Translations under genes and position numbers: made by a program | Shown here: positions 1 to 64,000 of the stretch, piece after piece | Numbering within the stretch: the stretch's first letter is position 1 | Layout of the letters: every line of letters starts with the position of its first letter | The notes under the pieces: generated by a model | What the model was told of the DNA's origin: nothing | What the model saw: only the letters and a program-made list of their open reading frames with translations | Databases searched by the model: none | Origin: Pectobacterium brasiliense | Lineage (GTDB): Bacteria; Pseudomonadota; Gammaproteobacteria; Enterobacterales; Enterobacteriaceae | Length of the DNA stretch: 64,000 nucleotides | Assembly (NCBI RefSeq): GCF_016950255.1 | Contig: NZ_JACGFN010000001.1 | Span: 2,294,001 to 2,358,000, forward strand | Reading direction: 5' to 3'

Positions 1-322
1 TTTGAAAAGGTAAAATGCGGGTAACGACCCCAGACAGGGATACAACCAGGGTCAAGATAAGAATCGTAAAAAATATTTCCATGCTTTCCTTAGACGTACT
101 CCTAAATCAAAAAATTCTGCCTGTTAGCGAGCAAACTGCTCTTCCATATTTAACGCATTTCGCTCGGTATGAAAATGGATTTCTGGGTGAAGAAGAAAAG
201 TAATTACTTCTCTGATTATCACACAAGTAACATCAACCCAAAGCCAATAAAAAGGCACATAAAATCGCGTTTAGCGTGGGAAATGATAAGGAAGGGAAAG
301 AGGAAGGACAGACAAGGAATGA
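1..322. other. Gene-free stretch at the left edge
   Basis: I can support no gene here. Short open frames exist, the longest about 60 codons starting near position 15, but none has a recognisable domain, a good Shine-Dalgarno sequence or a typical composition. The stretch is AT-rich after about position 60 and lies downstream of ghxP, which is transcribed towards it. It may be the upstream region of a gene beyond the left edge. Confidence 0.4.
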
Positions 323-352
323 CAGACCTTCTGGACGATGCCAGAAGGTCTG
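323..352 (-). terminator. Rho-independent terminator of ghxP
   Basis: A perfect 12-bp stem (CAGACCTTCTGG / CCAGAAGGTCTG) closes a 6-nt loop, 10 bp beyond the ghxP stop codon. On the minus strand it is followed by a moderately T-rich tail (TCATTCCTTGTC). The strong stem and its position support a terminator; the T-run is weak. Confidence 0.75.
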
Positions 353-362
353 TTGGAAAGGA

Positions 363-1718
363 TTACAGCGCCCAGCCGCCAGCGTAGAACACCACCAGCG
401 CGACAGCAATCACCACGGTGCCGATGTTCAGTTTACGCCATTCGCCGGAGAAGATGCGGCCTAGCACCAGCGCGCCAAAGCCCAGCATGATACCGGTCAC
501 GATGTTACAGGTCAGCACGATGAATACGGCACATACCAAACCGGACATGGCATCGACGAAATCATCAAAGTTCAGTTTGGAGACATTGCCCAGCATCAGC
601 AGGCCGACGTACATCAGCGCGGGTGCGGTGGCATAGCCAGGCACCAGATACGCTAACGGAGACACAAACAGCAACAGCAGGAACAGGACACCGACAACGG
701 TTGCCGTTAAGCCCGTTTTACCACCGGCTGCCGTACCCGCTGCGGATTCGATGTAAACCGCAGCCGGAGACGTTCCGACCAGACTGGAGAAAATGCTGCT
801 CACGGAGTCTGCGGTCAGGGCTTTACCACCGTTGATGATTTGCCCGTCTTTATCCAGCAGGTTTGCCTGTCCGGCTACCGCGCGGATCGTACCCGTGGCA
901 TCAAACACAGCGGTCATTACCAGCGCCAGCACGCTCGGCAGAACCATCGGCTGCAATGCGCCCATGATATCCAGACTGAAGATCAGCGACGAACCGTCAG
1001 CCGCCGTCAGGCTCGGCAGCGCAAAGAAGCCAGCGTATTTTACCTTCGGGTCAAAAATCAGCCCCAGAATAGAGATCGCGATGATAACCAGCAGAATACC
1101 GCCCGGTACGCGACGCTTCTCTAAACCGATAGTCGCCGCCAGCCCCAGCAGGGACATAATGACAGGGAAAGAAGTGAAATCACCCAGCGCGACCGGCAGA
1201 CCGTCAATCGGGTTTTTTACCACCAGACCGACACCGTTGGCGGCAATAATCAGCAGGAACAGACCGATACCAATCCCCGTACCATGCGCCACGCCCATCG
1301 GCAGGTTACGCAAGATCCAGGAGCGGATGCCTGTGACGGAAATGATGGTGAACAGCACACCCATCAGGAAGATCGCTCCCAGCGCCACAGGAATGCTGAT
1401 TTGTTGCCCCAGCACCAGACTGAACGCGGTGAATGCCGTCAGCGAAATCGCACAGCCGATCGCCATTGGGAGATTGGCCCACAATCCCATCAGCAGCGAC
1501 CCCAGCCCGGCAACCAGACAGGTTGCAACGAACACGGCTGCCGGCGGGAAGCCGGCCTTGCCCAGCATACTCGGCACCACAATCACGGAGTAAACCATCG
1601 CCAGGAACGTCGTCAGGCCAGCTAACACTTCCTGACGCACGTTACTACCGCGCTGTGTAATTTTGAAAAAAGCATCAAGCGAGCCTTGTGAGCCTACCTG
1701 ACGGGTGGTGTTTGACAT
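363..1718 (-). CDS. ghxP: Hypoxanthine/guanine permease of the NCS2 family (GhxP type)
   Basis: This 451-residue inner-membrane protein should import hypoxanthine and guanine with protons. The sequence is hydrophobic throughout with about a dozen membrane segments and matches what I recall of E. coli GhxP (YjcD) nearly end to end. Examples are the N-terminal FKITQRGS and [16 protein letters not shown] region, the [20 protein letters not shown] stretch, the [14 protein letters not shown] loop, and the C-terminal [17 protein letters not shown]. That is the AzgA-like branch of NCS2, not the uracil/xanthine branch. The ATG follows an AGGGGA Shine-Dalgarno sequence. It stands alone with its own terminator, and a PurR-like half site lies about 115 bp upstream. 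The adjacent allantoin genes make this a purine-salvage neighbourhood. The close paralogue GhxQ shares most of these motifs, so the exact paralogue is slightly less certain than the family. Confidence 0.9.
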
Positions 1719-1831
1719 GGTGGTATCCCCTGAAATGCCATTATTATTTAAGATCGATTCTTACGATTCCCGCGGCCTTGCTCCGCGAATGCACCAACAT
1801 CGCTGGCGCATCATGAACCGTATAGCTCCGC

Positions 1832-1847
1832 ACGCAAACGATTAACT
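1832..1847 (-). promoter_or_regulatory. Candidate PurR operator upstream of ghxP
   Basis: The sequence ACGCAAACGATTAACT matches the PurR consensus ACGCAAACGTTTGCGT at 12 of 16 positions, with one perfect half (ACGCAAACG). It lies in the ghxP upstream region, where a purine repressor would make sense. The right half is poor, so this is a suggestion and not a firm site. Confidence 0.4.
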
Positions 1848-2171
1848 CGCTGGATGCAAAGCTGGAAAACGTTGCTATATCAAGACACTGCTGTACCAAA
1901 AACAGGCTGAACTAAACAAGCTGGATAAGGCGGTGTCAGGCAATGTGAAGCGCGTGATTATCCCGCTTCACCCGCGCTTATTTCAACTGCTAATCGAGAC
2001 AATTTACCTATCTCACGTCATCTGTCCGATAACGAAGCGCACAGCCAGTACAGGTAATGCTCAATCAGGCCACTCGCTGAAAATGGGGCAGTATGAAGAA
2101 AAAGCAGAACGGGTTCTTAGACGAAAATCAAAACAGCGGTTTACTCCTCACAAACTGATCGTTCATTTTTT
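1848..2171. other. Gene-free stretch between ghxP and the micro-ORF unit
   Basis: No coding sequence is supported. An open frame runs through from about 1933 in frame with the first micro-ORF, but it lacks a ribosome binding site, crosses the promoter elements at 2172-2222 and has no recognisable domain. No convincing RNA structure was seen. Confidence 0.4.
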
Positions 2172-2187
2172 TGTGATTCGCATCACA
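2172..2187 (+). promoter_or_regulatory. CRP (or FNR-like) binding site
   Basis: TGTGATTCGCATCACA carries both perfect CRP half-sites, TGTGA and TCACA, separated by 6 bp. It sits directly upstream of a good -35 element (2194). Its centre is about 49 bp before the predicted transcription start, between the usual class I and class II positions. The site is read directly from the sequence; CRP as the binding protein is inferred from the consensus. Confidence 0.75.
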
Positions 2188-2193
2188 AAAAAG

Positions 2194-2222
2194 TTGACCA
2201 CCCGTATCAGTACGAGTATTCT
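2194..2222 (+). promoter_or_regulatory. Sigma70 promoter of the micro-ORF unit
   Basis: A -35 box TTGACC (2194-2199) and a -10 box TATTCT (2217-2222) are separated by 17 bp, placing transcription start near 2229. It lies just downstream of the CRP-type palindrome and about 50 bp before the first micro-ORF. Confidence 0.6.
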
Positions 2223-2277
2223 TAAAAACGTGAACAGCATCACAGAAAACAAATCAACTAACAACGAGGAAATGACC

Positions 2278-2349
2278 ATGAAACTGCTGAACAAAATCAT
2301 CGCTATGTTTGAAAACATCAACATCAACTTTGGTACTTTCAACCAATAA
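2278..2349 (+). CDS. Micro-ORF 1, 23-residue peptide of unknown function
   Basis: I do not recognise this peptide. It starts MKLLNKIIAMFEN and ends NFGTFNQ; the first half could form an amphipathic helix and the second half is rich in Asn and Phe. An ACGAGGA Shine-Dalgarno sequence lies 7 bp before the ATG at 2278; the in-frame ATG at 2272 is too close to it. The ORF sits in a complete small transcription unit: CRP-type palindrome, sigma70 promoter, this ORF, a second micro-ORF 28 bp downstream, and a terminator. The signals make translation likely. Alternatively it could be a leader peptide controlling the second ORF, or the unit may act mainly as a small RNA. Confidence 0.55.
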   Translation: MKLLNKIIAMFENININFGTFNQ

Positions 2350-2377
2350 TTATTTAAGAATCGTGGGGATAAAAAAG

Positions 2378-2464
2378 ATGCGCGTTGTCCGCAAAATCAA
2401 TCAAATATTAAAAGCGTTGGGCAAAACCTATCGCGGTGTTAACCCCCACGCTATCTTCCGTTAA
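2378..2464 (+). CDS. Micro-ORF 2, 28-residue strongly basic peptide of unknown function
   Basis: I do not recognise this peptide. It begins MRVVRKINQILKALGKTYRG and ends in NPHAIFR, with five Arg and three Lys, a His and no acidic residue, so it is highly basic. A GGGGAT Shine-Dalgarno-like sequence lies 7 bp upstream of the ATG. It follows micro-ORF 1 by 28 bp and precedes a small perfect hairpin (CGTAC-TCAA-GTACG, 2466-2479) and a T-tailed terminator. Positive charge with a central hydrophobic stretch is compatible with RNA, membrane or protein binding, but nothing shows which. Confidence 0.5.
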   Translation: MRVVRKINQILKALGKTYRGVNPHAIFR

Positions 2465-2490
2465 TCGTACTCAAGTACGTTAACCACCCT

Positions 2491-2519
2491 AAAATGGCTG
2501 CCATCCGGTAGCCATTTTT
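2491..2519. terminator. Terminator of the micro-ORF unit, probably bidirectional
   Basis: A 9-bp stem AAAATGGCT / AGCCATTTT closes a 10-nt loop and is followed on the plus strand by TTTTTGTTT. It ends the micro-ORF transcript. The A-rich 5' arm gives a T-run on the minus strand as well, so it may also terminate the hpx operon that ends at 2541. Confidence 0.75.
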
Positions 2520-2540
2520 GTTTCCAGTATTCTCTGAGTT

Positions 2541-3500
2541 TTACGGCGCGATATACGGATGATGCTGACGCCAATGCTCGGCGATATCCTGACGGCGGCA
2601 AATCCATACTCGCTCATGCTGTTGAACGTAATCCAGAAAACGCTGTAACGCACGGAAACGGCCTGGCCGCCCTAGCAAACGACAGTGCATCCCGATGGAT
2701 AGCATTTTAGGTGCGGTTTCACCTTCCTCGTAGAGCACATCAAAACTGTCTTTCAGATAGGTGAAAAACTGATCTCCGCTGTTAAACCCCTGTGGTGAGG
2801 CAAAACGCATATCATTAGCATCCAGCGTATACGGCACGATCAGATGCGGCTGCACCTCACCATTGCTTTTTTTGACCGGCATCCAGAATGGCAGATCGTC
2901 ACCGTAGTAGTCGCTGTCGTACCAAAAGTTGCCGTTATCGACGACCAACTGGCGGGTATTGGGACTGTCGCGGCCGGTGTACCAGCCAAGCGGAGCCTGA
3001 CCAAATAACGTCGTCAGCACAGTAATGGCTTTATGCATGTGCTCGCGTTCGGTGTCGATATCCATATGCTGGTAATGAATCCAGCGCCAGCCGTGGCTCA
3101 CTACGTCATAATTAGCCAACTTGATCGCCTCGACCACAGCGGGATTACGCGCTAATGCCATTGCCACACCAAATACCGTCAACGGCAATCCGCGGCGCTG
3201 AAACTCATTATGGATACGCCAAAAACCGGCGCGTGATCCATATTCATACAGAGAATCCATCGACATATGACGATCCGCATAACTCGCCGCACCAATAATA
3301 TCGGACAGAAATTGCTCGGATCCGGCGTCACCATGTAAGACGTTATTTTCCGCACCTTCCTCGTAGTTCAATACAAACTGCACGGCAATGCGTGCATTTT
3401 CAGGCCAGTTAGCATGCGGGGGCTGTCCCGCATAGCCGATCAGGTCACGGGGGTAATCGCTCTCAATGCCGTACATCGTTGCAGCAGGTGCTGTGATCAT
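2541..3500 (-). CDS. hpxB: Allantoinase of the polysaccharide-deacetylase family (PuuE/HpxB)
   Basis: This 319-residue cytoplasmic enzyme should open the hydantoin ring of allantoin to give allantoate. It is the PuuE type, related to polysaccharide deacetylases and unrelated to the amidohydrolase allantoinase AllB. Family features are visible: the YPRDLIGYAG start, VQFVLNYEEGAE, SRAGFWRIHNEFQRRGLPLTVFGVA (both NodB-like regions), VSHGWRWIHYQ and the C-terminal GMHCRLLGRPGR. I place the start at ATG 3500, 6 bp after AAGGG; an upstream TTG at 3518 would overlap the racemase stop but is less likely. It is the last gene of hpxS-hpxA-hpxB, with 14 bp to the racemase gene. Symbols follow the Klebsiella hpx system, which has the same set of genes. 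Confidence 0.87.
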   Translation of the reverse strand: MITAPAATMYGIESDYPRDLIGYAGQPPHANWPENARIAVQFVLNYEEGAENNVLHGDAGSEQFLSDIIGAASYADRHMSMDSLYEYGSRAGFWRIHNEFQRRGLPLTVFGVAMALARNPAVVEAIKLANYDVVSHGWRWIHYQHMDIDTEREHMHKAITVLTTLFGQAPLGWYTGRDSPNTRQLVVDNGNFWYDSDYYGDDLPFWMPVKKSNGEVQPHLIVPYTLDANDMRFASPQGFNSGDQFFTYLKDSFDVLYEEGETAPKMLSIGMHCRLLGRPGRFRALQRFLDYVQQHERVWICRRQDIAEHWRQHHPYIAP

Positions 3501-3514
3501 GTCCTTCCCTTCTT

Positions 3515-4252
3515 TCAACGCAGCGAACTAAACATGCCGCTCAGCGGCTTGGCAATCGGGTAATCCAAATCGCCCTGTTTACTGGTCGTCAATCCCAGTG
3601 CCGACAATGACTCAATCAGCTTGACGGCAGCACTGACGCCGTCGATCACAGGAATCGACAGTTCTTGCGTCAGCTCCTGCGCCAGATCGGCCATTCCACC
3701 GCACCCAAGTACAATCGCTCCCACGCCATCCTGACGCAGAGACTGTATACAATATTCACGCACCTTGTTCTGTGCGATCCCGCTATCCTGCTCCAGCGCA
3801 AGCACCGGCAAATCGATCGCGTGCAGCGCAGCACAGTGATGTTCAAAGCCATAGCGCTGTAGTAAATGGCGGGCGATGATGACGGTGCGCGGTAATGTGG
3901 TAACAATCGAGAAGCGCGTTGCCACCAGCGTCGCCATATGCATGGCGGCTTCGGCGATGCCGATGACCGGCTTGCTGGCCACTTCACGGGCAGCAAGCAG
4001 ACCTGGGTCGCCGAAGCAGGCAATAATGTGCCCGTCAACGCCCTGCGCTTTACCCTGCGTCACCTGTTCCAACACGCCAATCGCGGCTATCGCTTCGTCA
4101 AAATGTCCCTCAATAGACGGCGCGCCCTGAGAAGGACACACTGCGACAATCTCCGTTCCTGGCGATGCCACAGCGCGAGCCGCGGCACCGATCGTTTCGG
4201 TCATGGCAAGGCTGGTATTGGGGTTAATCACCTGAATTACGCAAGGTTTCAC
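3515..4252 (-). CDS. hpxA: Allantoin racemase, Asp/Glu/hydantoin racemase family (HpxA)
   Basis: This 245-residue protein belongs to the two-cysteine hydantoin/aspartate racemase family and should interconvert R- and S-allantoin so that a stereospecific allantoinase can use both. The N-terminus IQVINPNTSLAMTETI is typical. The two catalytic cysteines are present at Cys79 (ACFGDPGL) and Cys184 (VLGCGGMADL), the positions I recall for the Klebsiella enzyme. Its start overlaps the end of the regulator gene by 4 bp (ATGA), so the three genes are translationally coupled. The neighbouring allantoinase and allantoin-type permease choose allantoin over other hydantoins as the substrate; that step is inference from context. 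Confidence 0.87.
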   Translation of the reverse strand: MKPCVIQVINPNTSLAMTETIGAAARAVASPGTEIVAVCPSQGAPSIEGHFDEAIAAIGVLEQVTQGKAQGVDGHIIACFGDPGLLAAREVASKPVIGIAEAAMHMATLVATRFSIVTTLPRTVIIARHLLQRYGFEHHCAALHAIDLPVLALEQDSGIAQNKVREYCIQSLRQDGVGAIVLGCGGMADLAQELTQELSIPVIDGVSAAVKLIESLSALGLTTSKQGDLDYPIAKPLSGMFSSLR

Positions 4253-4971
4253 GCGAGCTTCTCCCTGATATGGCCGAACAGTCGGCGGAAATCCGGCTCC
4301 ACGTTGTCATCCCGGTCAAAACGCAGGCTGGCAACAATGTCATCAAAATGCTGCGTCATCGCTTCCGCTAACCCTGAGACATTTTTATCCCGTAGTAACG
4401 CCAGCAGATCGTGATGATCGTGGCATCGACACCCCTGCTGCCACGGCGTGCCATAGGCCGCGATAACCAGTGATGAGCGCAGCGTCAGTTGCGACACGAT
4501 TCCTGTTAGCACGGTATTGCCAGAGATCGCCTGGAGTTGAATATGGAATGCGGCAGACAGGCGGATCGCTTCTGCACCGTTTTGGTCTGCGTGTGCCTGC
4601 TGCTCTGCCACGATCAGCCGCTCTAACGCCGTCAAGTGAGGAGACTGGCAGTGCAGCACCACTTCAGACAGATTGGCACACTCAATAAAGCGGCGAGTCT
4701 GGAAAATTTCCTGCGCTTCTTCAACGGAGGGGGTCGACACCTGCGCACCACGTTTGGGCGTTAACGTCACCATCTGCACCATAGCAAGACGTTGTAAGAC
4801 TTTTCTAATTCCCGTTCGACTCACATCAAACACCTCTGCCAGCGCTTCCTCCGGTAATTTGGTGCCCGGCAGTAATTGGTGTTCGACGATAGCGTTGAGC
4901 AGAGCCTGATAGATAACATCATCTTTTTGCTGCAAAAACTGCTCATTTTCCAGTCCGTAAGTGTAGTTCAT
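4249..4971 (-). CDS. hpxS: GntR-family (FCD subfamily) regulator of allantoin genes
   Basis: The 240-residue protein has an N-terminal winged helix of GntR type (about residues 15-80, with EEALAEVFDVSRTGIRKVLQRL as the recognition region) and a C-terminal all-helical FCD ligand domain with the usual Arg (about 93) and metal-binding His residues (FHIQLQAISGN, HDHHDLLALLRD). It is the first gene of the racemase-allantoinase operon and is divergent from the permease gene. Two GTATAC operators, the type of site used by FCD GntR proteins, lie between them. It most likely represses both directions and responds to allantoin or a product, as HpxS does in Klebsiella. The ligand is not visible from the sequence. 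Confidence 0.83.
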   Translation of the reverse strand: MNYTYGLENEQFLQQKDDVIYQALLNAIVEHQLLPGTKLPEEALAEVFDVSRTGIRKVLQRLAMVQMVTLTPKRGAQVSTPSVEEAQEIFQTRRFIECANLSEVVLHCQSPHLTALERLIVAEQQAHADQNGAEAIRLSAAFHIQLQAISGNTVLTGIVSQLTLRSSLVIAAYGTPWQQGCRCHDHHDLLALLRDKNVSGLAEAMTQHFDDIVASLRFDRDDNVEPDFRRLFGHIREKLA

Positions 4972-5004
4972 TCGCTCTTCTCGTTGTCACATTCTCATCA
5001 AATC

Positions 5005-5032
5005 GTATACAGAAAATATAAAATATGTATAC
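5005..5032. promoter_or_regulatory. Twin GTATAC operators in the hpxS/hpxC divergent promoter
   Basis: Two copies of the palindrome GTATAC (5005-5010 and 5027-5032) lie 22 bp apart centre to centre, about two helical turns, in an AT-rich segment between the divergent regulator and permease genes. FCD-type GntR proteins commonly bind T-x-GTATAC-x-A sequences, so HpxS is the likely binder. The repeats are visible; the binder is inferred. Confidence 0.65.
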
Positions 5033-5122
5033 AAGAAATTAATTTTGGCCTGATTAATGCAACTCCTTTTCTACATACATAACGTCATTCATTTCACGAC
5101 TAGGGTAAAAGGAGCAGATTCC

Positions 5123-6607
5123 ATGCCAGAAAAAATGATTACAGGTAATGGTAGCAACGCGTACAGTCCAAAACTCTGCAATGAGGATCTGGCACCGACA
5201 CGTACTCAAACCTGGTCTTGGTACAACATCTTTTCATTCTGGATGTCAGATGTGCACAGCATGGGCGGATACGTGGTTGCAGCCAGCTTTTTCGCGCTGG
5301 GGCTGGCAAGCTGGCAGGTGTTGCTGTGCCTGCTTGTGGGCATCTGTATTGTGCAGGTCTGCGCAAATTTGGTCGCGAAACCCAGCCAGATGAGCGGCGT
5401 TCCTTATGCGGTGATTTGCCGTCAGGCATTCGGTGTCTTTGGCGCGAATATTCCCGCCGTCATCCGTGGCCTCATCGCTTTTGCCTGGTACGGCATTCAG
5501 ACGTATCTGGCCGCGCATGCACTCATGCTGGTTCTGCTGAAGTTTTATCCTGCGCTCTCCCCACTGACACAGAGTCACTGGCTCGGCCTGTCAGCTCTGG
5601 GTTGGATCTGCTTTGGCATCATGTGGTTCCTGCAGGCTCTCGTGTTCTGGCATGGCATGAACGCGATTAAACGCTTTATCGATTTTGCAGGTCCGGCGGT
5701 TTATGTGGTGATGACGGCGCTTGCGATCTGGATTGTTTATCAGACCGGATGGGAGAATATTTCTTTTACGCTGACCAGCAAAACACTTACAACCAGCGAG
5801 CAACTTTGGCAAATGCTCACCGCCACTGCGTTGGTCGTTTCCTACTTTTCCGGCCCGCTGCTGAACTTCGGTGACTTTTCCCGCTACGGTAAAAGCATGC
5901 AGGAAATCCGTCGGGGCAACCGCTGGGGTCTGCCGTTCAATTTTCTGCTGTTCTCTATTATCACCGTGGTGATCGTTTCGGGTACACAGTCATTATTCGG
6001 CCGCATGATTACCGATCCGATTGAAACCGTCTCGCATATTGACAGCGGCTTTGCCGTCGCGCTTGGCGTGCTGACTATGATTATCGCCACCATCGGGATC
6101 AATATCGTTGCTAACTTCGTCTCATCAGCGTTTGATTTTTCCAACTGTTCACCGCAGCGTATCAGCTTCCGCACGGGTGGAATGATCGCCGCAGTCGGAT
6201 CCGTATTGCTCACGCCGTGGAACCTTTTCAACTCGCCAGAGCTGATTCACTACACGCTTGACGTACTCGGCGCCTTTATCGGCCCGCTGTTCGGGATTCT
6301 ACTGATGGATTTCTATGTCATCAAAGGAGGGAAAGTCTATGTGGACGATCTGTTCGACGCGACGCCAAAAGGGAAGTACTGGTATCGAAACGGCTTTAAT
6401 CCGAATGCGATAATGGCGTTAATTCCCGCGGTGACCATTGGGCTGATTATCACCTTCACGCCACAGTGGCGCGATGCGGCCAACTTCAGTTGGTTTATCG
6501 GCGCATTCCTTGCTGCTGGCTGCTACCGCTATCTGGCACGCCGCGAATGCGTTGGCGCAATGAAAAAATCCTTCGCTCCACGCGGGCTACTGTTAGAAAA
6601 AGAATAA
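5123..6607 (+). CDS. hpxC: NCS1-family permease, probable allantoin transporter (HpxC)
   Basis: This 494-residue integral membrane protein belongs to the NCS1 nucleobase/hydantoin transporter family, with about 12 membrane segments. Visible NCS1 features include NIFSFWMSDVHSMGGYVVAA near residue 40, RQAFGVFGANIPAVIRGLIAFAWYGIQTYL, LLNFGDFSRYGKS and NFVSSAFDFSNCSPQRISFR. The ATG at 5123 has an AAAGGAG ribosome binding site 8 bp upstream; an open frame continues 22 codons further upstream but without such a site. Its divergent arrangement with a GntR regulator, allantoin racemase and allantoinase points to allantoin, as with Klebsiella HpxC. Other NCS1 members take cytosine, uracil or hydantoins, so the substrate is a contextual inference. 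Confidence 0.82.
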   Translation: MPEKMITGNGSNAYSPKLCNEDLAPTRTQTWSWYNIFSFWMSDVHSMGGYVVAASFFALGLASWQVLLCLLVGICIVQVCANLVAKPSQMSGVPYAVICRQAFGVFGANIPAVIRGLIAFAWYGIQTYLAAHALMLVLLKFYPALSPLTQSHWLGLSALGWICFGIMWFLQALVFWHGMNAIKRFIDFAGPAVYVVMTALAIWIVYQTGWENISFTLTSKTLTTSEQLWQMLTATALVVSYFSGPLLNFGDFSRYGKSMQEIRRGNRWGLPFNFLLFSIITVVIVSGTQSLFGRMITDPIETVSHIDSGFAVALGVLTMIIATIGINIVANFVSSAFDFSNCSPQRISFRTGGMIAAVGSVLLTPWNLFNSPELIHYTLDVLGAFIGPLFGILLMDFYVIKGGKVYVDDLFDATPKGKYWYRNGFNPNAIMALIPAVTIGLIITFTPQWRDAANFSWFIGAFLAAGCYRYLARRECVGAMKKSFAPRGLLLEKE

Positions 6608-6622
6608 AACATCATCAGCAGT

Positions 6623-6649
6623 GCCGCACCGCATGAAAACCGGTGCGGC
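6623..6649. terminator. Hairpin between convergent hpxC and lpxP
   Basis: A 9-bp GC-rich stem GCCGCACCG / CGGTGCGGC with a 9-nt loop lies 15 bp after the hpxC stop and 24 bp before the lpxP stop. There is no good T-run on either side, so it may act as a transcript end or stabiliser and less as an efficient intrinsic terminator. Confidence 0.5.
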
Positions 6650-6673
6650 GCTTCGCATCAGGCGCAGTTCTCA

Positions 6674-7597
6674 TCAGGCATACAGAGACACTTCCCCTGC
6701 CGGACGGGTTTTAAAGCGACGGTGCAGCCAGAGGTACTGTTCGGGTGCACGCATGATTTCTTTCTCAATCACCTTATTCATGTAACACGCCGCAGCCTGT
6801 TCATCGTGATAAGGATAATCCTGTAATTCAGGCTGAATCACCAGTTGATAACCCAAGGCATTGGGTTTGCGAATCAGCACTGTCGTCATCATCGCTGGTT
6901 TTGCGAGACGGCTAATCGTGTATGTGCCACTCGTGGTTGCCGCATTTTTCACCGCAAAGAACGGGGCAAAAACACTGCCTTTAGGGCCGTAGTCCTGATC
7001 GGGAGCAAACCATACCGCTTCACCCCGTTTTAGCGCTTGCACCATGCCACGCAGATCTTTACGGTCGATCATCGCTTTGTTGGAACGAGACCGTCCCCAG
7101 GTTTGTACCATTTCCATCGCTTTATTATTGTGCGGACGGTACATCGCCATCATTGGTCGACACAGCCCCATCGCCCTACCGCCCAGCTCCAACGACATAA
7201 AGTGAATACCAATCACCATTACGCCCTGACCTTTTGCGGTCGCGTGCTGTAAATGCTCCAGCCCTGAAACATCAAACCACTGGCGCACGCGGCGATCGGA
7301 CCAGAACCAGGCCATACCGGTTTCGACTAATGCCATCCCGAGCGAAGCGAAGTTATTGTCGATCATCGCTTCTCTTTTATCGTCGGAGATCGTAGGAAAG
7401 CACAATTCAAGATTGCGTCTGGCAATCAACACCCGGCGTTTCAGGAAGAGCCGGGATAGACGACCTGCACTGCTACCGAGTTTCATCAGCAGCGGATAAG
7501 GGAGTTGAACTAATAAAAACAGCACGCCAAGACCAAACCAAGTCGTCCAATAGCGCGGGTGGAGTAATGCCCTGGTAAATGTTTGCTTAATCTTCAT
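6674..7597 (-). CDS. lpxP: Lipid A acyltransferase, LpxP/LpxL family (palmitoleoyl type)
   Basis: This 307-residue inner-membrane enzyme adds the secondary acyl chain to Kdo2-lipid IVA. The HX4E active-site motif is at His132-Glu137 (HFMSLELGG), as in the E. coli enzymes. Other shared stretches are HPRYWTTWFGLGV, ETGMAWFWSD, MYRPHNN, WFAPDQDYGPKGS and the C-terminal MRAPEQYLWLHRRFKTRP. A membrane anchor covers about residues 20-40. I choose the ATG at 7597 (MKIKQTF) with GACGAG upstream instead of an earlier start 12 codons away. By my memory of the E. coli proteins the sequence resembles LpxP, the cold-induced palmitoleoyl transferase, more than the lauroyl transferase LpxL. The stretch upstream is long and empty, which leaves room for regulation, but no cold-shock element was identified. 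Confidence 0.8.
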   Translation of the reverse strand: MKIKQTFTRALLHPRYWTTWFGLGVLFLLVQLPYPLLMKLGSSAGRLSRLFLKRRVLIARRNLELCFPTISDDKREAMIDNNFASLGMALVETGMAWFWSDRRVRQWFDVSGLEHLQHATAKGQGVMVIGIHFMSLELGGRAMGLCRPMMAMYRPHNNKAMEMVQTWGRSRSNKAMIDRKDLRGMVQALKRGEAVWFAPDQDYGPKGSVFAPFFAVKNAATTSGTYTISRLAKPAMMTTVLIRKPNALGYQLVIQPELQDYPYHDEQAAACYMNKVIEKEIMRAPEQYLWLHRRFKTRPAGEVSLYA

Positions 7598-7973
7598 GAT
7601 ACTCGTCTTTAAGTGATTAACAGCGTACCGCATAAAGAGTCGTTCTCATCGCGCTACATCTATCATGACACTTTTTTATAGGGATCGTTTCAACTGTGTG
7701 GAAAACTGTTTCTGGCTGTTATCACGCGTGAGGTTAAAAAGCAGAATAAACATGCTGATAACACTGAGGGGATTTTGAGCAGCCGATGAACGGTTAACGG
7801 CAGCGGCATCATACCCGATTCACGTTTAATAAAGGAGTGGTCGGACAAGAAATATTCGCAATATCACGCCGTCTCACGCTAACATCTTGGTATATGTCAA
7901 AAAAGCGACGGGCCTTCTGACAGCGAAAATAGGCCAGCAGCAAGCTACAACGTAATCAAGGACTTGATGGAAA
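7598..7973. other. Intergenic region between divergent lpxP and the DUF1176 gene
   Basis: This 376-bp stretch holds the upstream regions of two divergent genes. I found no coding sequence, no clear operator and only weak promoter-like matches (for example TATAAA read towards lpxP near 7675). Its length would accommodate a structured leader for lpxP, but no structure is evident by eye. Confidence 0.4.
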
Positions 7974-9044
7974 ATGACTTTTTCTCTCCCTCCCCGCCTC
8001 CCTATGCTAACCGCACTGATCACGGGGATTCCTGTTATGGCGTTTGCTACAACCTTCGCTGATAGCACTTTTTTTCATAAAGACTGGGAAGTGGTCTGTG
8101 ATAACACGCTAACGTGCCGGGCTGCCGGCTACTCGCCAGAAGAGCAGTACACGGGAGAAGAGGAAGATGTGCCAGGTGTCTCACTGCTTCTCACGCGCCA
8201 TGCCGGGCAAAATACGCCAATAACGGCTGAGGTTACGCTCGCTGAGGTAGAAAAGGAAATTCCTAAAGGCACCAAGCTCACGCTAACCGTTGACGGTGTC
8301 GATAAAGGCCTACTCACCTCAACCGGAGACAATCTCTGGCAGCTCAATGAGACGCAGATTCCCCTCGTCCTACAGGCTCTAAAAGGAAGCGGGAAAGTGG
8401 CTTTTCATCACAATGGTGTCGTTTCCGAACTGTCCGGGGCGGGTGCCTACGCGGGACTGCTAAAGATGGATGAGAAGCAAGGTCGCATTGGGACAACGGA
8501 TGCCATCACCAAAAAAGGAAATAAAAACAGTGTATTATCTGCTGTAGCTGCCCCCGTTATCAACGCAGCAGCCACTAAGCAGGAGGCATCGCGGACTCTG
8601 ACGGATGCAGAACAGTCGGCTATCCAGAAAAAACTGCTTAAGACGTTAAAAGCAGATGACTGCGACAGTTTCCCACCGCAAGATTATCAAGAAGCAGAAC
8701 CGATTGAACGCATTCCATTGAATGACAGTATGTCCCTACTCAGCACGCTTTGCTGGCGCGCGGCTTATAACGAAGGCTACGCTTACTGGGTTATCGACAA
8801 CGCCATGCAAACCCAGCCGCAGCTTGTGACCACAATCGGTGTAGGCTACGAAAACGGTGAAATTACCGCAGTACAGAAAGGGCGTGGACTCGCGGACTGC
8901 ATGAGCTATAACGCATGGATATGGGATGGCAAAGCATTCCAGCAGAGCAGTGCATCGTTCACAGGTTCATGCCGTATGATCCGCCTGGGCGGCACCTGGG
9001 ATTTACCCTACTGGACGACGACGGTGGTGAAACCGGGTAAATGA
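7974..9044 (+). CDS. DUF1176 family exported protein
   Basis: This 356-residue protein looks exported: a hydrophobic N-terminus of about 28 residues ends in MAFATTFADS. The mature part begins with FHKDWEVVCDNTLTCRAAGYSPE, the characteristic opening of DUF1176 proteins ("W-x-V-x-C-D-N-x-x-x-C-x-A"), and ends with a repeat-like half containing CDSFPPQD, GVGYENGEITAVQKGRGLADCMSYNAWIWDGK and GTWDLPYWTT. Six cysteines in the mature part suggest periplasmic disulfides. The start follows GGAAA closely. The family has no established function that I know. It stands alone, with the divergent lpxP upstream, so context does not help. Confidence 0.78.
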   Translation: MTFSLPPRLPMLTALITGIPVMAFATTFADSTFFHKDWEVVCDNTLTCRAAGYSPEEQYTGEEEDVPGVSLLLTRHAGQNTPITAEVTLAEVEKEIPKGTKLTLTVDGVDKGLLTSTGDNLWQLNETQIPLVLQALKGSGKVAFHHNGVVSELSGAGAYAGLLKMDEKQGRIGTTDAITKKGNKNSVLSAVAAPVINAAATKQEASRTLTDAEQSAIQKKLLKTLKADDCDSFPPQDYQEAEPIERIPLNDSMSLLSTLCWRAAYNEGYAYWVIDNAMQTQPQLVTTIGVGYENGEITAVQKGRGLADCMSYNAWIWDGKAFQQSSASFTGSCRMIRLGGTWDLPYWTTTVVKPGK

Positions 9045-9137
9045 AAGGAATTGAGGTCACTCGCTAGCCTCAAATTCAATCAGAGTAAAGCGCGTCAGGG
9101 TAACCGCTCTGATCGCGCCTGCATTAACCCAACAAAA

Positions 9138-9530
9138 TCAGTCAAGAAGTGTTGTTCCATAAGAGTTATCAATTGTGCAAAGCCAGTTTCCATTAGCGTC
9201 ATTCCTGAACACGTAGGTTGCTCGTCGCGTTGTGGTGACAATACTCCCCTGCTCATCTGGATAATGAAGAACGGTTTCCATGATAACTAAAGCGTCGCCA
9301 CCCCCCTCAATGACCTGCATGTTTCCTTGCTCAACAACCAGTTGATTTTTAAAATAATCGGCAATAGCGACAAATGCTTTTCTTATGTCATCTTTTCCTC
9401 TTGCCACCATGCCTGGCTTGATAACCAGTGCCGCATCCTCAGCGTAATAACTCATCAGAGCATCAAAATTTCGCTCAGAGATTGCTTTATCACAGGCTTC
9501 AATAATTTCGCGTATCGGATGTGGTTTCAT
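9138..9530 (-). CDS. SnoaL/NTF2-like protein (DUF4440 type)
   Basis: The product of about 130 residues has the shape of a single NTF2-like (SnoaL/DUF4440) cone domain: an N-terminal helical part (EIIEACDKAISERNFDALMSYYAEDAALV), a KDDIRKAFVAIADYF helix, and a run of beta strands (VIMETVLHYPDEQGSIVTTTRRATYVFRNDANGNWLCTIDNS). The protein probably forms a small dimer with a central pocket; the family includes isomerases, ketosteroid-type enzymes and non-enzymatic partners, and no catalytic pair can be assigned here. I start at ATG 9530 (MKPHPIRE), 9 bp after GAGG; the in-frame ATG two codons earlier is almost as good. It is a single gene with no operon partners. Confidence 0.7.
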   Translation of the reverse strand: MKPHPIREIIEACDKAISERNFDALMSYYAEDAALVIKPGMVARGKDDIRKAFVAIADYFKNQLVVEQGNMQVIEGGGDALVIMETVLHYPDEQGSIVTTTRRATYVFRNDANGNWLCTIDNSYGTTLLD

Positions 9531-9799
9531 AAGCATTGACCTCAGTAAAGTGGCGTAAAAAAACCAATAGAAATAACACACAACCCTATGATAATAGAGA
9601 TGTTATTCATAATAATCTCTTGTATTCAGATTGCGAGAAAATTCTGCATTATGAATGCTCTGCTTTTTCGGGGATTACCCTACACATTAGCCTGTAGATT
9701 TAGATAGACGCGTGTTTTCCCTGAACGACTGAGAAATCGTGAAAAGCCTTGTGGTGACTGGATTTATTGGACTTGAGTGGACGATGATGGAAGAGAACT

Positions 9800-9873
9800 T
9801 GGAGCGAGTGAAGGGAATCGAACCCTCGTATGCAGCTTGGGAAGCTGCCGTTCTACCATTGAACTACACTCGC
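9800..9873 (-). tRNA. glyU: tRNA-Gly, anticodon CCC
   Basis: Read on the minus strand, a full cloverleaf is present: acceptor GCGAGTG/CACTCGC, D-arm AGTTCAATGGTAGAAC, anticodon stem GCAGC/GCTGC with loop TTCCCAA (anticodon CCC), T-arm GAGGGTTCGATTCCCTT, discriminator T and an encoded CCA (74 nt). It closely resembles the E. coli glyU product. No duplicated 3' end or integrase lies nearby, so it is not marked as an island boundary here. Confidence 0.95.
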
Positions 9874-9890
9874 ACGCAGAAACGACTGGC

Positions 9891-9918
9891 ATTATAGCGC
9901 TATGCCGTTGCCGAGCAA
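9891..9918 (-). promoter_or_regulatory. Promoter of tRNA-Gly
   Basis: On the minus strand a -35-like TTGCTC (9913-9918) and a perfect -10 TATAAT (9891-9896) are separated by 16 bp, ending 17 bp before the mature tRNA 5' end. The position and perfect -10 fit a stable-RNA promoter. Confidence 0.65.
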
Positions 9919-9954
9919 GTAAAAAACCCGGCAAAGTGCTGATGTTTTAGTCGG

Positions 9955-10638
9955 TTATGCGGCTGTGGAGAGCGGTAGAAACAGCGTCTCATAGCCATTG
10001 GAAATGACGTGCCAGGCAAAGTAGGCAAATAGCAGCGCAGAAATCAGGCTGCAATAGAATGAGATCCGTTCTTTCAGCAGGCGCTGACCGTACTTCACCA
10101 ACGCGGCAAGGAAGAACGTCCACAGCACGCCGCCGACGAAAAAGCCCAGCAGAAACAGGCCGATCATGAAAGCAGAGCCATCGGTAGACTGCGCGATAAT
10201 CGTGCCGCCAATCGCTGCAAACCACAGTAACGCCGTCGGTGACGCCAGCGCCATGCCGACGCCGCTGAGAAATTCGGTATAGCGGGCAGGTGGCGCAATA
10301 AAACCCGCTGCATTCGCTGTCGCAGACAGGTCGGCGAAGCGTTTAACCTGATAGTCACGCCATGCCGCGCGCGCCATGCTGAACGTCATCCAGATCAGAA
10401 TTAGTCCGCCGCCAATCCATAACACCCAGCGGACGGGCGTCAGGTTAAAGACCACCGCCAGACCCAGCACTGACAGAGTGGCATAAAACAGATCGCCGAA
10501 ACAGGAACCCAGCCCGATATAAAACGCCGAGCGCGCGCCGTGCCGCAGCCCACGGTTAATAATCGCGGTATTGACCATTCCCAGATCGAGACAGAGTGAC
10601 AGGGATAGCAGCATCCCCGTGAAGACAACTAACAGCAT
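9955..10638 (-). CDS. LysE-family amino-acid/metabolite exporter
   Basis: This 227-residue membrane protein has about six hydrophobic segments and the LysE/RhtB-family layout: MLLVVFTGMLLSLSLCLDLGMVNTAIINRGLRHG at the N-terminus, then a charged linker near residue 100 and ASPTALLWFAAIGG in the middle. The family exports amino acids or related small solutes; the substrate here is unknown. An AAGGGA ribosome binding site precedes the ATG at 10638. The gene lies 62 bp downstream of an AraC-family regulator on the same strand, a common pairing in which the regulator controls the exporter. Confidence 0.78.
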   Translation of the reverse strand: MLLVVFTGMLLSLSLCLDLGMVNTAIINRGLRHGARSAFYIGLGSCFGDLFYATLSVLGLAVVFNLTPVRWVLWIGGGLILIWMTFSMARAAWRDYQVKRFADLSATANAAGFIAPPARYTEFLSGVGMALASPTALLWFAAIGGTIIAQSTDGSAFMIGLFLLGFFVGGVLWTFFLAALVKYGQRLLKERISFYCSLISALLFAYFAWHVISNGYETLFLPLSTAA

Positions 10639-10700
10639 GGTATTCCCTTCGAGCGTTAAGCAATAAGGCGAGTGTAGAGCCGAAGGGAAACGCTGTATTG

Positions 10701-11456
10701 TCAAAAATTGATACGGCGGAATTGCCCCGGCGTCATGGCGTTATAGCGGTTGAAAGCCTTCGTGAAATGCGCCTGATCGGCAAACCCGACATCGCCCGCA
10801 ACCTGACTAATCGCAGCGCCCTGCCGCAACAGCTCCCGCGCTTTACACATGCGTCGCTGCATCAACCACGCCAGAGGCGGTAGCCCGACTGCCTGATTAA
10901 ACGAGCGCACCAGATGGGCGACCGACAGATTTTCCTGCTGTGCGAGCTGGTCGAGCGTGGGGACATCGCTGAGATCGTTCAGCAACCCGTCTTTTATCCG
11001 TGTGATCCGCTCTGCTTCTTTGAGCTGTCCCTGAGACGGCATAGGATGCTGGTTTTCCATCAACCCCGCCAGCAGCAGGATAATACGCTCCTGACGCGTG
11101 CTATCGTCCAAATCAGAGGTGACGAGCTGTTTTAACTCAGACGCCAACTGTGACGACGGATTCCAGCCCCTTGAGAACCGAAAGGTTTGGTGGAAATAAT
11201 GCTCGAATGCCTGTGGGTGAACGTACAAGGATGCGCACTGCCAGCGATCAAACGCGTTGTCGCTACCTTGTAGCTGATTGGGATTGTAGGTCGTCACCAT
11301 ATCGTTGGTGGCAACAAAAGTCTCTCCATCCAGCCAGACCGTTTCCAATCCGCTGAGATTAGCGCTGATGACAAACTCGTCGTGCGTATGCCGTGGAAAA
11401 CTACGGCCGTTGGTTAACAGCGCCAGTTCGAACCAGGCATCGCGGTACGTCATCAT
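10701..11456 (-). CDS. AraC-family transcriptional regulator
   Basis: The protein of about 251 residues has an N-terminal cupin-type sensing domain (HTHDEFVISANLSGLETVWLDGE) and a C-terminal double helix-turn-helix of AraC type (about residues 165-250: TLDQLAQQENLSVAHLVRSFNQAVGLPPLAWLMQRRMCKARELL, then ISQVAGDVGFADQAHFTKAFNRYNAMTPGQFRR). It is followed by a LysE-family exporter gene 62 bp downstream, the likely target. I use the ATG pair at 11451-11456; an in-frame start 20 codons upstream lacks a ribosome binding site, but the site for the chosen start is also weak, so the exact N-terminus is uncertain. Confidence 0.82.
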   Translation of the reverse strand: MMTYRDAWFELALLTNGRSFPRHTHDEFVISANLSGLETVWLDGETFVATNDMVTTYNPNQLQGSDNAFDRWQCASLYVHPQAFEHYFHQTFRFSRGWNPSSQLASELKQLVTSDLDDSTRQERIILLLAGLMENQHPMPSQGQLKEAERITRIKDGLLNDLSDVPTLDQLAQQENLSVAHLVRSFNQAVGLPPLAWLMQRRMCKARELLRQGAAISQVAGDVGFADQAHFTKAFNRYNAMTPGQFRRINF

Positions 11457-11669
11457 GAGAGGGTTCCGGCAGTGAATGAATGCCTGAAAATAGCATCTTC
11501 CCCCGTTGGGGGACAATCACAGAATGACGACAAGAATGCGGAGATAAAACGAGGTGATAATACTATCGAGGTGAGATCGAGATACACGGGGCTACCACAG
11601 TGCGAGGTGTCCCTACGAAAAAAATCATCCCATTGTTTTACATAAAATTTTTCATTATCGATAATAAAA

Positions 11670-11693
11670 AAACCGGTGCAATTGCACCGGTTT
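11670..11693 (-). terminator. Rho-independent terminator of lysS
   Basis: AAACCGGTGCAA pairs with TTGCACCGGTTT as a perfect 24-bp palindrome, and on the minus strand it is followed by TTTTATTAT after the stem's own T residues. It is 47 bp beyond the lysS stop and ends the xerD-to-lysS series. Confidence 0.88.
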
Positions 11694-11740
11694 AATAAAG
11701 TATGACAACAATGTCAGGCTGACTTTTTACGCTCAGCTGC

Positions 11741-13258
11741 TTACTTCTGTGGACGCATCGTCGGGAACAGGATCACGTCGCGGATAGTGTGGCTGTTAGT
11801 GAACAACATCACCATACGGTCGATACCGATACCCAAACCCGCGGTTGGCGGCAGGCCGTGTTCCAGCGCGGTCACGTAGTCTTCGTCGTAGAACATCGCT
11901 TCGTCATCGCCTGCATCTTTAGCGTTCACCTGCTGAGCAAAACGCTCTGCCTGATCTTCGGCATCGTTCAGCTCGGAGAAGCCGTTACCGATTTCACGGC
12001 CGCCGATGAAGAACTCAAAGCGATCGGTGATTTCTGGGTTCTGATCGTTACGACGCGCCAGCGGTGACACTTCAGCCGGATATTCGGTGATGAAGGTTGG
12101 CTGGATCAGGCTGCTTTCTGCCGTTTCTTCGAAGATCTCGGTCACGATGCGGCCCAGCCCCCAGCTTTTCTCGATCTTGATCCCCAGAGACTGGGCGATC
12201 GCGGTCGCTTTCTCCAGATCGTCCAGATCGGCAACGTTGGTTTCAGGACGGTATTTGCAGATCGCTTCGCGCATCGTCAGCTTCTCGAACGGCTTACCGA
12301 AGTCGAATGTCTGGTCGCCGTATTGCACCGTCGTCGAGCCCAGCACGTCCTGCGTCAGCGTACGGAACAGGTTCTCCGTCAACACAATCAGGTCTTTATA
12401 ATCGGCATACGCCATATAAAGTTCCATCATGGTGAATTCAGGGTTGTGACGCGGGGAAACGCCTTCGTTACGGAAGTTACGGTTGATCTCAAACACACGC
12501 TCAAAACCACCCACAACCAGACGCTTCAGATACAGTTCCGGCGCGATGCGCAGGTACATGTCGATGTCCAGCGCGTTATGGTGCGTGATAAACGGACGGG
12601 CAGACGCACCGCCGGGGATCACCTGCATCATCGGCGTTTCGACTTCCATAAAACCGTGATCGACCATGAAGCTACGGATCGCCGCCATCACTTTGGAACG
12701 AATGCGGAAGGTATTACGAGATTCGTCGTTGGCAATCAGATCCAGATAACGTTGACGATAGCGAGTTTCCTGATCGGCCAGACCGTGGAATTTATCCGGC
12801 AGCGGACGCAGCGCTTTGGTCAGCAGACGCAGTTCGGTACAGTGAATGGACAGCTCGCCAGTTTTGGTTTTGAACAACTTACCGCGCGCGCCCAGAATAT
12901 CGCCCAGATCCCACTTCTTGAACTGCTCGTTATAGATGCCTTCCGCCAGATCGTCGCGGGAAACATACAGCTGAATACGGCCACCGACGTCCTGCAAGGT
13001 CACGAAAGAGGCTTTACCCATGATGCGACGGGTCATCATACGGCCCGCGACAGTCACTTCAACGCCCAGTTCTTCCAGCTCTTCGTTCTCTTTGGCATCG
13101 AACTCAGCGTGCAGACGATCGGACGTGCTGTCACGGCGGAAATCATTCGGGAATGCGATCCCGGTTTCACGCAGCGCCACCAGCTTTTCACGACGCGTTT
13201 TTAATTCGTTATTCAGATCTTGCGCCTGATCGGCACCCTGTGATTGTGATTCAGCCAT
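11741..13258 (-). CDS. lysS: Lysyl-tRNA synthetase, class II
   Basis: This 505-residue cytoplasmic enzyme charges tRNA-Lys with lysine. An N-terminal OB-fold anticodon-binding domain (about residues 65-145: [25 protein letters not shown]) precedes the class II catalytic core. Motif 1 is near [21 protein letters not shown], motif 2 is [18 protein letters not shown] and motif 3 is [16 protein letters not shown]. Length matches the E. coli enzyme (505). It follows prfB by 8 bp, reproducing the conserved prfB-lysS pair, and a strong terminator follows. E. coli also has a heat-inducible paralogue (lysU); the context identifies this one as lysS. Confidence 0.97.
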
Positions 13259-13266
13259 GTGAATTC

Positions 13267-14365
13267 TTATAACCCCGCTTTTAAACTTGCTTCAATAAAT
13301 TTGTCCAGATCGCCATCCAGTACCGCCTGAGTGTTACGTGTTTCCACTCCGGTACGTAAATCTTTGATGCGCGAATCATCCAGAACATAGGAACGAATCT
13401 GGCTGCCCCAGCCGATATCAGATTTGTTGTCTTCCATCGCCTGTTTCTCAGCATTTTTCTTTTGCATCTCAAACTCGTACAGCTTCGCTTTCAGCTGTTT
13501 CATTGCCTGATCTTTGTTTTTATGCTGAGAACGGTCATTCTGACACTGCGTGACAATGTTGGTCGGAATGTGGGTAATACGCACCGCGGACTCTGTCCGG
13601 TTAACGTGCTGACCACCCGCACCGGATGCGCGGTACACGTCAATACGCAGGTCGGCTGGATTGATTTCGATATCAATATCGTCATCCACTTCCGGGTAGA
13701 CAAACGCGGAGCTGAATGAGGTGTGACGGCGGCCGCCGGAATCGAATGGGCTCTTACGCACCAGACGGTGTACGCCCGTTTCAGTACGCAGCCAGCCAAA
13801 CGCATAGTCACCGATGATCTTGATGGTGGCGGATTTCGTACCGGCCACGTCACCGTCTGACTCTTCAATAATTTCGGTTTTAAACCCTTTGGCTTCCGCC
13901 CAACGCAGGTACATACGCACCAGCATACTGGCCCAGTCCTGCGCTTCCGTACCGCCAGAACCCGCCTGAATATCCAGGTAGCAATCCGCACTGTCGTACT
14001 GGCCGGAGAACATGCGACGGAACTCGAGCTGGCCTAATTTATTTTCCAGCGCGTCCAGTTCTACCGTGGTGTCATTGAACGTCTCTTCGTCATCTTCTTC
14101 CACCGCAAGCTCAAGCAGGCCGTTCACATCTTCCAGACCCTGAGTCAATTGATCGATGGTGTCGACGATAGCTTCCAGCGAGGAACGTTCTTTTCCCAAT
14201 GCCTGAGCGCGTTCAGGCTCATTCCAGACATCAGGCTGTTCCAGCTCGGCGTTTACTTCTTCGAGGCGTTCTTTCTTGGCATCATAGTCAAAGATACCCC
14301 CTAAGAACGGCACTACGTTCAGACAGATCCTGAATGCGGTTTTTTACCGGATTAATTTCAAACAT
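13267..14365 (-). CDS. prfB: Peptide chain release factor 2 (programmed +1 frameshift)
   Basis: RF2 releases the finished peptide at UGA and UAA codons. The coding sequence is in two parts: codons 1-25 run from ATG 14365 (MFEINPVKN...) to 14291, followed by an in-frame UGA at 14288-14290. Shifting by one base gives GAC and continues from 14289 to 13267. The joined protein is 365 residues, as in E. coli. The codon-recognition motif SPF (RKSPFDSGG) and catalytic GGQ (GAGGQHVN) are present. The frameshift signal, an internal Shine-Dalgarno AGGGGG three bases before CTT-TGA-C, is intact, so the usual autoregulation applies: low RF2 favours frameshifting and more RF2. It is 8 bp upstream of lysS. 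Confidence 0.97.
14288..14302 (-). promoter_or_regulatory. Programmed +1 frameshift site of prfB
   Basis: On the minus strand AGGGGG TAT CTT TGA C is present: a Shine-Dalgarno-like AGGGGG (14297-14302), the slippery CTT and the in-frame stop TGA (14288-14290). This is identical in layout to the E. coli RF2 autoregulatory site. Confidence 0.96.
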
Positions 14366-14479
14366 GATTTTTTATATTCTTACGTTAAGTCGTTGACAAC
14401 GGAATGGTGTAACCCGCCATTCTAGCGGATAAAAGGCCTATTTTATAGACTTTCTGCCCGCCGTATTCGGTTCACGCGG

Positions 14480-16240
14480 TCAGCGCGGCCACAGATGTTG
14501 GATCATCAATTGCACCGAGCGTTTACCGCGAAACTCGTTAATATCCAGCCGGTACACCATTTCCACTTCTTTAATACTGGGATCTGGCCAGATGCTAGTA
14601 TCGATATTGAACGCGATGCCGTCTAACAGCGGCACCTGCCCTGTTGCACCGATCGGTTCAAACATCGCTTTCAAATGGCGCTCTTTGAGTAGGCGGGGTT
14701 GCAGAATGCGGAAGCAGCCATCGAACGTCGGTTCGGGGAACGCCTGTCCCCACGGCCCCGCGTAGCGCAGCATTTCTGCCGTTGAGAGCAGATCCAGTTC
14801 CGGTAGCACCAGTTCACCATCAGACCAAACGACGCCTTCAAGCTGAGACGGATCGAGCCATTCGCCGACCAGTTCGCCGAAGCGCTGACGAAAATCCTCA
14901 AATCGATCTTCATGCAGCGATAGCCCTGCCGCCATCGCGTGTCCGCCAAACTTATCCATCATGCCGGGGTACAGCGTATCCAGCCGCTCCAACGCATCAC
15001 GCAGATGCAGGCCGGAAATGGAACGCCCCGACCCTTTCAGCATACCGTCGCCCGCAGGTGCAAAGGCAATCACCGGACGATGAAAACGCTCTTTGATACG
15101 CGATGCCAAAATGCCGACAACGCCCTGATGCCACTCTGGATGATACATTGCCAGACCGTAAGGTAATTCGGTGCGGGTACGTTCCAGCGATTCGCACAGG
15201 CGCAGCGCTTCGACCTGCATCCCCTGTTCGATTTCGCGACGATCCTGATTCAAGGCATCTAAATCGTTAGCTAGCATGCGCGCCTGAGTAATGTCATTAC
15301 TCAATAGCAGTTCGACGCCAACCGTCATGTCATCCAGCCGTCCAGCCGCATTAAGCCGTGGCCCAAGCGCAAAGCCTAAATCGCTGGCGACCAGTTGGCT
15401 GGCATCGCGGTTCGCCACTTCCAACAGCGCCCGAATGCCCGGACGACACTCGCCCGCACGAATGCGATTCAACCCCTGAGCGACCAGAATTCGGTTGTTG
15501 GCATCCAGCGGCACCACGTCAGCCACCGTGCCCAGCGCGACCAGATCCAGTAATTCGGTGAGATTCGGCTTCGCCAGCCCTTGCTGCGTAAACAAAGGTT
15601 GCGTAAACCAGTTGCTATCACGCAGGCGCACGAACAGGGCCATCATCAGGTAAAACGCGACGCCTACGCCAGCCAGTGCCTTGGAGGGAAACTGGCAGTC
15701 AGGCAAATTGGGATTAATCATAGCGTCGGCGTCAGGCAAGATTTCGCCCGGCAGGTGGTGATCGGTCACCAGCACCGTGATACCGCGCCGGTGCGCATCC
15801 TCGACACCCGCGTGAGAAGAGATCCCGTTATCCACGGTGACGATGAGCTTCGCCCCCAACTTCTCAGCCTGTAATACGACTTCCGGGCTTAATCCGTAGC
15901 CGTTTTCAAAACGGTTCGGCACCAGATATTTCACGTTCACGCCGCCCATACTGCGCAGCGCTAATACGGTGAGCGCCGTGCTGGTAGCACCATCGGCATC
16001 AAAGTCACCAACTATGACAATGCAGCGCTTTTCAGCCAGCGCCTGTTGCAGCAGGTCAATCGCTTTATCAATGCCGCTGAGCAAACGGTAATTGAGTAAA
16101 CCACTCAGGCCACGTTCCAGCTCCTGTGCACCTTTCACGCCGCGCTGCGCATAAAGGCGGCGCAGCAAAGGCGGAACGGTGTCAGGTAAATCAATGTCCT
16201 CCACCAGCGGACGCCGGCGGAGTTGGGTAATCATATCCAC
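14480..16240 (-). CDS. recJ: Single-stranded-DNA-specific exonuclease RecJ
   Basis: This 586-residue enzyme degrades single-stranded DNA 5' to 3' in recombination, base-excision and mismatch repair. DHH-family motifs are intact: motif I VGDFDADGATST, motif II VTVDNGISS, motif III VTDHHLPG, and the DHHA1 motif GGHAMAAG. Other conserved stretches are VALGTVADVVPLDANNR and AMYHPEWHQGVVGILASRIKE. It is a few residues longer than E. coli RecJ. It is 6 bp from dsbC upstream and is followed by prfB, the same order as in E. coli. MITQ, two codons into the frame, is an alternative start. Confidence 0.96.
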   Translation of the reverse strand: MDMITQLRRRPLVEDIDLPDTVPPLLRRLYAQRGVKGAQELERGLSGLLNYRLLSGIDKAIDLLQQALAEKRCIVIVGDFDADGATSTALTVLALRSMGGVNVKYLVPNRFENGYGLSPEVVLQAEKLGAKLIVTVDNGISSHAGVEDAHRRGITVLVTDHHLPGEILPDADAMINPNLPDCQFPSKALAGVGVAFYLMMALFVRLRDSNWFTQPLFTQQGLAKPNLTELLDLVALGTVADVVPLDANNRILVAQGLNRIRAGECRPGIRALLEVANRDASQLVASDLGFALGPRLNAAGRLDDMTVGVELLLSNDITQARMLANDLDALNQDRREIEQGMQVEALRLCESLERTRTELPYGLAMYHPEWHQGVVGILASRIKERFHRPVIAFAPAGDGMLKGSGRSISGLHLRDALERLDTLYPGMMDKFGGHAMAAGLSLHEDRFEDFRQRFGELVGEWLDPSQLEGVVWSDGELVLPELDLLSTAEMLRYAGPWGQAFPEPTFDGCFRILQPRLLKERHLKAMFEPIGATGQVPLLDGIAFNIDTSIWPDPSIKEVEMVYRLDINEFRGKRSVQLMIQHLWPR

Positions 16241-16246
16241 GTAGCA

Positions 16247-16963
16247 TTAACCGCCGGTTTTTTTCGAGGCTTTGTGTGCTTCCAGCATCGCCAGCATTTC
16301 TTTCGGCCCTTGATATCCCGGTACGACCATACCGTCTTGCAGCACGATGGCAGGGGTGCCCTGCACGCCAAACTGGATACCCAGTTGGTAATGCGCGGCG
16401 ATATCGGTTTTACACGTTGCTGCCGAGATCGCGTCGCCCTTCATCGCGCTATCAAACGCTTTATTGCGATCGGCCACGCACCAGATGGACTGCATATCTT
16501 TTGCTGCCGGCGATTTCATGCCCTGACGTGGGAAGGCCAGGTAGCGCACGGTAATGCCTAGCGCGTTGTAGTCTTTCATCTGTTCATGCAGTTTGTGGCA
16601 ATAGCCGCAGGTGATGTCGGTAAACACGGTGATAACGTGTTTTTCCTGCGCGGCTTTATACACAATCATCTGTTCCTGTAGCGCATCCAGCTTGCCGATC
16701 AGGATCTTATTGGTCGTGTTAACCGGCATGGTGCCGCTCACGTCATAAAGCGGGCCTTGCAGCAAATGCTTGCCGTCTTCGCTGATATACAGCACGCCGC
16801 TATCGGTAATGACGGTTTTCATGCCCGCCATCGGCGAAGGCAGGATTTCCGCCCCCTGCATGTCCAGACGCGTTAACGTCTGCTTGATCGCGGCATCATC
16901 GGCGTGTGCAAAATTGGTCGCCGTCGCCACCAGCAAAGAAAGCAGTAATAACCCTTTTTTCAT
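16247..16963 (-). CDS. dsbC: Thiol:disulfide interchange protein DsbC
   Basis: This 238-residue periplasmic isomerase shuffles wrong disulfides in exported proteins and is kept reduced by DsbD. A signal peptide of 21 residues ends in NFAHA before DDAAIK. The N-terminal dimerisation domain is followed by a thioredoxin fold with the active-site CGYC at Cys119-Cys122 and the structural pair Cys162/Cys184. The cis-proline region GTPAIV is present. Length and gene order (xerD-dsbC-recJ) match E. coli. Confidence 0.96.
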   Translation of the reverse strand: MKKGLLLLSLLVATATNFAHADDAAIKQTLTRLDMQGAEILPSPMAGMKTVITDSGVLYISEDGKHLLQGPLYDVSGTMPVNTTNKILIGKLDALQEQMIVYKAAQEKHVITVFTDITCGYCHKLHEQMKDYNALGITVRYLAFPRQGMKSPAAKDMQSIWCVADRNKAFDSAMKGDAISAATCKTDIAAHYQLGIQFGVQGTPAIVLQDGMVVPGYQGPKEMLAMLEAHKASKKTGG

Positions 16964-17100
16964 TTCATCAATCCTGTTTTTCGCAGCATGATCCGTAGCA
17001 AAATAGCCTTGTACCCATGCGCTGTGATAGTGAACGGGGTGTCCCGTCAGCCAGATAACGTCCTGTTACTCTGATAGTGACTCGATTGGTTATGTTATCC

Positions 17101-18000
17101 CTATGCGCGCGGATGGTGCTGCTGATGCAGCTGTTTCAGCCGCTCCGTCGCGACATGGGTGTAAATCTGCGTCGTGGAAAGATCGCTGTGCCCCAAGAGC
17201 ATCTGTACGACCCGTAAATCCGCGCCGTGGTTCAATAAATGGGTTGCAAACGCGTGACGTAAGACGTGCGGCGAGAGCTTTTCGCTGTCGATGGACGCCA
17301 GTACCGCATAATGCTTGATGCGGTGCCAGAACGTCTGGCGCGTCATTTGCCGTGCGCGATTGCTGGGAAACAGCACATCCAGCGTCTGCCCATTCAGCAG
17401 CCACGGACGACCATGTTCCAGATAATACTCGATCCAGTACACCGCTTCTTCACCCAGCGGCACCAGCCGTTCTTTATTGCCTTTCCCCAGCACGCGTACC
17501 ACGCCCTGCCGCAGGCTGACATCGCTCATCGTCAAACTGACCAGCTCGGAAACACGCAGCCCCGTCGCATACAATACCTCAAGCATGGCCTTATCGCGTA
17601 ATTCCAGCGGTTGTTCAATACTTGGGGCGTTGAGCAACGTATCAACCTGCGCCTCGCTCAAATCTTTGGGTAGACGCTGCGGCAGTTTTGGCGATGACAG
17701 CACCGCACTCGGATCGTCGCTGCGACACTTTTCCCGATAAAGGTACTGAAAGAAGCGGCGCATCGCGCTCAGCAAGCGAGCCGAGCTGGTGGCCTTGTAG
17801 CCCCCCTCAACTCTGTCAGCGAGAAACGCCTGAAGATCGAGCGACTGTGCCTGCAATAAATCATTGTCATGATGCGCCAGCCACTCTGCCAGCGTACGCA
17901 GATCCAGCCGATAAGAGGCCAGCGTATTCTCTGCCAGATTTCTTTCCAGCCACAGCGCATCGAGAAACTGTTCGATAAGCGCCTGATCGTGTTCTTGCAT
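17101..18000 (-). CDS. xerD: Site-specific tyrosine recombinase XerD
   Basis: With XerC this 299-residue recombinase resolves chromosome dimers at dif, activated by FtsK. The N-terminal SAM-like domain (about residues 1-85) is followed by the catalytic domain with Arg in ATGLRVSELV, HVLRHAFATHLL (His-x-x-Arg), LGHSDLSTTQIYTHV (His and nucleophilic Tyr). I choose ATG 18000 because GAGGG lies 8 bp upstream; a GTG six codons earlier overlaps that site. The length then agrees with E. coli XerD (298). It heads the dsbC-recJ-prfB-lysS series, with 137 bp before dsbC. Confidence 0.96.
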   Translation of the reverse strand: MQEHDQALIEQFLDALWLERNLAENTLASYRLDLRTLAEWLAHHDNDLLQAQSLDLQAFLADRVEGGYKATSSARLLSAMRRFFQYLYREKCRSDDPSAVLSSPKLPQRLPKDLSEAQVDTLLNAPSIEQPLELRDKAMLEVLYATGLRVSELVSLTMSDVSLRQGVVRVLGKGNKERLVPLGEEAVYWIEYYLEHGRPWLLNGQTLDVLFPSNRARQMTRQTFWHRIKHYAVLASIDSEKLSPHVLRHAFATHLLNHGADLRVVQMLLGHSDLSTTQIYTHVATERLKQLHQQHHPRA

Positions 18001-18311
18001 CGCTGTGTCCCTCTTCACTGGTTGGCAATATTATGCCGATGAAGCGGCGACTTTACACCTTCATCAAGTCCGCATTCTCTCGCCAACAGAATTGTGCACG
18101 ATCTCACATATTCCGTGAACATCAACATCGCCATAACATTCTCCGGCAAAAATAAGGCCGTGGCACATTATATTTTATGTATCGTCAATATAGCGGAACA
18201 GGCTCCTTGAAGCCGCATGTCTACTGGCATTGACCTTACTTAATCAACGTTGAAAAGCCGATTTTTCTGTGCGTAGAATGGTCGTTCGTGTTGTTAAAAT
18301 AAAGAAACATT
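18001..18311. other. Intergenic region between divergent xerD and yhjE
   Basis: This stretch carries the two upstream regions. Apart from the candidate yhjE promoter at 18250-18279 I see no coding sequence, repeat or clear operator. Confidence 0.4.
18250..18279 (+). promoter_or_regulatory. Candidate sigma70 promoter of yhjE
   Basis: TTGAAA (18250-18255) and TAGAAT (18274-18279), each 5 of 6 to consensus, are separated by 18 bp and lie about 33 bp before the start codon. Confidence 0.45.
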
Positions 18312-19640
18312 ATGCAAGCCACCACCATCACTCCCACTCTCGATGCCGAAGCGGAAGCGCCACCCGTAAACTCACGCAATAAAGTGATTGTTGCGTCATT
18401 AATTGGCACCGCTATCGAATTTTTCGATTTTTATATCTACGCCACCGCCGCGGTGCTGATTTTTCCGCACATTTTCTTCCCACAGGGCGATCCGACTGCC
18501 GCCACGCTACAGTCGTTGGCAACCTTTGCGATTGCCTTTGTGGCTCGCCCGATTGGCTCGGCAGTCTTCGGTCACTTTGGCGACCGCGTCGGACGTAAAG
18601 TCACGCTGGTCGCTTCTCTGCTGACCATGGGGATTTCAACCGTTCTGATTGGGCTGTTACCGACCTACGACACCATTGGTATTTTTGCTCCGATTCTCCT
18701 AGCACTGGCACGCTTCGGCCAGGGGCTGGGTCTCGGCGGTGAATGGGGCGGCGCGGCGCTGCTGGCGACTGAAAATGCCCCGTCCCATAAACGTGCGCTG
18801 TATGGGTCGTTCCCCCAGCTTGGCGCACCGATTGGCTTCTTCTTCGCTAACGGTACCTTCCTGCTGTTGTCCTGGCTGCTGACGGAAGAGCAGTTCATGA
18901 CCTGGGGCTGGCGCGTGCCGTTCGTCGCATCTGCCGCGCTGGTGCTGGTTGGCCTGTATGTTCGTATCTCTCTGCATGAAGCTCCCGTCTTTACCAAAGC
19001 GGTCAAAGCCGGCAAGCAGGTACGTATGCCGCTGGGCACGCTGCTTAGCAAGCATATGAAAGTCACGATTCTCGGCACCTTCATCATGCTGGCGACCTAC
19101 ACGCTGTTCTACATCATGACCGTGTACTCCATGACGTACGGTACAGCGCCAGAACCTAAAGGGCTTGGTTTCTCGCGTAACAGTTTCCTGTTGATGCTGA
19201 TGATCGCGGTGATCGGCTTTGGTCTGATGGTGCCGGTAGCCGGCTATCTGGCGGATGCTTTTGGCCGCCGTAAGACCATGATTACTATTACCTGTCTCAT
19301 GATCGTTTTCGCTATGCTGTTCCCTTATATGCTCGGTTCAGGTAATCAGGCGCTGGTAATGGGCTTCCTGGTATTAGGTCTGAGCATCATGGGACTGACA
19401 TTCGGCCCGATGGGTGCACTGCTGCCGGAGCTGTTCCCGACGGAAGTGCGCTACACCGGTGCATCATTCTCGTATAACGTTTCGTCGATTCTGGGTGCAT
19501 CGGTTGCACCGTATATCGCGGCGTGGTTGACGGCTAACTATGGCCTGTTCTACGTCGGTGTTTATCTGGCAGCCATGGCGTCGCTGACGCTGATCGCGCT
19601 GCTGGCGACCAAAGAAACGCGTCACCAGTCTCTGGGATAA
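18312..19640 (+). CDS. yhjE: MFS transporter of the metabolite:H+ symporter family (YhjE-like)
   Basis: This 442-residue inner-membrane protein has 12 predicted segments and belongs to the MHS branch of the major facilitator superfamily (relatives: ShiA, ProP, KgtP). Signatures include NSRNKVIVASLIGTAIEFFDFYIY at the start, the loop motif GHFGDRVGRKVTL, LGLGGEWGGAALL and PELFPTEVRYTGASFSYN. It matches what I recall of E. coli YhjE over its whole length; the substrate of YhjE is not established. In E. coli yhjE lies elsewhere, so the gene is a local addition between xerD and fldB. The ribosome binding site is weak (AAAGAAAC). A strong terminator follows. Confidence 0.86.
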   Translation: MQATTITPTLDAEAEAPPVNSRNKVIVASLIGTAIEFFDFYIYATAAVLIFPHIFFPQGDPTAATLQSLATFAIAFVARPIGSAVFGHFGDRVGRKVTLVASLLTMGISTVLIGLLPTYDTIGIFAPILLALARFGQGLGLGGEWGGAALLATENAPSHKRALYGSFPQLGAPIGFFFANGTFLLLSWLLTEEQFMTWGWRVPFVASAALVLVGLYVRISLHEAPVFTKAVKAGKQVRMPLGTLLSKHMKVTILGTFIMLATYTLFYIMTVYSMTYGTAPEPKGLGFSRNSFLLMLMIAVIGFGLMVPVAGYLADAFGRRKTMITITCLMIVFAMLFPYMLGSGNQALVMGFLVLGLSIMGLTFGPMGALLPELFPTEVRYTGASFSYNVSSILGASVAPYIAAWLTANYGLFYVGVYLAAMASLTLIALLATKETRHQSLG

Positions 19641-19648
19641 TGTCCCTT

Positions 19649-19672
19649 CAGTGAGGGCTACGGCCCTCACTG
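19649..19672 (+). terminator. Terminator of yhjE
   Basis: A perfect 10-bp stem CAGTGAGGGC / GCCCTCACTG with the tight loop TACG starts 9 bp after the stop and is followed by CACCTTTCCTTTTTC. Confidence 0.85.
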
Positions 19673-19844
19673 CACCTTTCCTTTTTCACGATGTCACCAA
19701 CCCGTCACCACTCCAAATCATCACCTCTTGTTATTATCACTTTGATACATTTTCGCATTTACCACGCTAATTAAGTGAGGTATACCAACAGGCCTGTCGA
19801 TGTAACAAATCCATTCGGTACAACAATCAAATTAGGATGCAAAA

Positions 19845-20231
19845 ATGTTTTCAAAACATTATGAAGTTGAGGACAGTCATATCGACTTTCAGGGCGTCGT
19901 CGACGGCCTCTACTATCCGTTTTACATGGAGTGGACGCGCCATGCTTTTATGAAAGAGGCGCTGGGTATCGATATTGAAGAAGAGTTCAAGCAGGGAAAG
20001 ATTTACATGGTACTGGAGTACACTCTGCGCTTTCGTAAAAGCCTGCAAAAAGGCGATCAATTAGAAGTGACCTGCCAGTTGGAAAAGAACGAAAAACGTA
20101 ATCGCGTCAATTTCGTTCAGCAGATTAAGGTTGGCGGTGTTACCTACGCAGAAGCCACGTTTGTCGCCACTTGCCTGACTAACGGCCGACCATCAATGCC
20201 GGAAGCAGTAGTGAATGCGTTAGCGCTTTAA
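19845..20231 (+). CDS. Acyl-CoA thioesterase, hotdog fold (4HBT family)
   Basis: This 128-residue protein fits a single hotdog domain of the 4-hydroxybenzoyl-CoA thioesterase/YbgC type. The HIDFQGVVDGLYYPFYMEWTRHAFM segment is the usual catalytic region (D-x-x-G-x-x-x-x-x-x-Y), with Asp14 as likely acid. It should hydrolyse an acyl-CoA, but chain length and role cannot be read from the sequence. An AGGA sequence lies about 10 bp before the ATG. The gene is single; yhjE and fldB, on the same strand, are both separated from it by long gaps. Confidence 0.78.
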   Translation: MFSKHYEVEDSHIDFQGVVDGLYYPFYMEWTRHAFMKEALGIDIEEEFKQGKIYMVLEYTLRFRKSLQKGDQLEVTCQLEKNEKRNRVNFVQQIKVGGVTYAEATFVATCLTNGRPSMPEAVVNALAL

Positions 20232-20573
20232 GCGTTCGTGTTGTCATGAGTTCTCTTCGTTAGCACACTCGACATAAACGCGGGCGTGCTAATGCAGAGA
20301 TCCTGAATACCGTAATGAGATACGCTATTCCCTCTGAAATCATCCCCCCAATACAGTTCTGTCCCCCTCCATTGAAGTCAATCGCTCTGCACCGCGAGCT
20401 TCACCAACGATTGTAAAAGACCTCAATATCATCGAATATGGCAACCATTACCTGTTTTCTGCTGCACATGAGTTATGAACTTGCCGCCTTTAGGCAGTGG
20501 CATCGCTGTGCAGAGACTGAATCAATGCATCATTGGTTGTAGAAAATAATTAAATCATGGACTTATAGATAGT
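20232..20573. other. Intergenic region upstream of fldB
   Basis: No coding sequence is supported. An imperfect-terminator-like dyad, TTAGCAC (20260-20266) with GTGCTAA (20286-20292) around a 19-nt loop, follows the thioesterase gene without a T-run. The remainder should hold the fldB promoter. E. coli fldB responds to SoxRS, but I could not identify a convincing SoxS box. Confidence 0.4.
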
Positions 20574-21092
20574 ATGAAAATTGGTCTGTTTTACGGCTCA
20601 AGCACCTGCTACACCGAAATGGCGGCGGAAAAAATTCGCGACATTTTGGGCGAAGACCTGGTGGATCTGCACAACCTTAAAGATGTCGAACCTCAACGTA
20701 TGGAAGATTACAGTACGCTGATTCTCGGCATCCCCACCTGGGATTTCGGTGAGATTCAGGAAGACTGGGAAAACATCTGGGGTCAACTAGCGACGCTAAA
20801 CCTCAAAGGCAAAGTCGTCGCGCTCTACGGTATGGGCGACCAGCTTGGCTACAGTGAATGGTTCCTTGATGCGCTGGGTATGCTGCATGACCAACTGCTG
20901 CCGCTGGGTGTCACATTCGTTGGATACTGGCCGATAGCGGGCTACGAATTCACCAGCCCGAAACCGCTGACCGCCGACGGCAAACACTTTGTCGGACTGG
21001 CGCTGGACGAAGTGAACCAATACGATCTTAGCGATGAACGGCTGGAACAGTGGTGCGAACAGATCCTGCAAGAAATGGCGTCATTACTGTAA
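20574..21092 (+). CDS. fldB: Flavodoxin FldB
   Basis: This 172-residue FMN protein carries single electrons in reductive reactions. The FMN phosphate-binding loop [18 protein letters not shown] opens the protein, and the isoalloxazine-stacking regions are recognisable around [18 protein letters not shown] and [20 protein letters not shown]. Both length and location near xerD agree with E. coli FldB, distinguishing it from FldA. No good Shine-Dalgarno sequence precedes the ATG. A small lipoprotein gene starts 28 bp downstream and may be co-transcribed. Confidence 0.93.
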
Positions 21093-21120
21093 ACAGTACG
21101 ACTCAACAGAGGTAAGCACG

Positions 21121-21444
21121 ATGAAAATGTTACTCATAGCGGTCGCAGGATTATTGCTTGCCGGTTGTGCTCAAACAGGCACAGAAGAATACGCCAGAAA
21201 TCTGGGCGGGAAATGCGATGTGCCGCAGTATTACGCGATCGATTTCTCAAGGTTTGACGAGACAGCACAGCAAATCGCGCACGCGACGGGCTGTGGCATC
21301 ACCACCGATACCACACTCACTGGCGCGATTAAACCCCATCCCGTCAAAGGCTATCTGACCCGGCGAGAAGCGGTATTTATGGCGATTCAGGGGACGTCGT
21401 TGAAGGTGACCCAACAGGAACCGGATACGATTACCGTCGAGTAA
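21121..21444 (+). CDS. Small lipoprotein with an STN-like domain
   Basis: The 107-residue product starts with a lipoprotein signal peptide, lipobox LAGC with Cys16 as the lipidated residue. The mature part (about residues 35-106: YYAIDFSRFDETAQQIAHAT through GYLTRREAVFMAIQGTSLKV) has the pattern of a secretin/TonB-receptor short N-terminal (STN) domain: an IDF strand, a helix, a short strand pair, a second helix and a final strand pair ending DTITVE. Here it stands alone, attached to a membrane and not fused to a receptor. AGAGGT precedes the ATG by 7 bp. Function unknown; it is probably transcribed with fldB and followed by a strong hairpin. The domain call is by eye. Confidence 0.72.
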   Translation: MKMLLIAVAGLLLAGCAQTGTEEYARNLGGKCDVPQYYAIDFSRFDETAQQIAHATGCGITTDTTLTGAIKPHPVKGYLTRREAVFMAIQGTSLKVTQQEPDTITVE

Positions 21445-21450
21445 AACATT

Positions 21451-21479
21451 CGCGGATACCGTGGTGACCGGTATCCGCG
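21451..21479. terminator. Terminator between convergent lipoprotein gene and rlmF
   Basis: A perfect 10-bp stem CGCGGATACC / GGTATCCGCG with a 9-nt loop starts 6 bp after the lipoprotein stop and lies 31 bp beyond the rlmF stop. T-rich stretches are weak on the plus side; on the minus strand AATGTTTTAC follows. Confidence 0.65.
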
Positions 21480-21509
21480 AAGATTGATATTTGTAGACGT
21501 TGAAGTGGC

Positions 21510-22445
21510 TTAACGCTTTTGTAACCAGCGGGTACGCGCAGCGGTATCAAGGAAACTCCACGCGACAAAGCGGCTTTGCTTTTGGCCTTGCGCCATATCT
21601 ATCGTTCTGACCTTCTCCGCATCAACCGCTTCCAGCACACGATAAATCTCCGGCAGGTTCTCTTTACGCGACACCAGCGACGTAAACCACAGACACTGAC
21701 GGGCGAAACCCGCGCTCTCTTTGATCATCTGACCAATGAAAGCGGACTCGCCACCTTCACACCACAGCTCATCCTGCTGCCCGCCAAAATTCAGCGGTGA
21801 GCGCTTATCCAGCCCCAGATTATGCAGTTTGCGCTGCGATCCCTGACGAGCATCCTCCGCAGACGCATGGAACGGCGGATTACACATGACGGCATCAAAC
21901 GTGTCGTTCTTGTGGATAATCCCTGCCAGTATCGCTTTGCTGTTCTTCTGACGGCGCAGGCGAATCGACCGATTCAAGCCTGGGTTCGCCTCAATCGTCT
22001 CATTGGCGGCTTTCATCGCTTGCGGATTGATCTCGCTGCCAGTAAAACGCCAGCCGTACTCGCGATGTCCAATCAGCGGATAGATACAGTTGGCACCACA
22101 GCCGACATCCAGCACGGACGCATCGCGCGGCACCACCGAACGGTTATCTTCCGCCAGCAAGTCAGCCAGATGGTGGATATAATCGGCACGACCAGGAATT
22201 GGCGGGCACAGAAAGCCCTCTGGAATCGTCCAGTGCTCAATCTGATAAAAATGCTGCAACAGCGCCTGATTCAGCGTTTTCACCGCCTCAGGATTGGCAA
22301 AGTCCACGGACTCATCACCGTAGGCATTCACCTTTACAAACGGGATCAGCGCAGGATAACTCTGTTTGAGCGCGGGAAAATCATAACGGTCACGGTGGCG
22401 ATTACGAGGGTGCAGACCATTTTTTTGCACTGCGGGCTTAGTCAT
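21510..22445 (-). CDS. rlmF: 23S rRNA m6A1618 methyltransferase RlmF
   Basis: This 311-residue SAM-dependent enzyme methylates N6 of A1618 in 23S rRNA. The SAM-binding motif DVGCG is at residues 113-117 and the N6-adenine methyltransferase motif NPPF at 189-192. The N-terminal [19 protein letters not shown] and C-terminal [16 protein letters not shown] are typical of the YbiN/METTL16-like family. It is encoded alone and is convergent with the lipoprotein gene. In E. coli this gene (ybiN) lies in another region. Confidence 0.93.
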
Positions 22446-22513
22446 CAGTTATATCCAATCAATTTCAAAGCACGGCCAAACGATGACCGAATAAAAACAT
22501 GTCCAACGCGCTG

Positions 22514-22927
22514 CTATCTTGCCCAGTGTTTCTGCTGCAAAAGAATTTGACGCAAGTGACGCCATTCGTCATCGCCCATGCTGTCCGATGCCAGCCACAG
22601 CTGTTGCTTGTCTTTACCGTTAACCACTTGCAATGACAGTAATATGCCATTCTTCAGCAGCCACGGTCGTTTAACGATCTGCCATTCCTGCTGCCGCCAG
22701 CTCAGGGTCGTTTCGCTGAGCAGAACGATTTCCCCCTGTCGGGATTTAATATTCCGTTGGCTACGGATAAAACCGAACATCACCATCGTGACCAGGCATA
22801 GCCATAGCCACGCGTAGCCGTCCGGCCACGGCGCCAGCAGAATGAGCAATACTAATAGGCCATGCACAACCAATGACAGCAGTTGCATGCGCCAGGAAAC
22901 GCGGAGGTCACACCGCCACTGGGCCAC
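22514..22927 (-). CDS. ygfX: YgfX family inner-membrane protein
   Basis: The 137-residue protein has two adjacent membrane segments (about residues 15-50) and a soluble C-terminal part ([38 protein letters not shown]), the layout of YgfX (CptA). It overlaps sdhE by 20 bp and is translationally coupled to it. In E. coli and Serratia the pair has been described as a toxin-antitoxin system and, for the partner, as a flavinylation factor; the flavin role of SdhE is the better supported. YgfX function remains uncertain. Confidence 0.87.
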
Positions 22928-23174
22928 GATCTTTATTTCGCGTCTGAATAAGGGAAATCATGTGTTTCAGCTCTCCGTCCTCCGGTTCACCGTGGTTCAT
23001 CAGCCAGTTGAATAAATCGGGATCGTCGCTTTGTAACAAGCGTACAAACGTGCGCTTATCAGTGTCATTAAGTGTGTCATAGTCATGCTCAAAAAACGGC
23101 ATGATTGCGATATCCAATTCGCGCATACCACGGCGGCATGCCCAATGAATGCGTGATTTATTATCGATTTCCAT
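22908..23174 (-). CDS. sdhE: FAD assembly factor SdhE
   Basis: This 88-residue cytoplasmic protein promotes covalent FAD attachment to SdhA and FrdA. The conserved RGxxE motif ([12 protein letters not shown]) is intact near residues 14-19, followed by [20 protein letters not shown] and DPDLFNWLM, all typical of the family. It overlaps ygfX by 20 bp and is divergent from ygfZ, the conserved arrangement in Enterobacterales. The ATG at 23174 gives the usual length. Confidence 0.95.
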
Positions 23175-23409
23175 ATTTCATGTCCACCTTGTTATCGCTG
23201 CTTGCCGCTAGTGTACTCTGATTCCGGTAGCGGGTATCAACTAATAGTAACATTTTGACATAGTTTACCGCCGTGCACCGCGCCGAGTGCGCTCATCAGC
23301 ATCAGGCTGTGCTCTGCAATAACACAGCGTGAATAACCACTTGCAAACCCTGAGCGCTCTTTTACCATTAGGTCATTCGGGTATCGCCCTTCGCGCAGGA
23401 TTGTACTAT

Positions 23410-24411
23410 ATGGTTAATCAACATACGGCTCATCAACGCCCTTTTGCATCACAACCTCCATTTGCTTCTGCCCAGTTGGCCGCCACGCTCATCTCATTGG
23501 ATGACTGGGCGCTGGTCACCATGGTCGGGCCGGACACCGTCAAATATCTTCAAGGACAGGTCACCGCAGATGTCGGGGCGCTGCCTGACGATGGGCACAT
23601 CCTTTGCGCCCACTGCGACGCGAAAGGAAAAATGTGGAGCAACCTGCGTCTGTTCCATCACGGCGAAGGCTTTGCTTTTATTGAGCGTCGTAATCTACGC
23701 GACGCTCAACTTAACGAACTGAAAAAATACGCCGTTTTCTCGAAAACGACCATCGCGCCAGACGACAACGCCATCCTGCTGGGCGCGGCGGGTGCCGGTA
23801 TCCGCGAGCTGCTGGCCTCTGTATTTAGCCAGCTTCCAGATGCTGAACACCCTGTTGTGCAGCACGAAGGGGCTACCTTACTGCATTTCGCCCATCCTGC
23901 AGAACGTTTCTTGCTGGTACTGTCTCCTGAGCACGGCGCGTCGCTGCTTGAACAGCTCGGCGATAAAGTCAGCCTGAATGACAGCCGCCAATGGCTGACG
24001 CTGGATATTGAAGCAGGTCAGCCCATCATTGACAGCGCAAACAGTGCTCAGTTCATCCCGCAAGCGACTAATTTACAGGCATTAAATGGGATTAGCTTCA
24101 GCAAAGGGTGCTATACCGGTCAGGAAATGGTCGCGCGGGCAAAATATCGTGGGGCTAACAAGCGTGCGCTTTACTGGCTGGCGGGTAAGGCAAATAAGGT
24201 ACCGCAGGCAGGGGATGACCTCGAATTGCAGCTCGGTGAGAACTGGCGTCGTACCGGTACGGTGTTGGCAGCCAGCCAATTGCAGAACGGTGACGTGTGG
24301 GTACAGGCAGTGCTGAATAACGATCTCACCGCAGAGAACGTTTTGCGCGTCCGTGACGATGCCGAAAGCCAGCTCACGGTTCAGCCGCTGCCGTATGAAA
24401 TAACGGATTAA
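23410..24411 (+). CDS. ygfZ: Folate-binding tRNA-modifying/Fe-S protein YgfZ
   Basis: This 333-residue protein uses tetrahydrofolate and supports assembly or repair of certain Fe-S proteins, including the MiaB tRNA-modifying enzyme. It is related to GcvT. The hallmark motif [17 protein letters not shown] is present with its conserved Cys, and [25 protein letters not shown] is the N-terminal GcvT-like region. I start at ATG 23410 (MVNQHTAHQ), with AGGA upstream, giving a length close to E. coli (326); an in-frame start 27 codons earlier adds residues without similarity. Divergent from sdhE. Confidence 0.93.
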
Positions 24412-24465
24412 TTCGACGAGTGATACCGCGCATGAGCCAAGCGGGCTCATGCGCTTTATACAGGC

Positions 24466-25116
24466 TTAAATATAAAGATAAATCGCCAGAAAGTGGCAGA
24501 CGCTGCCGCCCAACACAAATCCGTGCCAAATCGCGTGATTATAGGGAATGCGCTTACAGGCGTAGAAAATCACGCCCAGCGTGTACACCACGCCGCCCAC
24601 CGCCAGCAGCGTCACACTCCCCGCCGCCAGTTTCATCACCATCTGATAAATCACCACCAGCGACAGCCAGCCCATCACCAGATAGGTAATTAACGACAGC
24701 ACTTCAAAACGGTGAGCAAACGCCAGTTTGAAGATCACGCCCAGCAGCGCCATGCTCCAGATGACGACCATCAGGCCATGCGCCAGCGGCGAATTCAACC
24801 CTACCAGCAAAAACGGCGTATAGGTTCCTGCGATCAACAGATAGATGGCACAGTGGTCAAATTTCTTCAGCCACGGCTTAATACGCTGAGACGGAATCGC
24901 GTGATACAACGTCGATGCCAGAAACAGCAGGATAATGCTGCCGCCATAGAGGCTGTAGCTGGTAATCGCCACGCTGCCAGCGTCATTGTTGACCGCCTGC
25001 ACCAGCAATAAAACCAACCCCACAATCCCGAAAATCACACCTATTCCGTGGCTTATGCTGTTCGCAATTTCCTCTGCCAGAGAGTAATCCGGCATTTGTT
25101 CATTTTTTGACATCAA
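24466..25116 (-). CDS. trhA: Hemolysin III family membrane protein TrhA (YqfA)
   Basis: The 216-residue inner-membrane protein has seven predicted segments and belongs to the PAQR/hemolysin III family. Family motifs are present: [19 protein letters not shown] near the N-terminus, [34 protein letters not shown] in the middle and [23 protein letters not shown] at the end, with the His and Asp residues that bind metal in the eukaryotic relatives. E. coli TrhA is reported to affect membrane energetics and fatty-acid homeostasis. It is convergent with ygfZ as in E. coli. Confidence 0.92.
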
Positions 25117-25445
25117 TCGATTCCACAGTATTCAACAGTACACGTCGTGTGCTGACGTTATCCACCTTGCCTTTCCCCTGCGGGGATGCAGGCGCAGGTG
25201 TTTAACCTTTGAGCAGATTAACTGAGAATAGTTTCAGTGTACACGTGTAAGCTAAAATATTTACACTCACCTGACTTCCGGCTTTCTCTCTCACTTAGCG
25301 TGTAATCATTCATGTCAATCTCGGGCGACATCCCCTACAATGATCGACGTTGATATCTCCCTGTTTTTTGAAGGGCTCTGCCGTTTTTACCGGTTATTCG
25401 CGTTAACGGTCATCCGGTTCTGACGCTCACAGCGCCTTCCTATAG
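25117..25445. other. Long intergenic region upstream of the HD-domain gene
   Basis: No gene is supported. The region contains a small perfect palindrome GTGTACAC (25237-25244) overlapping a dyad GTGTAA / TTACAC (25245-25250 and 25261-25266, 10-bp spacer), which could be an operator for either divergent gene. The spacing does not match any operator I can name. A degenerate repeat series follows at 25446. Confidence 0.4.
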
Positions 25446-25523
25446 TTTTCATTACATGTCGTTTTGGTTTTCACTACATATCGTTTCACTGCATGATTTT
25501 TACTGCATCGTGTTCACTGCAAG
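25446..25523 (+). repeat. Five degenerate short repeats before the HD-domain gene
   Basis: Imperfect copies of a 14-16 bp unit occur in a row. The first two are TTTTCATTACATGTCG (25446) and TTTTCACTACATATCG (25468), followed by GTTTCACTGCATGAT (25483), TTTTTACTGCATCG (25497) and TGTTCACTGCAAG (25511). The array ends on the Shine-Dalgarno sequence of the downstream gene. The first two copies share 14 of 16 bases; later copies are weaker. Confidence 0.6.
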
Positions 25524-25536
25524 AGGTAAGTTTTTC

Positions 25537-26145
25537 ATGTCATCTGCCCCATCTACTCTGAATTTCGGTTCTATGACCGATGCCTTCGGCTTTCTGATAG
25601 AAATCGATAAATTAAAAAGCGTGCAGCGCCGTAACAAAATTATCGGCAGCGAACGTCACGAAGATTCTGCCGAACATAGCTGGCACTTTGCCGTCGCGGC
25701 AATGGCGCTGGCGCCTTATGCCGGTGAAGGTGTGGATATCCAGCGCGTGATCCAAATGGCGCTGATTCACGACATCGTCGAAATCGATGCGGGCGATGTG
25801 CTCGTTTACGATCTTTCCGCTCGTCTGGCGATTCACGATCAGGAAGTCGCCGCCGCCGCTCGTATTTTCGGCCTGCTGCCCGAGCCACAGCGTCAGCAAT
25901 TCCACGATCTGTGGGAAGAATACGAAGCGAATGAAACCCCCAGCGCCCAGTTCGCTATGGTACTTGACCGCGTCATGCCGATGCTGATGAACCTGTCTAA
26001 CGGCGGCCAAAGCTGGGTAGAAAACAGTATCCGCCTGGAACAGGTTCTTGACCGTGCCGAGTTCATCTCCACGATCAACCCGGAACTGTGGCAATACCTC
26101 CAGCAACATCTAGAAGACGCCAAAGCCAAGGGCTGGTTGCTATAA
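25537..26145 (+). CDS. HD-domain phosphohydrolase (YfbR/HDDC2-like)
   Basis: This 202-residue cytoplasmic protein has an HD metal-dependent phosphohydrolase domain with the family residues His47 (AEHSWHFAVAAMAL), His78-Asp79 (ALIHDIVEIDAGD) and a later Asp in MVLDRVMPML. It resembles the yeast YGK1/human HDDC2 and bacterial YfbR group, which remove phosphate from 5'-deoxynucleotides, so a nucleotide-pool role is likely; the substrate is not proven. The ATG at 25537 follows AAGAGGTAAG. An open frame continues 27 codons upstream through the repeat series and is probably not translated. The LacI regulator gene follows after 54 bp but belongs to the raffinose locus. Confidence 0.8.
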   Translation: MSSAPSTLNFGSMTDAFGFLIEIDKLKSVQRRNKIIGSERHEDSAEHSWHFAVAAMALAPYAGEGVDIQRVIQMALIHDIVEIDAGDVLVYDLSARLAIHDQEVAAAARIFGLLPEPQRQQFHDLWEEYEANETPSAQFAMVLDRVMPMLMNLSNGGQSWVENSIRLEQVLDRAEFISTINPELWQYLQQHLEDAKAKGWLL

Positions 26146-26199
26146 TTCGATTTTCTCGCTAGACGCCCCGTCGCCGGGCATGCACGTCAGGAGAGGGTG

Positions 26200-27204
26200 A
26201 TGTCTTTAAAAACAATCGCAAATAACCTGGGTTTGTCCGTGGCGGCGGTGAGTCGTGCGCTGAACGGCCATCGGGATATATCCGACGCCACGCGCCAGCG
26301 TATTCAGGAAGAAGCGACGCGTATTGGCTATCGTCCCAATACGCACGCACGCCGCCTCAAAATGGGCAAAAGCAACGCCGTCGGGCTGGTCTATCCCTAC
26401 GCCTCTTCTCTGAGTAACGATATTTTTTTCGAGATGATTGGCGCGATCAGCCGCAGGCTAGCGCAGCATGAGGTCGATTTTCTCCTGCTGGCTGACGAGC
26501 AAGATGCCTGTCAGGGTGCCGCCCGGTTGATCGCCAGCCGCCGTATCGACGCGTTGATCGTGGCGCATACATGCGAGCAGGATGCACGGCTGACGTTACT
26601 GCAACGCCATGATGTGCCTTTTCTGGCGCTGGGGCGCAGCCAGCTCCCTCATCCTTACGCCTGGTTCGATTTTGACAACCGCGCAGGCATGGCGTTAGCA
26701 ACCGAACACCTGATCGCGCTCGGGCATCGCCGTATCGCCATGTTAAGCGAAGATCACCCGCAGGCGTTTATCATGCAGCGTCGTCAGGGCTATCGGGATG
26801 CCCTGCAACGCCACAACCTGCCGTTTCACGACGCCTATCTGCGCTGTGTGAATCCCACACGCCGCGCGGGCTATCAGGCCATGCTCGACCTTCTGGCGCT
26901 GCCTGAACCACCCACCGCGATGGTGATGGACGGCAATGTCCACGGCGACGGTGCCGTTGCGGCATTGCAGCAGGCGGGTCGGCTTTCCGGTTCCCACCCC
27001 ATCGCATTAGTGATGTATGACGGCTTGCCACAGGACAGCCTGACCGACATCACCGTGACCGCCATAGAACAGGCAACTCGCGAGCAGGTTGGCGAACAAA
27101 TTGCCAGTATGATGCAGGCGCTGATCGCGGGCGAAGCCGTAGAAAACTTGCAGGAGTTATGGCAGCCAACGTTACGCCTCGGTAACACGAGCTTTCCCGC
27201 CTAA
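26200..27204 (+). CDS. LacI-family repressor of the alpha-galactoside locus
   Basis: The 334-residue protein starts with the LacI headpiece (residues 1-50: MSLKTIANNLGLSVAAVSRA then LNGHRDISDATRQRIQEEA, hinge YRPNTHARRLKMGKSNAVGL) followed by a periplasmic-binding-protein-like sugar domain. GGAG six bases before ATG 26200 fixes the start. It lies 209 bp upstream of the alpha-galactosidase gene, with two identical palindromic operators between, and is most similar in role to RafR/MelR-type LacI regulators. It should repress the galactosidase and permease until an alpha-galactoside (raffinose or melibiose) or product is present. The inducer is inferred from neighbours. Confidence 0.85.
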   Translation: MSLKTIANNLGLSVAAVSRALNGHRDISDATRQRIQEEATRIGYRPNTHARRLKMGKSNAVGLVYPYASSLSNDIFFEMIGAISRRLAQHEVDFLLLADEQDACQGAARLIASRRIDALIVAHTCEQDARLTLLQRHDVPFLALGRSQLPHPYAWFDFDNRAGMALATEHLIALGHRRIAMLSEDHPQAFIMQRRQGYRDALQRHNLPFHDAYLRCVNPTRRAGYQAMLDLLALPEPPTAMVMDGNVHGDGAVAALQQAGRLSGSHPIALVMYDGLPQDSLTDITVTAIEQATREQVGEQIASMMQALIAGEAVENLQELWQPTLRLGNTSFPA

Positions 27205-27337
27205 TCTATTCCGTTATCGACCACGTTTAATAAAGCCACCGGTTGGTTTGCTACGCCAGCCGCCAGTAAGATGCTCTTCACATCCTCATCGCAACCTTTT
27301 TCTATTTTCTAACGATTATTTTAACGACATCACATTT

Positions 27338-27372
27338 CTTAAACGTTTAAGTTGATGACTTAAACGTTTAAG
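27338..27372. promoter_or_regulatory. Twin LacI-type operators upstream of the alpha-galactosidase gene
   Basis: The perfect 14-bp palindrome CTTAAACGTTTAAG occurs twice, at 27338-27351 and 27359-27372, exactly 21 bp apart, two helical turns on the same DNA face. The central CG with symmetric arms is the LacI/GalR family style of operator. It lies 42-76 bp before the start codon, so a bound repressor would cover the promoter region. Confidence 0.85.
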
Positions 27373-27413
27373 CTTTCACTGAGATCCACTATTCGTAATT
27401 TGGAATCCTCCTC

Positions 27414-29558
27414 ATGATGCGTGATATTGTTCAATTAACCAGCGCACAGTGCGATGTCATCGTACGCTGCGCCCCAGCGGCAGAAATTCTCTACTGGGGG
27501 CCACGGCTGCGTGGATTTTCACCAGAAGATATCGTTTCTCTGCAACGCCCCGTCGCTAACGGTCGTCTGGATGTGGATCTTCCCCTGACGCTGGCGATGG
27601 AATACGGGCGTGGTCAGTTCGGTTCGCCGGGTATTGAGGGGCACCGTTCAGGCTATGATGCCGCGCCGATCTTCACGACGAAGCAGGCTGACGTTCAGGA
27701 CAATACGCTCACCATTACCGCGGAAGATGCACAGGCCGGGCTTCGCCTGATCAGTGAACTGCGCCTGGATCTACAGACCGACGTCCTGCAACTGCGCCAC
27801 ACGCTAGAGAATCTGCGTGCGGATGCCTGGCAAGTACAGCGCCTCGCCGTCACGCTGCCCGTCCCAGAAAGGGCGAGCGACGTCATGGCATTCCACGGCC
27901 GCTGGCTGCGTGAGTTTCAGGCTCATCGCCTCACGTTGCAGCATGGCGGTTTCATTCAGGAAAGCCGTCGGGGAAGAAGCTCCCATGAATATTTCCCCGC
28001 CTTTATCCTCGGCGAGTCCGCGTTCAGCGAACAGCATGGTGCCGTATGGGGCGTGCATTTAGGCTGGAGCGGCAACCACCGCCTGCGTGCCGATATTAAA
28101 ACCGACGGGCGTCGCGTCGTGCAGGCAGAAGCCCTGTATCTGCCGGGCGAAATCACGCTGGCGCAGTCGGAATCCCTCACAACACCGTGGGTCTACGCCG
28201 CCTTCTCCGATGCCGGCTTAAACGGCATGAGCCAGCGCTATCACACCTTCTTGCGCCAGTCCCTGATCCAATTCAGCGACCATAAACCACGCCCGGTACA
28301 CCTCAATACGTGGGAAGGGATCTATTTCGATCACTCCCCTGAGTACATCATGCAGATGGCGAGCAAAGCCGCCGACGTGGGCGTAGAGCGTTTCATCATC
28401 GATGACGGCTGGTTCCGTGGGCGTCACCACGACCAAGCCGCGCTCGGCGACTGGTATCTGGACGAGGAAAAATACCCTAACGGGCTGATGCCGGTGATCG
28501 AGCACGTCAAAGCTCTAGGGATGGAGTTCGGCATTTGGGTCGAACCGGAGATGATCAACCCCGATTCCGACCTGTTCCGTGCACACCCTGACTGGGTGCT
28601 GCAATTGCCCGGCTACGCACAGCCAACAGGCCGCTATCAGTACGTGCTGAATTTAAACCAGCCCGAGGCCTTCGCGTATCTGCTGGAGCGGCTGAGCTGG
28701 CTACTGGGTGAGCACCCGGTCGATTATGTGAAGTGGGATATGAACCGCGAACTGGTGCAACCCGGCCATGCAGGGCGTCTGGCCGCCGATGCGCAAACCC
28801 GACAGTTCTATCGTCTGCTTGATACCCTGCGCCAGCGTTTTCCCCATGTCGAATTTGAATCCTGCGCCTCCGGCGGCGGCCGCATCGACTACGGTGTGCT
28901 AGAGCGTACCCAGCGCTTCTGGGTGTCAGATAACAACGACGCGCTGGAGCGCCAGACCATCCAACGCTGCATGAGCTACTTCTTTCCACCAGAAGTCATG
29001 GGGCAACACATCGGGCACGCTCGCTGCCACGCCACCTATCGACGCCATACCATCGCCTTTCGCGGCCTGACGGCCCTGTTCGGCCACATGGGCATTGAGC
29101 TGGATCCCGTGAAGGCTGACGACGACGAGCTGGAAGGCTATCGCCACTACATCCAACTGCACAAAACGCTGCGCCCGCTGCTGCACAGCGGCACCACCTG
29201 GCGGGTCGAGATGCCGGACGATACGGTGCAGGTCACCGGCGTGGTGAGCAACGATCGGCAGCATGCCGTTTTCCAGGTAGCTCAGCTACGTATGCCGTCT
29301 TATTCGCTGGCGGGTACGCTCCGCTTCCCCGGCCTACAGCCCGACGCACGCTATGAAGTCACGCTGCTTGACGGCCCGGAAATCAAAACGGTGCGAGAAG
29401 GCGGCGGCACCATGCGTGAGCTTCCACCGTGGTTACGTCAGCCGATCGTGGTTTCCGGTGACTGGCTGATGCAGGCCGGCCTTGCTCTCCCCGTTCTGAC
29501 GCCGGAGACCGCCATTCTGATCGGGCTTTCCGCGGTGCCGGATACCGTCAGTAAATAA
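27414..29558 (+). CDS. rafA: Alpha-galactosidase, glycoside hydrolase family 36
   Basis: This 714-residue cytoplasmic enzyme should release galactose from raffinose, melibiose or other alpha-galactosides. It has the GH36 layout: N-terminal beta-sandwich (about 1-310), a TIM barrel with LNTWEGIYFDHSPEYIMQMA and FIIDDGWFRGRHHD, the nucleophile Asp442 in VKWDMNRE, the acid/base Asp506 in WVSDNNDALERQ, and the conserved FESCASGGGRIDYG. The C-terminal beta domain ends at NQ-free hydrophobic strands. Two adjacent ATG codons (27414, 27417) are possible. It is followed by a LacY-type permease gene and preceded by a LacI regulator, as in raf operons. Raffinose is a plausible plant-derived substrate. 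Confidence 0.92.
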   Translation: MMRDIVQLTSAQCDVIVRCAPAAEILYWGPRLRGFSPEDIVSLQRPVANGRLDVDLPLTLAMEYGRGQFGSPGIEGHRSGYDAAPIFTTKQADVQDNTLTITAEDAQAGLRLISELRLDLQTDVLQLRHTLENLRADAWQVQRLAVTLPVPERASDVMAFHGRWLREFQAHRLTLQHGGFIQESRRGRSSHEYFPAFILGESAFSEQHGAVWGVHLGWSGNHRLRADIKTDGRRVVQAEALYLPGEITLAQSESLTTPWVYAAFSDAGLNGMSQRYHTFLRQSLIQFSDHKPRPVHLNTWEGIYFDHSPEYIMQMASKAADVGVERFIIDDGWFRGRHHDQAALGDWYLDEEKYPNGLMPVIEHVKALGMEFGIWVEPEMINPDSDLFRAHPDWVLQLPGYAQPTGRYQYVLNLNQPEAFAYLLERLSWLLGEHPVDYVKWDMNRELVQPGHAGRLAADAQTRQFYRLLDTLRQRFPHVEFESCASGGGRIDYGVLERTQRFWVSDNNDALERQTIQRCMSYFFPPEVMGQHIGHARCHATYRRHTIAFRGLTALFGHMGIELDPVKADDDELEGYRHYIQLHKTLRPLLHSGTTWRVEMPDDTVQVTGVVSNDRQHAVFQVAQLRMPSYSLAGTLRFPGLQPDARYEVTLLDGPEIKTVREGGGTMRELPPWLRQPIVVSGDWLMQAGLALPVLTPETAILIGLSAVPDTVSK

Positions 29559-29593
29559 CTTTTTCTTTGCCTTACCAATACACAACACGACCG

Positions 29594-29615
29594 CGCGGGA
29601 CAGCATTGTCCCGCG
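29594..29615 (+). other. Intercistronic hairpin between alpha-galactosidase and permease genes
   Basis: A perfect 9-bp GC-rich stem CGCGGGACA / TGTCCCGCG with tetraloop GCAT lies in the 92-bp gap. No T-run follows, so it is not a typical terminator; such hairpins often protect the upstream mRNA end and lower expression of the next gene. Confidence 0.6.
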
Positions 29616-29650
29616 TCATGATAACGTCTACCCCCTGAGGGGAAATACAG

Positions 29651-30913
29651 ATGCCTACTACCTCGTGCTACTACAAAAACAACCGTAACTTCTGGATTTT
29701 CGGCGCGTTCTTCTTTCTTTATTTTTTTATCATGGCGACGTGCTTTCCGTTTTTGCCGATCTGGCTGGCGGACGTTATCGGGCTCAATAAGACCGATACT
29801 GGCATCGTTTTTTCCTTCCTGTCCTTGTTCGCAATCCTGTTTCAGCCTTTCCTCGGCATCCTGTCCGACAAGCTAGGGATGAAGAAACACCTGCTCTGGG
29901 TGATCTCTGTGCTGTTGCTCTTTTTTGCCCCTTTCTTTCTGTATGTCTTCGCTCCGCTATTAAAAATCAACGTGATACTGGGTGCTTTAGTCGGTGGCCT
30001 GTATATCGGGTTCTCTTTCAGCGCGGGAGCCGGGGCGATTGAGGCCTACATCGAGCGCATCAGCCGACAGCACCAATTTGAGTACGGTAAGGCGCGCATG
30101 TTTGGCTGTTTTGGCTGGGGAATTTGCGCCTCAACGGCAGGTATGCTGTTTAACATCAATCCCGATATCGTGTTCTGGATGGGATCCGGCTCGGCGATTA
30201 TCTTGATCGTGTTGCTGTGTCTGGCGAAGACGGAAAGCAACCAGACCGCCACCGTGATGGACTCACTCGGGGCTAACGCCTCGCCTTTTAGTGTGAAGCT
30301 GGCGTTAGGTTTGCTGGCTAACCGTCAGTTCTGGCTGCTGGTGCTGTACGTGGTCGGCGTCGCCTGCATTTATGACGTCTACGATCAGCAATTCGCTAAC
30401 TTCTTTAAATCGTTCTTTAGCTCGCAGGAACAGGGAAACCAGATCTTTGGTTTTGTCACCACCGCGGGGGAAGCAGCAAATGCGCTGGTGATGTTCTGTA
30501 CGCCGTGGCTTATTAACCGGATCGGCGCTAAAAATGCGCTTCTGGTGGCAGGAACAATTATGTCGATCAGGATTTTGGGATCGGCCTGTGCCACGTCCGT
30601 CACGGAAGTCATCATCCTGAAAATGCTGCACGCCTTCGAAGTACCGCTGCTGCTTATCGGGATTTTCAAATACATCGCCAATACGTTTGATTCGCGCCTG
30701 TCGGCCACGATTTATCTGGTGGGCTTCCAGTTCGCCAAGCAGTTTATGGCGATATTCCTCTCCTCCGCGGCGGGCAACCTGTACGACCGCATTGGCTTCA
30801 ACCAGACGTACCTTATCTTGGGTGGCATCGCGCTTACCTTCACTGCAATTTCCGCCTTTACGCTGTCATCGTCACGCAACACGGCGAGTATGCATTCTCA
30901 GGCTGCGCATTAA
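29651..30913 (+). CDS. rafB: LacY-type oligosaccharide:H+ symporter (RafB-like)
   Basis: This 420-residue inner-membrane protein belongs to the oligosaccharide:H+ symporter family of MFS transporters. Family residues are visible: NFWIFGAFFFLYFFIMATCFPFLPIWL, the loop GILSDKLGMKKHL, AGAGAIEAYIERISRQHQFEYGKARMFG (with the substrate-binding Glu and Arg region of LacY) and the C-terminal AGNLYDRIGFNQTYLILG. It resembles RafB and LacY. A GAGGGG ribosome binding site precedes ATG 29651. Encoded after an alpha-galactosidase, it should import raffinose or melibiose; the sugar is a contextual inference. Confidence 0.88.
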   Translation: MPTTSCYYKNNRNFWIFGAFFFLYFFIMATCFPFLPIWLADVIGLNKTDTGIVFSFLSLFAILFQPFLGILSDKLGMKKHLLWVISVLLLFFAPFFLYVFAPLLKINVILGALVGGLYIGFSFSAGAGAIEAYIERISRQHQFEYGKARMFGCFGWGICASTAGMLFNINPDIVFWMGSGSAIILIVLLCLAKTESNQTATVMDSLGANASPFSVKLALGLLANRQFWLLVLYVVGVACIYDVYDQQFANFFKSFFSSQEQGNQIFGFVTTAGEAANALVMFCTPWLINRIGAKNALLVAGTIMSIRILGSACATSVTEVIILKMLHAFEVPLLLIGIFKYIANTFDSRLSATIYLVGFQFAKQFMAIFLSSAAGNLYDRIGFNQTYLILGGIALTFTAISAFTLSSSRNTASMHSQAAH

Positions 30914-30917
30914 CATT

Positions 30918-30953
30918 ATCGCGCCCCGTTGGCGTTAAGCCGTGGGGCGCGAT
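30918..30953. terminator. Hairpin terminator between convergent operons
   Basis: A 10-bp GC-rich stem ATCGCGCCCC / GGGGCGCGAT with a 16-nt loop fills the 44-bp gap between the convergent permease and substrate-binding-protein genes. T-runs are poor on both sides; its position suggests it serves both transcripts. Confidence 0.6.
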
Positions 30954-30957
30954 GTTA

Positions 30958-32265
30958 CTATTTCACGTCTCGTAACGCCGTTTTATCCACATACGGCTTC
31001 ATGATGCCGTCCGCCTCTTTTTGTGCAGCGGCGGCGGCGTCATCAACCTTTTTCTCCGGATCGTTTAGCAGCGCCGCCAGCTGATTTTCCATCGCTTTGC
31101 GTACTGCGACCGTTTCATAGGTGGCGTACCACGGATGGGCATATTGCAGCTGTGACAGCGCAATGGCCGCACGCGGATCTTTCGCCAGATAGTCCTTCAT
31201 TTCTGGCAGATCGTAGGCCGCCATGCGCGGGGCGAAGTAGCCGGTAAAACGGCTCCAGTTGCCGCTGACTTCCGGGCTAACCAGATAGTTCATAAACTGC
31301 CAGGCCGCTTTCTTCTGATCTTCAGAAATCCCTTTGAAGCTCACCAGACTTGCTCCGCCGATGGTCACGCCACGACGCTCTTTTTCCGGCATCATCGCCA
31401 CGCCAAGCTGGAAATCTTTGGTATTTTCACGCATAAAGCCCAACGCGCCGGTACTCAGCATCGTCATACCCAGCTTGCCGGAGAAAAATGCGGCGCTGAT
31501 CTGCTTGGAATTCAGCACACCAGCGGGCATCACTTTGTCGCGATGCACTAAGTCGCGCCAGAACTGGAGCGCGCCTTTAGTTGATGCGGTGTTGTAATAC
31601 ACTTCGCCCGGATAGTCGGCATTGTAATACGCCCCGCCGTTGGCACGCGTTAGCGCAGACAGCATCCAGCCGCCGTAGTCATCGTTCGTGGACGGAATCA
31701 TGATGCCCCACTGCCCTTTTGCCGGATCGGTCAGCTTCTTCGCTACCGCAATCACTTCATCCCAGTTTTTCGGCGGTTCGTTGAATCCCGCTTTCTTCAG
31801 CATGTCTTCGTTGTAATAAAGGATCGGCGTCGAGTTGTGGAACGGGATCGCGTAAGTCACGCCCATCACCTGCGCGTTCTGATGTAGCGCGGGCCAGAAG
31901 TTTTTAGTCAGGAAAGGCGTGGCCTTTTCGTTGCCGTATTTGAACAGCTCGTCCATCGGTAGAATTTCATCTTTGATGACCAGATCGGCAGTGAAGTTTG
32001 CCGACATAATCACCAGCGCCGGAGGATCGCCCGCTTTAGCGGCCGCTTCCGCTTTCACTTTTGTCGTGTCGTAATTGCCGGTGAAGATCCCACGCACTTC
32101 AACCTGATCCTGCGATTGGTTGTACTCCTTGATGATGCGCGTCATTTCCATCGTCAGCTTGCCATCAACCGGCGCGGGGAACATGAAATCGATACTCTCT
32201 TTCGCCAACGCGGGGCCAGACATCAGCAAGGCGATTGCCAGCGCCATCATACGGGGCTTACGCAT
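30958..32265 (-). CDS. ugpB: ABC transporter substrate-binding protein, UgpB-like
   Basis: The 435-residue periplasmic protein has a 21-residue signal peptide (cleavage after GPALA) and the fold pattern of family 1 (sugar/glycerol phosphate) binding proteins: ESIDFMFPAPVDGK, YGGWMLSALTRANGG and AAWQFMNYLVSPEVSGNWSRFTGYF. It is the last gene of an operon of two permeases, a glycerophosphodiesterase and an ATPase, so the ligand is probably a glycerophosphodiester or glycerol-3-phosphate. AGGAG lies 7 bp before ATG 32265, and the start overlaps the ATPase gene by 8 bp. UgpB is the functional analogue; whether this is the true orthologue or a paralogue I cannot tell. Confidence 0.83.
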   Translation of the reverse strand: MRKPRMMALAIALLMSGPALAKESIDFMFPAPVDGKLTMEMTRIIKEYNQSQDQVEVRGIFTGNYDTTKVKAEAAAKAGDPPALVIMSANFTADLVIKDEILPMDELFKYGNEKATPFLTKNFWPALHQNAQVMGVTYAIPFHNSTPILYYNEDMLKKAGFNEPPKNWDEVIAVAKKLTDPAKGQWGIMIPSTNDDYGGWMLSALTRANGGAYYNADYPGEVYYNTASTKGALQFWRDLVHRDKVMPAGVLNSKQISAAFFSGKLGMTMLSTGALGFMRENTKDFQLGVAMMPEKERRGVTIGGASLVSFKGISEDQKKAAWQFMNYLVSPEVSGNWSRFTGYFAPRMAAYDLPEMKDYLAKDPRAAIALSQLQYAHPWYATYETVAVRKAMENQLAALLNDPEKKVDDAAAAAQKEADGIMKPYVDKTALRDVK

Positions 32266-33346
32266 TTCTTTTCTCCTGGGATAAATTACGGGCGGTTTGC
32301 CCGGAAAACCAATGACAATCCTGCGGTGAAAAATGAAGCACAATGGATGCGCCGACATCCGGCACGCCATCGCGATTTGGCCGACGGTAGCGAATATTCC
32401 CCAACGGCGTATCCACATGAATCAAATACTCCGCGCCAAATAGCTCCCGCTGCTTCACCGTTCCCGACAATGACAAGTCGCCGTCTGACGCGGCGTGTTC
32501 GGTAATATGCTCAGGGCGGATCCCGAGCAATACACGGGTTAATGAACGCGTTTCTTCACTGTCAGGCAGCGCCACAGACAATGCCTGTAGAAATGCCTGC
32601 CCATCAGCACAAGGCAGCGTCACCATATTCATCGCGGGCGTGCCGATAAATCCGGCGACAAAGACGTTAGCCGGGTGCGAATACAGCTGTTCCGGCGTGC
32701 CAACCTGTTGCAGCACGCCGCGATCCAGCACGGCGATTCTGTCCGCCATTGTCATCGCCTCGATCTGATCGTGCGTGACGTAAACGGTGGTTGTTTTCAA
32801 CTGCCGGTGCAGATCCATAATGCCGTCCCGCACATCGCTGCGCAGGCGGGCATCCAGATTCGACAGCGGCTCATCCATCAAAAACAAGCACGGATCGCGC
32901 ACGATCGCCCGTGCCATTGCTACGCGCTGGCGCTGACCGCCGGACAGTTTTCCCGGTTTGCGTTTCAGTAGCGGTTCAAGCTGAAGCAGGCTGGCAACGC
33001 GCTGCACACGCTGTGGATACTCCGCTTTCGGCTCACCGCGCATCCGCATCCCGAAAGTGATGTTTTGCTCGACGGTCAGGTGCGGAAACAACGCGTAGTT
33101 CTGGAAGATCATCGAGAAATTGCGCTGCTTCGGGCTCCACGTCGTAATGTCATCGTCACCCAGCAGGATTTGCCCATCGCTCACGTCTTCCAGACCGGCA
33201 AGCATACGCAGCAGCGTACTTTTGCCGCAGCCAGACGGCCCGACCAGCACCAAAAATTCACCGTCAGCGATGTCCAGCGACAGCGACGCCAGTGCCTGCA
33301 TGTGCTCGAAGCGTTTGCTGATATTACGTAACTGAATCACGGCCAT
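32258..33346 (-). CDS. ugpC: ABC transporter ATP-binding protein, UgpC/MalK type
   Basis: The 362-residue ATPase energises the import complex. Walker A (GPSGCGKST, about residues 36-44), Q-loop (IFQNYALFPHLTVEQNI), signature LSGGQRQRVAMARAIVRDP, Walker B LFLMDEPLSNLDA and the H-loop VYVTHDQIEAMTMADRI are all intact. The C-terminal 120 residues form the OB-like regulatory domain (LGIRPEHI) of the MalK/UgpC group. Its ATG overlaps the gpdQ stop by one base (TAATG). Confidence 0.88.
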   Translation of the reverse strand: MAVIQLRNISKRFEHMQALASLSLDIADGEFLVLVGPSGCGKSTLLRMLAGLEDVSDGQILLGDDDITTWSPKQRNFSMIFQNYALFPHLTVEQNITFGMRMRGEPKAEYPQRVQRVASLLQLEPLLKRKPGKLSGGQRQRVAMARAIVRDPCLFLMDEPLSNLDARLRSDVRDGIMDLHRQLKTTTVYVTHDQIEAMTMADRIAVLDRGVLQQVGTPEQLYSHPANVFVAGFIGTPAMNMVTLPCADGQAFLQALSVALPDSEETRSLTRVLLGIRPEHITEHAASDGDLSLSGTVKQRELFGAEYLIHVDTPLGNIRYRRPNRDGVPDVGASIVLHFSPQDCHWFSGQTARNLSQEKRNA

Positions 33347-34170
33347 TACGCATCCACCGGACAGCTGATTCGCGGATCGTAGAGGTAAGGTCCGGAGTTC
33401 GCGGCGATCGACTGGCTGTAGCTCACCAGCCCGGTGACTGGCACGTAGCGGTGCATGACCACGCTGGCAGGCTCCAGGTTGTAGTACGACGTGTCGTCAT
33501 AGTAGAAATACGGCACCTGATGGACGGTACCCGGTACGGTGGCAATAATCGCCTGCCGATGTTGCGTCATAATCAGGCGGTGCGTATGGCCGCAGAAGAT
33601 CCGCGTCATCTGCGGGAAACGTTCGATCAGCGTCAGCAACTCACTCCCGTTTTCGCAGGCGATCCGATCCATATGCGCCGATCCCAACGGCAGCGGCGGA
33701 TGGTGCATAAAGATCGCCGTTTCGCGCGTGCTGTGCTCTTGCAATTGCTGCTCCAGCCAGCCCAGCGTGGACGGCGTCAGCCAGCCTTTCGCCTGCCCGG
33801 CCAGACTGGTGTCGATGAACAGCAGGCGCATCGGGAAGTCATCCACCGCATAGCGGATGTTCTCGGGATCATCGCCTAACTGCGGGCAAAGCGGGCGCAT
33901 CGCATTGAGAAAATGCTGCTTATCATCATGATTGCCCGGAATTACGTACATCGGGTAATCCAGCATCTGCAACACGCGCTGTGCCACCTGATACTCCTGC
34001 GAGCTTCCGCAGTTGACGATGTCGCCGCTAATCACCACCGCGTCCGGCCGCTCGCTCAGCGCATTTAGCTGGTTAATGACCTTGGCGTTTTCCCCGTTAA
34101 TATCAATAAATTCATAGAGCTTGCGCCCCTCACTGCGAAAATGCAGATCGGAAATCTGTGCCAGCAACAT
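33346..34170 (-). CDS. gpdQ: Glycerophosphodiester phosphodiesterase GpdQ (binuclear metallophosphoesterase)
   Basis: The 274-residue cytoplasmic enzyme belongs to the class III metallophosphoesterases. All eight metal ligands known for Enterobacter aerogenes GpdQ are at the same positions: Asp8 and His10 (ISDLHF), Asp50 (SGDIVNCG), Asn80 and His81 (PGNHDD), His156 (MHHPP), His195 and His197 (CGHTHR). It should split glycerophosphodiesters into glycerol-3-phosphate and an alcohol; GpdQ is promiscuous and also cleaves other mono- and diesters. It is encoded inside the transporter operon, between permease and ATPase genes, indicating that the imported solute is an intact diester hydrolysed in the cytoplasm. 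Confidence 0.93.
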
Positions 34171-34205
34171 ACAACCACCTCATCGTTATTTCGCCCGTTG
34201 GCGAT

Positions 34206-35111
34206 TCACTTAATGCCCGAGAAACCGAAGCTGCTCAGGAACTGCTTCTGGAACACCACAAAAGCCACCATCAGCGGCAAGCACACCAGCAGCGTGCCCG
34301 CGCAGATCAATCCCCACTGCCCGCCGGACTCTGCGCCCATGGCGAACGAGACCAGCCCGATGGTCAGCACCTGTTTGTCGGGGTCATTGAGCACCATCAG
34401 CGGCCAGAGATATTCGTTCCAGTGGTAGGTAATGCTGACCGTGGCAAAAGCCAGAATTGACGGCCAGGTCATAGGAATCAGGACGTGAAACACCACCTGC
34501 CACCAGCGGCAGCCTTCCATCAACGCCGCCTCTTCGATTTCTTTGGCGATATTGAGAAACGCCTGACGCATCAAAAAAACGCCAAACGCCGAAGCAAAAT
34601 ACGGCATCATCACGCCAGTCAGAGTATTAAGCAGGCCGAGCTGTTTGAGCGTCATCATGTTCGGCACCATCATGACGACGGGCATGATCATCATCTGAAT
34701 CAGCAGCAGGTAGAACAGCAGCGTTTTGCCGCGGAATTCGTGATAGGCAAAGATGTAGCCCGCCGTGGTGATCGTCACCAGCTGTACCAGAAACGTGCCG
34801 ACCGCAAAGATCAGCGTGTTGGTGTAAAGCCGTAACCAGTCGGCGCTATCCCACGCATCGCGGAAGTTATCGAGCGTCAGCGGGAGACGCGGCAGCAGCG
34901 AGGCCATGTCCACACCAAAGCTGCTGGTGCTGACGGAAGAAGACAGCATCCAGATAAACGGGCTGACCCACAGCAGCGCGGCGCACATCAGCAACAGCGG
35001 CAGCGTGAACCGCGTCGTGATGCGAAGCGGATGGCGATTGGCTACGCTGCGGTTTGCAACATGCCGAGCGTCAACACTTAGGTTCTCAACATTCGGGTGA
35101 TCAACGCTCAT
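34206..35111 (-). CDS. ugpE: ABC transporter permease, UgpE-like
   Basis: The 301-residue membrane protein has six predicted segments and the cytoplasmic EAA loop (EEAALMEGCRWWQVVFHVLIPMTWP) that docks on the ATPase. It is of the MalG/UgpE type. About 30 N-terminal residues precede the first membrane segment, and the start overlaps the other permease gene by 11 bp. A 35-bp gap separates it from gpdQ. Confidence 0.85.
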   Translation of the reverse strand: MSVDHPNVENLSVDARHVANRSVANRHPLRITTRFTLPLLLMCAALLWVSPFIWMLSSSVSTSSFGVDMASLLPRLPLTLDNFRDAWDSADWLRLYTNTLIFAVGTFLVQLVTITTAGYIFAYHEFRGKTLLFYLLLIQMMIMPVVMMVPNMMTLKQLGLLNTLTGVMMPYFASAFGVFLMRQAFLNIAKEIEEAALMEGCRWWQVVFHVLIPMTWPSILAFATVSITYHWNEYLWPLMVLNDPDKQVLTIGLVSFAMGAESGGQWGLICAGTLLVCLPLMVAFVVFQKQFLSSFGFSGIK

Positions 35112-35973
35112 AATGCGCCCCTTTCTCCAGCACTTTCAGATTCATAATGGAAAAGGCGAACAGCATCGCCAGCGTCAGGAAGGTAGCCGCAGAGGCTTTA
35201 CCCAGATCGTGCGTATCATTCGCCAGATCTTGGATGTAATAGAGCAGCACGGTCGTCGCGTTATTCGGCCCGCCGCGCGTCATCACGGCCACATGGTCGA
35301 TCTGGGTAATAGCGTAGATAAAGGCGATAGTGACCACGAAGGCGATGGTTGGCCGCAGCAGCGGCAGCGTGACGTAGAAAAACACCTGACGCCGTGAAGC
35401 TCCTTCCATCAGCGCCGCCTCGCGTGCAGAGGCTGAAACGGCTTGCAGACCGGCGAGAAAAAACAGCATGTAGTAACCGGCGAATTTCCAGATACCGATG
35501 ACGCTCACCGCCACCAGCGCACTGTCGCTCATACCGAGATAGTTGTTGTTCATCGGGCCGAACGCTTTTGCCAGATAGTAATCCAGCAGCCCTAACCCCG
35601 GCATAAAGATGAACAGCCACAGCGTCGCGGCGCTCACCAGTGGAATAATCATCGGAAAGAAGAAAGCGGTACGCAGCCAGCGGTTAACGCGCGTGTTTTC
35701 CCACAGCAGCACCGCCAGCAACAGCGCCAGCAGCACACCGGGCACCACCGTCATCAGGATATACAGCACGTTGTTCAGCAACGCCTGCCAGAACACCGCG
35801 TCCTGCACCAGACGCACAAAATTATCCATACCGATGAACAGCGGCGTATCGGCATTCAGTCGGGTGTCATACAGGCTGTCGATGACCGAGCGCAACAGAG
35901 GGAAATAGGTGAAGGCAAGCAAAAACACCAGCGTCGGCAACAGCACAAGATAGGGAAAGCATTTTGCACGCAT
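35101..35973 (-). CDS. ugpA: ABC transporter permease, UgpA-like
   Basis: The 290-residue membrane protein has six predicted segments and the EAA loop EAALMEGASRRQVFFYVTLPLL, of the MalF/UgpA type without the large periplasmic insert of MalF. It is the first gene of the operon; the start codon ATG 35973 has only a weak ribosome binding site (TTTGAG). A three-half-site Pho box lies 54 bp upstream of the start codon, so the operon should be induced by phosphate starvation, as the E. coli ugp operon is. Confidence 0.86.
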   Translation of the reverse strand: MRAKCFPYLVLLPTLVFLLAFTYFPLLRSVIDSLYDTRLNADTPLFIGMDNFVRLVQDAVFWQALLNNVLYILMTVVPGVLLALLLAVLLWENTRVNRWLRTAFFFPMIIPLVSAATLWLFIFMPGLGLLDYYLAKAFGPMNNNYLGMSDSALVAVSVIGIWKFAGYYMLFFLAGLQAVSASAREAALMEGASRRQVFFYVTLPLLRPTIAFVVTIAFIYAITQIDHVAVMTRGGPNNATTVLLYYIQDLANDTHDLGKASAATFLTLAMLFAFSIMNLKVLEKGAHYER

Positions 35974-36026
35974 AACTCAAAGGCCGTTCAGTGTGAAACA
36001 CAGAGGCCTTACCCTAGAACGCTAGC

Positions 36027-36055
36027 GTGTCAGTGGGGCGTCAGTTTAATGACAG
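36027..36055 (-). promoter_or_regulatory. Pho box (PhoB operator) of the ugp/gpdQ operon
   Basis: On the minus strand three direct 7-bp half-sites occur at 11-bp intervals: CTGTCAT (36049-36055), CTGACGC (36038-36044) and CTGACAC (36027-36033), with 4-bp spacers TAAA and CCCA. The first pair, CTGTCATTAAACTGACGC, matches the 18-bp Pho box consensus at 15 positions. This tandem 11-bp phasing is diagnostic for PhoB. Confidence 0.85.
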
Positions 36056-36151
36056 TTTGTTTTCGAAAGTAAATAATTCGCGGGCTAAGTTGAGGTGTTA
36101 AATTCAGTACAACGATGAGCTGGCACCATACAAGCCGCAGAGCAGCCAATA

Positions 36152-36622
36152 CTATAATTTGAAAACCATATCTATACATCGCATCTCACTCCCAGTAAGA
36201 GTGGATTGATATAAGCTTTCCTGCTGAAACAAAAAACCATGCTTTTGATAGAAAGAGTGAGCATTAGGGGTTGAGGATAATGTTAATTGCTCATAACCAC
36301 GTGTGCGTGCTTCATCCTTTATAGCGTCAAGAATCATTCCACCCAATCCTCTCCCAACATACTCAGGCAAGGTAAAAATAGCCTCAACACTGCGACAAGA
36401 AATATCAAGAAAGCCCGTAGCAACCGGTCTGTTATCTAAACCCACAACAACAAAGAAAGGGTTAGTAGCAATAGCTCGCTTGTATCCCTCCGGCATAGAT
36501 TCTGGTGTCCATGCAGCAATAATTGTCGCTTCATAGCTGCTCTTGCATCCATGGCGGATAGCCTGATTCCTGATCTCCCAACATTCTTCTGCTTCATCAG
36601 GTTCTGCAAGTCTGACTTTCAT
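36152..36622 (-). CDS. GNAT-family N-acetyltransferase
   Basis: This 156-residue protein has the GNAT fold: N-terminal VRLAEPDEAEECWEIRNQAI, the beta-4 strand FLDISCRSVEAIFTLPEYVG followed by the acetyl-CoA pyrophosphate loop RGLGGMIL (Q/RxxGxG/A type) and the C-terminal NAHSFYQKHGFLFQQ. The acceptor is unknown. The gene is noticeably more AT-rich than its neighbours and lies alone between two operons on the same strand, which hints at acquisition. A weak AAGATG start context and no obvious terminator were seen. Confidence 0.8.
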   Translation of the reverse strand: MKVRLAEPDEAEECWEIRNQAIRHGCKSSYEATIIAAWTPESMPEGYKRAIATNPFFVVVGLDNRPVATGFLDISCRSVEAIFTLPEYVGRGLGGMILDAIKDEARTRGYEQLTLSSTPNAHSFYQKHGFLFQQESLYQSTLTGSEMRCIDMVFKL

Positions 36623-36765
36623 CTTTTCTCCATTTTGGGCTATCTCTATCCACTGCTTATGCCTAACTGATTAGATGATACAAGGCGGTATCTGAAACTA
36701 TCGTTGATGCGATAACTCAGTGTCCGCCTATCACTGGCAGTAACAATCTTAACGATCGCAGTTAA

Positions 36766-39639
36766 TTACGCATAATCGCTCATCGGCACACACGAGCAGA
36801 ACAGGTTACGGTCGCCGTACACATCGTCCAGACGCTTCACGCTCGGCCAGTATTTGTGTTCACTGCCTGCCGGGAAGACCGCCAGTTCGCGGCTATACGG
36901 GTGCGTCCAATCAGCCACCAGCTCCGCCTGCGTGTGCGGTGCGTTGACCAACGGATTGTCATCCAGCGGCCATTCGCCCTGCACGACGCGGTTGATTTCG
37001 GCGCGGATCGCCAGCATCGCATCAATAAAGCGATCGATCTCTACCTGACTTTCCGATTCCGTTGGTTCCACCATCAGCGTGCCCGCGACCGGGAATGACA
37101 TGGTCGGCGCATGGAAACCGTAGTCGATCAGGCGCTTGGCGATATCCATCTCGCTGATACCCGTACTCTCTTTGAGCGGACGAATATCCAGAATACATTC
37201 GTGCGCCACGCGACCGTCACGGCCGGTGTAGAGTACCGGATACGCCTGCTGTAAGCGCGTCGCGATATAGTTGGCGTTCAGGATCGCCATCTGACTAGCC
37301 TGTTTCAGCCCTTCCGCGCCCATCATGCGGATATACATCCAGCTAATCGGCAGGATAGAAGCACTGCCGAACGGTGCCGCAGAGACCGCGCCTTGTTCCG
37401 TCAGCACACCCTCGATTTTTACCACTTGATGACCCGGCACAAACGGTGCCAGATGCGCTTTCACGCCAATCGGCCCCATGCCCGGTCCGCCGCCGCCGTG
37501 CGGAATACAGAACGTTTTATGCAAGTTCAGGTGCGAGACATCAGCGCCAATGTAACCCGGCGTCGTGATGCCAACCTGCGCATTCATATTCGCGCCGTCC
37601 AGATATACCTGACCGCCGTATTGATGCACGATCTGGCACACTTCGCGGATCGTCTCTTCATAGACGCCGTGAGTGGATGGATAGGTCACCATGATGCAGG
37701 AAAGCTGTTCGCCCGCCGCCTGCGCTTTCTCACGCAGATCGTGCAGATCGATATTGCCCTGCTTGTCACAGGCGACCACCACCACGTCCATCCCCGCCAT
37801 CTGCGCCGATGCTGGGTTCGTGCCATGGGCGGAGCTAGGAATCAGACAGAGATTGCGACCAGCTTCATTGCGACTTTCATGATAGCGACGGATCGCCAGC
37901 AGCCCCGCGTATTCACCCTGTGCGCCTGAGTTGGGCTGCATACAAATCGCGTCATAGCCCGTCAGTTGCACCAACCAGCCCGATAGCTGTTCGATCATCT
38001 GGCGATAGCCCAGCGCCTGTTCCGTCGGGCAGAATGGATGCAGCTCGGCAAATTCCGGCCAGGTAATCGGCAGCATTTCCGCCGCCGCGTTGAGCTTCAT
38101 GGTGCAGGAACCGAGCGGGATCATCGCCTGATTCAGCGCCAGATCCTTACGCGCCAGACGGTGCAGATAGCGCATCATCTCGGTTTCGCTGTGATAGCGG
38201 TTGAACACCGGATGCGAGAGGATCGCGTCGTGGCGCATCAGTCCGGCAGGGATCGTGGCCGCTTTCTGGCCGATGGCCGTATCAAGCGCATCGATATCCA
38301 ACCCGTGATCGTCGCCTAACAGCACGGCAAACAGCGCCAGCACATCTTCACGCGTGGTCGCTTCATCCAGCGTGATGCCTACCGCACTCGCCAAATCGCT
38401 ACGCAAGTTGATGCCAAAACTTAATGCCCGGCTCAGCACCGCGTCTTTGTCCGCGACTTCGATAGTCAGCGTGTCGAACCAGCTGCGATGGCGCAGCAGC
38501 AGCCCGCCCTGCGTTAATCCCGCCGCCAGAATATCGGTCAGACGGTGGATGCGCCCAGCAATACGTTTGAGCCCTTCCGGCCCGTGGAATACCGCATACA
38601 TCCCCGCAATGTTGGCCAGCAACACCTGCGAGGTACAAATATTGGAGTTCGCCTTCTCGCGGCGAATGTGCTGTTCACGCGTCTGCATCGCCATGCGCAG
38701 CGCGGTGTTGCCTGCCGCATCGCGCGACACGCCGATAATACGTCCCGGCATAGCACGTTTATGTTCATCACGGCAGGCGAAGAACGCCGCGTGTGGCCCA
38801 CCGTAGCCCATCGGCACGCCAAAGCGCTGTGCGGAACCGAAGACGATATCCGCCCCCTGCTTGCCCGGCGCAGTCAGCAATACCAGCGCCATGATGTCCG
38901 ACGCCACGCAGCTGACGACCTTGCGTGCTTTCAGAGCGGCCATCAGGTCGCTGTAATCGTGCAGTTCGCCGGTCGTCCCTGCCTGTTGCAGCAAAACACC
39001 AAACACCGCATCGTCTTTCAACGCGTCTTCCGCCTTACCGACAACAATTTCAAAACCGAAAGTTTCCGCACGGGTACGCACCACGTCCAGCGTTTGCGGA
39101 TGCACGTCGTCGGCGACGAAGAAGCGTTCGGCCTGTTTGAGTTTGCTGATGCGCTTCGCCATCGCCATCGCTTCCGCCGCTGCGGTTGCTTCATCCAGCA
39201 GCGAGGCAGAGGCCAAGTCCAGACCGGTTAAATCCTGCGTGACCTGCTGGAAATTCAGCAGCGCTTCAAGACGCCCCTGAGAGACTTCCGGCTGATACGG
39301 CGTATAGGCGGTGTACCAGCCTGGGTTTTCCAGCAGGTTGCGTAAAATCACCGGCGGCATCAGCACCGCGCTGTAGCCCATGCCAATGTAGCTTTTATAA
39401 CGTTGATTGCGTCCTGCAATGGCCTTCAGCTCAGCTAACGCTTCATGTTCCGTCACCGCCTCTCCCACCGCAGGCGGGCTGGGCAATTGAATGTCCACCG
39501 GGACAATCTGGCGGATCAGCGCATCCAGCGACGTCGCGCCGACCACCGACAGCATGTGCTGCTGTTGGCTGACGGAAGGACCGATATGGCGCTCGATAAA
39601 CGCGCCGTCATGTTCGAGTTGACTGAGTGTCTGGGTCAT
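36766..39639 (-). CDS. gcvP: Glycine dehydrogenase (decarboxylating), P protein
   Basis: This 957-residue PLP enzyme decarboxylates glycine and passes the aminomethyl group to lipoylated GcvH. It is the single-chain enterobacterial form with N- and C-terminal halves of aminotransferase fold. The PLP lysine is Lys708 in [19 protein letters not shown], the same number as in E. coli. Conserved stretches include [16 protein letters not shown] [15 protein letters not shown] and [17 protein letters not shown] [14 protein letters not shown] start at ATG 39639 ([12 protein letters not shown]), which gives exactly the E. coli length. It is the last gene of the gcv operon but follows a strong terminator-like hairpin. 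Confidence 0.97.
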
Positions 39640-39723
39640 TACAGTAATTTCCTGGATCAATCGTGCCTGCATCAATCGTGATCGCTGCCGCGCTGAAAGA
39701 CGACGCGGGCGAATAAAACAAAA

Positions 39724-39751
39724 CGCCCCCGGTTCAGCAAAACCGGGGGCG
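39724..39751 (-). terminator. Intrinsic terminator between gcvH and gcvP
   Basis: An 11-bp stem CGCCCCCGGTT / AACCGGGGGCG with a 6-nt loop starts 7 bp after the gcvH stop. On the minus strand it is followed by TTTTGTTTTATT. By sequence it is a classic Rho-independent terminator, placed inside the operon 84 bp before gcvP. Confidence 0.85.
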
Positions 39752-39757
39752 CGATAA

Positions 39758-40150
39758 CTACTCGTCTTCTTCTAACGACGCCTGATAGCCTTCGGCATCA
39801 AGCAGTTCGTCCAAATCAGACTCATCAGAAATTCTGATGCGGAACAGCCAACCATCGGTATAAGGTGCGCTGTTGACCAGCTCAGGGGAGGATTCCAGAT
39901 CGTCGTTAACTTCCACGATCTCACCGCTGATGGGCGCATAAATATCCGATGCCGCTTTTACCGACTCCGCCACCGCGCAGTCATCACCTGCGGCGACGAC
40001 CGTGCCCACTTCAGGTAAATCGATAAAGACCATGTCACCCAGAAGCTCCTGCGCGTGTTCGGTAATGCCCACGCTGTAGATACCGTCGCCCTCGTGTAGC
40101 ACCCATTCGTGCGATGTGGTGTATTTTAATTCTACTGGTACGTTGCTCAT
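39758..40150 (-). CDS. gcvH: Glycine cleavage system H protein
   Basis: The 130-residue carrier shuttles the aminomethyl group between P, T and L proteins on its lipoyl arm. The lipoylated lysine is Lys65 in [15 protein letters not shown]. The flanking [13 protein letters not shown] and [18 protein letters not shown] are typical. Length agrees with E. coli (129). It lies between gcvT (59-bp gap) and gcvP. Confidence 0.97.
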
Positions 40151-40209
40151 TGCATCCCCTTTACTAAAGTCGTTAATCCCGTGCGCTTATCTTTACAGGC
40201 AAGCCGCTA

Positions 40210-41325
40210 TCAATACTGAACGATGGCTTTTCCGGCGCGGACAAAGCCGGGTTTGGTCACGTGGACAGGCAGTTCGCGGTTACGAATCTGCACAATCGCC
40301 TGCTCACCAATCCCCACCGGAACACGCGCCAGCGCGATGCTCACGCCAAGCGTCGGCGAGAACGATCCGCTGGTGATGACCCCTTCTCGCATCACGCCAT
40401 CACTATCAGTAAAGCGCACAGGTAAATCATTGCGCAATACGCCTTTTTCCGTCAGCACTAAACCAACCAGTTGATCGGTCCCTTTTTCACGCTGATGCAC
40501 TAATGCTTCACGCCCGATAAACTCGCGATCCTCCGGCTGCCAGGCGATTGTCCAGCCCATATTGGCGGCCAGCGGCGAAATACCCTCATCCATATCCTGA
40601 CCGTACAGGTTCATCCCCGCTTCAAGCCGTAGCGTATCGCGTGCGCCCAGTCCGCATGGCTTCACGCCAGCTGCCAGCAGCTGTTGCCAGAAATCAACCA
40701 CCTGCTCATTCGGCAGCGCGATTTCATAACCGGCTTCGCCCGTATAACCTGTTGTGGCCACGAAGAAGTCGCCCGCCTGCTTGCCAAAAAACGGCTTCAT
40801 GCTGGCAACAGCAGCCACATCTGCATCACTCAGGCCTTTTGCCTTCAGGATTTCTTGCACTTTTTCCTGCGCCTGCGGACCTTGTACCGCGACCAGCGCT
40901 AGGTCGTCGCGCTCACGGATTTCAACCCCGAACGGTGCAGCGTGCTGCCCGATCCAAGCGAGATCTTTTTCACGGGTCGCGGAGTTCACGACCAGCCGGA
41001 AATGGTCTTCCGTGAGAAAATAAACAATCAGATCGTCGATGACACCGCCGGAGGCATTCAGCATGCCGGTATAAAGCGCTTTGCCCGGCTGTGTGAGTTT
41101 GGCGACATCATTCGCCAGCAGATAGCGCAGAAATTCACGCGTTCTCACGCCGTGCAAATCGACGATGGTCATGTGGGAAACATCAAAAATGCCGGCTTCC
41201 CGACGCACAATGTGGTGCTCATCCAGTTGGGAACCGTAATGCAGCGGCATCATCCAGCCGTGAAAATCCACCATTTTGGCGCCATCGGCCAGATGTTGTT
41301 GGTACAACGGGGTCTGCTTTGCCAT
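40210..41325 (-). CDS. gcvT: Glycine cleavage system aminomethyltransferase (T protein)
   Basis: This 371-residue enzyme releases ammonia from the H-protein intermediate and transfers the one-carbon unit to tetrahydrofolate. Recognisable features are [47 protein letters not shown] and [19 protein letters not shown], with the catalytic Asp in the last region of the FDVSHM loop. AGAGGG precedes the ATG. First gene of gcvTHP, with a 562-bp upstream region shared with fucO. Confidence 0.96.
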
Positions 41326-41887
41326 TCTTCATCCCTCTTCAGCGCATGGCGTTCAGGCGATAAAACACACTGCGCAAACGATATCTTATGACTGAACTTA
41401 CCATCGACGCGCAGGTTAAACCACTCTCTCAGACATAAGATAAATTATATAGAAGACAAAGAAAGTCGAGCCGCCCACAAAAAATAAAGCAGCGTAATAT
41501 TCTTAATAATTAACAAAAATAAGCACGTAAATTATTTAAAACAGCGTAAACCACAAATTAATGACATTAAAACTGGCTAATGCAGGCACTGACACCCACA
41601 TGAAAACACCATTCGGATTAGATAATGTAATGATAAAAACAAGCCTAAATTAGATTTTTTCAATCAAAAACTAACAACAACTCCCAACCAGACTCCCTCC
41701 CTTACGCCGTCATCATCACGACTCTGTGAACGGTTTCTCAGGCGTCTTTACCTCAGTGCCAGCAAACAAGATGGCATGGCACCTGACGGAAGGCGCTGAG
41801 ATCCGACTTATCCCACACTAATAGAAAGGAATTGCGCAACATATATTTTTCGCTTTATCAAAATCAAACGTGATTAGGAGATAGATG
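41326..41887. promoter_or_regulatory. Regulatory region between divergent gcvT and fucO
   Basis: This AT-rich region contains a perfect -10 box TATAAT for gcvT on the minus strand (41444-41449) without a matching -35, fitting an activator-dependent promoter. Four CTAAT motifs, the core recognised by GcvA in E. coli, lie farther upstream: 41577-41581, and on the other strand 41617-41621 and 41649-41653, plus 41818-41822. The AT-rich tracts between 41450 and 41560 would suit Lrp and IHF binding, which E. coli gcvT uses. No glycine riboswitch was recognised. The 5' untranslated leader of gcvT would be about 110 nt. Confidence 0.5.
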
Positions 41888-43039
41888 ATGGCTAACAGAA
41901 TGATCCTTAACGAAACGTCCTACTTTGGCGCGGGCGCGATTGCCCACATTGTCGATGAAGTGAAGCGGCGAGGGTTCAAAAAAGCGCTATTGGTGACGGA
42001 CAAGGATTTGGTTAAATTTGGCGTCGCGACCAATGTCACGGCGAAGCTGGATGCGGCAGGCTTACCCTACGATATCTACGATGAGGTGATTCCCAACCCA
42101 ACCATCGCCGTGGTGGAAAGGGGCGTCGAGCGCTTCAAGGCATCACAGGCCGATTATCTGATCGCGGTTGGCGGCGGCTCACCGCAGGATACCTGTAAGG
42201 CTATCGGGATTATTATCAATAACCCTGAATTCGCCGATGTCCGCAGTCTGGAAGGCGTTGCCGCCACCCGACGCGCTGCCGTTCCGATTATCGCGATCCC
42301 AACCACCTCCGGCACGGCAGCAGAAGTCACCATCAACTACGTCATCACCGATGAAGAAAAACGCCGCAAATTCGTGTGCGTCGATCCGCACGACATCCCG
42401 ATTGTCGCCATCGTCGATCCCGACATGATGATGAGCATGCCTGCCTCGCTGAAAGCCGCTACGGGGATTGACGCCCTGACGCACGCCATTGAAGGCTTCA
42501 CCACCAAAGCCGCCTGGGAACTGACCGATACGCTGCACCTGAAAGCGATTGAAATTATCAGCCGTTCACTGCGCGATTCCGTCGCCGGGAAGCCGAAAGG
42601 CGTGGAAGAGATGGCGCTGGGGCAATACATCGCTGGCATGGGGTTCTCGAACGTCGGACTTGGGCTGGTACACGGCATGGCGCATCCGCTCGGCGCGTTT
42701 TACAACACCCCGCACGGCGTTGCTAACGCGATCCTGTTGCCGCATATCATGGCCTACAACGCGGATTATACGGGTGAAAAATTCCGAGACATCGCCGTGG
42801 CAATGGGGGTAAAAGGCGCGGCTGAGATGCCGATAGCCCACGTGCGGGAAGCTGCGATTAACGCCGTGCGACAGCTTTCCCACGATGTGGATATTCCACC
42901 GAGGCTGCGCGATGTCGGAGTAAGAGAAGAGGATATTCCGGCATTGGCGCAGGCTGCCTTTGACGATGTGTGCACCGGCGGCAACCCGCGCGATACGAAT
43001 ATCGATGAGATTAAAGCGCTGTATCAGTCGATTTATTGA
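41888..43039 (+). CDS. fucO: Iron-dependent lactaldehyde reductase (FucO)
   Basis: The 383-residue group III alcohol dehydrogenase interconverts L-lactaldehyde and L-1,2-propanediol with NADH. It is close to E. coli FucO: MANRMILNETSYFGAGAI, VGGGSPQDTCKAIGII (NAD-binding), EVTINYVITDEEKRRKFVCVD, the Fe ligands in GIDALTHAIEGF (Asp, His) and LVHGMAHPLGAFYNTPHGVAN (two His). The second of two adjacent ATG codons gives the FucO-like start, 7 bp after AGGAG. No fucose or rhamnose genes adjoin it here, so its in vivo substrate may be another aldehyde or diol. Confidence 0.9.
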   Translation: MANRMILNETSYFGAGAIAHIVDEVKRRGFKKALLVTDKDLVKFGVATNVTAKLDAAGLPYDIYDEVIPNPTIAVVERGVERFKASQADYLIAVGGGSPQDTCKAIGIIINNPEFADVRSLEGVAATRRAAVPIIAIPTTSGTAAEVTINYVITDEEKRRKFVCVDPHDIPIVAIVDPDMMMSMPASLKAATGIDALTHAIEGFTTKAAWELTDTLHLKAIEIISRSLRDSVAGKPKGVEEMALGQYIAGMGFSNVGLGLVHGMAHPLGAFYNTPHGVANAILLPHIMAYNADYTGEKFRDIAVAMGVKGAAEMPIAHVREAAINAVRQLSHDVDIPPRLRDVGVREEDIPALAQAAFDDVCTGGNPRDTNIDEIKALYQSIY

Positions 43040-43050
43040 AGTACGCTTAG

Positions 43051-43078
43051 CACCACCCGCAACGCACCGCGGGTGGTG
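43051..43078. terminator. Terminator between convergent fucO and hydrolase gene
   Basis: A 10-bp stem CACCACCCGC / GCGGGTGGTG with an 8-nt loop fills the 43-bp gap. T-runs are short on both sides; it probably serves both genes. Confidence 0.7.
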
Positions 43079-43082
43079 TTCG

Positions 43083-44546
43083 CTATCGTGGGATCTTCTC
43101 TTCAATACGCTGAATCAAGTAGGGATAAAACGGGTTAGAAGACAGGCGCAGCAGTGTATCCAGATCGACCACCAGCGCGGAGCGCTCTCCTCTGGGAGTA
43201 ATTTTTCCCAGCGGTAATCCAAACTCGGTGGGATTCTGTGAGAAACGGCCATACAGCGAATCCGAATCTGGGAACGGCAGCGATACGTGCGATAACGAAT
43301 ACACATCCGATGGATAGTCCATCCCCAGCTCGCGAGTCTGTTCCTGCATCGTCCCCGCTGCAACATCAAACGCCACGGCATGAGAACTGTTCGGCGCAGC
43401 GTTAGAAATCACCGTTGTATCATAATGGCGTGGTGTGGCGGGCAACAGCTGGCTAACAGCACCATTCGTCGATTCACGCAGAAGCGGGCCAAAATTGACG
43501 GTACGATTGACATCAAAGAGAACCAACTGACTCCCGTTCGCTGGCAGCAAGTTATAGAACGCCGTAATGACCGCACGCGTGCTAACGGTGAAATCCATCA
43601 CCGATTGGAACGTCAGCACTGGCGGTAAATCAACCAACGCATTCGCTTGTGCTTTCCGGCTTAACTGACTCTGAAGCTCATGGGTTAACAACCAAGATTG
43701 CCGCGCACCATTTACCGGAAATGAGTTGTACTTGAAGGGATTAAATTCCGGCAAGATGCCCAACCAGGCAGACTTGGCAAAGGCAGGAAAGATAGCCGGT
43801 AGCCCTGCCAGCCCCGCAAAGCGTGCGTAGCTGGTGATGCCGATCATAGGGGAAATAAGGATAAGCCGATCGGGACGCGCCAGCGCAGGGTTATCCAACG
43901 TATCCAGCGTGTACTTCAGCGCCAGCGCCCCGCCGTTGGAAAAACCGACGATATGCAGCGGCAGCTTTTGGCCCTGTTGTACCGTCAGGTGCGATGTCGC
44001 CTCACGTACCGCCAGACGCGTGGCTGCCAGCCAATCTTCCCATTGCACATCGGTCAGCGCCCCCGGCACCGTCCCGTGCGCAGGCAGACGAATTCCAACA
44101 ACGAAAAAACCACGCTGACGGTAGCGTTCCGCGATATGTCGCAAACTGTAGGGGGAATCGGTCAGGCCGTGCAACATCACCACCGCGCCTTTCAGTTCCC
44201 CTTCTGGCGATAGTTCATAGGATCGGTTCCAGTCATGCTGGAATTTCCCAGGATAAACCGGGCTACCCGAAAAATAGCGGTTAACCGGACGCTGTTCATC
44301 CTCATCCAGTTCCTGCGTGACATGTTGATTGACCTGCTGAAAGATGAGCGCTTCCTGCTTTAAATACGCAGACCAGTCGCTTTTATCCAGCACATCAACC
44401 GACAATTCATCCGGCACATAGGTGTGCCAAGGCGCAAGCGGCGGCCCACTTTGCGTATCATAAACACGAATAGCCAACAGCGTCATCGCGATAATGCCGA
44501 TGACGATAAGGCCGCGTCTGATGAGTCGCCGTACAGATTTCAGCAT
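43083..44546 (-). CDS. Membrane-anchored alpha/beta hydrolase
   Basis: The 487-residue protein begins with a single membrane segment (about residues 11-27, after a basic MLKSVRRLIRR), so the catalytic part is probably periplasmic. The alpha/beta hydrolase core shows GAVVMLHGLTDSPYSLRHIAERYRQRGFFVVGIRLPAHG and the nucleophile elbow GFSNGG (Ser flanked by Gly-Phe and Asn-Gly-Gly). The most likely catalytic His is in the C-terminal VSLPFPDSDSLYG or SLSHVS region. Substrate unknown; relatives are annotated as esterases or lysophospholipase-like proteins. It is a single gene, and its long C-terminal part is not assigned. Confidence 0.75.
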   Translation of the reverse strand: MLKSVRRLIRRGLIVIGIIAMTLLAIRVYDTQSGPPLAPWHTYVPDELSVDVLDKSDWSAYLKQEALIFQQVNQHVTQELDEDEQRPVNRYFSGSPVYPGKFQHDWNRSYELSPEGELKGAVVMLHGLTDSPYSLRHIAERYRQRGFFVVGIRLPAHGTVPGALTDVQWEDWLAATRLAVREATSHLTVQQGQKLPLHIVGFSNGGALALKYTLDTLDNPALARPDRLILISPMIGITSYARFAGLAGLPAIFPAFAKSAWLGILPEFNPFKYNSFPVNGARQSWLLTHELQSQLSRKAQANALVDLPPVLTFQSVMDFTVSTRAVITAFYNLLPANGSQLVLFDVNRTVNFGPLLRESTNGAVSQLLPATPRHYDTTVISNAAPNSSHAVAFDVAAGTMQEQTRELGMDYPSDVYSLSHVSLPFPDSDSLYGRFSQNPTEFGLPLGKITPRGERSALVVDLDTLLRLSSNPFYPYLIQRIEEKIPR

Positions 44547-44642
44547 GGTGTTTCCCTTCCCGTTACCGTGTGACCATGCCGATGATTCTAAATAAAACCA
44601 TACGGCTACACACTGTATTATTCAGAGAAACGCTACACAAAA

Positions 44643-44664
44643 CCGCCCGATATCGCACGGGCGG
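44643..44664 (-). terminator. Terminator of the acetoin operon
   Basis: On the minus strand CCGCCCG pairs with CGGGCGG around an 8-nt loop, 17 bp after the budB stop, followed by TTTTGTG. Confidence 0.7.
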
Positions 44665-44680
44665 GTAACCCATTTAACTG

Positions 44681-46360
44681 TTAGATCAACACGCTAATAT
44701 TTAGATTCTCCATCAGCCAGTGGTTGTCGGAATAATCAACCGGGATCGCAATCACTGCGGGGCCGTCAACGTCCATCGCCTGACGGAGTTTGCTAACCAG
44801 TTCATCCGCGGATTCAACCGCAAACCCTTTCGCGCCAAATGCTTCCGCATACGCCTTGAAGTCAATCGGCCCAAACGACACGCCCGCTGGGCGGTGGTAT
44901 TTGTGCTCTTGCTGGATTTTGACCATGTTGTAGCCGTTATCCACCCAGATGATATGCAGGAGATTGCTTTTCAGTCTCACCGCCGTTTCCAGCTCCATAC
45001 TGGACTGCATAAACCCGCCGTCGCCGGAGACGGACACCACTTTTTTGCCGGGCTGCACCAGCGATGCGGCGATCGCCCACGGTAGCGCCACGCCCATCGT
45101 CTGCTGGCCGTTGGTCATCAGAATCTGCCGCGCCCGGAAGCTGTATAGGTAACGCGCTAGCCAGATATGGAAACTCCCCATATCCACGCACAGCGTGACA
45201 TCCTCATTCACGATATCCTGCATCGCCCGCACCAGACGCAGAGGGTGGATCGCAAACCCCGCCATGTCGATCGCGCGCGTACTGAGATCGTGACGCTGGC
45301 GCTGACGATCCTGCAATACGAGCCGTGTATCAGCAGACAAGATAAACGGCTCGTTGATGCAGGCATTCAGCGTGTCCACCGTCATTGCGATATTCCCTAA
45401 CAGCTCAATGTCAGGACGATACGCACTGTCGATCTCCGCCCGCAGCACATCGATGTGGATCAACGTTGCCTTACCGCTATTCCACAAAACCGGATCGTAC
45501 TCAATCGGGCTGTAACCCACGGTCACGATCACGTCCGCCTGTTGCAGTAACTTATCGCCGGCCTGATTGTTGAATAATCCGACACGTCCGGCAAAGTGAT
45601 CGAACTGCTGCTGATCGATCACACCAGCAGCCTGATACGTGCTGGTCACAGGGAGTTTGCTATGGTGAAGGAAACGACGCAGCGCCTGCGCATTTTCCTG
45701 CTGGCTAGCCATTAATCCAAGCAGCAGCACCGGATTTTTAGCCTGCCGCAGCCGCTTGGCGGCTTCGGCAACATCACTATGTGGTGCGCCATTTAGCAGT
45801 GGCAAATTCGGACACGCCAGCACTGGACTAATAACCGGTTCATTGACGATATCCTGCGGCAGGCTGACAAACGCCGCTCCCGGACGCCCGCTTTCCGCCG
45901 CCCGGAACGCATTCGCCAGCACTTCAGAAATCGCACTGGATGCCGTGATTTCCGCACTGAATTTACTGACTGGCTGAAACAGGCTAACGGTGTCTAGACT
46001 CTGGTGCGTCAGCTTGAGTTTATCTGCTCGCTTGACCGCACCGCCCAACGCCACAACGGCATCTCCCTCTGCGGTCGCCGTTGCCAGCCCGGTCACTAAA
46101 TTTGAACAGCCGGGACCGGATGTCACCAGTGTCACCCCCGCTTTCCCCGTGAGACGCCCTATCGCCGCTGCCATAAACGCGCCGTTCGCTTCATGCCGTA
46201 CGGGGATCGTTTGGATCGTTGAGTCTTCCAGCTCATCAAACACGCGATCGATTTTTGCGCCGGGAATACCAAAAATATGCTTCACGCCCTGCGCTTCCAG
46301 GTGTTTTACAATCAGCTCGGCTCCGCTACTCCAGCTTTGCTGTTCGGTGGACTTTTCCAT
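44681..46360 (-). CDS. budB: Catabolic acetolactate synthase
   Basis: The 559-residue thiamine-diphosphate enzyme condenses two pyruvates to alpha-acetolactate. It has the three ThDP domains, the cofactor-activating Glu57 ([11 protein letters not shown]), and the ThDP/metal motif [19 protein letters not shown] ending in VDNGYN. Unlike the biosynthetic IlvB/IlvI enzymes it has no regulatory subunit gene next to it. It is the second gene of budA-budB, 21 bp after budA, and belongs to the acetoin/2,3-butanediol pathway that limits acidification during sugar fermentation. A butanediol dehydrogenase gene is not in the window. Confidence 0.95.
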
Positions 46361-46381
46361 GACATGACTCCGATGAAATGA

Positions 46382-47164
46382 CTAGCTCTCTACTGACTTG
46401 ATGACGCTGTTGAGGTTTTCTGAGGACAGATCGGCATTGAGAAATTCCCGATCCTGAGGCAGATCGATGATCAGTTTGGCAATCACACCAAACGTCAGCG
46501 TGCCGTGGTCGACGTCATAATTCAGAATATGGCCGCCGCCCTGGCGATCGTCAGTAATGAAATGTTCGTGGTAACCCGCGACATTTATTCCCTGAGTGTA
46601 AGCTGGACTACGAAAACCAATAACGCTGCCGCTACGGTGTTCAAAATGAAATGTTGGTTGCCCTTCAACCGCTTCCTGCATCGGTTTATAAGGTCGGCAC
46701 TGCCGGGGGACGGTACGGGTTTCAACACAGCGAAAATTCCCGTCAATGCGCAAGGCGCAGAACAGGTTATCCGTTCCCACGATCTCATCGATCTGACGAT
46801 GCACGTCTTCACGCGAGGTCCAACGATCAAAACGGATCGTTTCTGTCGGGCGAAAGAACGTCATGACCGCAAACGGCGTTTTCTGCTCCGGCTTCGCCGC
46901 CCGTGCGCTACCGTCGGATAACAGCTGGAAAATCTGGCTATTCAAGGCAACCAGTTCCCCATCCAAACTATTAAATGTTCCTAATCCAAAGTCACCATGC
47001 TCCAGTAATTCAGCCATCGTTCGGCTACCTTCGTATACGCCATTTATTAGTCCACTCATTAATGAGGTTTGATAAATAACGCTTTCTGCATGCTGTCGCC
47101 GAAAGTCATAGGCGTAGCTGGCAAAGGCTTCTTCACAGGATTGATCAACGATATTCGTTTTCAT
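46382..47164 (-). CDS. budA: Alpha-acetolactate decarboxylase
   Basis: The 260-residue cytoplasmic zinc enzyme converts acetolactate to acetoin. Zinc ligands are His199, His201 and His212 in YHEHFITDDRQGGGHILNYD, with the expected 2- and 11-residue spacing. The N-terminal YQTSLMSGLINGVYEGSRTM and GDFGLGTFNSLDGELVALN regions are characteristic. It is the first gene of the acetoin operon and divergent from the LysR regulator. Confidence 0.95.
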   Translation of the reverse strand: MKTNIVDQSCEEAFASYAYDFRRQHAESVIYQTSLMSGLINGVYEGSRTMAELLEHGDFGLGTFNSLDGELVALNSQIFQLLSDGSARAAKPEQKTPFAVMTFFRPTETIRFDRWTSREDVHRQIDEIVGTDNLFCALRIDGNFRCVETRTVPRQCRPYKPMQEAVEGQPTFHFEHRSGSVIGFRSPAYTQGINVAGYHEHFITDDRQGGGHILNYDVDHGTLTFGVIAKLIIDLPQDREFLNADLSSENLNSVIKSVES

Positions 47165-47279
47165 ACCTTCCTTCTCACTGCACCATTTACTTAAAAATTA
47201 TTAATATTTAGATAAAGATTGACGCGGAAGAGGACAAAATTCCAATATGCAATGAATGTCATTTCAAGATCGGAAACAT

Positions 47280-47307
47280 ATGGAGTTACGTAAATGGAGC
47301 TACGTTA
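47280..47307 (+). repeat. 14-bp tandem duplication at the start of budR
   Basis: ATGGAGTTACGTAA (47280-47293) is followed at once by ATGGAGCTACGTTA (47294-47307), identical at 12 of 14 positions. The second copy contains the true start. The first has an out-of-frame ATG and supplies GGAG, 8 bp before the true start, which looks like its Shine-Dalgarno sequence. Confidence 0.7.
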
Positions 47308-48196
47308 TCTGCGCTACTTCGTCGCCGTTGCACAAGCTAAGCATTTCACGCGTGCAGCGGAAAATCTGGGGATGTCACAGCCGCCCCTCAGCCAGCAAAT
47401 CAAGAAATTCGAGCAGGAGATCGGTACACCGCTGTTCAAGCGACTGACGCGCGGCGTAGAAATGACGGAAGCGGGACAAGCGCTGTATGAGGATGCTCGT
47501 CAGATTTTGCAGTTGACCGATTCGGCCATCGCGCGGACAAGAAGCATTGCGCGGGGTGAGAAAGGTAGCCTGAACGTGGGGTTTTCGCCGTCGGCCATGT
47601 TCCACCCAACCGTGCTTGCGCTGCTGCATCGTTACTGTCAGCAGCATCCACACGTTCAGCCGCTGCCAAAGGAGGAAAATCCGGCTGCACTCATCACTGC
47701 GCTGCAAGAACGTAATATCGACATCGCATTTCTACGCTTACCCTGCGATCTCAGTGATGAGATTAACGGTGAAATTTTGGCCGAGGAGCCGATGAAGCTG
47801 GTGTTACCCGCAGGACACGCGCTTAGCCATAAAGCGCAGGTTTCACTCAGCGAACTGCGTCAGGAACCGCTGATTATTTTCCCGCGCGAGGTGTGTCCGG
47901 GGCTACACGATATGATTATCCGCACCTGCTATCTGTCAGGCTATGGCCCCAGACCTAGCCCCTTTGCTCCGCAGTTAACGGCCACTATCGGGATGGTCGC
48001 CGCGGGCTTCGGCGTCACCCTTGTGCCGGAATCTCTCGCCTGTATTAAGGCGGATAATGTGACCTATCATGATATCGACATGCCCGAAATCCATACACAA
48101 ATTGCGGCTATCTGGCGCAAACATGAACGATCGCCGGTTATCGTGAATATGATCCACCTGATACGCCAGCATTTAAGCACTCAGCATCCCGATTAA
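47294..48196 (+). CDS. budR: LysR-family regulator of acetoin synthesis (BudR/AlsR type)
   Basis: The 300-residue protein has the LysR N-terminal helix-turn-helix (MELRYLRYFVAVAQAKHFTR then AAENLGMSQPPLSQQIKKFE) and the C-terminal inducer-binding domain (LNVGFSPSAMFHPTVLALL, EEPMKLVLPAGHALS, AAGFGVTLVPESLA). It is transcribed away from budA-budB, 129 bp apart, as are budR and alsR. Members of this group respond to acetate and low pH. The start is ATG 47294; an out-of-frame ATG in a duplicated segment precedes it by 14 bp. Confidence 0.88.
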   Translation: MELRYLRYFVAVAQAKHFTRAAENLGMSQPPLSQQIKKFEQEIGTPLFKRLTRGVEMTEAGQALYEDARQILQLTDSAIARTRSIARGEKGSLNVGFSPSAMFHPTVLALLHRYCQQHPHVQPLPKEENPAALITALQERNIDIAFLRLPCDLSDEINGEILAEEPMKLVLPAGHALSHKAQVSLSELRQEPLIIFPREVCPGLHDMIIRTCYLSGYGPRPSPFAPQLTATIGMVAAGFGVTLVPESLACIKADNVTYHDIDMPEIHTQIAAIWRKHERSPVIVNMIHLIRQHLSTQHPD

Positions 48197-48264
48197 CGCG
48201 CCTATGTAGAAAATTCCAACAATCTGCTCGTCAAAAAGCTAGTAATTGATATAAATTCTTATAT

Positions 48265-48283
48265 GATATTAGTTATCATTATC
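48265..48283 (+). promoter_or_regulatory. Fur box upstream of a small membrane protein gene
   Basis: GATATTAGTTATCATTATC matches the 19-bp Fur consensus GATAATGATAATCATTATC at 15 positions, with a perfect right half. It ends 19 bp before the start codon. Confidence 0.75.
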
Positions 48284-48302
48284 ATTTTTGACGGGTAGAA
48301 AA

Positions 48303-48593
48303 ATGCTGACAGCAATGATCACAGCCTGCGGGCTATGGGGTGTGAGTTGGTGTATGGGGAAGCATCTGTCTAGTGCGTGGGGCGTGCTGCTGCCTTGTGC
48401 CATCATGCCGCTATTGGCGCTGCTCAACCTTAATCTGACGCATCTGAAAGTGATTATCGCCATCGCCCTGCTGGCGACGCTTGTTATGCTGTTCCATCAA
48501 CGCTTACGCCACTATTTACTGCTACCATCCTGCATTGCACTGGCTGGCGGTTTGGCGGCGCTGTCCGTTACGTTTAATCTCACGACGCTGTAA
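48303..48593 (+). CDS. Small inner-membrane protein, DUF1435/YjjZ-like
   Basis: The 96-residue protein has three or four hydrophobic segments covering most of its length (ITACGLWGVSWCMG, AWGVLLPCAIMPLLALLN, VIIAIALLATLVMLF, LLPSCIALAGGLAALSV) and a short basic loop (HQRLRHY). I believe it is a DUF1435 protein like E. coli YjjZ: in E. coli yjjZ also lies close to the leu tRNA genes and rsmC and is Fur-controlled. That identification rests on context and general pattern, not a search. A Fur box immediately upstream predicts induction by iron limitation. The ribosome binding site is weak. Confidence 0.68.
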   Translation: MLTAMITACGLWGVSWCMGKHLSSAWGVLLPCAIMPLLALLNLNLTHLKVIIAIALLATLVMLFHQRLRHYLLLPSCIALAGGLAALSVTFNLTTL

Positions 48594-48728
48594 GTGCTCG
48601 TGGATAAAGAAAAGAGAAAGGGTACACAAAACCAGATGGGTCAATGAATGCGGAAAAGCGCTGTAGCCAGAAACGAGATAAAAGAGAATAAACAGAGAGT
48701 AAAATCAGGAAGATACAGAATAAATCTG

Positions 48729-48815
48729 TGGTGCGAAGAGAGGGACTTGAACCCTCACGTCCGTAAGGACACTAACACCTGAAGCTAGCGCGTCTACCAA
48801 TTCCGCCACCTTCGC
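48729..48815 (-). tRNA. leuV: tRNA-Leu, anticodon CAG (third in transcript)
   Basis: An 87-nt gene on the minus strand with acceptor GCGAAGG, class II long variable arm, anticodon loop TTCAGGT (anticodon CAG) and encoded CCA. It nearly matches the E. coli leuQPV tRNAs. Its variable arm reads GTCC, versus GTTC in the other two copies. Confidence 0.96.
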
Positions 48816-48877
48816 ACTGAGAACGTTGTTTGTCTTATTACAGTAAACCTATCTTACACGCTAAATCTGTCACGACA

Positions 48878-48964
48878 TGGTGCGAAGAGAGGGACTTGAA
48901 CCCTCACGTCCGTAAGAACACTAACACCTGAAGCTAGCGCGTCTACCAATTCCGCCACCTTCGC
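48878..48964 (-). tRNA. leuP: tRNA-Leu, anticodon CAG (second in transcript)
   Basis: 87 nt, same structure as the neighbouring copies, encoded CCA, anticodon CAG. A 62-bp spacer separates it from the next copy downstream. Confidence 0.96.
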
Positions 48965-49038
48965 AATTCTGTCATGCAATCTATCATGTAACACTGATAC
49001 TGCTTCGGTTCGACAAACCAGAACCGCTGTAGTGATGT

Positions 49039-49125
49039 TGGTGCGAAGAGAGGGACTTGAACCCTCACGTCCGTAAGAACACTAACACCTGAAGCTAGCG
49101 CGTCTACCAATTCCGCCACCTTCGC
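49039..49125 (-). tRNA. leuQ: tRNA-Leu, anticodon CAG (first in transcript)
   Basis: 87 nt, anticodon CAG, encoded CCA. First of three tandem tRNA-Leu genes, preceded by a stable-RNA type promoter, as in the E. coli leuQPV operon. Confidence 0.96.
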
Positions 49126-49159
49126 AACACTGCTTTACGCAATATCACTACGGGGGCGA

Positions 49160-49187
49160 ATTCTAGAGGTTTTCGCGTTCACGTCAA
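49160..49187 (-). promoter_or_regulatory. Promoter of the tRNA-Leu operon
   Basis: On the minus strand TTGACG (49182-49187) and TAGAAT (49160-49165) are 16 bp apart and are followed by the GC-rich discriminator TCGCCCCC. A GC-rich discriminator is the hallmark of stringently controlled stable-RNA promoters. Transcription should start near 49153. Confidence 0.82.
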
Positions 49188-49228
49188 TGATTATTTCCTC
49201 TGGAATGCGGGGTTTGCTGCAAAAATCA

Positions 49229-50134
49229 TCATCTCGCCGCGGCGTTGCGCGTAAAGAGCTCATCGAGCCATTCGATAAACACACGAATCCGTGGTGCGAG
49301 AAAGCGACCAGGCGCATACATCACGTAAAGTGGCATCGCAGGCGGCGGCATTTCCGGCAGGATCTCTACCAGTTCCCCACTTTCCAGAAACGGGCGCAGG
49401 CCACGACGTGGTGCCTGAATAATCCCCAATCCGGCACGCGCGCTGGCGATGTAGGCATCGGTGCCGTTAACCTGCAACGCACCGGGCAACATACGCGTAA
49501 TGCATTCATCACCCGACATGAATTCCAGCGGATAACGGTGTTCGGTACGCAAAGAGAAATAGCCGACCATCTGATGCCCCGACAGATCATCGAGCGAACG
49601 CGGCACGCCGAATCGCGCCAGATAGTCGGCCGACGCACAGGTAATCTGCGGCATTGACGGCAAATGGCGGGTCGCCAGCGTTTCGTCGTCCGTCTGCCAG
49701 GCACGCAGCACACAGTCAACGCCTTCACGCAGCACATTAATCGCCGCATCGTTGGCGCTCAGCATCAACGTCACCTGGGGATAGCGCGCGTAGAACTCGC
49801 CCAGCGCCGGAACGACGATCTCCCGCGCCAGCGAGTGCGGCATATCCACCCGCACTTTGCCAACAGGCTGCTGCTTTTGCTGCGTAAACAGCGTGTCGAT
49901 CTCTTCGATTTCCGCGAGCAATTGCAGACAGCGTTCATAATAAACGCGCCCTTCATCGGTGATCTGCACCTGACGAGTCGTGCGTTGCAGCAAACGTACC
50001 CCCAGCCGTGCTTCAAGCTGTTTGATGGTGTTGCTCACCGTCGCGCGTGGCAGCGTCAGTCGCTCCGCCGCGCGGCTGAAGCTGCCCAGTTCGACAATAC
50101 GCACAAAAACTCGCATCGCCTGAATGTGATCCAT
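49229..50134 (-). CDS. LysR-family transcriptional regulator
   Basis: The protein of about 301 residues has a LysR helix-turn-helix (MDHIQAMRVFVRIVELGSFS then RAAERLTLPRATVSNTIKQL) and a CrgA-type effector domain (KVRVDMPHSLAREIVVPALGEF, GVDCVLRAW, LGIIQAPRRGLRPFLESGEL). It belongs to the large group that regulates a divergent oxidoreductase; here the divergent gene is an aldo/keto reductase, with a perfect LysR-type palindrome between. I prefer ATG 50134, after GGTGG, to ATG 50146. Confidence 0.85.
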   Translation of the reverse strand: MDHIQAMRVFVRIVELGSFSRAAERLTLPRATVSNTIKQLEARLGVRLLQRTTRQVQITDEGRVYYERCLQLLAEIEEIDTLFTQQKQQPVGKVRVDMPHSLAREIVVPALGEFYARYPQVTLMLSANDAAINVLREGVDCVLRAWQTDDETLATRHLPSMPQITCASADYLARFGVPRSLDDLSGHQMVGYFSLRTEHRYPLEFMSGDECITRMLPGALQVNGTDAYIASARAGLGIIQAPRRGLRPFLESGELVEILPEMPPPAMPLYVMYAPGRFLAPRIRVFIEWLDELFTRNAAAR

Positions 50135-50185
50135 CGCCGCCACCATTGTTAGTTATTTTTGAATAGTGTTGCATAAAAAGCGGTA

Positions 50186-50204
50186 TTTATCTTTGTTAGA
50201 TAAA
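50186..50204. promoter_or_regulatory. LysR-type operator between regulator and aldo/keto reductase
   Basis: TTTATCTttgttAGATAAA is a perfect 7-bp inverted repeat around 5 bp and contains the T-N11-A core of LysR boxes. It sits 44 bp before the reductase start and 52 bp from the regulator start. Confidence 0.75.
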
Positions 50205-50247
50205 CAACCAGACTGCTTACACTGCCAACGAGATGAGGAAGATGACA

Positions 50248-51240
<993 letters not shown>

Positions 51241-51242
51241 GA

Positions 51243-52294
51243 TTACCGACGGCGACCTTTGCTGCCTGTGCGCGGCGGACGACCCACTGTGGCCTGATAC
51301 ACTTTAAAGCGTCCGGTCTGCGCCAGCACTTCATGGCTACCAAAGGCGGCATCTAACAGCGCCGGATACGGCAGAAAGGCATTCGCGACGATGCGTAGCT
51401 GTCCGCCAATCGGTAAATGGGTCACCGCACCACGAATCAGCATTTCCGCGGCTTGCAGGCTAGTCTGCAAGCCGTCATGGAACGGCGGATTAGACACGAT
51501 CATATCGAAGCGACCGTTAATGTCGGAATAGACGTTACTCGCAATCACCTCGCCTTCCAACGCATTCGCCGCCAGCGTTGCCTTGCTGGATTCGATAGCG
51601 GCTGCGCTGACATCACTCAACGTCAGGCGGATTTTCGGCGACTGTTTCGCCAGGACCGATGCCAGCACGCCTGCGCCACAGGCGATATCCAGCACTTTGC
51701 CTTTCATATGCGGCTCAAACGTAGACAGCAGCAGTCGGCTACCCGGATCCAGGTCATCACGGCTGAAGACGCCCGGAAGCGTTTTGACGGTCACACCGTC
51801 CGTCAGATATTCGTCCCACCAGTCATCCAGCGTGAAGCTGGCCTGCTTGTCAATCCGACCGTGGTAAAGCCCACAGCGGCGCGCGCGCTGTCGATTTTTG
51901 CCAGTTCAACGAAGTCAGACAGCACAGGTTCCGCGCTGCGCACGCCGCTGCGGTTTTCTCCGACAACGAAGATTTCCGCACCGACCGGCATCAGGGACAG
52001 CAGGTTACGCAGTTGAAATTCCGCTTCCTGTTTGCTCTTCGGCCAGTAATAAATCAGCGTGTCGCTATCCGCCACCAGCGCCGTATCCGCCACCAGACCA
52101 TATTGAGCATTATCCCCAAGTGGCTTTGCCATCTGTTGCCAGTGGTGATATTGGTTGCAATGGACACGCACCGACGCCGCTTCAAATTGCGCGGGCAGTG
52201 TATCCTGCAAATCACCGGCAAACAGAACTCGGCGTGAAAGAAATTCGTCACTATGGCGCAGTATGACTTCACTGGCGGGGGTTAATGCGGACAT
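51243..52294 (-). pseudogene. rsmC: 16S rRNA m2G1207 methyltransferase gene, frameshifted
   Basis: The two halves of RsmC are encoded in different frames. Frame one starts at ATG 52294 ([20 protein letters not shown]) and keeps RsmC similarity to about AKIDSAR; it then runs on and stops at 51803. The C-terminal half, [20 protein letters not shown] through the SAM motif VLDIACGAG and the catalytic NPPFH, is in a frame displaced by 2 bases. The switch lies in a (GC)5 run at 51879-51888. Removing one GC restores the expected [11 protein letters not shown] sequence. So in this sequence the gene is interrupted by a 2-bp insertion; all functional motifs are otherwise intact. It may be a real loss, a reversible slippage or a sequencing error. 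Divergent from holD, as in E. coli. Confidence 0.85.
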
Positions 52295-52453
52295 CGGGCT
52301 ACGGCTCCTTAATCATTGAGCGGGGGATTATATACGCTTCGTCCCCGAAGTTGCAGAGCGGAGAGGAAATAACCGCACCGACGTTGGCGCAGTCTGACGG
52401 GGTTTGTTAGCATAGGCACGAATCATTTTCTCGCACGCCAGACAGGATAACGC

Positions 52454-52867
52454 ATGGAATCAAGACGTGACAGGCTGCTACAGCAACTGGGGATTACGCA
52501 GTGGACATTGCGTCGCCCGACGGTGCTGCAAGGCGAAATCGCTGTCAGTCTGCCCGAGCAGGTGCGTCTGGTGATCGTCTCCGCCGAGCCGCTGGCCGAT
52601 GATGAACCGCTGCTAACTGACGTTCTGCACAGTCTGGCGCTCACGCCTGCGCAAGCCTATCGCCTAACGCCACAGCAGATCGACATGCTGCCCGCCGATG
52701 CACGCTGTCATAGCTGGCGGTTGGGCATCGCGGAACCTATTGCGCTACAGGGCGTTCAGCTTTCCAGCCCTCTGCTTTCCGAACTTTATCAAAATGCCGA
52801 CGCCAAACGGGCGCTGTGGCAACAGATCTGTGAACATGAACACGATATCTTCCCTGACGCCAGCTGA
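52454..52867 (+). CDS. holD: DNA polymerase III psi subunit
   Basis: The 137-residue protein links the clamp loader (via chi) to SSB-coated DNA. It is recognisable by DRLLQQLGITQWTLRRPTVL at the N-terminus, QGEIAVSLPEQVRLVIVSAE and the C-terminal RALWQQICEHEHDIFPDAS, closely following E. coli HolD (137 residues). It overlaps rimI by 32 bp, a conserved arrangement, and diverges from rsmC. Confidence 0.94.
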   Translation: MESRRDRLLQQLGITQWTLRRPTVLQGEIAVSLPEQVRLVIVSAEPLADDEPLLTDVLHSLALTPAQAYRLTPQQIDMLPADARCHSWRLGIAEPIALQGVQLSSPLLSELYQNADAKRALWQQICEHEHDIFPDAS

Positions 52868-53279
52868 CCTGGCACAAGCCTTTAAAATTGAACAAGTCAG
52901 CCACGCCTTTCCCTGGTCGGAAAAGACGTTTATCAGCAATCAGGGTGAGCGTTATTTCAACCTGAAACTGGAGCATGACGGAAAGCTTACCGCTTACGCC
53001 ATTACGCAGGTCGTGCTGGATGAAGCGACGTTGTTCAATATCGCGGTACATCCCGATCATCAGCGTCAGGGGTTGGGTCGCCAGCTGTTAGAACACCTGA
53101 TCGACGAAATGGAGCGACGCGGCATTCTGACGCTGTGGCTGGAAGTCCGCGAGTCAAACGCGCGAGCCATCGCGCTGTATGAGAGTCTGGGATTTAACGA
53201 AGTCTCCGTGCGCCGCGATTACTACCCCACGGCACAGGGTCGGGAAGACGCCATTCTCATGGCGCTGCCGCTCGGCTAA
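52836..53279 (+). CDS. rimI: Ribosomal protein bS18 alanine N-acetyltransferase
   Basis: The 147-residue GNAT enzyme acetylates the N-terminus of ribosomal protein S18. It has the family's FPWSEKTFISNQGERYFN, the acetyl-CoA loop HPDHQRQGLGRQLLEHL and the C-terminal LWLEVRESNARAIALYESLGFNEVSVRRDYYP. Starting within holD at ATG 52836 gives the E. coli length. In E. coli yjjG and prfC follow; here a discoidin gene follows instead. Confidence 0.95.
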   Translation: MNTISSLTPADLAQAFKIEQVSHAFPWSEKTFISNQGERYFNLKLEHDGKLTAYAITQVVLDEATLFNIAVHPDHQRQGLGRQLLEHLIDEMERRGILTLWLEVRESNARAIALYESLGFNEVSVRRDYYPTAQGREDAILMALPLG

Positions 53280-53484
53280 CCTCTTTATCTACTACGGCAC
53301 TTGCTACTCGGCGGGTGCCATAATGTGCGCCCCGTCCCGCTCTGCCTTTTTTCCTGACAGAAAAATCCCCGCAACGTGATCGCTATAAATAAAACCTTGT
53401 TTCTTTTTTATCACAATAAGGTTCCATTTCATGTTTCTGGTTTGCAGGCATGCCATGGTTTATCCGTTATCTACGAGGAATAAT

Positions 53485-53964
53485 ATGAAAAAATACACTC
53501 TGGCTACGACGCTTCTGTGCGGCTTATTCTCTCTTTCCGCTTACGCGGTACAAGTAACGGCGGTGACAGCCTCCGCTTATGATTCAGACAAGGGCCACAA
53601 ACCTGCCAACATTGCCGATGGCGACGTAAAAACCCGCTGGGCGGCAAACGGTGAGAGCTGGGTTCAGTTAGAACTGGATAAAGAACAATCGGTTGAGAAC
53701 TTTGTTCTGGTTCCTTTCAAAGCGGATGAGCGCAAACTGAAGTTCTCCGTGTCCTACTCCACCGACGGGAAAACCTGGCAAAAACTGGCTGATAATCTGG
53801 TGACCTCCAACAACGCCAAAGACGGTGAAAAATTCACCTTCCCTGCCGTGAAAGCGAAATTCTTCAAGCTGGATACGTTTGGCACCGACGTGAACAAATG
53901 GAGCGCCATCAACGAGATCAGCTTTAACAGCGCAGCACAGGTTCCGGCTCAGGCCATTAAGTAA
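53485..53964 (+). CDS. Secreted discoidin (F5/8 type C) domain protein
   Basis: The 159-residue protein has a 20-residue signal peptide (MKKYTLATTLLCGLFSLSAYA) and then a single F5/8 type C domain: VTAVTASAYDSDKGHKPANIADGDVKTRWAANGESWVQLELDKEQSVENFVLVPF, ending in INEISFNSAAQ. This beta-sandwich fold (also CBM32) binds carbohydrates or lipids. The domain stands alone, so it is a binding protein and not an enzyme, probably periplasmic or secreted and possibly acting on host or self glycans. ACGAGGAA precedes ATG 53485. No operon partner. Confidence 0.8.
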   Translation: MKKYTLATTLLCGLFSLSAYAVQVTAVTASAYDSDKGHKPANIADGDVKTRWAANGESWVQLELDKEQSVENFVLVPFKADERKLKFSVSYSTDGKTWQKLADNLVTSNNAKDGEKFTFPAVKAKFFKLDTFGTDVNKWSAINEISFNSAAQVPAQAIK

Positions 53965-54054
53965 CGTGTTGGAATCGTCTGGCGCTTAGCTCAGTCGATT
54001 CCGCTGCCGTTGAACGCACCACGCCCGACGCTGTTAGCAAGTGTGGTGCAATTC

Positions 54055-54108
54055 AGTCTTCCTGTCCCACCTTTCCAGTCTTACTGCCCCACGTAGTCTT
54101 ACCGCCCC
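54055..54108 (+). repeat. Three direct repeats upstream of the sigma factor gene
   Basis: AGTCTTCCTGTCCC (54055-54068), AGTCTTACTGCCCC (54077-54090) and AGTCTTACCGCCCC (54095-54108) are near-identical 14-bp direct repeats at 22- and 18-bp spacing, 117-170 bp before the fecI-like start. They are not part of any coding sequence I can support. Confidence 0.65.
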
Positions 54109-54151
54109 TTCTGTTTCCCTCGAACATCAGTACCCACATTTTCCTTAGCAT

Positions 54152-54170
54152 TGAAATAAAAATCATTCTC
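54152..54170 (+). promoter_or_regulatory. Candidate Fur box of the fec-like operon
   Basis: TGAAATAAAAATCATTCTC matches the Fur consensus at 13 of 19 positions, best in the right half (AATCATT). It lies 55 bp before the sigma factor gene, where Fur control is usual for such systems. Confidence 0.5.
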
Positions 54171-54224
54171 AACTAACATGCGCATGAAATTTGACCTCCT
54201 ATCGCTCCGTTTCAGGCACCAGAT

Positions 54225-54767
54225 ATGTCATCAGCCAATATTGATACCTCAGCAGATCTGCATCAGCTTTATTGTCAGCATCACGGCTGGCTGCAAGGAT
54301 TATTGCGCAAACGGCTGGGGAATCTGTGTGATGCGGCCGATCTGGCGCAGGATGTATTTTTACGGCTGTTGCTGAAACCGCGCCAGTTCGACAGCCACGC
54401 AGGCGCGCGAGCTTACCTGAGCGTGATGGCGCAGGGCATGTGCGTCGATCTCTGGCGCAAACGGGAAATTGAGCGCGTTTGGCTCACCTCATTAGCCGAA
54501 CAGCCGGAGCCGGTTGCCCTGTCGGCGGAAGACAGTAACATCATTCTCGAAACGCTGTATCAGGTTGATGCCATGCTGCGTGCGCTGCCGGAGAAGGTGC
54601 GCGCCGCCTTTATCATGGCGCAGGTACAGGGATTACCCTATCGGGAAATTGCTACGGCGCTGGGCGTTTCCGAACGCATGGTGAAAAAATACATGGCGCA
54701 GGCCATGCTGCACTGTGTACTGCTGGAAGCGGAGATAGACGCGGACGGCCAGGCCGTTCATTCATGA
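54225..54767 (+). CDS. FecI-like extracytoplasmic-function sigma factor
   Basis: The 180-residue protein has sigma region 2 (HQLYCQHHGWLQGLLRKRLGNLCDAADLAQDVFLRLL) and region 4 (LRALPEKVRAAFIMAQVQGLPYREIATALGVSERMVKKYMAQAM), the minimal architecture of iron-starvation ECF sigma factors. It should direct RNA polymerase to the downstream receptor promoter when the siderophore signal arrives. Its stop overlaps the FecR-like gene by 4 bp. A Fur box candidate precedes it. The ribosome binding site is weak. Confidence 0.9.
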   Translation: MSSANIDTSADLHQLYCQHHGWLQGLLRKRLGNLCDAADLAQDVFLRLLLKPRQFDSHAGARAYLSVMAQGMCVDLWRKREIERVWLTSLAEQPEPVALSAEDSNIILETLYQVDAMLRALPEKVRAAFIMAQVQGLPYREIATALGVSERMVKKYMAQAMLHCVLLEAEIDADGQAVHS

Positions 54768-55726
54768 ATAAGCCCAGCTTTATCGCCTTGCAGCAGGCAT
54801 CGCAATGGTACGCACAACTGTGCGATCGGGAACCTGACGATGAGCACTATCACCACTGGCGGCGCTGGATGGACGAAAGCGAAGAACATCGCCAAGCCTG
54901 GGAATACGTGCAAACGGTCAGCCAACGTTTCCAGCCGCTGCGTGGCGACAGTCAACAACCCGCGCTGAATACGCTGCTGCACAAGTCTGCACCGATGACT
55001 CGCCGCCGTGCGCTCAAGCTCACCGCATTGCTCAGCACTGGTTCTCTGCTGTCCTGGCTGACTTACCGCCACACGCCATTAAAAGGCTCACTGCTGGCGA
55101 TGACGGCCGATCATCACAGCGCGGTAGGAGAAATCAAATCGCTGACCTTACCGGACAACACCCGACTGTGGCTGAACACCGCCAGCGCGATTGATATCCG
55201 CTACAGCGACCAGCGTCGGGAAATCGCCCTGCTGGCGGGGGACATTCTGATTGATACTGCTGCCGACGCGCGCCCTTTCTTTGTCACCACCGCACAAGGG
55301 CGCTTGCAGGCGCTGGGCACGCGCTTCAGCGTCGCGCAAGAGCAGGACGCCACCACGCTGACCGTTTACCAACACGCGGTCGACGTCAGCGCCAAGTACG
55401 CCACCGCCGCGCGTCGGGTCAACGCGGGCTATCACCTGAGTTTTAACGCCGACGGCCAGGGTAACATCGTGCCCAACCCGCAGAGCGATGCCGACTGGTC
55501 ATACGGCGTGCTCCAGGCAAATAACATGCCGCTGGGTGACGTCGTGGCGCAGCTGTCCCGCTATCGCCACGGCTATCTGGCGTGCCAGCCTGCCATCGCG
55601 GATTTACGCGTGATGGGCACCTTCCCTTTAACCGATACCGACATGGCACTGAACATGCTGGCGCAGGCCTTCCCGGTCCGCATCCATCGCCGTTTTCCGT
55701 GGTGGGTGACTGTCGAGCCGCGCTGA
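54764..55726 (+). CDS. FecR-like sigma regulator
   Basis: The 320-residue protein has the N-terminal cytoplasmic sigma-binding domain (ALQQASQWYAQLCDREPDDE, WRRWMDESEEHRQAWEYVQ), a twin-arginine-like RRR at residues 80-82 directly before a membrane segment (about 84-99), and a periplasmic FecR domain (SAVGEIKSLTLPDNTRLWLNTASAIDIRY; GRLQALGTRFSVAQEQD) with a C-terminal STN-like half (DVVAQLSRYRHGYLACQPAIADLRVMGTFPLTDTDMAL). It should receive the signal from the receptor's N-terminal domain and release or activate the sigma factor. E. coli FecR is reported to be a Tat substrate, and the RRR-hydrophobic layout fits this. Confidence 0.9.
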   Translation: MNKPSFIALQQASQWYAQLCDREPDDEHYHHWRRWMDESEEHRQAWEYVQTVSQRFQPLRGDSQQPALNTLLHKSAPMTRRRALKLTALLSTGSLLSWLTYRHTPLKGSLLAMTADHHSAVGEIKSLTLPDNTRLWLNTASAIDIRYSDQRREIALLAGDILIDTAADARPFFVTTAQGRLQALGTRFSVAQEQDATTLTVYQHAVDVSAKYATAARRVNAGYHLSFNADGQGNIVPNPQSDADWSYGVLQANNMPLGDVVAQLSRYRHGYLACQPAIADLRVMGTFPLTDTDMALNMLAQAFPVRIHRRFPWWVTVEPR

Positions 55727-55742
55727 TATCGCCCTCTTTTTC

Positions 55743-55793
55743 GGATACCACTTTTTTTGGATACCGTTTTTTGGGATGCAGCCAAAAAATTTT
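55743..55793 (+). repeat. T-rich repeats and weak hairpin between fecR-like and receptor genes
   Basis: GGATACC followed by a T-run occurs at 55743 and 55759 (16-bp period), with a degenerate third copy at 55774. Overlapping the last, TTTTTTGG (55767-55774) can pair with CCAAAAAA (55782-55789) and is followed by TTTTCTCTTTT, giving a weak terminator-like element in the 151-bp gap. Confidence 0.5.
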
Positions 55794-55877
55794 CTCTTTT
55801 GAGTTCCCCTTTTTCCACTGTCGTTCGATTCACAGTAAAACCACCAATTTTTACTCTGGGTCAGAAGGCGAATTTTC

Positions 55878-58373
55878 ATGGCATTGATTCCATTTTTCTC
55901 TACACAGCGCACTCCTTCCAAACTGGCAATGGCCGTTCATCTGTTGCTGTGCGGCGCACCGCTGTTCGTGCACTCCACCGCAACGGCGGCAGAAACAGCA
56001 GCTGTGGCGGCAACAAAAACCTATTCCATCTCTGCCGGGCCACTTAACCAGCAGCTAAACCAATTTGCCACCCAGTCGGGCGTTTATCTGGTCGGCGATG
56101 CACAGTTGGCAACGGGGAAAACGGGGCCCTCTCTGCAAGGGAATTACAGCGTCGATGGCGGATTTTCGGCCCTACTGGCAGGAAGCGGACTTCAGGTGAT
56201 TCCGCAGCCTAACGGCGTCTGGCGCTTACAGAGAATACCGCAGGGAGATGAGATGCTGGTCGTAGCGGGCGTCAACCGCAACGGAGTGACCGAAGGCACC
56301 CAGTCCTACACCACGCGCAGCATGAACACCGCGACACAGCTGAACCTGTCGCCACGAGAAACGCCGCAGTCGGTGAGCGTCGTCACACGCCAGCGCATGG
56401 ACGATCAGAATATGACCTCGTTGGATGAGGCGATGAAGCAAACCACCGGCATTAACGTGGTCAATCAGAACAGCTATCAGGTGAAATACGAATCGCGCGC
56501 TTTCGTGATGGATAATATCAAGGAAGACGGGGTGAACTTCTCCAGCCAGAACAGCGTCTCCAACATGGGCGCAGTGCAGGCCTCCAGCGAATCGCCCGAT
56601 CTGGCAATTTATGACCGCGTCGAGATCCTGCGCGGGGCGTCCGGCCTGTCACAAGGTAATGGCGAACCCGGCGGCACCGTCAATCTGGTGCGTAAACAGC
56701 CTACCCACAACTTTCAGGCATCCGGCAGCATTGGCGCGGGCAGTTGGGATAATTACCGCAGCGAGCTCGATATCTCCGGGCCGCTGAACGACGATGCCAG
56801 CCTGCGCGGCCGTCTCGTTGGCGTCTATCAGGATAGGCAGAGCTTTAAAGATTACGAACACAGTGAAAGAAAAGTGCTGTTCGGCACGCTGGCCTACGAC
56901 CTGACACCGTCCACCACGGTGACTGGTGGCATTAACTGGCAGAAAACCCGGGGTGTACCTGATGTGTACGGCATCCCGTTCGCCACCAATAAAAGCAGCT
57001 TGAATCTACCGCGCTCCACCTATCTGGGCGCAAGCTGGAACCGCATTGAGTTTGAAAAAATTAACCCGTTTGTCGAACTGGAGCACCACTTCGATAACGA
57101 CTGGACGCTGAAAACCGCGCTGAACTATATCCATTCCCGCGCGGCCAGCAGCTATATCGGGATCATGAACGGTACAAGCGGCGTGAACCCAGCAACGGGA
57201 AATTCCTCGCTAAACAATAACCTGCGCTATGACAATAAGGCAGAACAGTGGGGTTACAACCTGAGCCTGAATGGTCCATTCGAGCTGCTGGGGCGCAGTC
57301 ACGAACTGGTGGTGGGCGGTGATTATCAGAAAGAGAGCTTCAATAACAATCACATCCGCATCAACAACACCAGCACCGTGAACATCTTCAACTGGCAGCC
57401 CAATTCGCTGGCAGAACCTGACTGGTCAAATACGAGTCTCTACAACAACCACTACAATGACCGCTTTAACTTGTATCAGCGCGGCGCGTTCGCCACGGCC
57501 AGATTCGAGCTGGCGGATGACTGGAAACTGATTCTGGGCGGCCGCTACAGCGCCTACAGTTACGATGAGTATTTCACTAACCATTTCCGCAATACGTCTT
57601 CACTCAGTAGCCTGCATGCCAGCAATGAGTTTGTCCCTTACGGCGGCCTGCTGTGGGACTTTGCCGACAACTACACCTGGTATCTGAGCTACGCCGAGAT
57701 CTACAAGCCGCAGAGCGAAAAAGATCGCAACGGTAAGCTGTTGCCCGCCATTACCGGCACCAACTATGAAACCGGTATAAAAGGCGAGTTCTTTGATGGC
57801 GATCTGAATACCTCGCTGGCGCTGTTCCGCATCATTCAGGCGAACCGTGCGATGGCCGTCGCGGATAGCTCGGTTTGCCTGATCGGGACAAGCTGCTCCC
57901 AGGCTCAAGGCGAAGTACGCAGCCAGGGTGTCGAGTTCGATATCACGGGCAAACTGGCCGAAGGCTGGCAGATTCAGGCGGGTTATACCCTGACCAACAG
58001 TAAATATCTTGAAGGCAGCGCGAGTGAAAGAGCCGCACAGTTCAGCCCGCGCACGCCGAAGCATATGTTCAAGCTCTACACCTCATACAATCTGCCGGGT
58101 GAGTTGAACCAATGGACGGTTGGCGCGGGTATGACGGCACAGACCGAGACGCAAACCTACCCTAACCGGGCTTACGGCCTGCATCAGGGCGGCTACACCC
58201 TGTTTAACGCCAATATCCGTTATCAACACAGCAAAAACCTGAGCTTCAATTTGGTGGGTAATAATCTGACGGATAAAACCTACTTCTTAAACCTGAACAA
58301 CCGCCATCTTAGCGGCAACAACTATTACGGCGACCCACGTAATTTCATGCTGACGGCGAAGTGGAATTTCTAA
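55878..58373 (+). CDS. TonB-dependent ferric siderophore receptor with signalling domain
   Basis: The 831-residue outer-membrane protein has a signal peptide (about residues 1-38), an STN signalling domain (about 50-115: YSISAGPLNQQLNQFATQSG through GSGLQVIPQPNGVWRL), a TonB box (EMLVVAGV, about 126-133), a plug (ETPQSVSVVTRQRMDDQNM, EILRGASGLSQGNGEPGGTVN) and a 22-strand barrel ending in KWNF with terminal Phe. The FhuE/FpvA-type plug and barrel sequences suggest a hydroxamate or mixed siderophore; the precise one is unknown. Siderophore binding should signal through the STN domain to the FecR-like protein. It follows the sigma and anti-sigma genes and precedes an ABC transporter. Confidence 0.9.
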   Translation: MALIPFFSTQRTPSKLAMAVHLLLCGAPLFVHSTATAAETAAVAATKTYSISAGPLNQQLNQFATQSGVYLVGDAQLATGKTGPSLQGNYSVDGGFSALLAGSGLQVIPQPNGVWRLQRIPQGDEMLVVAGVNRNGVTEGTQSYTTRSMNTATQLNLSPRETPQSVSVVTRQRMDDQNMTSLDEAMKQTTGINVVNQNSYQVKYESRAFVMDNIKEDGVNFSSQNSVSNMGAVQASSESPDLAIYDRVEILRGASGLSQGNGEPGGTVNLVRKQPTHNFQASGSIGAGSWDNYRSELDISGPLNDDASLRGRLVGVYQDRQSFKDYEHSERKVLFGTLAYDLTPSTTVTGGINWQKTRGVPDVYGIPFATNKSSLNLPRSTYLGASWNRIEFEKINPFVELEHHFDNDWTLKTALNYIHSRAASSYIGIMNGTSGVNPATGNSSLNNNLRYDNKAEQWGYNLSLNGPFELLGRSHELVVGGDYQKESFNNNHIRINNTSTVNIFNWQPNSLAEPDWSNTSLYNNHYNDRFNLYQRGAFATARFELADDWKLILGGRYSAYSYDEYFTNHFRNTSSLSSLHASNEFVPYGGLLWDFADNYTWYLSYAEIYKPQSEKDRNGKLLPAITGTNYETGIKGEFFDGDLNTSLALFRIIQANRAMAVADSSVCLIGTSCSQAQGEVRSQGVEFDITGKLAEGWQIQAGYTLTNSKYLEGSASERAAQFSPRTPKHMFKLYTSYNLPGELNQWTVGAGMTAQTETQTYPNRAYGLHQGGYTLFNANIRYQHSKNLSFNLVGNNLTDKTYFLNLNNRHLSGNNYYGDPRNFMLTAKWNF

Positions 58374-58421
58374 GCGAACGCGCCTGCCAGCCTCTGCTGG
58401 CAGGCCATCGCCCCATCCATT

Positions 58422-60170
58422 ATGCAAACGCTTAGACGCTTTTATTCACTGGTCGCGCCTTTCTGGCTGACTACACGTGCCACGTTGCTGTGGTTATTGC
58501 TGTTGCTGATTATGAGCCTGACGCTCTCCGTCGTGTGGATCAGCGTGCAGTACAATAACTGGAGCCGAGATTTTTACGACGCGCTGGCCGACTATTTTCA
58601 GCACGCGTCAGTCTACGATATGGCCGTGCGCTATCTGGCCTACACGCTGCTGTTCGTGCTGGTCATTATCTGCGGCAACTGGCTCAAGAAACAGCTGATT
58701 ATCCGCTGGCGCGATACCATGACGCACCAGTATGAGCAGGATTGGCTGCGCAATCACGCCCACTATCAGCTCAACTCAGGGCTGGATAACCCCGATCAGC
58801 GCATCGCGGAAGATATTCGCCTGCTGATCGAACAAAGCCTCGAACTCCTGCTCTCGTTGCTGAAAAACACCGCCCGTTTTTTCTCTTTCATCGCCATTCT
58901 CTGGCAGCTTTCCGGCGTCCATACCGTCACGTTGAGCGGCTACACCATCACAATACACGGCTATCTGGTGTGGATCGCGCTGGTTTACGCCGCCATCGCC
59001 AGCATGGTGACGCATCGGCTGGGGCACCGCTTGCACAAGCTGAATATTGAGCGTCAGCGAACAGAGGCCGACTATCGCGCCACGCTGCTGCGGGTACGGG
59101 ATAACAGCGAGCAGATTGCGTTCTACCAAGGGAGTGACGCCGAGCTGTTGCGGATGCGGCAGTATTTCCAGCCCATCGTGCAAAACTGGCAGCGTTTAAT
59201 GGCGCGGGAATTCCGGCTAGAGAGCTTTACGACCAGCTATTTCCGCTTCAGCCTGATTATCCCGGTGTTCGCTACCCTGCCGCTGTTTCTCGCCCGTCAG
59301 ATTAGCCTCGGGGCGATTATGCAGGCGCGCTCCGCCTTCGGCTATGTGCTGGATGCCTTTGGCTGGTTTATCGATGCCTATCGCCAATTGGTTCAGTGGT
59401 CTTCCACGATTGAACGGCTGTGGGAATTCCAGCACCGCTTACAGCAATTGCCGACGCCAGAGGCACCGTGCCATGAAGGCCATACTCTGCATATCAACGC
59501 CTTGTCTGTAGCGCGCCCAGATGGTTCGCCGTATTTCTCCCCGCTGACGCTCATGCTTCAGGCTGGCGAATGGGCGACGCTTAACGCAGCCAGCGGCACG
59601 GGAAAAACCACGCTGCTGCGGGCGCTGGCAGGGCTGTGGCCTGTTTCACAAGGAGACTGGTATTTCCCCGCAGGCCGCACGCTGTTTTTACCGCAAAAAG
59701 CCTATTTACCGCAGGATACGCTGCGTCAGGTCCTGTGTTATCCGCAGGCGCAGTTAGCGGATACTACACAGCTGATTGCGGTGCTGGAACAAACCGGGCT
59801 GACCGCGCTCATTCCCCGCTTGGACGACAAGGCGAACTGGAGTCGGGAACTATCGGGCGGCGAACAGCAGCGTCTATCGCTCGCGCGTGCACTACTGCTG
59901 CGCCCGACGCTGCTTTGTCTGGATGAAGCCACCAGCCAGCTTGATGACACAGCGGCGCTTCAACTGCTAGAGCACGTCAGAATCACGCTACCACAAACCA
60001 TTGTTTTGGCCGTCAGCCACCAGCCTGCCGTACAGTCCAGTTTCAAACATCAGGTCCGCTTAACGCCGCTCGAACCAGAGAAGAAAGCGCAAACAGAGAA
60101 TCACACAGACGAGCCTTCTGTTGCAGCGCCAGCGGCGGACAGTCAGCAGGTTGCTTACGGAAAGATGTGA
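58422..60170 (+). CDS. YddA-type ABC transporter, fused membrane and ATPase domains
   Basis: The 582-residue protein has an N-terminal SbmA/BacA-like membrane domain (about residues 10-330, with NNWSRDFYDALADYF, IIRWRDTMTHQYEQDWL and the NPDQRIAEDIRLLIEQS loop that mark this group) and a C-terminal nucleotide-binding domain: Walker A NAASGTGKTTLLRALAG near 388-396, signature LSGGEQQRLSLARALLLRP and Walker B LLCLDEATSQLDD. In E. coli yddA is next to the TonB receptor gene yddB, the same type of pairing. The role in siderophore use, whether uptake across the inner membrane or export, is not known. The gene starts 48 bp after the receptor. Confidence 0.87.
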   Translation: MQTLRRFYSLVAPFWLTTRATLLWLLLLLIMSLTLSVVWISVQYNNWSRDFYDALADYFQHASVYDMAVRYLAYTLLFVLVIICGNWLKKQLIIRWRDTMTHQYEQDWLRNHAHYQLNSGLDNPDQRIAEDIRLLIEQSLELLLSLLKNTARFFSFIAILWQLSGVHTVTLSGYTITIHGYLVWIALVYAAIASMVTHRLGHRLHKLNIERQRTEADYRATLLRVRDNSEQIAFYQGSDAELLRMRQYFQPIVQNWQRLMAREFRLESFTTSYFRFSLIIPVFATLPLFLARQISLGAIMQARSAFGYVLDAFGWFIDAYRQLVQWSSTIERLWEFQHRLQQLPTPEAPCHEGHTLHINALSVARPDGSPYFSPLTLMLQAGEWATLNAASGTGKTTLLRALAGLWPVSQGDWYFPAGRTLFLPQKAYLPQDTLRQVLCYPQAQLADTTQLIAVLEQTGLTALIPRLDDKANWSRELSGGEQQRLSLARALLLRPTLLCLDEATSQLDDTAALQLLEHVRITLPQTIVLAVSHQPAVQSSFKHQVRLTPLEPEKKAQTENHTDEPSVAAPAADSQQVAYGKM

Positions 60171-60190
60171 AGGGAAAAACAGGAAAAAAC

Positions 60191-60213
60191 AGCCCGGAGC
60201 GAACGTCCGGGCT
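60191..60213 (-). terminator. Terminator of the deo operon
   Basis: On the minus strand AGCCCGGA / TCCGGGCT forms an 8-bp stem with a 7-nt loop, followed by GTTTTTTCCTGTTTTT, 9 bp beyond the deoD stop. Confidence 0.88.
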
Positions 60214-60222
60214 AGCATGATA

Positions 60223-60942
60223 TTACTCGTTATCGCCCAGCAGAACGGATTCCAGCGCGATCTCGATCATCTCGTTAAACGTATTTTGACGCTCTTCTGA
60301 CGTGGTCTGCGCACCAGTACGAATGTGGTCAGAAACGGTACAGATGGCCAGCGCTTTCGCGCCGAACTCTGCCGCTACGCCGTAGATACCGGCTGCTTCC
60401 ATTTCCACACCCAGAATGCCGTATTTTTCCATCACGTCGAACATCTGTGGATCTGGCGTGTAGAACAGATCGGCGGAGAAGATGTTACCGACGCGGACAG
60501 AAACATCGCGAGCTTTGGCAGCATCAACGGCATTACGCACCATGTCGAAATCGGCAATCGCCGCGTAGTCGTGATCTTTGAAACGCATACGGTTCACTTT
60601 AGAATCCGTACAGGCACCCATGCCGATCACCACGTCACGCAGTTGAACATCTTCACGTACCGCGCCGCAGGAACCCACGCGGATGATCTTCTTCACGCCG
60701 AATTCGGTGATCAGTTCTTTCGCATAGATTGAGCAGGATGGGATCCCCATACCGTGCCCCATCACCGAAATTTTACGGCCTTTGTAAGTCCCCGTGAACC
60801 CTAACATGCCACGCACGTTGTTTACTTCACGGGCATCATCCAGAAAGGTTTCTGCAATGTACTTAGCGCGCAGCGGGTCGCCCGGCATCAGTACAACGTC
60901 CGCGAAATCACCCATTTCTGCATTAATATGTGGCGTAGCCAT
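60223..60942 (-). CDS. deoD: Purine nucleoside phosphorylase
   Basis: The 239-residue hexameric enzyme phosphorolyses purine (deoxy)nucleosides to the free base and (deoxy)ribose-1-phosphate. Length and sequence match the E. coli DeoD type: [44 protein letters not shown], the conserved [14 protein letters not shown] [12 protein letters not shown] and the active-site Asp in [10 protein letters not shown]. It is the last gene of deoC-deoA-deoB-deoD. The supply of purine bases links to the ghxP/hpx purine genes at the other end of the window in metabolism but not in regulation. Confidence 0.97.
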
Positions 60943-60989
60943 GCGTTTATTCCTTAATTAATCAAGTTTCACGTAAAAAACGGTGTGTT

Positions 60990-62213
60990 TTACAGTATCG
61001 ATTTGCCGTAGTCCATAGGCGACAGGCCAAAGTAGGCCGCGACCGTCTGCCCGATATCGGCGAAGGTTTCACGGTGGCCGTATGAGCCCGGCTTCACGTT
61101 CGGGCCATAGATCAACACCGGGACGTTCTCACGAGTGTGATCGGTACCGTGCCAGCTCGGATCACAGCCGTGGTCGGCCGTCAGAATCAGGATGTCATCG
61201 CTCTTCACGCGGGACAGCATTTCTGGCAGGCGACGGTCAAACAGCTCCAGCGCGGCAGCATAGCCCGGAATATCGCGGCGGTGGCCGTAGGCGGAATCGA
61301 AATCAACAAAGTTGGTAAACACGATGGTGTTGTCGCCCGCGCTATCCATTTCTTTCAGCGTGGCGTCAAACAACGCATCGATGCCGGTAGCCTTCACTTT
61401 TTTCGTGATACCGACCTGCGCGTAGATATCCGCAATCTTACCGACGGAAACCACTTCGCCACCTTTTTCATCCACCATTTTTTTCAGGATGGTCGGCGCA
61501 GGTGGTTCAACGGCCAGATCGTGACGGTTGCCGGTACGCTCGAAGTTGCCAGGTTTGTCGCCGATAAACGGACGTGCGATCACGCGCCCGATGTTGTAGC
61601 CGCCTTCGGTCAGCTCTTCGCGGGCAATCTCACACAGCTCGTACAGCTTATCCAGACCGAACGTTTCTTCATGGCAGGCAATCTGGAACACGGAATCCGC
61701 AGAGGTGTAGAAAATCGGCTTGCCGGTTTTCATGTGCTCTTCAGCCAACTGATCCAGAATCACCGTACCGGAAGAGTGGCAGTTGCCCAGATAGCCCGGC
61801 AGATTGGCGCGTTTTACCAGTTTATCCAGCAACTCCTGCGGAAAACTGTTTTCTTCATCTTTAAAATAGCCCCAGTCGAACAGGACAGGCACACCGGCAA
61901 TTTCCCAGTGACCAGACGGCGTATCTTTGCCCGAGGAGATTTCGCTGGCATGCGCGTAAGCACCGATGATGTCCGCGTTTTCATCCAGCCCTGGCGGGAA
62001 CGTTCCCGTTGAAGCCTCGGCGGCTTTACCCAGCCCCAGACGGCTCAGGTTCGGCAAATGCAGCTTGCCGCTGCGCCCTTTATCCGCCGTCCCCGCGGCA
62101 CACGCCTGAGCGATATGGCCCAGCGTATCCGAACCGACATCACCAAAACGTTCTGCATCAGCACTGCTGCCGATGCCAAACGAGTCAAGAACCATAATAT
62201 ATGCACGTTTCAT
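60990..62213 (-). CDS. deoB: Phosphopentomutase
   Basis: The 407-residue Mn-dependent enzyme of the alkaline phosphatase superfamily interconverts (deoxy)ribose-1- and 5-phosphate. Recognisable motifs are [17 protein letters not shown] (metal), [12 protein letters not shown] (phosphothreonine in the active site), [12 protein letters not shown] and [19 protein letters not shown] (metal). Length agrees with E. coli. It lies 47 bp upstream of deoD and 89 bp after deoA; the latter gap carries a 7-bp hairpin (CCCTGCC / GGCAGGG, 62245-62262) with no T-run. Confidence 0.97.
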
Positions 62214-62302
62214 TCTTTTTCTCCTGCGCAGCTATGCGCTAACGCCCTGCCGACAGGCAGGGGAAAATTAATTCAAGACGACCACTAAGCAGCCCTGTGC
62301 GC

Positions 62303-63631
62303 TCACGCTTCTGCGCTCACTCGACGATAAACCATCGGGGTCTTTTCTGGCGCGGTGTCGCCCAGTTGGATCGCAGCACGGACTTCATTCGCCGCCTGCT
62401 GCCACTGCGCTTCCGTATTGGCGTGGATCACCGCCAGCGGGCGCTGCGCGTCAACGCGCTCACCCAAACTGATCATGCTATCCAGACCGACACTATAATC
62501 GATCGTATCCGTGGCCTGACGGCGTCCGCCGCCCAGCGAAACGACAGCCATGCCTAGCGCGCGGGTATCCATTGCGGTCACGATGCCTTCACGCATCGCG
62601 AACACCGGCTTACTTAATGTCGCCACTGGCAAATAACGATCGTAGTGTTCGACAAAATCGCCCGGACCACGCTGTGCGGCAACCATGCGCCCAAAGACTT
62701 CGGCAGCTTTGCCGTTATCCAATACGGCTTCTAGACGTGAATGCGCGTCGTCCGACGAGCTTGCCAGTCCGCCCGCCAGCAGCATCTCGCCACATAGCGC
62801 CATAGTAACATCATACAGGCGCGGATTGCGGCTCTCTCCCGTCAGGAAACGCACGGCTTCCCGCACTTCCAGCGAGTTACCTGCGCTAGAGGCCAGCACC
62901 TGATTCATGTCCGTCAGCAATGCGCTGGTGCGGCATCCCGCATTGTTCGCTACGCCGACAATCGCCTGCGCTAACTGCTCGGACAGTTCATAGGTCGGCA
63001 TAAACGCCCCCGACCCCACTTTGACGTCCATCACCAGCGCATCCAGCCCTTCCGCCAGTTTCTTCGCCAGAATTGACGCAGTGATTAGCGGGATGGAATC
63101 GACCGTGGCGGTAATGTCACGCGTGGCGTAAAAGCGTTTATCCGCCGGAGCCAGCGAGGAGGTCTGCCCAATGATCGCGACGCCAACCTGCTGGATGATA
63201 CGGCGAAAATCTTCATCGTTCGGGAAAATATCCAGCCCCGGAATCGCTTCGAGCTTATCCAACGTGCCGCCGGTATGCCCTAAGCCGCGTCCGGAGATCA
63301 TCGGGACATAGCCCCCGCAGGCGGCGACCATCGGCCCCAGCATCAGCGAAGTCACATCCCCGACGCCGCCGGTAGAGTGTTTATCCACCAGCGGACCGTT
63401 CAGGTTCAGACTCTTCCAGTCCAGCACCGTGCCGGAGTCACGCATTGCCAGCGTCAGCGCCACGCGCTCATCCATCGACATGTCGTGAAAATAGATGGTC
63501 ATCGCCAGCGCCGCAATCTGGCCTTCGGAGACGGTATTGTCACGAATACCGTTGATAAAGAAGCGGATCTCTTCTTCGCTCAGAACTTTTCCGTCACGCT
63601 TCTTACGAATAATTTCTTGTATCAGAAACAA
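62303..63631 (-). CDS. deoA: Thymidine phosphorylase (TTG start)
   Basis: The 442-residue dimeric enzyme converts thymidine and phosphate to thymine and deoxyribose-1-phosphate. The family signature [21 protein letters not shown] is followed by [18 protein letters not shown] and [12 protein letters not shown], all matching E. coli DeoA. The best start is TTG 63631 (encoding [14 protein letters not shown]) with CAGGAG 8 bp upstream; E. coli deoA also starts with TTG. A GTG 12 codons earlier is less convincing. It lies 190 bp after deoC. Confidence 0.95.
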
Positions 63632-63741
63632 GGTTTGTACTCCTGATGAATTCTGATGTGGTTCCACAGCCTATCGCTGCGAGCACATTTGCTGTGGTGA
63701 TCCAACGCAGCCATGAATACAAATGCTTTTATAAACAATAT

Positions 63742-63801
63742 GTTGTCACGAATAGCGTTGTCACGAATCACGTCGTCAAAAATAAACTGTCACAAATAAA
63801 A
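63742..63801. repeat. Degenerate 15-bp tandem repeats between deoC and deoA
   Basis: GTTGTCACGAATAGC (63742-63756) and GTTGTCACGAATCAC (63757-63771) are adjacent and share 13 of 15 bases. Weaker copies follow: GTCGTCAAAAATAAAC (63772-63787) and TGTCACAAATAAAA (63788-63801). They lie just after the deoC stop in the operon's transcript. Confidence 0.65.
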
Positions 63802-63821
63802 TAGTGCGCCTGTGCGCGTGC

Positions 63822-64000
63822 TTAGTAGCCGCCCTGCGGAGCTGCGGTTCCGTGGCCAAGCGTGATCAGCAGGCTCGCCAGCAGACTGGACGCGCCAAAG
63901 CGAAAATGCTGTGCAGTCGCCCATTCCGCGCCCATGATATCGTCCGCCAGTTGCAGGTAGATGGCGGCATCTTCCGCGTTACGCACGCCGCCGGCTGCTT
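63822..64000 (-). CDS. deoC: Deoxyribose-phosphate aldolase, C-terminal part (cut by window edge)
   Basis: Reading the minus strand from the right edge gives 59 codons ending in TAA at 63822-63824. The encoded stretch [20 protein letters not shown], then [20 protein letters not shown] and ITLGHG, matches the C-terminus of DeoC, which splits deoxyribose-5-phosphate into acetaldehyde and glyceraldehyde-3-phosphate. Placement upstream of deoA-deoB-deoD confirms it. The rest of the gene lies beyond 64000. Confidence 0.93.

Follow-up and report, generated by a model that had tools for sequence, protein, structure and literature searches.

A most likely CRP-repressed pair of micro-ORFs in Pectobacterium brasiliense, with apparent relatives in Yersinia Ysr206 and Escherichia coli AzuC

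Is the short interval between a permease gene and an allantoinase gene of Pectobacterium brasiliense occupied by a genuine gene, and if so, what would it make and under what control? The window analysed here is the whole 64,000-nucleotide (64-kb) stretch of contig NZ_JACGFN010000001.1 that contains this interval. An earlier note, made from the letters alone, had described in it a perfect TGTGA-N6-TCACA palindrome, a promoter with a 17-bp spacer, and two ORFs of 23 and 28 codons, each with its own Shine-Dalgarno sequence; on re-reading, all of these are indeed found in the sequence. The features referred to below are as follows.

363-1718, minus strand: NCS2-type permease (family profiles)
2172-2518, plus strand: the whole unit, with promoter, two micro-ORFs with Shine-Dalgarno sites, and terminator hairpin
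2172..2187, no strand assigned: CRP site 1, TGTGATTCGCATCACA, at -56 to -41 from the inferred start; the sole exact TGTGA-N6-TCACA in the window, found also in relatives
2194..2222, plus strand: sigma70-type promoter, -35 TTGACC at 2194-2199, 17-bp spacer, -10 TATTCT at 2217-2222 (sequence and promoter scan)
2228, plus strand: inferred transcription start, the first base of the sub-threshold Rfam Ysr206 match 2228-2448
2229..2244, no strand assigned: CRP site 2, CGTGAACAGCATCACA, 57 bp from site 1 and on the inferred transcript start; the paired spacing recurs in relatives
2266..2270, plus strand: Shine-Dalgarno sequence of ORF1, GAGGA, 7 nt 5' of the ATG
2278..2349, plus strand: ORF1, 23 aa, MKLLNKIIAMFENININFGTFNQ, of the family of the peptide inside Yersinia Ysr206 (profile matches, pN/pS)
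2356..2457, plus strand: putative helix closing over ORF2 and covering its Shine-Dalgarno sequence, 2356-2359/2454-2457 and 2362-2368/2444-2450 (folds, covariation)
2365..2369, plus strand: Shine-Dalgarno sequence of ORF2, GGGGA, 8 nt 5' of the ATG
2378..2464, plus strand: ORF2, 28 aa, MRVVRKINQILKALGKTYRGVNPHAIFR, an AzuC-like basic peptide (profile matches, pN/pS, HHalign)
2491..2518, plus strand: terminator hairpin with a 12-bp stem and a 4-base loop, followed by T (RNA fold)
2541-3518, minus strand: allantoinase PuuE (family profiles)

The unit is thus divergent from the permease gene and convergent with puuE. Its promoter hexamers make 9 of 12 matches and, because shuffled sequences yield 1.1 such promoters on average, the promoter is not significant on its own; TTGA[CT]C with a similar -10 element is, however, kept in six aligned loci. 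The start at 2228 is placed by homology, and the Ysr206 match of Yersinia aldovae likewise begins one base 5' of its CRP site 2. At the other end, the "T-tailed terminator" of the earlier note is correct in outline only: a hairpin is present at 2491-2518, and one that matches it is found in most of 11 aligned loci, but the T run lies partly within the stem and a consensus terminator scanner listed none.

The two ORFs are conserved and change in the manner of protein-coding sequence. The ORF1 profile (A1, built from six loci) matched 114 of 392 family genomes at E <= 0.1, many of the weak ones doubtful, and 63 at E <= 1e-6, while an order-wide sample gave matches in 11 of 295 genomes at E <= 0.01, one of them outside the family. 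The weak match outside the family, in G413, lies within a 744-codon frame and was taken as chance. The ORF2 profile matched 27 of the 392 genomes at E <= 0.1, and all 21 genomes with strong matches (E <= 2.1e-11) also carry ORF1; weak matches of either ORF are excluded from the strong counts. A scan of named species returned at least 46 ORF1 loci, among which ORF1 is identical in 8 Pectobacterium loci, P. versatile L130 and P. peruviense L127 being two of the named ones, and ORF2 stands beside it in 11 (8 Pectobacterium, Brenneria, Prodigiosinella and Serratia marcescens). The script listing holds no ORF2-like frame for the other 35 listed named loci (Kosakonia, Kluyvera, Klebsiella, Citrobacter, Raoultella, Enterobacter, Yersinia and others).

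The earlier note had proposed to look in relatives for synonymous-biased conservation of the two frames, and this is what we find. The pN/pS ratio of ORF1 is 0.31 (51 distinct 23-codon sequences, start codon removed) against a column-shuffle mean of 0.84, with 0 of 300 shuffles as low, and that of ORF2 is 0.39 (12 distinct 28-codon sequences) against a mean of 0.86, with 2 of 300 as low; alignments read one or two bases out of frame give 0.68 to 2.8, and since the sequences are related by descent, neither the shuffle nor the out-of-frame control removes their kinship. These figures leave out the 24-aa versions of ORF1, the 27-aa versions of ORF2, and loci missed by the start pattern or near a locus end (e.g. 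L022, L028, L130). Moreover, ORF1 and its start are kept while the leaders and the downstream sequence vary.

Neither peptide belongs to a family in Pfam or NCBIfam; the lone Pfam match of ORF2 is chance-like (E 0.18). DNA searches of E. coli genomes with the ORF1-only type of unit from L044, and of plasmids with an ORF1 relative, gave no match. The earlier suggestion that ORF1 could be an amphipathic helix gains no support from the hydrophobic moment of this peptide, which is ordinary (171 of 2000 shuffles as high). The start of ORF2 has a high hydrophobic moment (8 of 2000 as high), and the remark that ORF2 lacks any acidic residue holds. The two ORFs do not appear to be tandem duplicates (E 0.011; 245 of 2000 shuffles as high with gaps and 134 of 2000 without).

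Several variants of the unit were seen in passing. L055, L056, L057, L170 and L171 carry a relative of ORF1 of just 16 aa (MKLLHKIIAMFANYSN and similar), its start codon closely preceded by a CRP-like site, and some genomes of genus g41 match both the long and the short parts of the ORF1 profile. A strongly conserved hairpin, ACCGCTAACTAAAACGACAACACATGCGGTGTGAA (with up to 3 differences), lies 3' of ORF1 in 13 of the 46 listed named loci (L141, L144, L145, L148-L150, L152-L154, L156, L158, L159 and L163, including Kluyvera, Klebsiella, Raoultella, Pseudocitrobacter and others) and is possibly a base-pairing element. In genome G251, a decayed partial copy of ORF2 (L081, about 1501-1570) is found about 2.9 kb from the intact one.

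At the Rfam gathering score, positions 1-8000 of the window match no family. Below it, 2228-2448 matches Ysr206 (RF02852) with 40.2 bits and an E-value of 6.1e-9, under the cut-off of 124. On the other hand, the ORF1 locus of Y. aldovae (L157) scores 129.1 bits for Ysr206 at 3954-4261, over this cut-off, and encodes at 4001 the ORF1 peptide MKLINKIIAIFEKMNVSFGTLNG; Ysr206 therefore appears to carry a conserved small protein. By sequence comparison, we regard the unit as a homologue of Yersinia Ysr206: it shares with the Y. aldovae copy the ORF1 peptide family, a CRP pair with nearly the same spacing (57 bp in the unit, 58 bp in Y. aldovae) and the position of the start relative to CRP site 2. 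The two differ in that the unit scores below the Rfam cut-off and in that its ORF2 did not turn up in the Y. aldovae copy; furthermore, Ysr206 has been described as an sRNA. In Y. pseudotuberculosis, Ysr206 has been reported as a trans-encoded sRNA that is detected when crp is mutated and not otherwise, and CRP binds cooperatively to the region upstream of it, where more than one site is predicted (PMC4376681). The term "small protein" is absent from the main text of that paper (PMC4376681).

The second CRP site of the unit, at 2229-2244, had been overlooked in the earlier note. With the start taken from the Ysr206 match, site 1 falls at -56 to -41, and the two sites are centred near -48.5 and +9.5. 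If a CRP-like site is defined as one with up to 2 mismatches in the ten core bases, two such sites 50-64 bp apart are present in all 46 listed loci of named species, and their spacing is 56-58 bp in 44 of these and 52 bp in the other two. Among 70 distinct 150-nt regions upstream of ORF1, the spacing is 56-58 bp in 67, 52 bp in two and 55 bp in one. Loci entered these counts via ORF1 or ORF2 and not via the sites; a pair at 56-58 bp arose in 2 of 14000 dinucleotide shuffles, which ignore the common descent of the loci. Given that the sites stand 57 bp apart with one on the inferred start, and that the Yersinia homologue is seen only without CRP, we conclude from anatomy and homology that CRP most likely represses the unit in Pectobacterium. 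A "catabolite-linked gene for small proteins" is thus retained from the earlier note, both as to the gene and as to the link, while the direction of control is now repression, as indicated by the site pair and the behaviour of Ysr206. The judgement that this is a complete, real unit also stands, since several genera share both ORFs, the promoter and the CRP pair.

The earlier note recognised neither peptide. ORF1 can now be assigned to the peptide inside Ysr206, and ORF2 is AzuC-like. Profile comparison by HHalign of 13 ORF2 sequences with 18 AzuC sequences gives an E-value of 1e-5 and a probability of 82 over 23 columns, most of the length of the peptide, and none of 2000 column shuffles reaches this score. 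The sequences of E. coli AzuC and its promoter come from the annotated record. The AzuC core K[DN][VI]PPG is present in 12 of the 12 AzuC matches that were read and in 29 of the best 30 of 122 genome-scan matches, and the AzuC of L107 carries KDVPPA; as the 18 aligned AzuC rows were chosen by this motif, they provide no independent count of it. ORF2 is without the KDVPPG core, which near the C-terminus is our own criterion for AzuC, and has RGVNPH or a similar string in its place, so it need not share the partner of AzuC. AzuC matches at E <= 0.1 were found in 122 of 392 family genomes and in 17 of the 21 ORF2 genomes, in the latter always elsewhere than ORF2. The genome of the window itself has one, locus L112:

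G000:C1:2105021-2105098, minus strand: AzuC, with its own upstream CRP site

This AzuC probably starts at GTG, which would make it a protein of 25 aa, shorter than that of E. coli; the relative L118 has ATG at that position. The separate presence of AzuC in ORF2 genomes indicates that ORF2 is a relative of AzuC and not its orthologue, and it rules out the unit as the AzuCR locus itself. A derivation of AzuC from ORF1 was also considered and is judged improbable: the profiles match at E 0.01 over 7 columns, a score reached by 82 of 2000 shuffles if gaps are allowed and by 30 of 2000 if they are not. By these comparisons ORF1 is not clearly related to either AzuC or ORF2.

We rate the unit as belonging to the AzuCR kind of CRP-controlled small-protein RNA. 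Like the unit, azuR has an exact CRP site at -56 to -41 from its annotated start, but in E. coli no exact second site lies on that start; the unit further differs from AzuCR in its locus and in the additional ORF1. E. coli AzuC is reported to bind and upregulate GlpD (PMC8672173, PMC10746267), and AzuCR to be repressed by CRP, its RNA pairing with the cadA and galE mRNAs (PMC8672173). The same source describes VcdRP of Vibrio cholerae as a CRP-repressed RNA with a 29-aa small protein that acts in carbon metabolism (PMC8672173); it resembles the unit by this description, and we claim no homology.

The RNA of the unit contains a putative helix in which the ORF2 Shine-Dalgarno region pairs with the end of ORF2, as found in agreement by RNAalifold (11 ORF2-bearing loci) and by the single-sequence fold. 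In its 7-pair core, 85.7% of the cells pair against 78.1% in shuffles, and the covariation score is 0.301 against 0.169 (0 of 500 shuffles as high); partners slid by 1-3 columns reach at most 59.7% pairing and a score of 0.151. Two other measures are not extreme, namely pairs changed on both sides (32 of 500, a count tied by one slid version) and further pair types (59 of 500). In 18 units, close relatives included, the mean duplex energy is -18.0 for a unit's own arms and -14.8 when arms are swapped (0 of 10000 permutations), although L005, L010, L021 and L028 show no preference for their own arm and the helix is weaker in some relatives. These data suggest that translation of ORF2 would be gated by a helix over its ribosome site.

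Four other readings of the unit have to be weighed against a CRP-repressed messenger for two peptides. That the RNA is a non-coding sRNA with accidental ORFs agrees with the listing of Ysr206 as a trans-encoded sRNA (PMC4376681) and as an Rfam sRNA family; we consider this hardly credible in view of the low in-frame pN/pS of both ORFs, set against their shuffled and out-of-frame values, and of the retention of ORF1 with its start between differing leaders and downstream sequences. Activation by CRP through site 1, with the RNA made at high cAMP, might be expected from a perfect palindrome 5' of a promoter with a non-consensus -10, and is unlikely for several reasons. Class I and II activator sites are standardly centred near -61.5 or -41.5, and the sites of the unit, with site 1 near -48, are at neither position; site 2 lies on the inferred start at a spacing that is nearly fixed across genera; and the Yersinia homologue is reported to appear only without CRP (PMC4376681). 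It is somewhat easier to imagine a dual-function RNA, which would both encode the peptides and pair with mRNAs in the manner described for AzuCR (PMC8672173). In its favour are a better fold than that of shuffled sequences (z -2.46, with 4 of 200 shuffles doing as well), the helix with its partial covariation, the discovery of Ysr206 as an sRNA (PMC4376681), and the hairpin 3' of ORF1 in 13 of 46 listed named loci; however, by eye the 5' leader, spacer and 3' tail of the ORF2-bearing loci are less conserved than the ORFs, and we regard a dual function as possible, with the balance tilting against it.

A role in purine or allantoin use, the fourth of these readings, is suggested by the neighbours of the unit in the window, the NCS2-type permease and PuuE, and by what we take to be a permease of the same type (identified by eye) upstream of ORF1 in Brenneria (L131) and Serratia (L168). 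However, the single Brenneria and the single Serratia locus inspected showed no allantoinase neighbour, and in the loci read from other genera the gene has unrelated surroundings. In what we take, from the gene sequences, to be the atp operon, ORF1 follows atpA-G-D-C in Klebsiella oxytoca (L152), Citrobacter gillenii (L146), Kosakonia quasisacchari (L134) and Mangrovibacter (L166), with the presumed glmU next after it in L146 and one further gene between them in L152, L134 and L166; in Y. aldovae it stands elsewhere, among what are presumably ychJ and rssA. Judged by these loci, the ORF1 gene does not keep its purine neighbourhood from genus to genus; the purine link of the earlier note accordingly falls away, and we think a purine function very improbable. 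As a separate observation, the Rfam sRNA STnc410 is found on the minus strand 3' of ORF1 at L146:4214-4371, where it sits in the interval before glmU, and at L050:4217-4374.

We therefore favour, with a probability of roughly 0.7, the reading of the unit as an mRNA of two micro-cistrons, homologous to Ysr206 and repressed by CRP-cAMP, that makes the ORF1 and the AzuC-like ORF2 peptides. Two CRP dimers 57 bp apart, one about 48 bp 5' of the start and the other over it, would jointly block transcription, so that the RNA would be made when cAMP is low, i.e. when a preferred sugar is present. The RNA would then be translated into the 23-aa ORF1 peptide and the 28-aa basic, AzuC-like ORF2 peptide; translation of both in Pectobacterium is predicted from the sequence. 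In the conserved helix, the ribosome site of ORF2 is paired with the end of that same ORF, which should limit its translation. By analogy to AzuC, from which the kind of target is guessed, the probable binding partner of the peptides is the inner membrane or a membrane-associated enzyme of carbon metabolism, and they may modulate such an enzyme.

Searches of the open part of the literature, with the peptide strings and RF02852 among others, turned up neither ORF1 nor a paralogue of AzuC, and a term search of the main text of two plant-pathogen transcriptome papers found neither AzuC nor a Ysr RNA. It is tempting to go further and to consider, tentatively and with the odds somewhat against it, an overlooked family of CRP-repressed micro-genes in Enterobacteriaceae, in which an ORF1 of about 23 aa and a paired CRP switch are placed at varied genomic sites and to which one group has added a helix-gated, AzuC-related peptide. 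The two peptides could then act together at the membrane as a module that is triggered by sugar and tunes a respiratory or glycerol-phosphate enzyme, and a catalogued sRNA would really be a peptide gene. ORF1 is found in numerous gut- and plant-associated relatives, and in Yersinia it lies within an RNA reported as an sRNA; this indicates that a catalogued sRNA encodes a conserved protein. AzuC gains a relative in the same genome, and the unit provides a conserved two-site CRP switch. Very small proteins overlooked by gene finders appear to belong to that part of the CRP regulon which is repressed by CRP and active at plentiful sugar.
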